Assembly (NCBI GenBank): GCA_013151835.1
Contig: JAADHK010000043.1
Span: 1 to 39,898, forward strand
Length of the DNA stretch: 39,898 nucleotides
Direction: 5' to 3'
Source of the DNA: Deltaproteobacteria bacterium
Lineage (GTDB): Bacteria > Desulfobacterota > Desulfobacteria > Desulfobacterales > Desulfosalsimonadaceae
The position numbers and the translations under genes were made by a program. Under the pieces are notes generated by a model. The model saw only the letters and a list, made by a program, of their open reading frames with translations, was not told the origin of the DNA and ran no database searches. Positions 1-39,898 of this stretch are shown here, piece after piece; position 1 is the first letter of the stretch, and the number at the start of each line of letters is the position of its first letter.

Positions 1-1
1 A

Positions 2-184
2 AGTTTGCAAGAAACATTATCCGATTGTGTGAAAACCGGCATTGAAGTAGTTGGCGAGGCGGATTTCCCTGCGCAGAGGAATTTTTGCGAGTTGCAATCC
101 CATCTACCAGGCGCTATCTTTCATAGTTGGCGTTGTTATGAGGCATTGCCCAATTTTTTTGCCGGGTTTTTATCGCGGGATTGA
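2..184 (+). CDS. Possible 3' end of a gene entering from the left edge
   Basis: An open frame runs from the window edge to a TGA at 182-184, about 60 codons, with a protein-like composition including three cysteines. I recognise no family. It overlaps the 3' end of the GntR-type gene tail to tail by about 49 bp, which is possible but uncommon, so it may simply be an open shadow frame. The sequence to the left of the window would settle it. Confidence 0.22.
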   Translation, partial: SLQETLSDCVKTGIEVVGEADFPAQRNFCELQSHLPGAIFHSWRCYEALPNFFAGFLSRD

Positions 185-849
185 TTCAGGCTGTCAATGA
201 CAACTTCAATGTGGGCCATACAGAAATCCTTGAATGCTTTTGCGGCTTCTTCAGGTTTTTGTTTGATGATGTTTTCGTAACCCCGCCGGAGATGCGTTAC
301 CACTGTTTTCAACTGTCCCGGTAAATGGGTTATGGATGCCCACTGAACCCTTTGAGCCGCAGGCATAAGTTCAATGGCAATCCTTTTGATCATTGGGTTT
401 CCGGCAATTATTAATATTTTTTGCGCCATTTTGGTCACATTGGTGATATATAGTTCAAAGTCATTGCCTTTAATGCTGGCTTCCAGGTTGGTCATCAGTT
501 TTTCAAGTTCCGCAACGTCATTTGGTGTGACATTTTCCGCAGCCTTTGAAAATACAAACTGGTAGATGACAATAGCCGTCTCATAGAGATGTTGTATTCT
601 GTCCAGCGACAACGCTGTCACCTGGTAGCTTCCTTTCGGGGTTCGTTCCACCAGCCAGATTTGTTCAAGCATGTGAAGGGCGTCTCTCACCGGGCTCCGG
701 CTCACCCCCAGTTCTTTTGAAATTTTAGTTTCAAACAGCAGTTCTCCCGGTATTAAGTCATTATGTACAATTTGATCTCCAATCAGATGAAAAATCTGGT
801 CTGATAAATTGTTTCGGGCCAGTAAATTGGCTTGTGCCAGTTGTTTCAT
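136..849 (-). CDS. GntR family transcriptional regulator, FCD (FadR-type) subfamily
   Basis: This 237-residue protein has an N-terminal winged helix-turn-helix (about residues 13-75, with the typical run of ligand-independent start, then SKELGVSRSPVRDAL) and a helical C-terminal half matching the FCD effector-binding domain. FCD regulators bind small acids or CoA-linked ligands and usually repress adjacent catabolic operons. It is the last gene of the minus-strand operon, 13 bp after the CooC-like gene, with an AGGAAT-type ribosome site before the ATG. I infer that it senses the substrate or product of the upstream reductase genes and may act at the promoter region upstream of 10690. The ligand cannot be read from the sequence. 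Confidence 0.88.
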   Translation of the reverse strand: MKQLAQANLLARNNLSDQIFHLIGDQIVHNDLIPGELLFETKISKELGVSRSPVRDALHMLEQIWLVERTPKGSYQVTALSLDRIQHLYETAIVIYQFVFSKAAENVTPNDVAELEKLMTNLEASIKGNDFELYITNVTKMAQKILIIAGNPMIKRIAIELMPAAQRVQWASITHLPGQLKTVVTHLRRGYENIIKQKPEEAAKAFKDFCMAHIEVVIDSLNQSRDKNPAKKLGNAS

Positions 850-862
850 AAGAATTCCTGTC

Positions 863-1681
863 TTAACGAGTATGGGTTAATTTATGTAAAGCACCGTCAA
901 CACCTGATACCGGTATATCGATTTCGGATAAACAGCTTTTTACTGCTTGTATGGCCGGGCTGTCATTAATCTCCAGAATACTTTTTCCCTCGATGTCAAA
1001 AGATCGTATGGTGTCATCTTCCGGAACCCACCCAAGGCAGTCAATTTCCTCGGGGATAATGAGCTTTTCAAATTCTGTTTTGCTGCGCAGACGGTTGATA
1101 ATCAGGCCGTCTTTTTTATAATCAATGGCCGTACCAGAGACTTCTTTGATTGTTTTTACCACATTGAGGCCTTTAGCGGATGCGTCGGATACCAGAATCA
1201 GGTGGGTGACTTTTGCCATCACGCGCCGGTTGATCTGTTCAATCCCCGCCTCCCCGTCTATCACCACAAAATCAAAATTACCTGCCACAGAAGCGATAAG
1301 ATCCTTTAAAATATGATTCACCTGGCAGTAACACCCTTCCATTTCCGGTCTGCCGATAGCCAGAAACGCGATGTTTTTCTTCTCTTCCAGGGCGGAAAAC
1401 ATTTCATAATCCAGCATGGAAATCATTTGGGCCTTATCTGTTGTTTTTCCGTTTTCCACCTGCCGGATCAGTTCGTTACGAATATCGTCAATCGTTTTGC
1501 TCACCGTGATACCCAATGCGGTGGACAATCCCACCGCCGGGTCCGCGTCAATGGCCAGCACTTTATTGTTTGGATTTGAAGACAGAATTTTTACGATAGT
1601 GGCCGAAAGGGATGTTTTGCCCACCCCGCCTTTACCGCACAGGGCGATTACGGATGCTTTTTTATTACGCGTTTCAGGCAT
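863..1681 (-). CDS. CooC/AcsF-type nickel-insertion ATPase (SIMIBI P-loop NTPase)
   Basis: The 272-residue product begins with a deviant Walker A motif (CGKGGVGKTS, residues 15-24) and has the DADPAVGL switch element near 45-52, typical of MinD/ArsA/CooC ATPases. It carries a Cys-Tyr-Cys motif at 117-119. In CooC-type proteins a CxC at this place binds nickel and supports dimerisation while the Ni cluster of CO dehydrogenase (CooC) or acetyl-CoA synthase (AcsF) is assembled. It overlaps the ACS-domain gene upstream by 8 bp, indicating translational coupling. No CO dehydrogenase or full acetyl-CoA synthase gene is in the window, so its client here is unknown; the ACS-like neighbour is the obvious candidate. 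The fold and CxC motif are clear; the nickel role is inferred from the family. Confidence 0.82.
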   Translation of the reverse strand: MPETRNKKASVIALCGKGGVGKTSLSATIVKILSSNPNNKVLAIDADPAVGLSTALGITVSKTIDDIRNELIRQVENGKTTDKAQMISMLDYEMFSALEEKKNIAFLAIGRPEMEGCYCQVNHILKDLIASVAGNFDFVVIDGEAGIEQINRRVMAKVTHLILVSDASAKGLNVVKTIKEVSGTAIDYKKDGLIINRLRSKTEFEKLIIPEEIDCLGWVPEDDTIRSFDIEGKSILEINDSPAIQAVKSCLSEIDIPVSGVDGALHKLTHTR

Positions 1682-2426
1682 TGGCGGTTGTCTCCTTTTT
1701 CGCCAAAGATTTTCTCATGGCCCGCAGTTCCGCCACATCGCCGCAAACATCATTGTAATCACAGGTATCGCAATCAAACGACATCTCTTCAGCCATTTTA
1801 TGCATGGCGTTGATCAGTTGTATCACATTGTTTGAAATATTCTGCATTTCCAGCACATCTTCTTTGCTTGATGTAATGAAAATCGTTTCAGTTGAACGGA
1901 CGTAGTCTAAGGCTGAAAATTTCTCAATCAATGCCCCACCAAGATTTTTAAAAGAAAAACCATTGTTGATCGCATCAGTGCTCACCCGGCTCCATTCCCG
2001 CTGTTGCTGGGACACACCGCGCATCATGTAGCCTTTTAAATGTATATCATAACGAAGCAGTTCCATCTCCCGAAACCGGTCATAGCTGTTGTCCGCATCA
2101 AAATCAGATGCGTCGACAATAACCACCTTGCCGAAAGAAACCCGCTGACCGTTCAATAGCGGCAAATCCGGACCCACAACCGTAATCCGCCCGTCTTTTA
2201 TTTTATCGGGCTGATTCACCCACAACAGAAAAGATGTGGACGCGTCTTTCGGATTGCCGAGTTCAACCGCAGTATCCGGGCCCAATACCAGGTTCCGGTT
2301 TTTTTCAGTGGGCCATTTTGTCTGTCCGTTATGGATAGTATGGATAAACTCGGATACGTTGCCTGTGTTTCGCTTCCGGTCCAGGAACGCCGTTATTGCA
2401 TTGTAGTCTTTGTCAAAAAGTCCCAT
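1674..2426 (-). CDS. Free-standing acetyl-CoA synthase beta (CdhC/AcsB) middle-domain-like protein
   Basis: Residues 55-215 resemble, from memory, the central domain of bacterial acetyl-CoA synthase: the stretch DGRITVVGPDLP (78-89), a central RYDIHLKGYM segment, then WSRVSTDAINNGFSFKNLG (145-163), with comparable order and spacing. At 250 residues it is about a third of a full ACS beta (about 730). It lacks the N-terminal CODH-binding domain and nearly all of the C-terminal A-cluster domain. The C-terminus carries Cys219-x2-Cys222-x5-Cys228, where ACS would begin its A-cluster cysteines (C-x2-C-x8-C), so a Fe-S or nickel site is conceivable. It overlaps the CooC-like ATPase gene. It may be a scaffold or electron-transfer partner for the operon's reductase. 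The homology is my own recollection, not a search result. Confidence 0.68.
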   Translation of the reverse strand: MGLFDKDYNAITAFLDRKRNTGNVSEFIHTIHNGQTKWPTEKNRNLVLGPDTAVELGNPKDASTSFLLWVNQPDKIKDGRITVVGPDLPLLNGQRVSFGKVVIVDASDFDADNSYDRFREMELLRYDIHLKGYMMRGVSQQQREWSRVSTDAINNGFSFKNLGGALIEKFSALDYVRSTETIFITSSKEDVLEMQNISNNVIQLINAMHKMAEEMSFDCDTCDYNDVCGDVAELRAMRKSLAKKETTANA

Positions 2427-2450
2427 AAAAAATATTCATTTTTTTTAAAG

Positions 2451-3620
2451 TTACAAGCCAACTACTTTTCGTCCTATATGAAGCGTTCTTTTAACTATTC
2501 CCTTTTTTCGTTTCAGGATTTCTTCATAAAGTGTATCCATGTCTTTGGGAGGAGCGGTTTGTTCCGCTTTTTTCTTTAAGCTCAAAGCTCCTGATTTGCA
2601 TGATGCCACACACACGCCGCATCCGATGCACCGATTCAGATCAATGGCGATGGCTTTTTTTCCCTCCATATCGATGGCTTCCATTTTGCACCTTTTGGCG
2701 CACATTCCACACTCAATACATTGCTCAGAATCCAGGATCGCGTAATAGTTATTTTTGACAAACTCGGCCGGTTTGGCCAGCAGGCTCACCAGTTCAAGGC
2801 AGCCGCAGCAGCATTTGCAGCAGCTGCATACAAAATAGGATTCCTGGCTGTTGGAAGGCATCAGCACCAGACCCTGTTTTTCATTCTCGGCAAGGATTTC
2901 AAAAGCTTCTTCTGTTGAGATGGCACGTCCAAACCCATTGCGTGTATACATATCGGCAAAATCGCCGAATCCAATGCAGACTTCTCTCCTATCCGTTTCC
3001 TTGCATGGTCGTCCGATGGAATCCCTGCCTTTTCGGCAAACGCATTCTGCCAGGGCGATATGTCCGGCATTTTGAAGCACCAGTTCTCTTATTTCATCAT
3101 AGGTGGCGATGTTTAAATCCGGCGTGACGCTTTTTTCAATCGGAATAACCCGCATCTGTGGAAGACTGGTGGAAAGAAATGCCATGGCAAATGACTGGTA
3201 CATGTATTTTCGGGTGTCCATGTAGTAACCGGCGTTCATGGTGGGCACTTTCATCTCAAATAGCCCTACGGCAAACGGATGGAGCGCATACTCTTTTTGA
3301 CCATCCACTATTTTTACAAAAATAGCCCCGTGTTTCTCCATGTTATCCAGCATTGCCTGGAGATCTGCTTCTGATATCTCCCTGTCTTTTACTTTATCAA
3401 AAATCTGCTCGGATGACTGAAATTTATAGCTCATTTCAAGGGCAAGTTCCGCCTCTCTTACGGTAAAAGCATCACGTAAGAGACGACGTTCAACACCCGA
3501 GGCCGTGGCCGGGAAACCCACAGGCTGTTTGTCGAGATGTTTCTGCAATTTTTTATATACTTTGTGAGATTGCCAAAAAATACTCATGCCGTCTTTCAAC
3601 CGGGGCTTTAGTTGTTTCAT
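2451..3620 (-). CDS. Polyferredoxin with a C-terminal 2[4Fe-4S] domain and a long N-terminal region
   Basis: This 389-residue protein ends in two ferredoxin motifs, with cysteines at 301/304/307/311 and 331/334/337/341, enough for two [4Fe-4S] clusters. A striking cysteine run lies at 265-274 (six Cys within ten residues), and further cysteines at 193, 195, 206 and 215 suggest at least one more metal site. The first 190 residues are mostly helical and carry no motif I recognise. ATP-dependent benzoyl-CoA reductases and hydroxyacyl-CoA dehydratase activases take low-potential electrons from ferredoxin, so this protein probably feeds electrons to the activases encoded next (4-bp overlap at 3617-3620). 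It could also be a dedicated hub linking the ACS-like protein to the reductase. Confidence 0.8.
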   Translation of the reverse strand: MKQLKPRLKDGMSIFWQSHKVYKKLQKHLDKQPVGFPATASGVERRLLRDAFTVREAELALEMSYKFQSSEQIFDKVKDREISEADLQAMLDNMEKHGAIFVKIVDGQKEYALHPFAVGLFEMKVPTMNAGYYMDTRKYMYQSFAMAFLSTSLPQMRVIPIEKSVTPDLNIATYDEIRELVLQNAGHIALAECVCRKGRDSIGRPCKETDRREVCIGFGDFADMYTRNGFGRAISTEEAFEILAENEKQGLVLMPSNSQESYFVCSCCKCCCGCLELVSLLAKPAEFVKNNYYAILDSEQCIECGMCAKRCKMEAIDMEGKKAIAIDLNRCIGCGVCVASCKSGALSLKKKAEQTAPPKDMDTLYEEILKRKKGIVKRTLHIGRKVVGL

Positions 3621-4405
3621 TTATTGAGCTCCTTTTTTTCCTGCGCATACAGGGCGGCGCCCAGGGCGCCCATGATTTGAGGATCAACGCCGTTGAGCGC
3701 TTTTAACTCGATGCCAAGCGCCTCGGAAAGGGCGTTGAATACCCCGGAATTTTTCGCCACACCGCCGGTCATAACCACATTTGTTTTGACCTCGATGCTT
3801 CTGGCCAGAGATGCCACGCGTTTGGCCAGGGAGTGATGCAGCGCATTGAGAATATCCGCAATCTCCTTGCCTTCATTGACAAGCGATACCACTTCGGTTT
3901 CCGCAAAAATAACACATTGGTTGGAAATGGACAGCTTTTCCGTTGATTTAGCGGCAAGTGATCCAAGCTCCTCCAGCGGTACTTCCAGTGCTTCCGCCAT
4001 AACCTCAAGGAACCGGCCGGTTCCGGCGGCGCATTTGTCGTTATAGATATAGCGCGCAACATTGCCGTTATCATCCATGCGTGTGGCCTTGGCATCCTGA
4101 CCGCCGATGTCGATCACCATACGGACAGACGGCATGGTTTTAAAGGCGCCTTTGGCATGGCAGGAAATTTCAGACTCCACCTGGTCGACAAAGGGAATCT
4201 GCTCTCTTCCGTATCCGGTTCCCACAACGTATCCGATATCATCCATGGTCAATTTTGCTTTGTCTAATGCCATTTGCATGACTTCATTGGCCGATTCAGC
4301 CGGTCGGGTTTTGGCCCGCATAATCGCGTCCGATAAAACGTTACCGTTTTCCATAATTACGGCTTTGGCGGTCAGGGAGCCGATGTCACATCCTGCTACG
4401 ATCAT
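3617..4405 (-). CDS. 2-hydroxyacyl-CoA dehydratase/benzoyl-CoA reductase activase subunit (BadF/BcrA/HgdC family)
   Basis: This 262-residue ASKHA ATPase has the N-terminal phosphate loop GCDIGSLTAKAV (residues 5-16), GTGYGRE (62-68), the DIGGQDAK motif (99-106) and GGVAKN near the C-terminus. Cys125 (in NDKCAAGTGRF) and Cys164 (in SNQCVIF) correspond to the two cysteines that hold the subunit-bridging [4Fe-4S] cluster of HgdC-type activases. Such proteins hydrolyse ATP to push an electron at very low potential onto the partner reductase or dehydratase. The start overlaps the stop of the second activase gene (ATGA-type, 4 bp), so the two are probably made at equal levels and may form a heterodimer like BcrA/BcrD or BzdP/BzdQ. 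Confidence 0.92.
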   Translation of the reverse strand: MIVAGCDIGSLTAKAVIMENGNVLSDAIMRAKTRPAESANEVMQMALDKAKLTMDDIGYVVGTGYGREQIPFVDQVESEISCHAKGAFKTMPSVRMVIDIGGQDAKATRMDDNGNVARYIYNDKCAAGTGRFLEVMAEALEVPLEELGSLAAKSTEKLSISNQCVIFAETEVVSLVNEGKEIADILNALHHSLAKRVASLARSIEVKTNVVMTGGVAKNSGVFNALSEALGIELKALNGVDPQIMGALGAALYAQEKKELNK

Positions 4406-5205
4406 TTTACCTTCCTCCCGTTTCCGTTGACCTTTTCTGCCGATAACAACGCCGCCCCTATGGCGCCGGCGATCTGGGGGTCTGCCTTGCGGGCCCGTTT
4501 GATGCGTCTGCCAATCAGTTTTTCCAGTGTTTCCACCACTCCGATATTTTTTGCCACCCCGCCGGTCATGAAGATATCGCCTTCCGGTTTGACCGAATTC
4601 ACCAGGATCGCCACCCGGCCGGACATGGCGGCATTAATTCCGGCGCCGATATCTTCAATGGATACCCCGGAGTTGATGTATTTAATGACATCCGCCTGGG
4701 CCCATACCGTACAGGTGGAAGCAAGAGTTATCGGCTCTTTTGCTTTGGCGGAGAGTTTACCCAGTTCATCAATACCGATATTTAAGACATTTGCCATGAC
4801 TTCTAAAAAACGCCCGGTACCCGATGCACATTTATCGTTGGCGGAAAAACGGCCGACATTGCCGCTCTTGTCAATCTTCATTACTTTGCAGTCCTGTCCG
4901 CCGATATCGATAACCGTTTCAGCCGTCGGCAGCATCCATCGCGCCCCTTTTCCATGGCATTTGATTTCCGATACCACTTCATTGACAAATTCGATTTTTT
5001 CCCGGCCGTAACCGGTGCCGATGCAGTATTTGATGTCCTCTTTTGATACACCGGCCGCTGCAAGCGCGCCATCGAGTGCGGCATCAGCAGAATCCTTTGG
5101 CCGGGGTTTGGATTTAATAATATGACTGCCGATAATTTTTCCATTTTTCATGATAACGGCTTTTGATGTTAAAGATCCGACATCACATCCTGCAACGATA
5201 TTCAT
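4402..5205 (-). CDS. Second activase subunit of the same ASKHA family
   Basis: The 267-residue product is a paralogue of the preceding activase, with GCDVGSLTSKAV (6-17), GTGYGRE, DIGGQDCK (100-107) and a C-terminal GGVAKN. The bridging-cluster cysteines are Cys126 (NDKCASGTGRF) and Cys165 (ASTCTVW). Dehydratases normally need one activase forming a homodimer. Two distinct adjacent activases are the signature of ATP-dependent (class I) benzoyl-CoA reductases such as BcrA/BcrD or BzdP/BzdQ, so the pair supports a reductase rather than a dehydratase. The gene overlaps both neighbours by 4 bp. Whether the enzyme acts on an aromatic CoA ester is not shown by sequence alone. Confidence 0.9.
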   Translation of the reverse strand: MNIVAGCDVGSLTSKAVIMKNGKIIGSHIIKSKPRPKDSADAALDGALAAAGVSKEDIKYCIGTGYGREKIEFVNEVVSEIKCHGKGARWMLPTAETVIDIGGQDCKVMKIDKSGNVGRFSANDKCASGTGRFLEVMANVLNIGIDELGKLSAKAKEPITLASTCTVWAQADVIKYINSGVSIEDIGAGINAAMSGRVAILVNSVKPEGDIFMTGGVAKNIGVVETLEKLIGRRIKRARKADPQIAGAIGAALLSAEKVNGNGRKVK

Positions 5206-6602
5206 AACAACCCCCTTACTTTAAAAAATTCGTCCAGCCGTTCTCGGGTTGCATCCCAGGACTCCACCCGATCGTCAAATGCATCATCGTTCATGATATG
5301 GCAGGGATAGCCGTGTTTTTCGATATCTCTTGCAAAGGGTTTGACCATGCCCCAGGTGTTTCTGCAGCCCGGTGTGCCGTTGTATATCATGCAGTCCGCA
5401 TTGTACATTTTTGCGCAGGCAAGCGATTCTTCCAGCCACATGCCCTTTTTATCATAGGGCCCCCGGATGGACCGGACCATGGGCAGCCGTGCGTTCATCT
5501 GGGCGATAGTGTCCAGCATGGCTTCCGGTGAAGACATGTCGACGCTGTAACTGGAGCCCGGCATGTCTTTGACATATAAATTGTTATCCCTGAAATTTCG
5601 GGACAGGATGGAGCCGACATTGGCGATTCCCCGTTCTTCCATGTAATTATAAAAGTTTACGTTCACCGTATAGTGATCAATATAGCACATGAATACCCGC
5701 AGTTTTTCTTCTTTGCTTTTAAGCCCTGAAATACCGGCATCAGCATATCCTTTTGCAGTTTTAACCATGGATTCCAGCAGTTTTGTATATTGCGGATGAC
5801 CTGAAAAACAGAACCGGCCGGCATAGAGCGCCAGGTTGTATATGGGCGGCACCGGCGTTGGTTTCAGCATGAGCATGTCCTCAAGATCAGCAATCATGGC
5901 GTCCTGTTTATTGACTTCTTCAAGCACTTCGGCCAGGCGGTCATAATCGAGTTTATTGCCGGAATGCCGTTCCGCAAATTTGATCATCTCTTTGTAATCA
6001 TCAACGTGATATTTCTGGCTCCGGTCATCGCCGATGCAAGAAGGGTAGTTCAGCTGAAAGAAGGGCTTGTCCAGATATTCGGATAGATAAGCAAAGGCAT
6101 TGGCATTGGTGTCGCAAACGCCGGGTGTGTCACAGATCACAAAATCGATGTTTTCGGAAAGACCGCTTAAAACCGCGCCCTGGGCACCCCGCTGAGAGGA
6201 GCAGGAAGTTTCCGGCATACCGGTTTCACAGCAAAAATCCATATAGTCGAACATGCCTCTTTTCCAGACCATGGCGCCGATGGCCGTTAATATTTCAAAT
6301 GTTACCGGCACAATATCCATGGCATACAGGATGACCGGCGAATTGCAGAACGTAGTGGCGCAAATCTTTTTCCCCTGCGCGTGTGCGGTCAGTATATTTT
6401 CATAATATTTGGCCAGCAGTTCCAGCGTCTGAACACCGGGAGCGCCGGCGCTATAAAATGACTGCGCCACATTTTTATAGTAGGGGATATACCGGTAGGT
6501 GAGTTCGGTTTCCTTTTTTGTGCCTGTGGGAAGAGCGGCTGCGGCTTTGAGCGTGCTGCCCATCATCCAGTCATAGTTGTATTCCTGTATTTCAGGTCTC
6601 AT
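5202..6602 (-). CDS. Benzoyl-CoA reductase/2-hydroxyacyl-CoA dehydratase-type subunit, large (BcrB/BzdO/HgdA-like)
   Basis: The 466-residue protein belongs to the HGD-D superfamily. The N-terminal half has Cys81 and Cys86 within CATTFCNSPVILYAMDIVPV, matching the conserved cysteine-proline-entry motif of the family, followed by Cys124, Cys125, Cys134, Cys157 and Cys163. Near the C-terminus is a TPGCRNTWG segment at the usual third cluster-ligand position. The length suits BcrB or BzdO-type subunits (about 430-450). With the 393-residue partner downstream it would form the Fe-S catalytic heterodimer that receives electrons from the activases. The ATG follows a GGAGAGAAG site. The substrate is unassigned: an aromatic acyl-CoA, a 2-hydroxyacyl-CoA, or a small molecule as in double-cubane proteins are all possible. 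Confidence 0.85.
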   Translation of the reverse strand: MRPEIQEYNYDWMMGSTLKAAAALPTGTKKETELTYRYIPYYKNVAQSFYSAGAPGVQTLELLAKYYENILTAHAQGKKICATTFCNSPVILYAMDIVPVTFEILTAIGAMVWKRGMFDYMDFCCETGMPETSCSSQRGAQGAVLSGLSENIDFVICDTPGVCDTNANAFAYLSEYLDKPFFQLNYPSCIGDDRSQKYHVDDYKEMIKFAERHSGNKLDYDRLAEVLEEVNKQDAMIADLEDMLMLKPTPVPPIYNLALYAGRFCFSGHPQYTKLLESMVKTAKGYADAGISGLKSKEEKLRVFMCYIDHYTVNVNFYNYMEERGIANVGSILSRNFRDNNLYVKDMPGSSYSVDMSSPEAMLDTIAQMNARLPMVRSIRGPYDKKGMWLEESLACAKMYNADCMIYNGTPGCRNTWGMVKPFARDIEKHGYPCHIMNDDAFDDRVESWDATRERLDEFFKVRGLL

Positions 6603-6646
6603 ATCTTCTCTCCTTTACCGCTCCCTTACGGTCGCGGCTCTGAATA

Positions 6647-7828
6647 TCATGCACTCACCGCCACCGCTTCAGACAACTTATGATCGTTTTTAGCATCAAT
6701 TCGTTCAAGAAACGCGTTGATCCTCAGTTTCATTCGCCCGGCATCGATATGGGGCCCGTATTCCCTTTCAACCCGGAGACAGGGAATGCCGATTGCTTCC
6801 AGGTCCCTTTCAAACAAAGCGTTTTCCGCACCATGCAGGTCACAAAAACGAATGTTCTGCATGATCACGCCGGCTGCCTGGGAGCGTTCAATTCTTTCTT
6901 TTAGCATGGCAAGTCGTTCTTTGTATTTGCCGTACATCCTCGGGCAGACCGATGTTCCGAGATAATGGTCGGCCAGCGCTTCAATCGGATCGCCGTCTTC
7001 CTTAATTTCGTTGCCTTCGTAACGGATGCCGAAGCAGAGGTTCTCGCCTGCGATAATCGCCTTGTTCGTATCTTCTATTAATTCGAACAGGTCGATTTCG
7101 TCACTGATGCTTCCCACCAGCATCACCCGGTGCTTGTTTTTGCTCAAAGAGGTCTTGCGTTTTTTCAGGGCTGTGACCCATTTTTTCAGTTCTTTGGTAT
7201 ATTCATCACGGGGCATGACGGTGCCGGCGATTGTTGCGGCAAAAACATCGGTTCCGGAAACCACGATTTCATCTTTGGACCGCAGGTTCTCTATTTCATT
7301 GAGCAGCCGTCGGCCTTTGTTGAATGCCTTGATGGCGGCAGTTAGTTTTTCATTGGTAATGCTGACATTAAAGTGTTTTTCCACGCTCTTTATCAGTTCT
7401 TTAACCTCTTCAATATACCAGGCCATGCCGTGGTTTTCCGACTTGTGCGGCACATCAAAATAATAAAAATAATCCGGCACAATACCGTCAAAATCTTCAC
7501 CGGCCTTTCGCCAGCATTCATCCAGTCTGCGCATGCCGTCGCATCCCGGTGTGATAATGGCGCCATCCAGGAAAGAAAATTTTCCCTTGCCGGCCAGTTG
7601 CAGAATACATTTGGGAAAGCTGCAGATAAATGGTCCGAAATAGGTGTCCCCGACTTCCATTCCGTCGGTTTCAATTCCCCTCAGGCGCACCGGCAGGATG
7701 TCGGCGGCATAGAATATCTCAGCCGGTGTGTATGAGCAGGTATAACCGACCACAGGCTTGCCTTCTTTTTTCCATCGTGTAATTGAATCGCATTGCACCC
7801 GGGTTGCGGCATCATTAAAAACTTTCAT
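6647..7828 (-). CDS. Benzoyl-CoA reductase/2-hydroxyacyl-CoA dehydratase-type subunit, small (BcrC/BzdN/HgdB-like)
   Basis: This 393-residue protein shows the classic BcrC/HgdB pattern: GYTCSYTPAEIFYAADILPV (residues 28-47), FICSFPKC (about 67-74), DGAIITPGCDGMRRL (about 88-102), RFCDLHGAEN near 330 and LRVEREYGP near 355. The cysteines in these motifs are the expected Fe-S ligands. The length matches BcrC (about 386) closely. It lies 44 bp upstream of the large subunit and 3 bp after the 495-residue unknown gene, so it is in the same transcript. Closely similar proteins include the double-cubane family (YjiM-like), which use a single activase; the pair of activases here argues for a class I BCR-like enzyme. 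Confidence 0.9.
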   Translation of the reverse strand: MKVFNDAATRVQCDSITRWKKEGKPVVGYTCSYTPAEIFYAADILPVRLRGIETDGMEVGDTYFGPFICSFPKCILQLAGKGKFSFLDGAIITPGCDGMRRLDECWRKAGEDFDGIVPDYFYYFDVPHKSENHGMAWYIEEVKELIKSVEKHFNVSITNEKLTAAIKAFNKGRRLLNEIENLRSKDEIVVSGTDVFAATIAGTVMPRDEYTKELKKWVTALKKRKTSLSKNKHRVMLVGSISDEIDLFELIEDTNKAIIAGENLCFGIRYEGNEIKEDGDPIEALADHYLGTSVCPRMYGKYKERLAMLKERIERSQAAGVIMQNIRFCDLHGAENALFERDLEAIGIPCLRVEREYGPHIDAGRMKLRINAFLERIDAKNDHKLSEAVAVSA

Positions 7829-7831
7829 CTT

Positions 7832-9319
7832 CTACACCTCCTCTGTTGCGAATAATGAGGCAAGTGCAGTTCTCGCCTGTGCCGCATCTTCTTCATACTC
7901 ATCATCTTCCGGCTGAATCACGTCGCAAATCCATGTGACCAGGCCCGGAACAACAGCCCTTGCAATCGGCTTAAATTCTTTACTCACCCCGTTAAAAAAT
8001 CGTTTGGCTGATTCCGCCAGTTCGTAATCATCGAGTGCGCTGACCAGCTGGCTGGTGAACTCTTTAAAAATGGCCGGTTTTTCATCTCCCAGGCGATTGA
8101 TTAAGCGAAGTGCGTTGTTTACAACTTCGGCAAGTTCCTGAACATCATAGGCGGATATGTGCTGAGCAAAGGATTTTGCCATTTCAGCATCATCGACGGA
8201 TTCCCAGTCGGCCAGCTTCTGATTTAAAGACTTGAATCGAATATTGGTAATCTCCGGCCCTTTGATCATACTGAGGTGTTTGAAGGCAGGCTTGTTGTTT
8301 ACTGCTTCAGTCATTGCCTGATTGATTACGGCGCCGGTTTCAGCAAGCGCAATTTTTGCTTTCCATAAAGTTATGGGGTCGGTTTTATCGACGATCTCTT
8401 CTATCATCTTAGACAGTACTTTGGGAAGCTGGGGAGCGCCGGGTTCGCCCAGCAGGCCACTGCCGGTGTGGATTTTTCTGACAATTTCCGTGAGCTGGTT
8501 GAGCACATTGGCAACGGATGTGCTGTTTACTTCCCGTGCAAATGAGAGAACAACATCGGTCAGCATATCCGGCGGGAGTTCGTTTAATTTGCCCACGGAA
8601 ATATCTAAGGTGTCAGTAATCAGGTTGACTAAAGACGGCAGCAGGGAGAGAAGCAATACCATTTTGGCCGGGTATTGCCAGAGAACATTGTTTGTCATCA
8701 TGATAAATGCACGGCCATCTTCGGCGGAAGTATCGAACATTTCCCTGATTTCGCCAAAATCAACCGATTCAACCCATTTTTGAAATCCGGGCTCCAGGGC
8801 GTTGGTAAAAAATTGTGGATCAGCTTTGTGGATATCATTTATAATCCGGCATCCCCGGGTGATGATTTCCCCGGTCTGGCCGGTGGCGATTTTAGAAATC
8901 ACGTCACCGAATACTTCTTTTTTTTCTTCTGCGGGCATGCCCTCAATGGTTTTCGTCAGGGTTGCAATAATATCAAAAAGGCCGTTAATTATTTCCGGGA
9001 GCGGTTCTCCGATGTTTTTGATAAATTTTTCATCTTCAAACAAAAGCGCAAGTTCGTTTTCTTCAAAAACATCATCAGGCCGGGAAAGCAGTCTGCCAAG
9101 AAGCTTCCCCACCATTTTCATGATGAATTTTCCAATTTTGCTGTCTTTGGCTAAAACGTTCAAAACATCAGGAAGAACGCCGCTTAATGTTTGTCGGACT
9201 TCCCGGGTTTGAAGAATTTTTGCAAGCGCGGTGTTTTTTCCCGTTTCCCCGGCCAGGTCAACTCCGGAAAGTTTCCGAATACCGGGTGGAAGTCCTGATT
9301 TTGAGTTTAATTTTTTCAT
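7832..9319 (-). CDS. Unknown helical protein, conserved-looking member of the reductase operon
   Basis: I do not recognise a family for this 495-residue protein. It is almost entirely helical, built from repeated 40-60-residue leucine/isoleucine-rich amphipathic stretches reminiscent of HEAT-like or scaffold proteins. One more hydrophobic segment (about residues 223-245) could touch a membrane but lacks the length and purity of a clear transmembrane helix. Cysteines are nearly absent, so it is unlikely to carry a redox cofactor. The last 35 residues are acidic. It ends 3 bp before the small reductase subunit and follows the GMC gene, so it is very likely co-expressed. An assembly, membrane-docking or scaffolding role is only a guess. 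Confidence 0.6.
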   Translation of the reverse strand: MKKLNSKSGLPPGIRKLSGVDLAGETGKNTALAKILQTREVRQTLSGVLPDVLNVLAKDSKIGKFIMKMVGKLLGRLLSRPDDVFEENELALLFEDEKFIKNIGEPLPEIINGLFDIIATLTKTIEGMPAEEKKEVFGDVISKIATGQTGEIITRGCRIINDIHKADPQFFTNALEPGFQKWVESVDFGEIREMFDTSAEDGRAFIMMTNNVLWQYPAKMVLLLSLLPSLVNLITDTLDISVGKLNELPPDMLTDVVLSFAREVNSTSVANVLNQLTEIVRKIHTGSGLLGEPGAPQLPKVLSKMIEEIVDKTDPITLWKAKIALAETGAVINQAMTEAVNNKPAFKHLSMIKGPEITNIRFKSLNQKLADWESVDDAEMAKSFAQHISAYDVQELAEVVNNALRLINRLGDEKPAIFKEFTSQLVSALDDYELAESAKRFFNGVSKEFKPIARAVVPGLVTWICDVIQPEDDEYEEDAAQARTALASLFATEEV

Positions 9320-9370
9320 GAGACGGTCCTTATTGTTGATATTTATACACCGTTGTCTGATATCCTCCCC

Positions 9371-10690
9371 TTATAATGCCTGATCCTGATCTTGATCCTG
9401 GTCTTGGGCCATCAGGTGTTTGACCAGCCGTTTTCCCAGGGCGATGACCGAGGTTGTGGGCGGCAGGCCCCACTCCTGGGGCATCACAGAACAGTCACAC
9501 ACATAGAGGTTGTCAAATTTTGTTTTAAGATCGGTATCTACCAGTTCTCCGATTTTGACCGTGCCTCCGGGATGAGCGGCGACTTTCCAGCTTCTGTATA
9601 TATCGGTGGCCCCCGCATTTGTCAGGATGCGTTTGGCGTGCTCGGACCCTTTGTCAAGTTTTAGCTTGTCAGCTTTTGTCAGGGGTTTGTTCACCCAGCC
9701 GTTGTTTGAAACGCTTCCCCCCAGATCATCCCTTACCTTAATCATGATTGGAAGTGTATCCGCATAGGAAAATGCTTGTTTAACCTTAAAGACCTCAAGG
9801 TCAAAGGCAATTTTCAGCATCTGCGGCATATTAAAATCGGTCATGACAATGCCGTCTTCATCAAAATGAATACCTGCGCTCATGGGAACGGATTTCCCGC
9901 TGCCAAGGCCCTTTATTTTTCCATAAACAAAAACCAGGGGGTCAAAAAAGAAATCAAAACCGGCGCTTTGCATGCCGCTTTGGCGGAGAATGAGCGGAGA
10001 ACCGATTCCGCCGGCCGCAACAATGGTTTTCGGTGCATATGCCCGGTATATTTCCTTGTTGTGTTTATACTCAACACCAATGGCTTTTTTGTTTTCAATG
10101 ATCACTTTTGTAACTTTTGCCCGGGTAATAAGCTTTGCACCGTTTTCAAGGGCCCGGTCAACAAATTGTCGCGCATCCCATTTGGCGTCATACGGGCACC
10201 CGTACATGCAACGCTGGCAATTTAATTTGCACTTTAACGGGTCGATGAATTTGTTTAACTTATGGACGTCATATCCCAGGTCAACAGCACTTTTCATGAA
10301 GGCATTGGGGCCGGCCCCCATGAGGTCGTCAGGCAGCGGGGCAATGGGAACGTCAGCCTTCATCTCTTCTACTTCTGCTGAAATATCCACCCCGTAACTT
10401 TTGAACATATCCACAGGAGGATCAAAAGCCGTACCGCAGAAAATCATTGAACTGCCGCCGGCTGTAATTGCCCGGACAATCGGAACCGCCTGTCTTGTCA
10501 TCACGACGCTTTTGCCGGGAATAAAAGCGCGGGGTACGGTCGAGAAAAAAGTGCCTTTTTTAGGGTCGTTATCTCCCCATTCAAGTATGAGCACTTTTTT
10601 CCCCTGTTTTGACAGGTCCATGGCAACTGTTGCGCCGCCGGGTCCGCTACCCACCACAATGGCATCAAACTCTGATTTTGCTTCTTTCAT
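9371..10690 (-). CDS. GMC-type FAD-dependent oxidoreductase with a four-cysteine insert
   Basis: A Rossmann FAD motif VVGSGPGGATVAMDL lies at the N-terminus, followed by an acidic FAD-ribose strand (LILEWGD). The C-terminal block AHPGGTVKIGELVDTD...NLYVCDCSVMP...PPTTSVIALGKRL is diagnostic for the GMC family. Around residue 160 a segment KCKLNCQRCMYGCPYD supplies four cysteines (C-x3-C-x2-C-x3-C) that could bind an Fe-S cluster, as in some anaerobic GMC-like dehydrogenases. The protein ends in a (DQ)n tail encoded by hexamer repeats at about 9378-9405. The ATG at 10690 is preferred over 10705 because GGAGGG lies 7 bases before it. As first gene of the operon it may oxidise an alcohol or alicyclic CoA intermediate, or pass electrons to the reductase. 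Confidence 0.83.
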   Translation of the reverse strand: MKEAKSEFDAIVVGSGPGGATVAMDLSKQGKKVLILEWGDNDPKKGTFFSTVPRAFIPGKSVVMTRQAVPIVRAITAGGSSMIFCGTAFDPPVDMFKSYGVDISAEVEEMKADVPIAPLPDDLMGAGPNAFMKSAVDLGYDVHKLNKFIDPLKCKLNCQRCMYGCPYDAKWDARQFVDRALENGAKLITRAKVTKVIIENKKAIGVEYKHNKEIYRAYAPKTIVAAGGIGSPLILRQSGMQSAGFDFFFDPLVFVYGKIKGLGSGKSVPMSAGIHFDEDGIVMTDFNMPQMLKIAFDLEVFKVKQAFSYADTLPIMIKVRDDLGGSVSNNGWVNKPLTKADKLKLDKGSEHAKRILTNAGATDIYRSWKVAAHPGGTVKIGELVDTDLKTKFDNLYVCDCSVMPQEWGLPPTTSVIALGKRLVKHLMAQDQDQDQDQAL

Positions 10691-10842
10691 GCTTTTTCCC
10701 TCCATTGAAATGTTTTTAACGTTATATTAGCCGTATTATGTAAATTGCCGTAAAAGTGGAAACAATCTTGCAAATGGCTTGTAAATGGTGAGCGCTTCTA
10801 TAAGGTAGAAGCTTAAAAACAATGTGAGAAAACGTTAACACT

Positions 10843-10880
10843 GTTTATCGGGTCGACGGTCGACGGTCGACCCGATAAAC
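10843..10880. promoter_or_regulatory. Long perfect inverted repeat upstream of the reductase operon
   Basis: Arms GTTTATCGGGTCGAC and GTCGACCCGATAAAC are exactly complementary (15 bp) around an 8-base centre that itself contains GTCGAC; the GTCGAC hexamer occurs three times at 8-base spacing. It lies about 150 bp upstream of the GMC start and has no T-run after either arm, so an operator or a DNA/RNA secondary-structure element is likelier than a terminator. It may be where the operon's GntR-type protein or another dimeric regulator binds. Confidence 0.45.
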
Positions 10881-11040
10881 CATCGTTAAATTGTTTTTGT
10901 TTCCGCGTCAAGAGGTTTTTTAAATACGGTCAAATTTGATCAACATAGTTTACATAAACCAAAGCAAGCGTTATGCTATAAATACAATTGTTTTTATTGC
11001 AAATTTGAATAAACAACAGACAAGGCAGGGTATTGATGAA

Positions 11041-11259
11041 AAATCGTAAGCCAGGGGGATCGAACATGGCATTCCAGGCGGAATATACATCCACAACCGT
11101 TCGGACGCACGAAAATCTTCAATGCGGGTATAAAATCGGATCTGCCGGAAGCCAGAACTGAAATCAAAGGGCCTAAATGGTGGGTGCGTATTCCCGCCCT
11201 CTTTTTCAATGAAAAACGTGCGCTGGAATTTTTTAATCATACACAAAAGGGGTATTAGG
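11041..11259 (+). pseudogene. Possible decayed coding remnant in the 10691-11364 gap
   Basis: An open frame without a good start codon runs from about 11041 to the TAG at 11257-11259. Its second half (around KGPKWWVRIPALFFNEKRA) reads like a genuine protein end, while a second frame upstream also reads plausibly (RGIEHGIPGGIYIHNR), suggesting a frameshifted remnant. I recognise no family. The rest of this 670-bp gap holds only the inverted repeat at 10843 and AT-rich sequence. Confidence 0.2.
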
Positions 11260-11364
11260 TCATAACTCCCGTTTAAATATATGGAGAAAACAAATATGTG
11301 ATAACAGGCGCATCAATCCTAATTATGGAAACCGATAATCCATATAGCAGCACTGGGGTGCTGT

Positions 11365-12591
11365 CTATGATATCTCCTCTATGGCCAGTGGATATTTTGA
11401 AAGCGGCTCGCAGTGATCTTCATGGATGACAATGGGGTTTTCGTAACGAAACCCTATGTTTTCATCCGGGCAGGCATATTGCATGGCGCAGATGAGCAAT
11501 TCGTTTTCCCGGTAAACGTGATCCGGGTTGGTCCAGTAGGCAAATGGGCCGTCATTTAACCCGATTCGCCATTCATCTCCCACCAGACCGATGCCGTGCT
11601 CGAAGCCCGGAACCATGAAATCGGCAAAGCCTCTTTCCTCGGCAAACGCCATCATCTTTTCCGCCAGGAGCGAGGGCGTGATCCCGGCCCTGTAGGTCAC
11701 AAGCGTCTTTTTCACGATATCCACGAAATTGTCCGCATGCCACCGCTGGCGGTCGGTGACCGGCGCGATCAGGTAATTGTGGGCGTGATCCCCGAGTCCG
11801 AGTTTAAACATGGCGTGGATATCGATCATCAGCGGTTCGCCCGGCTCGATTTTTTTGCCGGTGGCCGGGGTGCAGGCCCCGCCGGCAAGCCCGGTCCGGT
11901 AGCCGCTTGCAATCTCGTTTCCGCCGGTAAAGGACCATTCCCAGACGCTTCCCTGTCTGCGCATGGCAAGGGCCGCGATTCCCGCGATTTCGGTTTCGGT
12001 CATGTTTTTGTACCCGCCGTTGGATATGGCTTCAAAAACGGCCCGGTGACCAACATCCACGATCCGTGAAGCCTCCGCAAACCGGTTGATCGTCCCGGCA
12101 TCCTTTATGAGCGCCAGGCGGTCGATGATGGTGTGGGCGTTTACAAGTTCCGCGCCCGGCATGGCCGCCGTGAACTGCTCGTATTCAAAATGGGTGAGAA
12201 AACCCTCGGGCAGGTAATTGGACATGCCGCTCTCCACTCCAACGCGGCCTTTTTCCCCGGGAAGCAGCTCCATTATAAAATCCGCGATCTGCTCGATCTG
12301 GTCCTGCCCGCCCATGGGTGCGAAACCATACACGTGGTCTTCGTCCAGCCAGGAATCATCGGCAACGCGCGAGGCGTCTATGACAAAGGTGAATACGGTG
12401 GGAAGCCCCTCGGGAGGGATCACGATAAAGCTGCGCCACGGGCAGAATGCGTCCGTGGTCCAGGAAAGAGTCCTGAGACGGGAGCCGAGATAGACATTAA
12501 TGTTTTCTTCGGCCATTTGGGCCTGGATGTTCCTGATCCGTTTCGGAAAATCGATGAAATAGGGGTCTGCTGCTTTCTGGTCGGTGTTCAT
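11365..12591 (-). CDS. M24 family metallopeptidase-like protein (Xaa-Pro peptidase/creatinase fold)
   Basis: The 408-residue protein has an N-terminal creatinase-type domain (about 1-165) and a C-terminal pita-bread domain. Potential metal ligands Asp257 and Asp268 show the 11-residue spacing typical of M24 enzymes; His occurs in a GFEHGIG motif and a Glu in FRYENPIVI near the end. The usual EPG glutamate seems replaced (the equivalent stretch reads LLICAMQYACP), so metal binding or activity may differ from a true aminopeptidase, as in creatinase-like members. A GGGAGG ribosome site precedes the ATG. It is on the same strand as the SCP2 and TetR genes but separated from them by a repeat element, so co-regulation is uncertain. 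Confidence 0.8.
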   Translation of the reverse strand: MNTDQKAADPYFIDFPKRIRNIQAQMAEENINVYLGSRLRTLSWTTDAFCPWRSFIVIPPEGLPTVFTFVIDASRVADDSWLDEDHVYGFAPMGGQDQIEQIADFIMELLPGEKGRVGVESGMSNYLPEGFLTHFEYEQFTAAMPGAELVNAHTIIDRLALIKDAGTINRFAEASRIVDVGHRAVFEAISNGGYKNMTETEIAGIAALAMRRQGSVWEWSFTGGNEIASGYRTGLAGGACTPATGKKIEPGEPLMIDIHAMFKLGLGDHAHNYLIAPVTDRQRWHADNFVDIVKKTLVTYRAGITPSLLAEKMMAFAEERGFADFMVPGFEHGIGLVGDEWRIGLNDGPFAYWTNPDHVYRENELLICAMQYACPDENIGFRYENPIVIHEDHCEPLSKYPLAIEEIS

Positions 12592-12668
12592 GTGTTTTTC
12601 CTCCCTGATATTTTGTCATTTCCAGGCAAAGAGGCGGGCACCGCCCCATCTAAAACTCGTTTCTGAGG

Positions 12669-12785
12669 GCTCGTAAAAAGCTCCATATGCAAGGCGCGCG
12701 AAGCGGGAAAGGCGGAGGCGTGCTTTTTGTACGTCGAGCGATTTTCCGCTGAAGCGCAACGCCGCAGATGGACTTTTTACGAGTC
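12669..12785 (-). repeat. Miniature inverted-repeat element, reverse-oriented member of the GTAAAAAGTC family
   Basis: The ends GCTCGTAAAAAG and CTTTTTACGAGTC form an imperfect terminal inverted repeat. Read on the minus strand the interior aligns with the copies at 28752 and 29736 (CCATCTGCGGCGTTG..., ...GCCTCCGC..., ...CGCCTTGCATATGGA). It fills most of the space between the M24 and SCP2 genes. Confidence 0.6.
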
Positions 12786-12787
12786 CG

Positions 12788-13192
12788 TCAGTATTGGGTG
12801 GGGATCGTGGATAATACCTTATTCAACCGGTCGGCAAGAGACGCCAGGCGCAGGGCCTTGACCATGTTCCCCCTGAGCTTCAGCTTCAGGGTCATCAGCG
12901 CCTTTTGCGCCCCGATTTCGCCACGGGTGATCCTGGCAAACGTCTCGTAATCACCTGTAATTCTAAATTCCGCCTTTGTAGGTGGCTCGCCCTCGCCCAC
13001 TATCATTTCCGCAATTTCACCGTTTGAAAACCTGAAATACAAAAATCGGTCTATTCCGTCCGGGCAGTTTTTGTACAGGTTTGTCATGGACGAGGTCGCA
13101 TGGTTCATTTTTTCGGGGCTTAAACTTTCTTTCAGGCGTTTTTCACCCTCGTCCCGCCATGCCTGGCTCAGATATACGAATTTTTCCTCCAT
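12788..13192 (-). CDS. SCP2 sterol-carrier-type lipid-binding protein
   Basis: A 134-residue protein with the SCP2 pattern: after an N-terminal helix, a beta-rich core (RFLYFRFSNGEIAEMIVGEGEPPTKAEFRI split around residue 60-85), then the helical TRGEIGAQKALMTLKLKLRGNMVKAL region where SCP2 proteins carry their GKLKVKGD-like motif. SCP2 domains bind fatty acyl chains, acyl-CoAs or sterols. The ATG at 13192 is chosen because GGGAGGAAAAC immediately precedes it; an upstream ATG at 13213 lacks a site. It follows the TetR gene by 39 bp on the same strand, so the two likely form an operon and the regulator may respond to a lipid-like ligand. Confidence 0.75.
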   Translation of the reverse strand: MEEKFVYLSQAWRDEGEKRLKESLSPEKMNHATSSMTNLYKNCPDGIDRFLYFRFSNGEIAEMIVGEGEPPTKAEFRITGDYETFARITRGEIGAQKALMTLKLKLRGNMVKALRLASLADRLNKVLSTIPTQY

Positions 13193-13231
13193 GTTTTCCT
13201 CCCTCCCCGGCAACCGGGTTGTTTAAAGGTT

Positions 13232-13825
13232 TTATGCGGACGGCTTTGTGAAAAGACCATTTGTGAACAATGACACCGTCTCGTCGAAAAGGTCGCGTAA
13301 AAATTCGTCTTTTGAATGAACATAGGTGCGGATGATAAACATCTTGTAGATAAGGAAAATAATCTCGGAAACCCGTCCGGCGTCCACGGTCCGGAAAACT
13401 CCGGCGTCAACCCCCTGTTCGAGTATTTCCCGGATCATGGCCACGGAATTGCGGTTTATGGACTCATAGGGGTCGTTGTCGGCAAAGAGGGGGAAAATGT
13501 CCGGGTCATGGATCAGGACACGCCTGAGGTCATCGTCCGAAGAAAGGTATTCCACGGCCTTTTCACACATCACGGAAAACCGGCGGCGCGGATCGGGCCC
13601 CGCGTTTTCAATGGCGGTTCCCACCCTGGCCTGCCAATTGCCCAGGGCATGGGCCACGGCTTTTCTGTACAGCTCCTTTTTTCCGGCCGCATAACGGTAC
13701 AGGTTGCCCTTTGTCATGTCGAGTTCGGCGGCGATCTCTTCCATGGTGGTCTTCCGGTACCCGTATTTTGCAAACACAAAAAGCGCGGCCCTGTAAATAT
13801 TTTCCTGGGATTCTTTTTTTCGCAT
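13232..13825 (-). CDS. TetR family transcriptional regulator
   Basis: The 197-residue protein has the TetR DNA-binding domain at residues 7-60 (AALFVFAKYGYRKTTMEEIAAEL, then TKGNLYRYAAGKKELY) and an all-helical ligand-binding C-terminal domain. It is divergent from nothing nearby and precedes the SCP2 gene. A perfect 13-bp inverted repeat just upstream (13883-13915) is a good candidate for its own operator, so I infer autorepression and control of the SCP2 gene. The ligand is unknown; acyl-CoAs are common for TetR members next to lipid genes. Confidence 0.9.
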   Translation of the reverse strand: MRKKESQENIYRAALFVFAKYGYRKTTMEEIAAELDMTKGNLYRYAAGKKELYRKAVAHALGNWQARVGTAIENAGPDPRRRFSVMCEKAVEYLSSDDDLRRVLIHDPDIFPLFADNDPYESINRNSVAMIREILEQGVDAGVFRTVDAGRVSEIIFLIYKMFIIRTYVHSKDEFLRDLFDETVSLFTNGLFTKPSA

Positions 13826-13882
13826 GTCTTATCCCTGTCGGAGCAATCAGCCAGCCCGGGCCCACGGGGCGGCTTTTAGTAA

Positions 13883-13915
13883 ATAAATAAACAAAAACGT
13901 TATTTGTTTATTTAT
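13883..13915. promoter_or_regulatory. Perfect AT-rich palindrome, probable TetR operator
   Basis: Arms ATAAATAAACAAA and TTTGTTTATTTAT (13 bp each) flank the 7-base centre AACGTTA. It lies 58 bp upstream of the TetR start, in the position expected for an autoregulatory operator. Confidence 0.6.
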
Positions 13916-14064
13916 GATATGCGGATGATGGTGTCAAGAAAAATAATGAGGTCGGCCGGTGGATTAAGACGACGGAGCAAATAGCCAGCCATAGAAAAAG
14001 GCCAAACGTAGACCCGACCCTTTTTTGCGGCTGAATCCGCATTGCGGACTTTTTCTTTTACTTA

Positions 14065-14098
14065 CTTTTCAGTTGCAACGCGCGTTGCAACTGAAAAG
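14065..14098. repeat. Perfect 34-bp palindrome
   Basis: CTTTTCAGTTGCAACG and its exact complement flank a central CG. It sits in the 13826-14202 gap between the TetR promoter region and the 3' end of the four-histidine membrane protein gene. With the T-rich flank on its left it could terminate the minus-strand gene transcribed toward it, but the near-absence of a loop makes a protein-binding site or cruciform equally possible. The remainder of this gap shows only a small GCGG/CCGC hairpin near 14027-14056. Confidence 0.5.
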
Positions 14099-14202
14099 CT
14101 TCAATGAGGACGGAGTGCTTCGGCTCCGGAAATTGTACGGTGAAGAGCGGAAGGCCGCACCTTACATTTTTGTAACAAAAATAGCCCCATGACCTTGAAT
14201 AT

Positions 14203-14757
14203 TTACCATTTTATCACAATGACCGGAATAACGGCCAGCACCGTGGAAGCAATTCCGGCGCCGGCATGTCCGCCACCGCCATTGCTGCCGGCCATGGCGG
14301 CAGTGGCCACAAAGCCCGCCGCTGCCATGGTACCCAGTACAATATGGACGTTGTAGGCTGACAAGCCCTCATCCTTGTCAAAATAATCGCCATATTGAGA
14401 ATATCCGGTGGCGCAGGCTGCAACCGCCATAACAGCCGTCGCAATTCCCGTGCCTTTATGCAGGCCGTTATCTCCCCCTGAAAGCCCGGCCATGGCGGCA
14501 AAGAGCAAGGTGCTATATCCAAATATCTTGTGGGCGTTTCTTAAATTCATGCGGCTTGTATCGGTTGCCGGGCTGGCGAACAAACTGTTATCCCGCACCT
14601 CCAGCTGTGCTGAACTTATTAATATGCTGTTTCCGGTTTGTCCCACATTGTTGTTGAGATATTGATTCAGGGACAATGCCGCAGACAATTGTGGGACACA
14701 TAGGGCGCCGACTATGAAAAAAATTGATATTAAGGTGATTTTTTTACGAAAAAACAT
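14203..14757 (-). CDS. Small four-helix membrane protein with paired histidines (cytochrome b561-like)
   Basis: The 184-residue product starts with a signal peptide (positive MFFRKK, hydrophobic core, cleavage near LSA-ALS at about residue 26). After a polar stretch it has four short hydrophobic helices. Each contains or borders a histidine: His76 (NAHKIFGY), His100 (LHKGTG), His138 (YNVHIVLGT) and His164 (GHAGAGIAS). Two-by-two spacing with repeated H-x3-G patterns suggests two b-type hemes across a membrane as in b561-like proteins; heme binding is inferred. The ATG at 14757 is preferred over 14796 because AAAGGACA precedes it. The adjacent DUF1499 lipoprotein gene on the same strand may be cotranscribed. 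Confidence 0.6.
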   Translation of the reverse strand: MFFRKKITLISIFFIVGALCVPQLSAALSLNQYLNNNVGQTGNSILISSAQLEVRDNSLFASPATDTSRMNLRNAHKIFGYSTLLFAAMAGLSGGDNGLHKGTGIATAVMAVAACATGYSQYGDYFDKDEGLSAYNVHIVLGTMAAAGFVATAAMAGSNGGGGHAGAGIASTVLAVIPVIVIKW

Positions 14758-14826
14758 TTTATTTGTCCTTTTTGTTCGATATATGGGGAAAGCCATACGC
14801 TTAGGGCTGATGAGGCGGATGCCGGC

Positions 14827-15282
14827 TCAGGGAGTCCGGACCCGCCCGGCAAACAGCTTCCGGATTTTTTCTATCCGCTTCCGGTTGACGCCCAGGTCGG
14901 AATACCCGGTGCGGGACGCGGACCGGACATGAATGAGTCCCGACTCCTTTGGGAAATAGAACTCTACATCGTCTGTGAACCTGAAAAACCGGGATTTAAA
15001 TGTGGCGTGGATATAGGAATCCGAATCGGACACGATTTTGCATGCGGGCATGGATTCCAGGACCAGATCGAGCGCCTTGCGGGCATCTGCGGCGGAACAC
15101 GTATAGGTTATGGGGTCGATATGGTGCGACTTTCCCGTGTCCTGCGATGAAACGCAATTGGGTGACCCCGGGCAGGGGGACAGGCGACCGTCCTTGACCC
15201 CGAGTCCGGGAGCGGCGCATCCCAGGCCGCCCATAATTGGCATTGCAAGCAGCAAGCTTATTATCCATCCGATATGTTTCAT
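14827..15282 (-). CDS. DUF1499 family lipoprotein
   Basis: The 151-residue precursor has a lipoprotein signal with a lipobox ending GGLGC (Cys22). The mature protein opens with SPCPGSPNCVSSQ, the hallmark of DUF1499, followed by the family's mixed alpha/beta core including DDVEFYF and IHVRSASRTGYSDLGVNRKRIEKIR. The function of the family is unknown; members are envelope proteins. An AAGGAAATG ribosome site precedes the ATG. It lies 70 bp upstream of the four-histidine membrane protein. Confidence 0.85.
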   Translation of the reverse strand: MKHIGWIISLLLAMPIMGGLGCAAPGLGVKDGRLSPCPGSPNCVSSQDTGKSHHIDPITYTCSAADARKALDLVLESMPACKIVSDSDSYIHATFKSRFFRFTDDVEFYFPKESGLIHVRSASRTGYSDLGVNRKRIEKIRKLFAGRVRTP

Positions 15283-15438
15283 TTTTCATTTCCTTATTCA
15301 CAAGTTGAAAAGCTGTGTTTCCCCGAATTTCGGCGCGCTAAAATTTCTATCAGGAATCCTGTGTTTCGCAAGCGTTTTTTTCCAGGTCTGCAACCGGCCG
15401 CCAGCTTGCAGCGGACTTTTTATGAGCCTGCTATTTGG

Positions 15439-15710
15439 TGTCACATCTTGAATTATATCATTACTTGACATATCAATTGGAATGGTTTAATAAACACTTA
15501 TAATCGAATAATGGAGAATAGTATTTGCCGGGGCATTGTATCATGTGTTGGTATGGGGCAATGCCCGGCAGGATATTTTTTTGTGGGTGATCGGGACAGG
15601 CGGCTGTTTATCGATTTGATCGGCGCAATGAAGGTGCGTTTTGAAAACGGAAAAATAATATGTGCAAAGGTTGGATAAAATAATGTCATAAATCAAGTTG
15701 GGTGACACCG
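15439..15710. mobile_element. Decayed RAYT-derived repeat, copy 1
   Basis: The left end TGTCACATCTTGAATT and a diverged right end (CAAGTTGGGTGACA) form terminal inverted repeats. The interior holds a fragment of an IS200-like REP-associated tyrosine transposase (RAYT) N-terminus: YHVLVWGNARQDIFL in one frame, continuing after a frameshift as DRRLFIDLIGAMKVRF. It is about 80 percent or more identical by eye to copy 2 at 16585 and in the same orientation. Confidence 0.6.
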
Positions 15711-15769
15711 GACCCCGGACGCGTCGCCCCGGAAAATGTATCGGAAGCAGTGACTTGCAAAGAAAGAAT

Positions 15770-16573
15770 ATGCATGACTATGAACCATTGGTCTCCATAA
15801 TCATTCCAACGCATAATCGCCATGCGCTATTGTTGCGCTCGGCAAAGAGCGTTCTTGCGCAATCCTATTACCATTTTGAAATTATTGTAATTGATAATAA
15901 CTCGGATATTCCGGCCGTTGCGCTGGAAGCGCTGCAAAATAGACGGATTCGTATTTTCAGAACTTCAAAATATCTAACCGCCGCGCTGGCAAGAAATTTA
16001 GGGCTCAAAAAGGCCCGCGGGAAATATATTTGTTTTTTAGATGATGATGATTATTGTTTTCCGGAAAAATTAAAAATGCAGGTAAATTTTCTGGAAAACA
16101 ACAAGGATATTGATTTTGTATATTCAGATATCAAACAGATTGATAAGAAGGGAAACGTAATTTGCCTGCAGGGGGGGCCGTTTACTGTTGAAGGGATGTT
16201 GCTTTACCGATTTATCTCTATTAATGGATGTATGGTTAGAGATTATGTATTTGAAGATTTACGCTTTGATGAAAAAATGACTACTTTTGAAGATCAAAAA
16301 TTATTCTTCCAGATAGGGTTGCAGTATAAAGTCGCTTACATGTCTGGAATCGTAGGGGTTTGGAACAGGGAAGGCAGAATGGATCAATTGTCAAACCGCA
16401 GTATCCGACGAAGTTATCAAAACTGGAAACGATTATGCGAATATTTTGAGCCTGAAATTTTAAAGTACAAAAAAGTAAAACAATATTATTTTGGAAAAAT
16501 GGCAGTTCTGTCATTTCTGAACGGAGATGTTCGGCTATGTGTTGAAAGCGCAATGAAGCTATTGAAAAAATAA
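15770..16573 (+). CDS. Family 2 glycosyltransferase (GT-A fold)
   Basis: The 267-residue protein begins with VSIIIPTHNRHALL (residues 8-21), the GT2 nucleotide-sugar binding strand, then IIVIDNNSD, and a DxD-type motif FLDDDDYCFPEK near residue 90. The C-terminal part (EDQKLFFQIGL) contains the ED acidic motif often serving as catalytic base in GT2. It probably adds a sugar to a surface polysaccharide. The ATG at 15770 is chosen because the longer frame from 15698 runs into the repeat and AAAGAAAG lies before the internal ATG. The gene is clearly more AT-rich than its neighbours and stands alone between two RAYT-derived repeats, which points to horizontal acquisition. Confidence 0.85.
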   Translation: MHDYEPLVSIIIPTHNRHALLLRSAKSVLAQSYYHFEIIVIDNNSDIPAVALEALQNRRIRIFRTSKYLTAALARNLGLKKARGKYICFLDDDDYCFPEKLKMQVNFLENNKDIDFVYSDIKQIDKKGNVICLQGGPFTVEGMLLYRFISINGCMVRDYVFEDLRFDEKMTTFEDQKLFFQIGLQYKVAYMSGIVGVWNREGRMDQLSNRSIRRSYQNWKRLCEYFEPEILKYKKVKQYYFGKMAVLSFLNGDVRLCVESAMKLLKK

Positions 16574-16584
16574 AATCTGAATTG

Positions 16585-16841
16585 TGTCACATCTTGAATT
16601 GGGTCATTACTTGATATATCAATTGAAATAGTTTAACAAACACCCATGAGGGGTATTGTATCATGTCTTGGCATGGGGCAATGCCCGGCAGGATATTTTT
16701 TTGTGGGTGATCGGGACAGGCGGCTGTTTATCGATTTGATCGGCGCAATGAAGGTGCGTTTTGTTTGAATTTGTTGAAAAAACGGAAAAATAATATGTGC
16801 GAAGGTTGGATAAATAATGCCTTAAATCAAGATGTGACACC
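16585..16841. mobile_element. Decayed RAYT-derived repeat, copy 2
   Basis: The ends TGTCACATCTTGAATT and AAATCAAGATGTGACA are inverted repeats with a single mismatch over 16 bp. Inside lies the same RAYT fragment as copy 1 (YHVLAWGNARQDIFL, then the shifted DRRLFIDLIGAMKVRF). The right end abuts the stop codon of the phosphofructokinase gene within 6 bp. Confidence 0.65.
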
Positions 16842-16846
16842 AGTCC

Positions 16847-18973
16847 CTATGCCTTACCCGTATCTTTCCCGGACGAGGCCCCCAAATAGTTTAATCTCAG
16901 CGTAAGGGGCCGTGATTCCTCTGTTTCTCCAGAATATCGAATCGGACCGGGCCGGCGGTAGCAGTCCGGGCCCGGGACGGCAGCCAGCCATTTCTCCCGT
17001 AAGGCCGCAAATACATTAAATGCCGGTGCATTTATATCCACCAGCGATTTTTCAAGCACCAGGGTCATCTTGCCTTTCCGATCCTCCAGATGCATCTGGG
17101 GGGCGATGGGGATGCCGATGGGTTCCCATTCGGAAAAGTCCTTTTCAAGGTTGCGGATGGCCGCCATTTGGCCGGTGGCATTGTTTGCCACCAGGGAAAA
17201 TACGGTATAGCCAAGGTTGTAGGTGTAGGTGCAGTCAAACCAGGTCGGGTCGTTGCCCCGGCCGTCATACCCGTAAAAGTGGTACTGGGTTTTAAATTTC
17301 GGCACCGACGCCGTGTAGATACGTTTGATCGTTTCGGGAACGGGCTGGTCCTTCGGGACCACGCCGGCATCCACCAACTCCTGGGTCAGGGTTTTCATGG
17401 AAACGATCGACTTTTTAACCAAAAGGAACTCATTCTTTTTATTGTAATTCCTGAAAAGGACCGGCCCGTAAAAATCGGGGTCGAGTCCGGCGAGTTCAAG
17501 GGTCCTGCTATACCAGGCCATCTTTATTCCTATTTTGTAAATCCCCCTTTCGGCCAGGATATTGAGATAATCCTTGACCAGTCCCATGATGACTTTATCG
17601 GTCTCCACCTGTGAAAACTGGAAATTACCGTGGCTGTCCCGCTCCATCAACAAGCCTTCCTGGAAAAATGCGGGCAGGTCGTTGAACAGGTCGTCATCCC
17701 GGGTGTTCCATACCGAAAATGTCCTGTTTTCACGCGACAGCCTTGCCATGCGCCTGAGGTAGTCGAGTTTGTCATCCAGAATGAGGAAATCGGAATGAAA
17801 ATCCGTGTCATGGGTCGAGTTATATTCGCCGATAATGGTATTGAGTTTAATTATAAAGATCTGAATTTCATTGATGAATTCAAGAACTCCCTCGGGGATT
17901 ACAATGACCCCGTAATTTTTGCCCACGGCGGCCCGGCGGACAATGGCGTCACAGATGCGCCGCGAGACATGGCGCAGGGTCATGCCATAGGCAGTGTAAT
18001 CTACTGTTCCGGCTTTTTCGGCCCGTTCGATCCGGGCCGTGTCCACGAAATCAGACAGCTCCTCACCGATGAGCGTAATATTCGGATGAACCTGCAGCGC
18101 AACCTCCAGAGCCAAATGACTTGCGACCCTGCCCATGACCTTGCAGACGTGCCAGTATTTGACATCCGAACTTCCATCCGAACAGAGATTATTGATATTA
18201 TGAGCAAATGCCCGGGCCGCCGAATGAAATCCAAAGGACATGGCGCAAAGGATATTGCCCTTTAAGTCCCTGACCTGGATGTCTCCGTCAATGGTCTTGG
18301 GCACGCCTATGACCTGGATGTGGTCCTTATAAAATTCCTGGGCCAGAAAGGCCGCGTTGGTATTGGAATCATCGCCGCCCACGATAACCAGGGTATCTAA
18401 ATTCAGGTTCCGGCAGGTCTCCCTTGACAGCTCCATCTTCTCCCGTGAATCGATCTTGGTCCTTCCGGTTTTAATCATGGAAAAACCACCCAGATTCCTG
18501 TGCGAATCGACCATGTCCGGTGTGATTTCAACATAGTCGTTTTCGAGTATGCCGTCGGGGCCCAAAAGAAACCCGTATAGGCGGCTTTCCGGGTTTGCGG
18601 CCTTCATGGCGTCAAACAACCCGGCAATCACGTTGTGCCCGCCGGGCGCGGGGCCGCCTGAAAATACGATCCCGATGTTTCTCTTTTTTTCATTAATTTT
18701 TTCTTGCCCGGTAAAATGATCGTCCCTGCCGACAACCCGCTGGACCGGGTTTTCGATGATATCCGGAAGCTGCTCCCTTGTGGCCGGATGAATCTGAAAC
18801 TCATAGGAGTCATCCTTTACAAGTTGCGTATATGGGGCTGAAAAAACAGAGCAGAGCGGGGGGGAAAACCGGACCCGTTCCAAAAGCGCTTTGCTGATGC
18901 TCGTCGTGGACTGCCTGACATCAGGGTGGTCTAAAAAGGATTTAATATCCATTGATTGTGGATCAATTGCCAT
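16847..18973 (-). CDS. pfp: Diphosphate-dependent phosphofructokinase (PPi-PFK), long form
   Basis: The enzyme phosphorylates fructose 6-phosphate with pyrophosphate, reversibly. Using the ATG at 18973 (site GGAGGG 4 bases upstream) the product has 708 residues. SGGPAPG (about 105-111) is the phosphate loop. GGDDSN (199-204) and PKTIDGD (225-231) carry the Asp and Lys that mark PPi use; ATP enzymes have GGDGS and PGTIDND. The region FYGYDGRGNDPTWFDCTYTYNLG matches the C-terminal half of long (plant/spirochaete-type) PFPs. It is longer than the common 550-residue form, with an extra C-terminal 90-100 residues. The gene ends against a RAYT-derived repeat, so the extreme C-terminus might have been altered by it. 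Confidence 0.93.
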   Translation of the reverse strand: MAIDPQSMDIKSFLDHPDVRQSTTSISKALLERVRFSPPLCSVFSAPYTQLVKDDSYEFQIHPATREQLPDIIENPVQRVVGRDDHFTGQEKINEKKRNIGIVFSGGPAPGGHNVIAGLFDAMKAANPESRLYGFLLGPDGILENDYVEITPDMVDSHRNLGGFSMIKTGRTKIDSREKMELSRETCRNLNLDTLVIVGGDDSNTNAAFLAQEFYKDHIQVIGVPKTIDGDIQVRDLKGNILCAMSFGFHSAARAFAHNINNLCSDGSSDVKYWHVCKVMGRVASHLALEVALQVHPNITLIGEELSDFVDTARIERAEKAGTVDYTAYGMTLRHVSRRICDAIVRRAAVGKNYGVIVIPEGVLEFINEIQIFIIKLNTIIGEYNSTHDTDFHSDFLILDDKLDYLRRMARLSRENRTFSVWNTRDDDLFNDLPAFFQEGLLMERDSHGNFQFSQVETDKVIMGLVKDYLNILAERGIYKIGIKMAWYSRTLELAGLDPDFYGPVLFRNYNKKNEFLLVKKSIVSMKTLTQELVDAGVVPKDQPVPETIKRIYTASVPKFKTQYHFYGYDGRGNDPTWFDCTYTYNLGYTVFSLVANNATGQMAAIRNLEKDFSEWEPIGIPIAPQMHLEDRKGKMTLVLEKSLVDINAPAFNVFAALREKWLAAVPGPDCYRRPGPIRYSGETEESRPLTLRLNYLGASSGKDTGKA

Positions 18974-19194
18974 CGGTCCCTCCGGGGTTATGAATGTCGG
19001 TCTCGGCGCGTGACGATAGACGCATTGAACCACAATTACTGTTTGCAGACGGTTTTTGTCAAGTACAAGGGGGAGTTTGCTGAAATTCGTTCAACCGGCT
19101 TGCGAAAAATTCCGTCTGATGGTAGCATAACCCGGCTTTTGGACATGAGATATGAAAATAAAAAACAAAGAGGAAATCACGGGGAGCAAAAAAA

Positions 19195-19857
19195 ATGAAA
19201 AAATGGCTTTGCACGGTGTGCGGTTATATCCACTCCGGCGATGAACCACCGGAAAAATGTCCGGTATGCGGGGCGGACAAAAGCAAGTTCGTGGCCGTGG
19301 AACAAGAGCTTGACGACGATAAGAACCTGGCCGAAAAAAGCCGGGATAACGGCTCTGCCGCGCCCGGGCCGGGCGAGAAAAGCGGGGACAAGGATGAACA
19401 GGCTAAGCCTGAACCGGCTGCGGTCCCGCGATGGGCGAAATTGTACGAGACGCTGACCGGGCTTATGATCCGGCACCATGCGCATCCAATAAGCGTGCAC
19501 GTGCCCAACGGGGTTATCCCGGTTTCGGTTTTCTTTTTGCTGGCGGCGGCCGTTTTTGGGATAACGGGACTTGAAAAGGCTGCTTTTTACAATGATATTG
19601 CTGTTTTTTTATCGCTGCCCGTCGTTATTTTCTCGGGATATAATGAGTGGAAGAAAAAATACAACAGCGGGTTTACCACCCTTTTTATCATCAAATTCTC
19701 GGCGGCCGCTCTTGTGTGCATAAGCGTTTTTACGGCTATTGTCTGGCACCTGGTAAATCCCGGGGCAAAGGCTGGATTTGTTATCATCCACATGATTATG
19801 CTCGCTTCGGTCGGTGTTGCGGGGTTTATTGGCGGCAAACTGGTATTCAAAGACTGA
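19195..19857 (+). CDS. Rubredoxin-like domain fused to a DUF2231-type membrane domain
   Basis: Residues 1-35 form a rubredoxin/rubrerythrin-tail iron site ([22 protein letters not shown], paired CxxC motifs). A charged, low-complexity linker covers about 38-80. Residues 90-220 have four hydrophobic helices and a [19 protein letters not shown] motif, with later histidines in IVWHLV and VIIHMI, as in DUF2231-type putative heme membrane proteins. The arrangement suggests cytoplasmic electron transfer between a rubredoxin iron and a membrane quinone or heme, perhaps for peroxide or oxygen defence. It is divergent from pfp across 18974-19194, which should hold both promoters. Confidence 0.75.
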
Positions 19858-19946
19858 TGACTCCGTAAAAAGTCCGTCAGTCGTGTTTTTTTGGCAGACA
19901 TCGGCCTGCTAACTGCCTCAAAATTAAGATGTTTTACGAGCCTGTC
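19856..19946. repeat. Short decayed inverted-repeat element
   Basis: GATGACTCCGTAAAAAGTC at the left and GTTTTACGAGCCTGTC at the right resemble the ends of the 160-bp miniature element family; the interior is different or deleted. It fills the space between the rubredoxin fusion gene and rnhA. Confidence 0.4.
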
Positions 19947-19954
19947 AAGGAATA

Positions 19955-20692
19955 ATGGCATTGAAAAAGAAAAAATTCTACGCTGTGGCCAAAGGCCGCA
20001 GGCCCGGGATTTACACCGACTGGTTCGGTCCCGGAGGGGCATATGACCAGGTGAAGGGTTTTGCCGGCGCGGTCTACAAGGGTTTTTTTACCAGAGGCGA
20101 GGCCGAAATTTTCTGTAAAAATCCGCCTGTCCGCAAATGGCAAAAAGCATCGCCACCGAAACAAACCGGGCTTGACAAACCGCCCGCCGCGCATGTTGAC
20201 GGCGCTCCCGACACGGGGGAGGTCATCATGTACACGGACGGGTGCGCCCTTAACAACCCGGGGCCCGGCGGATACGGGTCCGTGATTCTGATGGGGGGGC
20301 AACGCCGTGAAATTTCGGACGGGTTTAAGAAAACCACTAACAACCGGATGGAGCTTTTAGCCTGCATTCAGGGATTGGCGAGTCTTGACAAGCCTTGCCG
20401 GGTAACACTTTACAGCGATTCCAAATACGTTGTGGACGGCATTACAAAGGGATGGGCGAAGCGGTGGAAAAAAAACGGCTGGATGCGGACAAAGACCGAT
20501 CCGGCCATTAATCCGGATCTCTGGGAGCGGCTCCTTGCGCTTTGCGACACTCATGATGTGTCATTTGTCTGGGTCAAGGGTCATGCCGGAAATCCCGAAA
20601 ACGAGCGGTGCGACCGGCTGGCGAACATGGCTGCCATGGGCAAAGGGCTGCCCGAGGACAAGGGCTATTTAGTGCCCAACGAAAACCGCTGA
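19955..20692 (+). CDS. rnhA: Ribonuclease HI with N-terminal hybrid-binding domain
   Basis: This enzyme cuts the RNA strand of RNA-DNA hybrids. Residues 5-52 form the caulimovirus-VI/RNase H1 hybrid-binding domain ([16 protein letters not shown]...[12 protein letters not shown]). The catalytic domain begins near 88, with the DEDD residues Asp95 (MYTDGC), Glu133 (NNRMELLA), Asp155 (YSDSKYV) and Asp220 (NERCDRLA), and His210 in the KGHAG loop. At 245 residues it is the two-domain type common in anaerobes and eukaryotes, rather than the 155-residue E. coli form. An AAGGAATA site precedes the ATG. Confidence 0.96.
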
Positions 20693-20775
20693 TTTTCCCA
20701 ATTTCTGTGTTGATCTGAAATTGTATCCTCAAAATACCATATGTATTCCTCCTGTTAAAATTTTAGACCGCCTTG

Positions 20776-20797
20776 AACCTGAAAAATTTTTCAGGTT
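20776..20797. terminator. Perfect 22-bp palindrome, likely rnhA terminator
   Basis: AACCTGAAAAA and TTTTTCAGGTT are perfectly complementary with no spacer and give a hairpin with a T-rich arm in the 155-bp gap after rnhA. The GC part of the stem is short, so termination is likely but not certain. Confidence 0.45.
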
Positions 20798-20847
20798 TTC
20801 GTTCAGGCACTTCAGGATGACGGACTAACCGAAAAACGGACCAGGTT

Positions 20848-23800
20848 ATGGCCATAACGGAAAAAACATCACCAACATCGGGCCTCTTTTTCGACAAGCG
20901 CGACCATGTGCTTATTTCCATGGTCAACAAAATGCTCGAGGGGGAACTTACCCTTGCGGGCGCACAGCGCCATTTCTTTCATTATCTTCACCCCCGGGGG
21001 ATCAAGGAATTATCCGAATCCCAGGGACTTCGTATCGCATACGCGGTGATCCATCTCCTTGAATCCCTTGAAAGCGGCCACATTGATCACAGGCTCCGGG
21101 CGCTTTCAGCCCTGAGGGATGAGGTGCTGTGCGGCTCCGATAAAGGGATGCGGAAAAACACCGCAAGGGTCCTCATCGAAATCATGAAGGATCTTGTGCG
21201 CGCCCGCGGCGATCCCGACCGGCAGATCGTATTGGCCCATGATTTCCGGCTGGTCGCATCGGGCAAGCACCGGATTGTCCGCAAGTACCTGAAACAATAT
21301 CATCTCCTGGAAATGCCGGAGGCATGGAACCAGCTCGCGTTTGACGATCATGTCCACGACGCCAACACCAAGGGCCGAAAATCGGCCACCCACCTGATAA
21401 TGGATGCCTGGGTAAAGGGAATCCGCAGACTTCGCGTAATCTATTACAATTTCATCCGTCCGGAAGGCGCCGAGGAAATCCTCAAGGCGGCCGCCATCAT
21501 GGGAATTACGGTCCGACTCGGCATTGAGTTTTCAGTCTCGTTTTATGACCGGTTCCCCCAGATTATCTGGGTGCCGAGGGGGTTTGTGGATGCTGAAGAT
21601 TTTTTAAAATTTCTGGGAAAAGAGACAGTCCGTGCCTTCATGGACGAGGGGCGGGCCGTCTCCGATTACCAGCAGAACTATGTCCTGTCCATTCTGGATG
21701 CGTTTAACGACCGGCACCGGAAAACACTCTGCCAAGAACTGGGGATCGATTTTTCCCCTGTTGACCGGGAGGAATTCTACGGATTCGTGGGCATGGGCCA
21801 GGCCTCGCTCCTTCACTTGTCCAAGTTTATCCACATGCGCCTGCTCCCCCTGATGAGACAAAAAGCTTCCGGGCTGAGAACAAAATACATTAGTGCGGAC
21901 ACGGCGGCAAAGGAGGAAATCAGGGCGCTGATCCAAAAAATGGACCGGCTGGACCAGGAAGCGATTCACTCCCGGTTCCTCGTCCCGGAGCGGAATCCCG
22001 AAGTGCCGGACATCAAACGATCCTGCTCCATCACCCCAATACCGGTACTTATGCAGCTTTCGCCGTGCGGGCTCATCGATCGCCTTGCGGCCCTTCATTC
22101 CGGATACAGGGTCACCCTGAACCTCACCGATCTTTCGGTCGAGGATGTGCTTGAAATGCTCTATGAGTGCAGGGGAAGGATATCGAGGCTCGAGATCTTC
22201 AATCTAAAGGATTACTCGGATAACAAGACCGGCTCAATACCCCTTATACACCGGCTCCAGCAATGTTTGAACAGTAATAACGTAATCCGGTTAAAGCGGC
22301 TGATCACCGAAATTATCGACAATATGGAGACAAGTGACAACCCTGTTACAACCTCGCGGGTTCCGAAGATAAAAACCATGCTTTCAGACATCGAAACCCT
22401 GCGGAACATGTACCGGATAAAGGCATTGAAACCGCGAGTGGGAAGCGATTCCACCGGTTACTCCCCCAGCCATTACGGCATGGGCCTTGCGGTAATCGAT
22501 TCCCTGCCGAAAGACGCGCAACGGCGGGTCATGCAACAGGCCGGAAAAACCAGGCTCATCCTCCCGTTTGAGGTTGATACCCGCCTGCGGGTGACCTATG
22601 CCATGCCGGATTGCAAAAACACATGGTATGGAGGCCTGGTGCGGAAAATCGCCTCGATCCCGTTCCTTCGGCCCCTTGTGATGCGCAGCAGCAGTGAATG
22701 GATACCCAATGTCGACTCGACCCGGATGGTTGCCCAGGGCAATCTCGTTACCCTGGGCGGCCGGGAAAAGGAAGCCGGAAACAGTATCCATCTTGAAGCG
22801 GATGCACCGGTATCAGGACGTAAACGTCTCACATTCGCCTATCTCCATTCCCCGCTTAAAAACATTTTAAAGGTTGCGGTCGGGTTTGTGCCCGCCTACC
22901 TGACGTTCCTCTGGACTCATGACTGGTGGGTGCTGATGTACTTCGGGGCGTTTATCTGGTTTTTCATCACCGGGTTTCGTAATATTGTTCAGTCCGTTGT
23001 GGGGGCCGGGGGGCTTAAGCGGTCCACCCTTCGCAAATGGAACGAACTGGTGAGCTGGGACAGGCTCTCGGACTCTCTTTTGTTTACCGGATTTTCAGTG
23101 CCGCTTCTGGACCTGCTGGTTAAAACCGTCATTCTTGATCATGGTTTTGGAATTAATATCATGACCCGCCCGATCCTTTTATACACACTCATGGCCATGG
23201 CAAACGGGATTTATTTAACCTCCCACAATATCTTCCGGGGATTGCCCCGTGAAGCCGCGTATGCCAATTTTTTTCGCAGCGTTTTATCCATCCCCGTGGC
23301 ATTCGGGTTTAACGAGGTCGCGGGTGGCCTGCTGGCGTTTGGGGGAGTCCCCGGGATCGACGCGATACTCCAGAGCTGGGCCGCCGTGATTTCAAAAGGC
23401 GCTTCGGACCTTGTGGCCGGTTTCATAGAGGGGAGCGTGGATAGGTTTGCAAACGTGGAGAACAGAATAAACGATTACAGGCAGAAACTGGCCCAGCTTT
23501 TTGACGCCTTTACTCGTCTTGAAATCCTTTTTCCTGAAAAAGACGTCGGCCAATTGCTCGACGCGCCGGAAAAATGGTTTGCCGCAGCCGGAAAAGAGGC
23601 CAGGGAACCGATTACGGTATTGATCATAAATGCCCTGGACATGCTCTATTTTTGGATGTACCAGCCCCGTGCCCGCACGGCATTCAAACAACTTGTCAAG
23701 ACCATGGAGCCCGATGAACGCCAGATACTGATAAAGACGCAGTCTGTATTGAAGATGAAAAAAGAGGTCAGCCAGTTGTTCATAGACGGGATTGTCGGGA

Positions 23801-23919
23801 CTGATTTTTCGAGACCCCTTGCTTTTTATCTAAGCCGGTCCGGGGAATATTTGAAGGCGATTGAGAAGATGACGGAAGGGGAAAAATATCTTGCGCCTTC
23901 CGGGGAAGGCGGGTTATGA
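20848..23919 (+). CDS. Large unknown protein: PHP-like N-terminal region and membrane-spanning C-terminal region
   Basis: The 1023-residue protein has no family I can name with confidence. At 166-171 it has DDHVHD, followed by KGRKSATHLIMDAWVKGI and later GIEFSV (225-230), a pattern close to PHP metal-dependent phosphoesterases (DxHxH, then GxE). Helical, charged stretches follow. From about 670 there are five or six hydrophobic segments (roughly 672-709, 742-763, 774-795, 810-840), then a GASDLVAGFIEG segment and a soluble tail with no strong signature. The layout suggests a cytoplasmic enzyme domain tethered to the membrane. The gene lies upstream of the RdgC-like pair on the same strand (45-bp gap) and may be cotranscribed with it. 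Confidence 0.65.
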   Translation: MAITEKTSPTSGLFFDKRDHVLISMVNKMLEGELTLAGAQRHFFHYLHPRGIKELSESQGLRIAYAVIHLLESLESGHIDHRLRALSALRDEVLCGSDKGMRKNTARVLIEIMKDLVRARGDPDRQIVLAHDFRLVASGKHRIVRKYLKQYHLLEMPEAWNQLAFDDHVHDANTKGRKSATHLIMDAWVKGIRRLRVIYYNFIRPEGAEEILKAAAIMGITVRLGIEFSVSFYDRFPQIIWVPRGFVDAEDFLKFLGKETVRAFMDEGRAVSDYQQNYVLSILDAFNDRHRKTLCQELGIDFSPVDREEFYGFVGMGQASLLHLSKFIHMRLLPLMRQKASGLRTKYISADTAAKEEIRALIQKMDRLDQEAIHSRFLVPERNPEVPDIKRSCSITPIPVLMQLSPCGLIDRLAALHSGYRVTLNLTDLSVEDVLEMLYECRGRISRLEIFNLKDYSDNKTGSIPLIHRLQQCLNSNNVIRLKRLITEIIDNMETSDNPVTTSRVPKIKTMLSDIETLRNMYRIKALKPRVGSDSTGYSPSHYGMGLAVIDSLPKDAQRRVMQQAGKTRLILPFEVDTRLRVTYAMPDCKNTWYGGLVRKIASIPFLRPLVMRSSSEWIPNVDSTRMVAQGNLVTLGGREKEAGNSIHLEADAPVSGRKRLTFAYLHSPLKNILKVAVGFVPAYLTFLWTHDWWVLMYFGAFIWFFITGFRNIVQSVVGAGGLKRSTLRKWNELVSWDRLSDSLLFTGFSVPLLDLLVKTVILDHGFGINIMTRPILLYTLMAMANGIYLTSHNIFRGLPREAAYANFFRSVLSIPVAFGFNEVAGGLLAFGGVPGIDAILQSWAAVISKGASDLVAGFIEGSVDRFANVENRINDYRQKLAQLFDAFTRLEILFPEKDVGQLLDAPEKWFAAAGKEAREPITVLIINALDMLYFWMYQPRARTAFKQLVKTMEPDERQILIKTQSVLKMKKEVSQLFIDGIVGTDFSRPLAFYLSRSGEYLKAIEKMTEGEKYLAPSGEGGL

Positions 23920-23964
23920 AACGTTCTTTTGCACCATCAATAGAAACCCCCATTGGAGAACGCC

Positions 23965-24591
23965 ATGAGCCTGCTGTCATCAAGCGTGTCGGTCACCCGG
24001 TACCGGGTGGATGGAAAACTTGCGGATTCGGTCATTGATTCGGTCCGTTCCGGCCTGAAAAATTCCACTATCCGCGAGATTGAAAATGAGCCGGACGCCA
24101 AAAGCGTCGGCTGGACTTCCTTTGAAGCTCCTTTTACCCCGGATTTTGAGATTGAAAACTTCGTCATCGCTGAAAGCATGGTTTTTTGCCTGCGCATCGA
24201 TAAAAAAAGCATTCCGGCCAAAATCATAAACAAGCAGTTTAAGATGGCCGTGAAAAAAAGGCTTTCCGAAACCGGCCGGGAGCATCTTTCGAAAAACGAA
24301 AAAACGGAGATCAAGGATGACGTGCTGCACCGCCTCTATGTACGGGTTCCGGCCACGCCCAACGTCTACGATATTGTATGGAATTACGAAGCAGGACAAC
24401 TCTTCTTTTTTTCAAATTTAAAGGAAGCCAACGAGGAACTCGAAACCCTGTTTTCAAAATCCTTCAAGCTCACCTTGATCCGCATGTTCCCATACACCGT
24501 GGCCGAACTCTCCTGCGGGCTTTTGGGGCCTGAACTCGACGCCGTTTCCAAACTTTCACCTTCGCAATTTTATGAGGCCCGCAATGCTTGA
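23965..24591 (+). CDS. RdgC-like recombination-associated protein, N-terminal half
   Basis: The 208-residue product resembles the first two thirds of RdgC. An early VTRYRVDGKL strand is followed by SVGWTSFEAPFTPDF (RdgC: GWV...F), a strand and loop with KKSIPAKIINKQF, the basic GREHLSKNEKTEIKDDV helix, and a VWNYEAGQLFFFS segment. RdgC is a ring-forming DNA-binding protein that restrains RecA and is around 300 residues in proteobacteria. The ATG at 23965 follows GGAGAACGCC, so it is preferred over a TTG at 23953. The last codons overlap the start of the next gene by 8 bp. The match is to the family pattern as I remember it. Confidence 0.66.
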   Translation: MSLLSSSVSVTRYRVDGKLADSVIDSVRSGLKNSTIREIENEPDAKSVGWTSFEAPFTPDFEIENFVIAESMVFCLRIDKKSIPAKIINKQFKMAVKKRLSETGREHLSKNEKTEIKDDVLHRLYVRVPATPNVYDIVWNYEAGQLFFFSNLKEANEELETLFSKSFKLTLIRMFPYTVAELSCGLLGPELDAVSKLSPSQFYEARNA

Positions 24592-25117
24592 TGTTTCAGT
24601 TGCATATAACAGGTATAAATTTGTCGGCCATGAATTTCTGACATGGCTGTGGTTCATGATCGAAACCGATCCGGATGCGCTTAAAAAAGCCGATCCCGAT
24701 CTTTCGGCCATGGAGATCGGCAATAAGATGATCCTTGAAAACAGCCGGAATAACGCCGATGAGACCATCTCTATCTCGGGAGACGGCGCCGGGCTCGAAG
24801 AGGCCCTTCTGGCCTTGAAAAAAGGGGCAAAGGTGACCGAGATCAACCTGGTCATGCGTGCGGGCGAACTGGAATGGCGGTTTAGCCTCAAGGGTGAAAG
24901 CCTCGGTATAAGCGGGCTCAAGTGCCCACAGACCGGGAAGGTGGAGTCAAAATCGGACATTGAGGGGGCTGTGCTGGAAAAGCTCTATCTATGCGGGCGC
25001 GTGATAGATATGGTGGAAAAAGCATTTTGCATGTTTGTAAAGCTACGTGTTTCACCCCAATGGGAAACAGGGAGTGTTCGGAAAATCGGCAGCTGGATCG
25101 ATGCATCTATAAAATAA
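24584..25117 (+). CDS. RdgC-like C-terminal partner encoded by an overlapping gene
   Basis: The 177-residue product starts at ATG 24584, inside the 3' end of the preceding gene (8-bp overlap), which implies coupled translation. It opens with YKFVGHEFLTWLWFMIETDPDA, close to the (G)xEFLTWLWY signature near the C-terminal third of RdgC-like proteins; the remainder (GLEEALLALKKGAKVTEINLVMR) also fits the part after it. The two genes therefore look like a split RdgC. Whether this is a true two-subunit lineage or a frameshift break in one gene is unclear; the good overlap argues for two working genes. Confidence 0.55.
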   Translation: MLDVSVAYNRYKFVGHEFLTWLWFMIETDPDALKKADPDLSAMEIGNKMILENSRNNADETISISGDGAGLEEALLALKKGAKVTEINLVMRAGELEWRFSLKGESLGISGLKCPQTGKVESKSDIEGAVLEKLYLCGRVIDMVEKAFCMFVKLRVSPQWETGSVRKIGSWIDASIK

Positions 25118-25121
25118 GGGG

Positions 25122-25670
25122 TTAGTTAAACAATATCTTAAATCCTATGATCACAAGGATCAGCCCGCCTGCAATCTCCATGCGCGGACCTATGGTTTTT
25201 CCAAGGAAGCGACCCAGCCGGATTCCTGCAAGGCTCAGGCCCGCAGTCACGATCCCTATGATCGCGCTCGGGTACCAGATGGAGACATTTACCATGGCCA
25301 GGGAAAATCCCACGGCCAGGGCGTCGATGCTGGTTGCAACGGATAGCATGACAAGGGATGTTCCCTTTGACGGGTCCGGGCGTAAAAGAGGGTCCTCGGG
25401 CGAAAATCCGTTTAAGATCATGCGGCCCCCGATAAACGCCAGGAGACAAAAGGCGATCATGGGTCCGGCCCCGGCAACCAGGGGCATAATCCGGGCGCCC
25501 GCGAACCAGCCGATAACCGGCATCATGGCCTGGAACAGGCCGAAGTGAAAGGAGAGCCTGAAAGCGGCCCGTTTTCCTTCGATGCAGCCCGAGCAGGAAC
25601 TCGCAATTGATACGGCAAAGGCATCCATGGCAAGACTTACGGCGATAAGGATTATTTCGGAAAAGTGCAT
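25122..25670 (-). CDS. mntP: MntP-type manganese efflux pump (YebN family)
   Basis: The protein is a six-helix transporter exporting Mn(II). It begins with SLAMDAFAVSIA (conserved MDAFAVS with the essential Asp) and has a second internal repeat with TSIDALAVGFSLA, the Asp-containing motif in helix 4; the last helix is LILVIIGFKILFN. The start at 25670 gives 182 residues and the usual N-terminus; a frame-compatible ATG at 25691 lies directly against the target duplication of the miniature element and lacks a ribosome site, so 25670 is preferred but not certain. The gene converges on the RdgC-like pair, only 4 bp apart. Confidence 0.9.
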   Translation of the reverse strand: MHFSEIILIAVSLAMDAFAVSIASSCSGCIEGKRAAFRLSFHFGLFQAMMPVIGWFAGARIMPLVAGAGPMIAFCLLAFIGGRMILNGFSPEDPLLRPDPSKGTSLVMLSVATSIDALAVGFSLAMVNVSIWYPSAIIGIVTAGLSLAGIRLGRFLGKTIGPRMEIAGGLILVIIGFKILFN

Positions 25671-25691
25671 TTTTGTATCTTTATCAGTCAT

Positions 25692-25854
25692 GTGGCTTAA
25701 CAGCAATTCTAATTATGGATACACAAAACTAATGTTGCCATGCGTGGGTCAACGTAGCGGCGGCCTTCAGGCCGCCATTAACTGGAAGGCTACGCCTTCC
25801 GCTACGTGGGCCGTACCGTAGCTCTTTCCACAATTAGAATTGCTGGTGGCTTAA
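25692..25854. mobile_element. 145-bp MITE-like element with 9-bp target-site duplication
   Basis: The element at 25701-25845 has terminal inverted repeats (CAGCAATTCTAATTATGG and, at the other end, CCACAATTAGAATTGCTG; one mismatch in 18 bp). Directly outside both ends lies GTGGCTTAA, an exact 9-bp direct repeat (25692-25700 and 25846-25854), indicating transposition. The interior folds as a three-way structure: an outer stem ACGTAGCGG/CCGCTACGT enclosing hairpins GGCGGCC-ttca-GGCCGCC and GGAAGGC-tac-GCCTTCC. There is no room for a transposase, so it must be moved by one encoded elsewhere. Confidence 0.82.
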
Positions 25855-25871
25855 ATACAAGGAGGTAAAAA

Positions 25872-27122
25872 ATGAAAGAAGTTGTAATTGTTTCAGCATG
25901 CCGAACTCCCATTGGAACATTCGGAGGCGCCTTAAAGAAGATGAATGCCGCGAGTATCGCCGCCATCGCCATGAAGGAAGCGGTAAAACGGGCCGGAATC
26001 GATGCCGCCATGATTGATGACGTCCGTTTCGGCTGCTGCATGGAACCGGTGGATACCCTGAATGTCACGCGGGTGGCGGCTCTTCTGGCCGGCATTCCGG
26101 ATACGGTCCCGGCGGTCACCATCAACCGGGTCTGCATATCCGGCATGGAAGCAACAATCTCGGGCATGGCCATGATCCAGTCCGGGATGGCTGATATTAT
26201 CCTGTCCGGCGGCGTGGAGCATATGTCCGGGGTTCCCTATGTGGTCGAAGGCGCCCGCTGGGGATGCAGGCTCCAGGATGACGTGTTCAAGGACGCCATG
26301 ATCCATGCCCTTCATTGCGGTTCGCACATTATTCCCCATCCCGAAGACGGGCCGGTTGACGAAACCCGGCCGCCGCTTTCATATTTTGTGGGAAAACCTT
26401 ATATCATGGGGCATACCGCCGAGTTTATCGCCCAGATGCATGGTATCACGCGTGAAGAAATGGACGAGGTGGCCTTGAGAAGCCATAACAATGCCGAGCG
26501 GGCCAATTCCGACGGGTCGTTTGCGGATGAAATGGTTCCCATTCCGGTTCCGCAACGGAAAAAGGACCCGGTTATCTTCGCCCATGACGAGCATTTCAGG
26601 CCCGGAATTACCATGGACGACCTGAAAAAGCTTCCGCCGGCCTTTATTCCCAAGACCGGCAAGGTCACGGCCGGCAATTCGAGTGGCCTTAATGACGGGG
26701 CCACGGCCATGATCATCATGTCGGCCCAAAAGGCGGATGAGCTGGGCTTAAAACCCCTTGCTAAAATCCGGGCCACGGGCATGGGGGCCTGCCATCCCTC
26801 TGTTATGGGCCTGTCCCCCGTCCCGGCCGTAAAGTCCATGCTCACAAAAAGCGGTCTGAAATTAAACGACTTCGAACTCATGGAATTGAACGAGGCGTTT
26901 GCGGCCCAGTACCTGGGGTGTGAAAAAGACCTGGGCATGAATCGCGAGATTACAAACGTGAACGGCTCGGGGATCGGCCTGGGTCATCCGGTCGGCTCCA
27001 CGGGCGCGCGGATCATGGTTACACTCCTTTACGCGCTCAGGCGGCGGAAGAAAAATCTGGGAATGGCAACCCTCTGCGGCGGGGGCGGGGTTTCCCTGGC
27101 CACGGCCATAGAGGTCATTTAG
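25872..27122 (+). CDS. Thiolase (acetyl-CoA C-acyltransferase family)
   Basis: The 416-residue enzyme condenses or cleaves acyl-CoA chains. Catalytic residues are present: Cys88 (NRVCISGM), the NEAFAAQ motif near 338, His372 (GLGHPVGSTGAR) and Cys402 (CGGGGVSLA). The NRVCISGM variant differs from the usual NKVCGSGLKA, so the substrate may not be a simple acetyl-CoA. Length is normal. An AAGGAGGT site 6 bases upstream fixes the ATG. It stands alone between the miniature element and the convergent sigma-54 activator, with a shared bidirectional terminator. Confidence 0.95.
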   Translation: MKEVVIVSACRTPIGTFGGALKKMNAASIAAIAMKEAVKRAGIDAAMIDDVRFGCCMEPVDTLNVTRVAALLAGIPDTVPAVTINRVCISGMEATISGMAMIQSGMADIILSGGVEHMSGVPYVVEGARWGCRLQDDVFKDAMIHALHCGSHIIPHPEDGPVDETRPPLSYFVGKPYIMGHTAEFIAQMHGITREEMDEVALRSHNNAERANSDGSFADEMVPIPVPQRKKDPVIFAHDEHFRPGITMDDLKKLPPAFIPKTGKVTAGNSSGLNDGATAMIIMSAQKADELGLKPLAKIRATGMGACHPSVMGLSPVPAVKSMLTKSGLKLNDFELMELNEAFAAQYLGCEKDLGMNREITNVNGSGIGLGHPVGSTGARIMVTLLYALRRRKKNLGMATLCGGGGVSLATAIEVI

Positions 27123-27160
27123 ATAAAGCCGGATATAAAATCGCGGCCGCGTTTTTACTC

Positions 27161-27187
27161 GACGGGGGAGGGTTTTCCTCCCTCGTC
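27161..27187. terminator. Bidirectional terminator between thiolase and sigma-54 activator
   Basis: GACGGGGGAGG and CCTCCCTCGTC form a strong GC-rich stem with one bulge around TTTT. It stands in the 77-bp gap between the two convergent genes. Confidence 0.7.
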
Positions 27188-27199
27188 ATCAGATATATT

Positions 27200-28603
27200 T
27201 TAAGGTCGTTTCATCGGAATATTCCACTTAGTCATATATTTCCAGATTGCCGCCCTGCTGAATCCCACCCGGCGGGCAACCTCGGCTTTGTTCCAATTGC
27301 TTTCTTCAAGCGTTTCAAGCAAAAATTCCCGGGTCAGTTTTTTTCTAAACGGCCCGGTTTTTTCATCGGCTTCATATGCTTTTGCAACATGCGGCCGGTA
27401 TTCCATCCGACGGATTTCAACGGGCAGGTCAAAAATATCGATGTGTAGGCCCTCACACAACACAAACGCATGCTCTACGGCGTTTTCAAGCTCACGCACA
27501 TTGCCCGGCCAGTTGTAATCCAGCAGAATCCGCATTGCCTCCTGGGAGACGCCGGTGATTTGCTTGCCGGTTTTATGATTCTGCAATTTTATAAAATGAC
27601 TGGTCAAAATAGGTATATCTTTTTTTCTTTCCCGCAATGGCGGAATATTAATGGGAAACACCTTGAGACGGTAATACAGATCTTCCCGAAAATGGCCACT
27701 TTGAACAAGACCATACAAATCTCTGTTTGTGGCCGTAATGACCCGGATATCGATTTTGCGTTTTTTCGATTCCCCCACCCGTTCCAATTCCCGCTCCTGG
27801 AGAACGCGAAGAAGCTTCACCTGAATAAACGGACTCAGCTCACCGATTTCATCTAAAAACAGGGTGCCGCCTTCCGCTTCTTCAAAACGCCCGGTTCGAT
27901 CACGCACCGCACCGGTAAACGCGCCTTTTACATGGCCGAACAGCTCACTTTCTAAAAGTGATTCTGAAAGCGCACTGCTGTTAACGGTGACAAAGGGCAT
28001 GCCCACACGACTGCTGTTGTAGTGAACCGCGCCTGCGACCAATTCTTTACCGGAGCCGCTCTCCCCCTGGATTAGTATGGTGGCATCGCTTGAAGCCGCC
28101 GCTTTGATGGTGGAAAAAACCCGCTGCATGGGGCTGCTTTTTCCAATGATATTGTCAAACCGATGAATTTCTCCCAGTTTACGGTTTGCATCCTCGGCTT
28201 CCCGTCGGGCTTTGTGCAGTTCAGTCAAATCGGTCACTGTCTCCACAACGCCTTTGATACTTGCATTTTTGTCTCTGAGTATTCGTGCGCTTTTGATAAC
28301 CGGCACATCATTACCGTTTTTATGTTTGAGAAAACATTCCTTTCCGTCAATGCGTTCGTGTTTGTAGATTCCACATTCTATGATCCCCTCTGGACAGGAC
28401 TTTCTGAAACAACGGTTAAAATTAAGCAATGTGCAGGATTCTCCCACGGCTTCCCCGGCGCTGTAACCTGATATCCGCTCCATTGCCGGATTCCAGGAAG
28501 TGATTTTTCCACTGTCATCCAATGTGAATACCCCGTCCGCCATTGATTCCAGAAGCAGACGCTCGAATTCGGGATTCATTATATCAGGGATTTTTTTGTC
28601 CAT
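27200..28603 (-). CDS. Sigma-54 dependent transcriptional activator with cysteine-rich PAS sensor
   Basis: The 467-residue protein has an N-terminal PAS domain (about 10-130), a central AAA+ domain (Walker A GESGSGKE 180-187, GAFTGA loop 227-232, Walker [12 protein letters not shown]) and a C-terminal Fis-type helix-turn-helix ([21 protein letters not shown]). It therefore activates RNA polymerase carrying sigma-54. The PAS domain contains cysteines at 57, 65, 70, 77 and 90, unusual for a small-molecule PAS and suggestive of redox or metal sensing. Divergent orientation from the thioredoxin/flavoprotein genes and the -24/-12 element at 29023 suggest that they are its targets. It may also serve the ORP-like operons. 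Confidence 0.92.
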
Positions 28604-28684
28604 TACATCCTTATTTATCAGAATTACACAGGTGTTTAGTCTGTTGATCTCAGCGCTTCAATGAATTGTTAAAAATCGCTACCA

Positions 28685-28714
28685 TGGCGCTACCAGGCAT
28701 GATAAGTAGCGCCA
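28685..28714. promoter_or_regulatory. Inverted repeat, candidate activator binding site
   Basis: TGGCGCTAC and GTAGCGCCA are perfect 9-bp arms spaced by 12 bp; a further half-site CGCTACCATGG lies at 28677. It is 82 bp upstream of the activator gene and about 310 bp before the -24/-12 element, a normal distance for a sigma-54 enhancer site. Confidence 0.5.
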
Positions 28715-28751
28715 CTTTTAGTGTAGCTTAATTTATTTGCTTGTCAATATA

Positions 28752-28911
28752 GATGGCGTCGTAAAAAGTCCCATCTACTGCGTTGTAGCGGGTCGCGAAA
28801 TACTCGAAATACTATATGTATGCCTCCGCTTTCGCAACACCACTACGCCTTGTATATGGAACTTTCTACTTAGCCATCGTAACCGGGGTGTCTGACTTTT
28901 TACGAGATCAT
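28752..28911. repeat. Miniature inverted-repeat element, about 160 bp, full copy
   Basis: The left end GATGGCGTCGTAAAAAGTC and right end GACTTTTTACGAGATCATC are imperfect inverted repeats. The interior is an imperfect palindrome (GCGTTGTAGCGGGTCGCGAAAT... facing ...CTTTCGCAACACCACTACGC). The element occupies the middle of the 28604-29135 intergenic stretch, between the possible enhancer site and the promoter; the rest of that stretch is AT-rich promoter DNA. Confidence 0.75.
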
Positions 28912-29022
28912 CAATATAATATGCCGCATATTTCTTTTTGCATTAAATTTATACTATATTTCAAGTGATTAAACATAAAATAAATCGCATAAAAACCAAA
29001 TAAATCCAGCCTGAGATACAAA

Positions 29023-29038
29023 TGGCATAAATATTGAA
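29023..29038 (+). promoter_or_regulatory. Sigma-54 (-24/-12) promoter candidate for the thioredoxin gene
   Basis: TGGCATAAATATTGAA matches TGGCAC-N5-TTGCA except at the C of the first block and the C of GC. It is about 113 bp upstream of the thioredoxin ATG and on its strand. Confidence 0.5.
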
Positions 29039-29135
29039 ATTAAAATTGTTGATTTCATTACTTCGCTGGCGTGAAAGGGAGAGCCGGAAAAATGGATGAC
29101 GATTTTAATCAGTGTGAATGATGAGGGAGGAAATG

Positions 29136-29456
29136 ATGGCGACAAAAGAAATCATATCAAAAACTGAGTTTGATAACACGATTCAAAACGGTGTCACGCT
29201 GGTTGATTTTAACGCGCCATGGTGCGGGCCGTGCCGTTCACAGGAACCAATTCTTGAAAGAATTGCAAAACAGTTTGATGGCCGGGCTGTTATTTCAGCC
29301 ATGAATATTGATAATAATCCAAATATTGCTTTGGAACTGGGCATTCAGAGCATACCGACATTGATAGTTTTTAAAAACAACAAGGAAATGCAGCGATTTA
29401 TCGGACTTCAGCCGGAAAAGACCCTATCCGGTGCTTTGGAAAAATTACTCGATTAA
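29136..29456 (+). CDS. Thioredoxin
   Basis: The 106-residue protein is a classic thioredoxin fold with the active site APWCGPC (Cys30/Cys33) and the cis-Pro motif SIPTLIVFKNN near 75. The ATG at 29136 follows GGGAGG at a good 6-base distance; two upstream ATGs are poorly placed. It reduces protein disulfides. As first gene after the -24/-12 element, followed by flavoproteins of the disulfide-reductase type, it is probably the electron acceptor of one of them. Confidence 0.95.
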   Translation: MATKEIISKTEFDNTIQNGVTLVDFNAPWCGPCRSQEPILERIAKQFDGRAVISAMNIDNNPNIALELGIQSIPTLIVFKNNKEMQRFIGLQPEKTLSGALEKLLD

Positions 29457-29485
29457 TGTCGGATTGATACCGGGAGAAGAACCTC

Positions 29486-29713
29486 ATGGGAAAATGCATC
29501 AATCATCCGGACAGAGAAACCAATTTCTTGTGCATGAAGCATAATATTTATTTGTGTGAAGAATGCATAAAATGCCGCGACCCGGAAATTTATTGTAAAT
29601 TCCGGTCTTCATGCCCCATCTGGTTCATGGATAAAAGAGGGGGAAAACGTATTGATGACGTTCCTGTTAATAAAAAGGTGATGCGGCATCCTGTTCCGCG
29701 ATCGAGAAGGTGA
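29486..29713 (+). CDS. Small cysteine/histidine-rich protein, B-box-like zinc finger
   Basis: The 75-residue protein opens with C-x2-H (CINH), then C..H, C-x2-C-x2-C (LCEECIKC) and two more cysteines (YC, SC), a spacing resembling a B-box zinc site. The C-terminal third is basic. GGGAGAAGA precedes the ATG. It sits 29 bp after the thioredoxin and is followed by a miniature element. I know no function; it may be a redox-sensitive or metal-binding partner of the thioredoxin. Confidence 0.7.
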   Translation: MGKCINHPDRETNFLCMKHNIYLCEECIKCRDPEIYCKFRSSCPIWFMDKRGGKRIDDVPVNKKVMRHPVPRSRR

Positions 29714-29735
29714 CGATTGAACCTGAAATAATTAT

Positions 29736-29896
29736 GATGGCGTCGTAAAAAGTCCCATCTACTGCGTTGTAGCGGGTCGCGAAATGCTCGGAATACTATA
29801 TGTATGCCTCCGCTTTCGCGACACCACTACGCCTTGTATATGGAACTTGCAACGATGCCATCTTTACCGGGTTGCCTGACTTTTTACGAGATCATC
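29736..29896. repeat. Miniature inverted-repeat element, second full copy
   Basis: It shares nearly the whole sequence with the copy at 28752 (over 90 percent by eye) and the same orientation and ends. It separates the B-box-like gene from the first flavoprotein gene. Confidence 0.8.
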
Positions 29897-29957
29897 AATT
29901 ATATAATCGGTGAATTTAAAGACCACTTACTTTAAAAAAAGATAAGGATTTATAAAA

Positions 29958-31313
29958 ATGGAAAAAACAGATGTTTTGGTAATTGGTGGCAGCGCCGCAG
30001 GCATTGTTGCGGCCACAACCGCAAAATCATTTTATTCGGATAAGGAAGTGATGCTTATCCGAAAGGAAGACCATGTTCTGATTCCCTGCGGGATTCCTTA
30101 TATGTTTGGAACCCTGGAATCCAGCGACCAGAATTGTATTCCTGACACGGGCCTGACAAACGCAGGAGTGACGCTAAAAACGGGTGAAGTCATCTCCATT
30201 GACCCGGAAAACAAAACCTGCAAAATTTCCGGCGGCACAGATATCGGTTTTGAAAAATTGGTCCTTGCAACAGGTTCGACACCCGTACAACCGGCATGGC
30301 TGAAAGGGGTTGGCCTGAAGAACGTGTATACCATTCCCAAGGACAAGACCTATCTTGACAGCTTTCGGGCTTGTCTTAATGGGTTTAAAAAAGTGCTGGT
30401 CATCGGCGGGGGATTTATCGGTGTTGAAATAGCAGATGAACTCAGCAAGTCAGGCAAGGATGTAACACTGGTGGAAATGATGCCTCATGTGTTGGCCCTG
30501 GCCTTTGACGAAGAACTCACAATCAAAGCGGAAGAAGTGCTTCAAAGCCGGGGGGTTAAGATAAAAACCGGCTGCGGCGTTAAGGAAATTAATGGCGACG
30601 GCAAGGTCTCCGGCGTGACACTGGATAATGACGAGACGCTGGCAGCGGATGCCGTGGTGCTGTCTGTCGGGTATCGTCCCAATGTTCTACTGGCCGAAAA
30701 AGCCGGATTAAAAATCAACGATATAGGGTTTATCCGGGTCAACGAATATATGCGGACGGAGAATCCTGATATTTTTGCGATTGGAGACTGTGCTGAAAAA
30801 CGCAGTTTTATTACCCGAACCGTAAAACCTACGATGTTGGCCTCAACTGCCTGCGCGGAAGCCAGAATTGCGGCCATGAATTTATTCAAGCTGTCCACGG
30901 TCCGACTATTTGGCGGGACCATATCTATTTTCTGCACATCAATCGGCGATTATGCGTTTGGTGCGGCGGGTGTGACGGAGAATCTGGCAAACGAGCGGGG
31001 TTTTGAAATCCTGACCGACACATTTGAAGGGATTGACAGGCATCCTGGCACGTTGCCGGACACGCATCAGCAGATTGTTAAATTAATTGTTTCAAAGGAA
31101 TCCGGGATTATTCTGGGTGGAGAAGTGATGGGCGGAAAATCAACAGGCGAATTAACAAACCTGATTGGGTTTGTGATTCAAAACAGGATGACCGTGGATG
31201 CGTTGTTGACCTCTCAAATTGGAACACATCCGCTGCTCACCGCACCGCCAACCGCTTACCCGTTGATTAAAGCGGCTGAAATGATCGCAAAAAAACGGCG
31301 GGCAGGTAAGTAG
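29958..31313 (+). CDS. FAD/NAD(P)-dependent oxidoreductase, CoA-disulfide reductase/NADH oxidase family (1 of 3)
   Basis: The 451-residue flavoprotein has an N-terminal FAD loop (VLVIGGSAAGIVAA), an NAD(P) loop (VLVIGGGFIGVEIADE, about 145-160), a DAVVLSVGYRPN block and an IFAIGDCAE motif binding FAD. Cys44 (IPCGIPYMFG) corresponds to the single redox-active cysteine of CoA-disulfide reductases and NADH oxidases. A C-terminal dimerisation domain follows. The substrate is unassigned; persulfide, CoA-disulfide or polysulfide reduction fits the family. A TAAGGAT site precedes the ATG. It begins the run of three related flavoproteins. Confidence 0.88.
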   Translation: MEKTDVLVIGGSAAGIVAATTAKSFYSDKEVMLIRKEDHVLIPCGIPYMFGTLESSDQNCIPDTGLTNAGVTLKTGEVISIDPENKTCKISGGTDIGFEKLVLATGSTPVQPAWLKGVGLKNVYTIPKDKTYLDSFRACLNGFKKVLVIGGGFIGVEIADELSKSGKDVTLVEMMPHVLALAFDEELTIKAEEVLQSRGVKIKTGCGVKEINGDGKVSGVTLDNDETLAADAVVLSVGYRPNVLLAEKAGLKINDIGFIRVNEYMRTENPDIFAIGDCAEKRSFITRTVKPTMLASTACAEARIAAMNLFKLSTVRLFGGTISIFCTSIGDYAFGAAGVTENLANERGFEILTDTFEGIDRHPGTLPDTHQQIVKLIVSKESGIILGGEVMGGKSTGELTNLIGFVIQNRMTVDALLTSQIGTHPLLTAPPTAYPLIKAAEMIAKKRRAGK

Positions 31314-31401
31314 ATGTTGATATTTTAAAAGTTAAATGAGTGGAAGATTAATCGATTTTGAATTATATAATTGGGAAAACCAAAATGATAAGGAGGTTGA
31401 G

Positions 31402-32844
31402 ATGAAACAATATTCAACAGAGATACTGATCGTCGGCGGCGGTCCCGGAGGGATTTTTACCTCAAAATCGTTGCTGGCAAACAATATAACCGATTTTAAA
31501 GTGGTCTGCGATGAGCCGGAAGTGGTTTGTCGCTGCAACATCCCCTATGGGATTGGTAAAAAGTTTTTAAATGATATCAATGATGCGGTCACTTCTCATC
31601 ATACCTTTTTGCCCAATTTCGATGATGTGGGAATCGTGGGCAGGATCAGCCGTATCGATCATCCGAACAAGACAGCCTATGGCACATTTTTAAAATCCGA
31701 CGAGGATTTTTCAGTCTCATATAACAGGCTGATTCTTGCCATGGGCGGCCAGGCATCCCTTCCGCCCATCAAGGGGGCCATTAATCTGGATTATGACGGC
31801 TCCAACCCGGTGGGAGAGGTTGTCTATTATAAAGGAAAATCCTATGATAAAGCTGCACTGAGAGATAACGTGGTTGTGGTCCGGAGCGTGGCCGACGCCC
31901 GGCGCATTGATGCCATATGCGGCACCGGGTTGACCGTTGCGGTGGTCGGCACCGGACTGGTGGGGATTGAGATTATCGACAACCTGATCATCCGTGGCAA
32001 CAAGGTGGAAGTGGTGGAGATATTGCCCCATCTTGTCAGTTTCCTTGATGCCGACATGTCCACGCACCTGGAAGAAGCCCTTAAAAATGAAGGCGCGAAT
32101 ATTCACCTGGGAAAACCATGCACCGAGGTAGGGGATGGGTATATCATCGTGGGAGATCAAAAGATAAAAGCCGATCTGGTCGTTATCGGCGCAGGTGTTT
32201 CTTCTGATATTCAATTGGCCAGGGAAGTGGGGTGTGAAATCGGCAAGACCGGCGGCGTCCGGGTAAACGAGCGCTGTCTCACCAGCGTACCGGATGTCTA
32301 TGCCATCGGTGATCTTATTGAAATAGATGATGCCATATTTTCAGAACCGGTTCAATTCCAACTGCTTCCCAACGTCATGATGCAAGGGGCGATTATCGCC
32401 AAACATTTTAAGGGGATTGACCTGGAAGGGCCTTTGGCTGTTGGCGCCGGCATGTCCCATGCTGCGGATTTGTTCTGGGGGTTTGCCGGATACAGTGAAG
32501 GCATGGTTGCGTCCCGGGATTTAAATGTTATGGCGGAAAAAATTGAACTCTTTACCGCAGAACACGCTTCTCCCTATGCCAAAAAGGCCTGGTACAAGAT
32601 GGTGGTTTCGGCAGAAGATCAGGGAACTGTCAAAAGGGGGCAGATTATTGGTTTTCAGGCGATCACACAGGAAAAGCATCTGGGCGACCTCATGGCCAGG
32701 TGGGCGGATATTATCGGTGAAAAAGAAACAGTGTGGGATTTGCCAAAGCATAACTGGATACACCAGCCACTAGTGGGCAACCCACCCAGCAATGCCTATA
32801 TCATGACGTTTTTCACCATGTTTACGGGAAAGCTTGAAAAATGA
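31402..32844 (+). CDS. FAD/NAD(P)-dependent oxidoreductase (2 of 3), with altered active-site cysteines
   Basis: From the ATG at 31402 (site AAGGAGG 5 bases upstream; the frame extends to 31336 without one) the protein has 480 residues. It has both nucleotide loops (LIVGGGPGGIFT and VAVVGTGLVGIEIIDN) and a VYAIGDLIE motif. At the active-site position it reads VCRCNIPYG, so two cysteines (43 and 45) replace the single Cys of its relatives, plus Cys36 upstream. That could allow a disulfide within the active site. Its stop codon overlaps the start of a 50-codon gene (ATGA). Confidence 0.87.
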   Translation: MKQYSTEILIVGGGPGGIFTSKSLLANNITDFKVVCDEPEVVCRCNIPYGIGKKFLNDINDAVTSHHTFLPNFDDVGIVGRISRIDHPNKTAYGTFLKSDEDFSVSYNRLILAMGGQASLPPIKGAINLDYDGSNPVGEVVYYKGKSYDKAALRDNVVVVRSVADARRIDAICGTGLTVAVVGTGLVGIEIIDNLIIRGNKVEVVEILPHLVSFLDADMSTHLEEALKNEGANIHLGKPCTEVGDGYIIVGDQKIKADLVVIGAGVSSDIQLAREVGCEIGKTGGVRVNERCLTSVPDVYAIGDLIEIDDAIFSEPVQFQLLPNVMMQGAIIAKHFKGIDLEGPLAVGAGMSHAADLFWGFAGYSEGMVASRDLNVMAEKIELFTAEHASPYAKKAWYKMVVSAEDQGTVKRGQIIGFQAITQEKHLGDLMARWADIIGEKETVWDLPKHNWIHQPLVGNPPSNAYIMTFFTMFTGKLEK

Positions 32845-32993
32845 AAAATAAATCAATCTCTAAAAAGTATGATGCGGTTTTGAAATCAGATAACGAACCG
32901 CTTCAGCCGCAATCCAGGAAATCAGGTATGTTGAAAAGATTTCTGGACTGGATCGCCAAAGGTGCGGAAAAAACAAAAACCTGCTCTACCTGA
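32841..32993 (+). CDS. Small protein translationally coupled to the second flavoprotein
   Basis: A 50-residue frame starts within the stop codon of the flavoprotein gene (ATGA overlap at 32841-32844). Its sequence is basic, with an amphipathic RFLDWIAKGAEK helix and a C-terminal TCST containing the only cysteine. The coupling and position before a terminator argue that it is translated. I do not know the family; it might be a small partner or regulator of the flavoprotein. Confidence 0.5.
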   Translation: MKNKSISKKYDAVLKSDNEPLQPQSRKSGMLKRFLDWIAKGAEKTKTCST

Positions 32994-33010
32994 CAGATAA
33001 AGCACTGACA

Positions 33011-33039
33011 CCCTGCCTGGCAGGCAGGGACGGTTTTTT
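33011..33039 (+). terminator. Rho-independent terminator after the second flavoprotein
   Basis: CCCTGCCT and AGGCAGGG form an 8-bp stem with a GGC loop, followed shortly by TTTTTT. It separates the first two flavoproteins from the third. Confidence 0.75.
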
Positions 33040-33117
33040 ATGTTAAAACGGCGAATCCACAAAACGATACATTGTATCAAAGCTGCTGAAGAACGTTAAG
33101 CAAGATAAGGAGAACCT

Positions 33118-34461
33118 ATGAATTTTCTTGTTATCGGCGGGGACGCGGCCGGTATGAGTGCCGCCAGCCGTGCAAAGCGGAATATGCCGGAAATGAATGT
33201 AACTGTTTTAGAAAAAACCCATGATGTCTCATACAGCGCCTGCGGCATGCCATATAATATTGCCGTCCCGGAAAAAGCGATTGAAGACCTGGTGGTCCGG
33301 CAGGCTCAGGTTTTCAGGGAAAAACAGGGCATAAATCTTTTGACCGGGCATCGGGTTGAATCTATTGAGCCTAAGGAGAAGCGGGTTGCCGGCGTCACAT
33401 ATGAGGGCGAAAAATTTGAATTCCCCTATGATAAACTCCTGATTGCCACCGGCGGTTCACCCATTGTTCCGGATCTTCCGGGATTTGATCTTCCCGGGGT
33501 CTTGGTATTAAAAAATCTGGATCACGGACGGAAAATCAAGGCGTATATGGATGAACACCCGGTTAAAAAGGCGGTGATTATTGGAATGGGGTATATCGGC
33601 CTTGAAATGTGTGAAGCGCTCCGCGCCCGGGCAATGGAAGTTGCCATGGTGAAGCCGAATCTAAATTTTATCCCCTGGATGCCCGATGAACTGTCGGATG
33701 AGGTCCAAAAAGAAGCGGCGGCAAACGGTGTTGCGCTGCACATGGGGCATTCGGTCCGGAAAATTGAACGGGCAAACAGCAGCCTGGCCGTTGTCTGCGA
33801 AGACATGACGCTTGAGGCGGACATGGTCATCGTTGCCATTGGCATCACCCCCAACAATGAACTGGCAATAAAAGCCGGACTTGAAACCAGTGTCAAAAAA
33901 GCCATTGCCGTGGACCGAATGTTGAAAACATCGGATGAAAACATATACGCTGCCGGCGACTGCGCGGATGCTTATCATGTGGTGACCGGAGAAAAAACCT
34001 GGATTCCCCTGGCGTTAAGGGCAAACCGTGCCGGTTGGGCGGTGGCGGATAATATCTGCGGCAGCCAGATGGAACTTGACGGGGTGGCCGGCACATCGGT
34101 ATTCAAGGTGTTTGAGCTTGAAATTGCGCGGACGGGGCTTACCCTAAAAGAGTCAAAAGAGTCAGGATTTGACCCGGCAGATATTGTGATTAAAAGCCGC
34201 TCCCGCGCACATGCCCATCCAGGTTCCACGACGATTTATGTCCATTTGATCGGTGATATAAAAACAGGTCGACTGCTCGGTGCGCAGATGGTCGGAAAGG
34301 AAGGCGTTGCCCATCGGATAAGCGCGGCAGCAGTTGCTTTGCATAACAAAATGACAGTTGAACGTTTCAGCCAGACCGATTTTGCTTATGCGCCGCCATT
34401 CGGACCCGTGTGGGATCCGCTGCTGACAGCGGCGAACCAGTTGTTAAAAAAGATGCCCTGA
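33118..34461 (+). CDS. FAD/NAD(P)-dependent oxidoreductase (3 of 3), NADH oxidase/CoA-disulfide reductase type
   Basis: The 447-residue protein has an FAD loop at its extreme N-terminus (FLVIGGDAAGMSAASRAKR), a second loop (AVIIGMGYIGLEMCEAL) and IYAAGDCAD. Cys42 in YSACGMPYNIA is the expected redox cysteine, in the SxxC context of NADH oxidases and CoA-disulfide reductases. AAGGAGAA precedes the ATG. It lies after a terminator, so it may have its own promoter. The three paralogues in a row suggest duplications with different substrates. Confidence 0.9.
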   Translation: MNFLVIGGDAAGMSAASRAKRNMPEMNVTVLEKTHDVSYSACGMPYNIAVPEKAIEDLVVRQAQVFREKQGINLLTGHRVESIEPKEKRVAGVTYEGEKFEFPYDKLLIATGGSPIVPDLPGFDLPGVLVLKNLDHGRKIKAYMDEHPVKKAVIIGMGYIGLEMCEALRARAMEVAMVKPNLNFIPWMPDELSDEVQKEAAANGVALHMGHSVRKIERANSSLAVVCEDMTLEADMVIVAIGITPNNELAIKAGLETSVKKAIAVDRMLKTSDENIYAAGDCADAYHVVTGEKTWIPLALRANRAGWAVADNICGSQMELDGVAGTSVFKVFELEIARTGLTLKESKESGFDPADIVIKSRSRAHAHPGSTTIYVHLIGDIKTGRLLGAQMVGKEGVAHRISAAAVALHNKMTVERFSQTDFAYAPPFGPVWDPLLTAANQLLKKMP

Positions 34462-34536
34462 TACGTCCCCCGCAAATTGACGGACGCTCCTGGCGCAAGT
34501 AAATCCTTACACAATGTCGCACCTTTGCGATGGTTA

Positions 34537-34563
34537 GGGTCGCAGCGATGCGACCCTTTATGC
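34537..34563 (+). terminator. Terminator after the third flavoprotein
   Basis: GGGTCGCA and TGCGACCC form a perfect 8-bp stem around GCGA, followed by a weak T-rich tail. Confidence 0.6.
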
Positions 34564-34650
34564 TTCCTGTCGGATTGTCTTCTACTCCATCCTGATTATA
34601 ACTATTTGAATTAATATTTTATAATTAATTTTAATGTCCCATGCTGTTGT

Positions 34651-34666
34651 TGGCATATCTGATGCA
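34651..34666 (+). promoter_or_regulatory. Sigma-54 promoter candidate for the plus-strand DUF5320 genes
   Basis: TGGCATATCTGATGCA matches TGGCAC-N5-TTGCA except for two bases. It lies 29 bases before the NifX-remnant ATG, a normal distance for a -24/-12 element. Confidence 0.55.
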
Positions 34667-34695
34667 ATCCCAATATGTAAGGAGACGATTCAGAT

Positions 34696-34764
34696 ATGAT
34701 AATTGCACTGACGGTTTGGGGAGACCGAATTTCGCCTTTAAGGCGCAACCACAAAAAGAGGTGA
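34696..34764 (+). pseudogene. Leader remnant of a NifX-type gene
   Basis: An ATG with an AAGGAGA site encodes MIIALTVWGDRISP, which matches the start of the intact NifX fusion at 39590 (MKIALTVWEDRISPVFD), then runs out of frame and stops at 34764. The remaining NifX domain is missing, so an internal deletion of roughly 350 bp has joined the gene's start directly to the region before its tail. Confidence 0.65.
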
Positions 34765-34769
34765 AGAAT

Positions 34770-34880
34770 ATGCCGGGAAAAGATCGAACCGGTCCGTCCG
34801 GTAAGGGACCGGGTACCGGAAAAGGCAGAGGGGAATTTCCCGCCAAGGGCACTGGACAAGGCCAGCGACGTAAAAAATAA
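34770..34880 (+). CDS. Small glycine/proline-rich DUF5320-like protein (36 residues)
   Basis: The frame starts with MPGKDRTGPSGKGPGTGKGRG, closely like the C-terminal tail of the NifX fusion (MPKGDGTGPQGQGPGSGKGR) and the DUF5320 hallmark (MPGxDxxGPxGxGPxTG). GAGGTGAAG precedes the ATG, so this tail is translated separately here. It lacks cysteines. The role of such proteins is unknown; they occur with NifX- and MinD-type genes in anaerobes. Confidence 0.6.
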   Translation: MPGKDRTGPSGKGPGTGKGRGEFPAKGTGQGQRRKK

Positions 34881-34906
34881 TAGTTAACATAGATGGAGGT
34901 AGTATT

Positions 34907-35251
34907 ATGCCAGGATATGATAGAAGAGGTCCTATGGGTAGCGGACCAATGACCGGAGGCATGAGAGGATTATGCAATCCGGCAGCAACAGGAAACCGGG
35001 CTCCTTTTGTTGGAGGCGCGGGCGTTGGCAGAGGCATGGGGCTTGGGCGAGGTTTTAGAGGCGGCATGGGCCGGGGAATGAAAGGTGGATTCGGTAGAGG
35101 TTTCGCTGGTTATCCGCCAACGTATGCCGGACCATACGCGGACGATTCAACCGTCGAACTGAATGGATTGAAAGTACAGGCGGATTCTCTCCGGAATTTA
35201 CTGGATACCATTAGTAAGCGAATCGCAGAGCTGGAAAAATCCGCTGAATAG
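34907..35251 (+). CDS. DUF5320-type glycine/arginine-rich protein with C-terminal coiled coil
   Basis: The 114-residue protein starts with MPGYDRRGPMGSGPMTGGMRGLC, the DUF5320 signature, continues with a glycine/arginine/methionine-rich stretch (about 40-75), and ends in a helix with heptad-like leucines (LNGLKVQADSLRNLLDTISKRIAELEK). The function is unknown. GGAGGT precedes the ATG. It follows the 36-residue protein by 26 bp, downstream of a sigma-54 promoter candidate. Low complexity and a coiled coil suggest a structural or oligomerising protein. Confidence 0.82.
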   Translation: MPGYDRRGPMGSGPMTGGMRGLCNPAATGNRAPFVGGAGVGRGMGLGRGFRGGMGRGMKGGFGRGFAGYPPTYAGPYADDSTVELNGLKVQADSLRNLLDTISKRIAELEKSAE

Positions 35252-35392
35252 GATTATCAAATGACAATAGCCCGCGTCACGACATTTCATGTTAAAGCTA
35301 CCGGGCGTGTCAATAAAATGGAATGAATTTATCCGGCCAACCTGCCAGATTCATCTCAAACAAAGCAACTAGTTAAAGGCAAGGAGTATAGA

Positions 35393-35737
35393 ATGGAAAA
35401 AGTTGTAATTATTGGATGCGGTGCCTACATGGACAGCGGATACGGATGCCCCGGCGAATGGCGATGCCTTAAAGCTGCGTCATTTGGAGAAGGGAAGTTC
35501 GATTCGCCTTCTTCAGTTGTATCGTTTGTTAAATGTGAATGCCCGGGCCGGAGCCTTGCCCCGAACACCGGTATGGCGATGAAGCTGTCGGAAATAAAGC
35601 CCGATGCGATCCATTTAAGTTCCTGCATGGTCAATGCGAAACCAGCATGCCCTTATGCCACTGCTGAAGAAATGGCAAAAATCCTTCAGGATAAAACAGG
35701 TATCCCTGTTGTTCCGGGAACGCATGATTATCATTAA
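35393..35737 (+). CDS. CGGC-domain protein (putative metal-binding)
   Basis: The 114-residue protein has seven conserved-looking cysteines (9, 19, 25, 48, 50, 78, 86) within VVIIGCG, GCPGEWRC, KCECPGR, LSSCMV and ACPYA, and fits the CGGC family of small putative metal-binding proteins of anaerobes. The ATG follows AAGGAG. No function is established. It is the last plus-strand gene of the ORP-like locus, ending 14 bp before a truncated miniature element. Confidence 0.75.
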   Translation: MEKVVIIGCGAYMDSGYGCPGEWRCLKAASFGEGKFDSPSSVVSFVKCECPGRSLAPNTGMAMKLSEIKPDAIHLSSCMVNAKPACPYATAEEMAKILQDKTGIPVVPGTHDYH

Positions 35738-35750
35738 CGGGCTTCAGGAA

Positions 35751-35838
35751 GTTGTAGCGGGTCGCGAAATGCTCGGAATACTATATGTATGCCTCCGCTT
35801 TCGCGACACCACTACGCCTTGTATATGGAACTTTTTAT
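35751..35838. repeat. Truncated copy of the miniature element
   Basis: From GTTGTAGCGGGTCGCG to GTATATGGAACTT it matches the interior of the 28752 and 29736 copies but lacks both GTAAAAAGTC ends. It lies in the gap between the CGGC gene and the convergent NifX gene. Confidence 0.7.
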
Positions 35839-35938
35839 GATTACCAATCGTTTTCAAATATCTTTTCCGCAGCAACTGCCGGGGCCTTCATAACCAGTCA
35901 CACCAGGGGATGATCCGCAGGAGGTTGTGTCACAAAAC

Positions 35939-36298
35939 CTACGTTTGCCCTTCAATATTTGCGCCATCGGCAAAGGGCATTTTCCCTTCATTAAACGCTT
36001 TTACAGCATCGGAAACCGTGCCGCCGGCATCCATTGCCACCTTTACCCCCGTAGCCGCAAGCGTCTTAAACGCATTGGGGCCGCAGAAACCTGTAAGCAA
36101 AACCTCTGCGCCTTTGTCGCTTACCATGGCCGCAGCCTGAATCCCGGCGCCTTTAAACGCGTTTACATTCTCTGAATTATCCAACACCTCTACCTCAAGG
36201 CTGGGTGTATCAACGATAAGAATGTAGGCAGCGCGCCCGAATCTGGGGTCAACCTGTGAATCAAGGTCCGTTCCTTTGGATGTAACAGCTATTTTCAT
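35939..36298 (-). CDS. NifX/NifB-type dinitrogenase cofactor-domain protein (small)
   Basis: The 119-residue protein has the NifX fold pattern: MKIAVTSKGTDLDSQVDPRFGRA at the start, an ILIVDT strand, GAGIQAAAMVSDKGAEVLLTGFCGPNA in the middle. Proteins of this family bind iron-molybdenum cofactor precursors or, in orange proteins, Mo-Cu-S clusters. The ATG at 36298 follows AAAGGAGAA. It is the last gene of the minus-strand operon and overlaps none; a second NifX-type gene is 14 bp upstream. Nothing in the window suggests nitrogenase itself. Confidence 0.88.
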   Translation of the reverse strand: MKIAVTSKGTDLDSQVDPRFGRAAYILIVDTPSLEVEVLDNSENVNAFKGAGIQAAAMVSDKGAEVLLTGFCGPNAFKTLAATGVKVAMDAGGTVSDAVKAFNEGKMPFADGANIEGQT

Positions 36299-36312
36299 TT
36301 TCTGTTTCTCCT

Positions 36313-36702
36313 TTATGCCGGATTCATTCCACCGCCACCGCAAACCTGGTCGTTTGCAATAATTTGCAGTTTTCCTGCGATAAGATCATCAACCACAGGC
36401 TTTATCTCAGCCCGTTCGCTATCATGATAGACATCAATACCCACCTGCCTGAACCCCATAAGCGGTCGCATGCCGATTCCCCCGACGACAAGCGCGTTCA
36501 CTTTATGTTCTGCCAGCAGGTTGACCGGAACCATGCATCCCCCCTGGACGTGTTCCTGGTTCTGCAGTGTTGAAATATTTTTTATTTCTCCGTTTTCCAC
36601 ATCAATGAAGGTAAATACCTCACAATGACCGAAATGTCCTGACCTGGTTCCGTCAAGACCCCCTTGTCCGTTGGATGGAACTGCAATTCTTCCGTTTTTC
36701 AT
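36313..36702 (-). CDS. NifX/NifB-type dinitrogenase cofactor-domain protein with C-terminal glycine-rich tail
   Basis: The 129-residue protein matches NifX: RIAVPSNGQGGLDGTRSGHFGHCEVF, VNALVVGGIGMRPLMGFRQVGIDVY. A single cysteine motif GGCMVP and a final VCGGGGMNP may bind metal. AAGGAG lies before the ATG. Like its neighbours it probably belongs to an ORP-type system, not to nitrogen fixation. A palindromic repeat (36747-36880) lies between it and the ATPase gene upstream, yet both are on the same strand and likely cotranscribed. Confidence 0.88.
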   Translation of the reverse strand: MKNGRIAVPSNGQGGLDGTRSGHFGHCEVFTFIDVENGEIKNISTLQNQEHVQGGCMVPVNLLAEHKVNALVVGGIGMRPLMGFRQVGIDVYHDSERAEIKPVVDDLIAGKLQIIANDQVCGGGGMNPA

Positions 36703-36746
36703 AATAAAAGTTCTCCTTTTTTAATAATATTTTAATCCATTGAGGC

Positions 36747-36880
36747 ATTTTCAAAATGTTAGATCAGGCTTGATGTCAAGGCGCAGGCCGCCGAAAAAGC
36801 GCAGCATACATGGGAGTATGTGAGCATTTTGAGGAGGACTGCAACACCGACAGCGAGCCTTAGATGACGTTTTGAAATTG
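36747..36880. repeat. Imperfect palindromic repeat
   Basis: The left part (TTTTCAAAATGTTAGATCAG...) is similar to the reverse complement of the right part (...GATGACGTTTTGAAATTG), giving a long imperfect stem. It lies between the NifX-type and MinD-type genes of one operon. It is not related by eye to the GTAAAAAGTC family. Confidence 0.5.
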
Positions 36881-36886
36881 GCTCCA

Positions 36887-37759
36887 TTATTTGTTCATGG
36901 CCGGAGATGTCATAATCCGGTCCCATATCTCTCTGACGACCTGGCTGATTTTCGAGTCGTTTTTATATTCAATGATATTTTTCCCCTGAATCATCGATTC
37001 CGTAAAAACAGGATCAAACGGAATACGACCGAGAATTGACAGGTTTTTCTTTTCGGCCAGTTTTTCAATCGTCTCCGCCTGCTCAGGATTCAAATCAGCC
37101 TTGTTAACGCATACCATGCCCGGCACTTTAAAATTGGCTGCAAGCTGCGCGACCCGTTCCATATCATGCAGCCCGGAAACCGTGGGTTCAGCTACAATAA
37201 TCAGAGCGGTGGCGCCGCCGAGTGAAGCGATAACCGGACACCCTATGCCCGGCGGGCCATCGGTAATGATCAGGTCGATATTTTTACTTTCAGCAAGCTT
37301 TTTTGCCTCCTGCCTGACAAGGACAACCAGCTTGCCGGAATTTTCTTCAGCAATGCCAAGCCTCGCATGAACCATCGGGCCGAATCGTGTTTCTGAAATG
37401 TACCATTCTCCGCATGTTTTGATCGGAAAATCAATTGCCTCCTCAGGGCAGAAATCCACACAGACCCCGCAGCCTTCGCATTCAATTTCATCAACCTTAA
37501 AACCTTCTTTAACCGCATCAAACCGGCAAACCTCCATACAGAGGCCGCATCCGGTGCATTGATCCGGATTAATGACCGCAATGCCGCCGCCTTTAAAATC
37601 AGTGCGTTGTTTGATCTCAGGCGCCATCAGCAGATGGAGGTCCGAGGCATCTACATCCGCATCGCACAGAACGCTGTTTTTTGCCAGAGACGCAAAGGCC
37701 GCTGTCAAACTTGTCTTGCCGGTGCCGCCTTTGCCGCTTAAAACCACCAGTTCTCTCAT
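36887..37759 (-). CDS. MinD/Mrp-type P-loop ATPase with inserted 2[4Fe-4S] ferredoxin domain
   Basis: The 290-residue protein has the Walker motif LSGKGGTGKTSLTAAF at its start, then a ferredoxin insert with cysteines 68/71/74/78 and 94/97/100/104, then the rest of the ATPase core (TDGPPGIGCPVIASL). Such proteins occur in ORP complexes of Desulfovibrio. An ATPase carrying [4Fe-4S] clusters may couple ATP use to cluster transfer or to positioning. It lies 15 bp after the paralogue upstream. Confidence 0.92.
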   Translation of the reverse strand: MRELVVLSGKGGTGKTSLTAAFASLAKNSVLCDADVDASDLHLLMAPEIKQRTDFKGGGIAVINPDQCTGCGLCMEVCRFDAVKEGFKVDEIECEGCGVCVDFCPEEAIDFPIKTCGEWYISETRFGPMVHARLGIAEENSGKLVVLVRQEAKKLAESKNIDLIITDGPPGIGCPVIASLGGATALIIVAEPTVSGLHDMERVAQLAANFKVPGMVCVNKADLNPEQAETIEKLAEKKNLSILGRIPFDPVFTESMIQGKNIIEYKNDSKISQVVREIWDRIMTSPAMNK

Positions 37760-37774
37760 TGGATTTCATTTCCT

Positions 37775-38611
37775 TTACTCAACCAGTTTTTCAACCTGGC
37801 TGTATAATTTCAGGAATTTCTCCTTCCACTCAGGCATCTCTTCCACAATAGACCTTCCCTTTGAATAGGCTTCAGCGATTCGCCGGTCAAAGGGAATCTC
37901 CATCAAAATCGGCAGATTTTCCCGCCCGGCATACGCCTGTACCCGGCTGTCACCGATATCTGAACGGTTAATGACCAGGCCGTGGGGAATGCCCAGAATT
38001 CTGACCGCCTCAACCGCCAGTCTCAGGTCGTGGAGACCGAAAGGCGTGGGCTCGGTTACCATTAAAACAAAATCAGTGTCCTTCATGGCGGCAATAACCG
38101 GGCATGAGGTGCCCGGAGGCGCATCAATAATATTGATTTTATCAGACCGGGCAAAGGATCTGACCTTTTTGATCAGTGGCGGGGACATTGCTTCACCAAC
38201 CCTGAGACGTCCATGCACAAAATCGATATTATTCAGACGGCCTTTTTCAACGACACCGAGTTGTCGGCCGGTTTCGGTTATGGCATCTTCAGGGCATATT
38301 GCCATGCAACCGCCGCAACTGTGACACAGTTCCGGAAACGTGAGAATGGTTTCCCCGAGTATGGCGATAACCTTGAACCGGCAAATATCAACGCATTTCC
38401 GGCAGAAGGTACATTTATCCGCATCGATTTCAGGCACCGGTGTAAAAACAGTTTCAGTTTCTTCAATCACTGGATTTAAAAAGAGATGGCAATTGGGCTC
38501 TTCCACATCACAATCCAGCAGCTGCACTCCGGATTCAAGCGAAAGTGCCAGATTTGTAGCCACGGTTGTTTTGCCTGTCCCCCCTTTTCCGCTTGCAACA
38601 CTTATAATCAT
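37775..38611 (-). CDS. Second MinD/Mrp-type ATPase with ferredoxin insert
   Basis: A 278-residue paralogue: SVASGKGGTGKTTVAT at the start, DCDVEEPNCHLF, ferredoxin cysteines 67/70/73/77 and 96/99/102/106, and IDAPPGTSCPVIAAM. Two tandem MinD-type ATPases of this build are the hallmark of ORP loci (two in Desulfovibrio vulgaris), probably a heterodimer. The ATG at 38611 follows AAGGAG; an in-frame TTG two codons earlier is less likely. It is 14 bp downstream of the receiver-like gene. Confidence 0.92.
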   Translation of the reverse strand: MIISVASGKGGTGKTTVATNLALSLESGVQLLDCDVEEPNCHLFLNPVIEETETVFTPVPEIDADKCTFCRKCVDICRFKVIAILGETILTFPELCHSCGGCMAICPEDAITETGRQLGVVEKGRLNNIDFVHGRLRVGEAMSPPLIKKVRSFARSDKINIIDAPPGTSCPVIAAMKDTDFVLMVTEPTPFGLHDLRLAVEAVRILGIPHGLVINRSDIGDSRVQAYAGRENLPILMEIPFDRRIAEAYSKGRSIVEEMPEWKEKFLKLYSQVEKLVE

Positions 38612-38625
38612 AAGCAAAAGACTCC

Positions 38626-39021
38626 TTAGTTTAATCCGCCTGCCGTGTTTGTAATGCTTAAAATATGCTTAAGGTGCTGCAACAGATTTTCTGCATGAGT
38701 TTTATCCGGACAGGGCGGCAGTTGCATCAGAATACCAAGTCCCTCGCTTGCTGCGTGAAAATCTTCGGATGAAAGGGAACTGACTGCGGCACAATTGATC
38801 ATCGGATTTGTTGAAACCAGTTTTTTCATAAATTCAAGGCCGGTCATGTCGGAAAGCGATTCATCCGACACGACCAGTTCAAAGCGGTTGCCTGAAATCA
38901 TGGAGAGGGCATTGCTGCCGGAAGATGCCCGGGAAATGCTCAAATCAACATTTTCTTCGGTGTTTGATGCTAAATCCGTAAAAAAATCTTTATCAGAACT
39001 TACCAGTAAAATATGTATCAT
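38626..39021 (-). CDS. Response-regulator receiver-like protein, probably degenerate
   Basis: The 131-residue protein shows the receiver fold: ILLVSSDKDFF, LVVSDESLSDMTGLEFM with Asp53 in the phosphoacceptor position, then CAAVSSLSS. The conserved lysine of the KP motif is missing (the region reads ILMQLPPCP), and the acidic pair near the N-terminus is reduced to one Asp. Phosphorylation-driven switching is therefore doubtful. It overlaps the NifX fusion gene by 4 bp, so it is part of the ORP-like operon. Confidence 0.75.
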   Translation of the reverse strand: MIHILLVSSDKDFFTDLASNTEENVDLSISRASSGSNALSMISGNRFELVVSDESLSDMTGLEFMKKLVSTNPMINCAAVSSLSSEDFHAASEGLGILMQLPPCPDKTHAENLLQHLKHILSITNTAGGLN

Positions 39022-39194
39022 TTGCCTTGCCCGCCTCGGCCTGCCCCTTGTCCGTTGCCGCGGCCCATACCCTGCCCGCCACGTTGGCCTTTACCTTGTC
39101 CCGCGTTGCCGCCTTTTTTTATTTTGCATCCGCTCCTGCCTTTTCCTGATCCCGGCCCCTGGCCTTGCGGTCCTGTTCCATCCCCTTTTGGCAT
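39018..39194 (-). CDS. Nested frame for the DUF5320-like tail alone
   Basis: An in-frame ATG preceded by AAAGGAGACGAAGAAC would give a 58-residue MPKGDGTGP... protein, the same start as the stand-alone small protein at 34770. Both starts have their own ribosome sites, so alternative initiation is plausible but not shown. Confidence 0.4.
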   Translation of the reverse strand: MPKGDGTGPQGQGPGSGKGRSGCKIKKGGNAGQGKGQRGGQGMGRGNGQGAGRGGQGK

Positions 39195-39590
39195 GTTCTT
39201 CGTCTCCTTTTGTTTACCAAAACAATTATTATTCTTATAGTGCCTGCAACACTGTTTCCCGCATCCCGGCATTGAAAATGCCGGGATAATCGGTTTGCCT
39301 TTTGCAAAAGAGTCAATCACCCTGTCCGCATTGCCGGAAATAAAAGGAATAAGTTCTATGCCGCTTAATGCAATGATATCTGCAGGCAGTTTTGAAATAG
39401 CCCCGCATATCAGGACGGATATCCCCATTTGTTTCAGCATGTCCGCAAGACGTGATGATATTACAGGATTAAAAGCTGCAAATTGTCTGTTTAATATTTC
39501 TCCGTTTGCTATTTCCGCTAAAAGAAGCGTGCTTGCAACATCAAACACCGGTGAAATCCGGTCTTCCCAGACAGTAAGCGCGATTTTCAT
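39018..39590 (-). CDS. NifX-type protein fused to a glycine/glutamine-rich DUF5320-like tail
   Basis: The 190-residue protein has an N-terminal NifX-type domain (1-100, MKIALTVWEDRISPVFDVAS), a cysteine-rich link (C110, C114, C115, C123) and a tail from about 133 of GPQGQGPGSGKGR and GQGxGRG repeats. An internal ATG at 39194 with a good ribosome site may also make the tail alone. AAAGGAGG precedes the ATG, and a near-perfect -24/-12 promoter lies 34 bp upstream. It is the first gene of the ORP-like operon and could be the metal-cluster-binding protein, like Desulfovibrio orange protein, with the tail as scaffold. Confidence 0.85.
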   Translation of the reverse strand: MKIALTVWEDRISPVFDVASTLLLAEIANGEILNRQFAAFNPVISSRLADMLKQMGISVLICGAISKLPADIIALSGIELIPFISGNADRVIDSFAKGKPIIPAFSMPGCGKQCCRHYKNNNCFGKQKETKNMPKGDGTGPQGQGPGSGKGRSGCKIKKGGNAGQGKGQRGGQGMGRGNGQGAGRGGQGK

Positions 39591-39623
39591 ACCTGAATAG
39601 CCTCCTTTACATAAAGAAGGAGA

Positions 39624-39639
39624 TGCAAACGATGTGCCA
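39624..39639 (-). promoter_or_regulatory. Sigma-54 promoter with consensus sequence
   Basis: Read on the minus strand the sequence is TGGCACATCGTTTGCA, an exact TGGCAC-N5-TTGCA. A second partial TGGCAC lies 8 bases further upstream. The element is 34 bp before the NifX fusion ATG. Confidence 0.85.
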
Positions 39640-39740
39640 ATGTGCCATTTCTAATTAAATTGACTCTGATATTTAATAATTACAAATAATTATTGTGAAA
39701 ATGCGGTGATTGCGGGATTTCGCGCAGGCAGAAAGGCGCG

Positions 39741-39771
39741 CATAATTGCGACTCATGGAGTCGCAATTATG
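39741..39771. repeat. Perfect inverted repeat CATAATTGCGACTC-atg-GAGTCGCAATTATG
   Basis: Arms of 14 bp with a 3-base loop. It lies upstream of the sigma-54 promoter at a normal enhancer distance (about 100 bp), or could terminate a gene beyond the right edge; a T-rich stretch follows on the plus strand after about 12 bases. The 39640-39740 stretch between holds an AT-rich inverted repeat AATAATTA-caaa-TAATTATT at 39675-39694. Confidence 0.5.
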
Positions 39772-39796
39772 CAACGTTATGAATGTTTTTATTTTT

Positions 39797-39898
39797 GATG
39801 ACGTCGTAAAAGTCCCATCTACTGCGTTGTAGCGGGTCGCGAAATGCTCGGAATACTATATGTATACCTCCGCTTTCGCGACACCACTACGCCTTGTA
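39797..39898. repeat. Miniature element copy cut by the window's right edge
   Basis: It begins with GATGACGTCGTAAAAGTC and matches the 28752 and 29736 copies over the full available length. Confidence 0.75.

Follow-up and report, generated by a model that had tools for sequence, protein, structure and literature searches.

Why would an anaerobic bacterium keep the middle part of ACS as a separate protein, with three cysteines near its end and a CooC/AcsF-type ATPase encoded directly behind it? The question is raised by a protein, here called ACSm, encoded in a 39,898-nucleotide stretch (positions 1 to 39,898 of contig JAADHK010000043.1, assembly GCA_013151835.1) from a deltaproteobacterium of the Desulfosalsimonadaceae. 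This whole stretch, referred to as the window, was analysed, and the features concerned are listed in Table 1. On the minus strand, the order of transcription is helical protein, HgdB1, HgdB2, two BadF/HgdC-type ATPases, ferredoxin-like protein, ACSm, CooC, and GntR/FCD regulator. The start of the CooC gene lies inside the end of the ACSm gene (8 bases, 1674–1681), which confirms the overlap claimed in a preliminary description of this DNA. The predicted model of the helical protein has a pLDDT of 39.

Table 1. Position, strand, and supporting observations for the features of the window.
Feature	Position	Strand	Evidence or remarks
GntR/FCD-family regulator	136..849	(-)	Neighbour at 17/49 long-flank loci
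CooC/AcsF-type P-loop ATPase	863..1681	(-)	GKGGVGKT; CxC C117-Y-C119
ACSm, free-standing ACS middle (A2) domain protein, 250 aa	1674..2426	(-)	Pfam, PDB, model, conservation
C219..C228 motif codons	1743..1772	(-)	hhalign, hmmsearch, masked control, 90/90 conservation
Multi-cluster ferredoxin-like protein, perhaps electron donor	2451..3620	(-)	Profile frame at 17/49 long-flank loci
BadF/HgdC-type ATPase activator A (BcrA/BcrD- or BzdP/Q-like)	3617..4405	(-)	Pfam, NCBIfam
BadF/HgdC-type ATPase activator B	4402..5205	(-)	Pfam, NCBIfam
HgdB2, HGD-D/BcrB-BzdO-like subunit, cysteines C134, C163, C413	5202..6602	(-)	cf. BzdO Cys95/128/380
HgdB1, BcrC/BzdN-like subunit, C31, C69, C96, C265, C295, C329 (double-cubane pattern)	6647..7828	(-)	cf. 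BzdN
Conserved protein, probably all-helical, unknown family	7832..9319	(-)	At 33/49 long-flank loci
GMC-type flavin oxidoreductase	9371..10705	(-)	Neighbour at 16/49 long-flank loci

The ACSm gene is a real open reading frame with an ATG start and a TGA stop. PF03598 (CdhC) matches residues 50–172 with an E-value of 1.2e-12 and 48.5 bits (cut-off 24), and a PDB sequence search matches the ACS chains of Moorella and Carboxydothermus to residues 51–201. The ACS models of NCBIfam cover residues 47–204 and score far under their cut-offs; ACSm does not reach the ACS equivalog score (48.2 bits vs. a cut-off of 800). The AF2 model, built from 14 sequences, has a mean pLDDT of 70.5 and a pTM of 0.72. 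A Foldseek search with this model returned ACS or CODH/ACS chains at all of ranks 1–23 (best E 1.9e-10), followed by a match with an E-value of 0.58, and VIA-align superimposed model residues 31–229 on 3git_B 316–517 with a Z score of 16.9 and an rmsd of 2.6 for 174 residues. Both the above-cut-off Pfam match and the model match bear out the ACS middle domain of the preliminary description, and the comparison of a predicted model with ACS that it had called for gives the structure as ACS. Besides the cysteines, the near-invariant residues of ACSm are E55-L56-G57-x-P59, G85-x-D87, G132-x-M134, W145-x-R147, and T185. ACSm shares with ACS (AcsB/CdhC) the A2 fold, PF03598, the W-x-R motif (W145/R147), and the first two A-cluster cysteines.

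The differences from ACS are equally clear. ACSm has no A1 domain, PF19436 (A3, Ni(d) site) is absent from its Pfam matches down to E 0.1, and the chain ends 22 residues past C228, without a complete A3 domain. As translated, it leaves no place for the fourth cysteine of the A-cluster cubane or for the Ni(d) motif. The clade to which the window’s ACSm belongs has only C219, C222, and C228 and lacks the fourth [4Fe-4S] cysteine, and its third cysteine follows at a spacing of x5, as compared with x8 in ACS. The protein had been described as stopping where the A-cluster domain begins. This holds insofar as the rest of A3 is missing, but the chain does enter the first A3 loop and keeps its first cysteines. 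It had also been described as ending in C-x2-C-x5-C, and the motif is indeed close to the C-terminus.

The three cysteines (codons 1770–1772, 1761–1763, and 1743–1745 for C219, C222, and C228, respectively) were compared with those of 14 ACS sequences, all belonging to the window’s phylum; 13 are of full length, and one is cut by its contig. Profile searches (hhalign, hmmsearch) pair C219 and C222 with the two leading cysteines of the A-cluster loop in every one of the 14. Only two of the alignments extend as far as the third ACS cysteine, which is matched by C228 in both; C228 probably corresponds to that cysteine, an assignment less certain than those of C219 and C222. We take the Moorella counterparts to be Cys506, Cys509, and Cys518, ligands of the [4Fe-4S] part, of which Cys509 presumably bridges to Ni(p). 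Masking every cysteine of the two families makes the alignments stop at ACSm 198–215 (ACS 489–507), with the motif itself unaligned; their onward projection puts C219 at 3 to 4 residues before the corresponding ACS cysteine. For most ACS rows among the matches listed, the phylum-wide ACSm profile search stops near model position 221. Because the ACSm tail weakly resembles that of Cas4 (PF01930, under the cut-off with 16.4 bits vs. 22.7, E 0.0097), convergence of the motif is still possible. As far as alignments can tell, a convergent tail unrelated to the A-cluster is weakened, not excluded. The model does not fix the geometry of the site, its pLDDT falling below 50 exactly at residues 214–246.

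Among homologues going down to 24% identity, the motif does not vary. C219, C222, and C228 were kept in 58/58 rows with letters at these positions in a first set of 59 distinct homologues, from which six duplicates had been dropped, and in 90/90 rows reaching the motif in an enlarged set of 91, so that the invariance asked for in the preliminary description is met; the odd row (L096) is cut by a contig end ahead of the motif. The next commonest cysteine columns of the 91-row alignment are filled in 27 and 11 rows. Duplicates were collapsed when the last 150 (ACSm) or 120 residues were identical, and the near-copies L033, L047–L050, and L053 were excluded from the locus, conservation, partner, and CooC-distance counts. 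One alignment of ACSm homologues (A2) used 33 of the 57 available rows.

The neighboring ATPase is closest, among PDB entries, to CooC1 of C. hydrogenoformans (3kje), with its CYC aligned with the CYC of CooC1. The CxC is invariant in 69/69 CooC-like neighbors of ACSm, which also keep the deviant Walker A motif (G16-K17-G18-G19 in 68/68, G21-K22-T23 in 69/69, and V20 in 66/69). The earlier designation as a CxC nickel ATPase is thus supported as a family call, its nickel role being inferred. According to the accessible part of PMC6006190, CooC proteins are maturases, nickel insertion into several CODH requires CooC, and in the solved CooC1 structure the two CxC cysteines coordinate zinc where the subunits of the dimer meet. 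AcsF inserts nickel for ACS, to judge from the title of a reference in PMC10134865. Despite its likeness to CooC/AcsF, the window’s ATPase is linked to ACSm and a benzoyl-CoA-reductase-like gene set instead of CODH/ACS, and ATPases of this kind also occur in genomes where CODH was not detected. A study of CODH genomic contexts gives CooC as a CODH neighbor, and the terms “benzoyl” and “acyl-CoA dehydratase” do not occur in its main text (PMC13056359, seen in part).

Short-frame copies of ACSm occur at no fewer than 52 places in at least 50 of 291 genomes of the window’s order, and the phylum sample has at least 38 places in at least 30 of 395 genomes, the 571-aa frame of G572 included. The two samples have five genomes in common, and these counts cover the window’s phylum only. 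A contig scan gave 13 ACSm loci at 64–82% identity, and the closest loci with named records are mostly from Desulfobacteraceae/Desulfococcaceae MAGs; ACSm was not matched in the plasmids searched. The window’s own genome, a 3.3-Mb draft that is 97.6% complete, encodes a full ACS elsewhere (contig C16). PF19436 was likewise found in 31 of the 35 order genomes with ACSm that entered this test (out of at least 50), in G251 and G210 as pieces only.

Unlike ACS, ACSm is also present in genomes in which no full ACS was detected. PF19436 was not found in 16 of the 30 ACSm genomes of the phylum sample, namely, all 14 ACSm-bearing genomes of two families (f103 and f105), G357, and G403. In the same 14 genomes, which are drafts of 94–100% completeness, CODH above the TIGR01702 cut-off (478 bits) was undetected as well, with weak matches of 18.6–30.8 bits in 13 of them. 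Nevertheless, all 14 carry a CooC-like ATPase, and of the 17 copies with an E-value of at most 1e-12, 16 adjoin an ACSm gene; G444 has a second ACSm copy without CooC beside it. The search was not blind to ordinary CooC, since it also recovered the more distant CooC on the ACS contig of the window’s genome (C16, E 1.6e-22). In G643 (f105, 91% complete), a full-length ACS frame is present, and nothing else matches ACSm. The occurrence of ACSm without ACS is limited in that it rests on non-detections in draft genomes. Because CODH/ACS are undetected where the CxC CooC is kept beside ACSm, the client of this CooC is hardly CODH/ACS.

The benzoyl-CoA-reductase class performs biological Birch reductions, and most ACSm loci carry genes of this kind. 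The six cysteines of HgdB1 (Table 1) are invariant in HgdB1-type frames, with 87/87 at each position, and those of HgdB2 are kept in 104/104 (C134 and C163) and 98/103 (C413) frames. These counts include second cassettes and are based on HgdB1 and HgdB2 frames of >320 aa and activator frames of >230 aa. HgdB2-type frames have a further cysteine, C86, in 56/104 cases. The best PDB match of HgdB1 is BzdN (E 6.5e-38). For HgdB2, the PDB sequence search gave a weak match to the double-cubane protein 7yyl/6eno and to nothing else, BzdO included. In the available part of PMC11971306, BzdN holds an [8Fe-9S] double cubane via Cys36/73/100/263/293/327, and BzdO holds [4Fe-4S]-OH2 via Cys95/128/380. Because HgdB1 and HgdB2 have six and three cysteines as in BzdN and BzdO, the operon is predicted to encode a class I benzoyl-CoA-reductase-like machine, of unknown substrate. 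It resembles BzdNOPQ/BcrCBDA in the BzdN-like spacing of the six cysteines, in the three of HgdB2, and in its two BadF-type ATPases, but its reductase-like genes score under every bzd/bcr equivalog cut-off of NCBIfam, and it contains ACSm and CooC in addition.

The linkage was followed over 92 loci, which are not phylogenetically independent and whose genes were labelled by six-frame profile labelling. The fetched flanks contain CooC at 69 loci, HgdB1 at 68, HgdB2 at 74, and activators at 74; for the 49 loci with >5 kb on both sides, the numbers are 42 for CooC and 45 for each of HgdB1, HgdB2, and the activators. Loci of the three-cysteine clade described below usually have the order HgdB1-HgdB2-Act-Act-ACSm-CooC. 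Two long-flank loci (L061 and L138) lack both CooC and the reductase genes, and two others (L089 and L116) have CooC and no HgdB genes. The surroundings of L061 comprise recBCD genes, and those of L138 comprise genes for an acyl-CoA dehydrogenase and DctP. Further Pfam-tested neighbors belonging to acyl-CoA metabolism are acyl-CoA dehydrogenase (L115 and L138), thiolase together with an AMP-dependent ligase (L116), and an AOR-family oxidoreductase (L051 and L131).

The reading that we prefer, with a probability of roughly one half, is that ACSm is, by descent, the A2 domain of ACS with the first A3 loop and serves as an accessory subunit of the ATP-driven, class I benzoyl-CoA-reductase-like enzyme of the same operon; metal binding, CoA binding, contacts, and substrate are all inferred. 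The three cysteines would bind a site-differentiated Fe-S cluster or a variant with nickel or another metal, whose fourth ligand may come from a partner, the substrate, or a heterometal. The neighboring CooC might load this site in an ATP-dependent manner, as CooC and AcsF do for CODH and ACS, and the A2 domain might dock CoA or a CoA thioester and bring CoA cargo and/or electrons to the reductase. The proposal is made because CooC and AcsF insert nickel and because the middle domain of ACS is reported to contact CoA in the C. autoethanogenum complex (PMC12289521, which cites another paper for it and was available in part). It is weakened by the loci without CooC or HgdB genes, by the absence of CooC within 500 bases at 13/24 four-cysteine loci, by the second ACSm copy of G444, by the less certain match and different spacing of C228, by the unaligned motif of the masked control, by the Cas4-like tail, and by the low pLDDT at the site. 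A more specific version is tentative and, as it stands, rather unlikely: ACSm would be a Ni-Fe-S protein on a severed A-cluster loop, loaded with nickel by its dedicated CooC, and its center would serve benzoyl-CoA-reductase-like, ATP-driven CoA-thioester reduction in anaerobes without CODH/ACS. A comparable case is the putative isoprene reductase operon of Acetobacterium wieringae, likewise a reductase operon of an anaerobe with its own Ni-chaperone genes (HypA/HypB). However, its reductase belongs to an unrelated family, the chaperones are Hyp-type and not CooC-type, and an ACS fragment is not mentioned in the accessible portion of the source (PMC10134865).

The main rival places the pair outside the working enzyme: an ACSm scaffold and the CooC ATPase would build or repair the double cubane of HgdB1 and the [4Fe-4S] cluster of HgdB2. 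This is possible, if unlikely, and it agrees with the maturase role of CooC proteins, with the often adjacent or overlapping genes of ACSm and CooC, and with co-divergence. For the 40 three-cysteine loci with all four genes, the correlation is 0.905 for ACSm-CooC and 0.898 for HgdB1-HgdB2, and it is lower between the two couples, at 0.667–0.797 (CooC-HgdB2 0.667, CooC-HgdB1 0.797); the ACSm-CooC value exceeds each of the four cross pairs in 300/300 bootstraps. Four-cysteine loci, L082, L096, L143, and L144 were excluded from this comparison. Because co-divergence differs in this way between gene pairs, it points to ACSm as a partner of CooC, in the absence of a species-tree control. On the other hand, an A2 fold with a reported CoA contact would be unexpected in a scaffold, and we know of no biochemically studied class I reductase that needs a pair like ACSm and CooC. 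Moreover, three loci have no CooC in their fetched flanks and an ACSm gene only 18–60 bases behind HgdB2, in the orders Act-HgdB1-HgdB2-ACSm (L131 and L140, both with four cysteines) and HgdB1-HgdB2-ACSm (L128). This position suggests contact with the enzyme itself.

A second rival, distinctly less probable, dispenses with nickel and any heterometal: the motif would be a plain [4Fe-4S] or zinc staple on the tail of a CoA-binding adaptor, and the CooC-like ATPase would have drifted to another job. C-x2-C-x5-C is a common spacing for Fe-S clusters and zinc, and the weak Cas4-tail match can be read in the same sense, as can the variation in cysteine number within the family. A tree was built from 89 ACSm and 8 ACS rows, with L082 and L096 left out as too short. 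It unites the 62 three-cysteine rows in one clade (99 SH-aLRT). The remaining 27 ACSm rows, more distant homologues, carry a complete set, in which a fourth cysteine precedes the other three by a few residues (C-x3-5-C-x2-C-x5-C); with ACS as the outgroup, they fall into three branches beside the three-cysteine clade, and a single clade of them is not shown. An ordinary [4Fe-4S] cluster needs four cysteines. The four-cysteine homologues would carry such a cluster, whereas the putative site of the three-cysteine ACSm of the window, whose clade lacks the fourth cysteine, has one open ligand position. Against the staple also stand the invariant CxC of the neighboring ATPase and the retention of that ATPase beside ACSm in the 14 genomes without detected ACS/CODH. 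CooC lies within 500 bases at 54/61 three-cysteine and 11/24 four-cysteine loci (Fisher p 8.6e-5), with L083 scored as lacking it despite an overlapping CooC frame (gap −330); among the remaining 13 four-cysteine loci, L085 and L090 have CooC 1.3–1.7 kb away. Given that all three-cysteine rows belong to a single clade, the comparison amounts essentially to one contrast and is not relied on.

Finally, a degenerate relic, i.e., a truncated ACS gene whose cysteines are no longer under selection, could account for the loss of A1 and nearly all of A3 and has next to no standing, the relic or pseudogene reading being rejected on the conservation of the cysteines and of the operon and being further opposed by the presence of ACSm where ACS was not found. 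The preliminary description had left it open whether the metal site is residual or repurposed. Because the cysteines are strictly kept and the ACSm-CooC pair persists in 14 genomes without detected ACS/CODH, the second option is favored and the first disfavored: ACSm looks repurposed, with metal binding being inferred.

To our knowledge, the A2 domain has so far been studied only within ACS. Here, it stands alone with a remnant of the A-cluster, usually with its own nickel-type chaperone, and is tied to the benzoyl-CoA-reductase class. In the literature searched, outside of which most subscription journals lie, the middle domain of ACS was not found described as a free-standing protein, whether by itself or in linkage with CooC and a benzoyl-CoA-reductase-like operon. 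Two papers, each available in part, contain some of the terms together, acetyl-CoA synthase, CooC, and benzoyl-CoA reductase in one (PMC4148979) and double-cubane and cooC in the other (PMC7306483); in those parts, the genes are treated separately.

CODH and ACS are considered some of the oldest enzymes (PMC11474084, in the part available), and the present analysis suggests that anaerobic bacteria reused the old metal site of ACS for a new purpose. The genomes that have ACSm and CooC without detected CODH/ACS provide a clean test bed. If no nickel is found, CooC would be shown to serve another metal or cluster; if nickel is found, a nickel-dependent step would be added to anaerobic acyl-CoA metabolism. 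Should the Ni-Fe-S reading prove true, ACSm would join the nickel enzymes, of which a 2018 count gives nine (PMC6006190, accessible part), and a metal site of the Wood-Ljungdahl pathway would have been re-used outside one-carbon metabolism.

The gene for ACSm, the free-standing ACS middle (A2) domain protein, keeps several neighbours at the 49 loci with more than 5 kb on both sides. One of them, a 495-aa protein, is probably all-helical and matched no family above the cut-off in Pfam or NCBIfam. Its D187, P217, K219, P250-D251, E278, R281, and G286 are invariant in all 40 aligned rows, and its AF2 model, built from an input of only six sequences, reached a pLDDT of just 39, too low to be informative. 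The GMC-type oxidoreductase contains a cysteine cluster, C-x3-C-x2-C-x3-C.

Features of the window and of the second reductase-like cassette
Feature	Position	Strand	Occurrence
495-aa neighbour protein (probably helical)	window 7832–9319	−	kept at 33/49 long-flank ACSm loci
GMC-type oxidoreductase	window 9371–10705	−	ACSm neighbour at 16/49 long-flank loci
Two ATPases of MinD type carrying ferredoxin-domain insertions, and a small Nitro_FeMo-Co-domain protein	window 36887–39590	−
Second HgdB1'-HgdB2'-activator cassette of the window's genome	L145 (G000:C40) 5179–9330

At L135 (G572:C2), the open frame that holds ACSm runs to 546 aa, roughly double the normal size, possibly through a fusion or a long upstream frame. 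Three-cysteine ACSm also occurs in family f14 (L061 and L062); at L061 it adjoins recC, recB, and recD genes, and neither CooC (the CxC ATPase) nor reductase genes were found within 8 kb of it. Among ACS frames, the f80 matches (G614:C281, G297:C30, and G334:C17) have one in-frame TAA and frames of about 590–600 aa, and are perhaps split into two genes. In family f105, an unusually long open frame of 1186 aa (L146, G643:C11) contains a full ACS match; the other sampled members with a match, outside G643, have ACSm in place of ACS.

A second HgdB1-HgdB2-activator cassette (benzoyl-CoA-reductase-like genes) lies downstream of ACSm-CooC in many relatives. The L145 cassette has its own GntR-like regulator and, as read by eye, adjoins two FAD oxidoreductases of phytoene-desaturase appearance and an epimerase-like gene. 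The whole 3.3-Mb genome of the window holds 13 HGD-D (PF06050) matches, several of them paired; it is, judged from sequence, rich in putative proteins of the double-cubane/benzoyl-CoA-reductase type.
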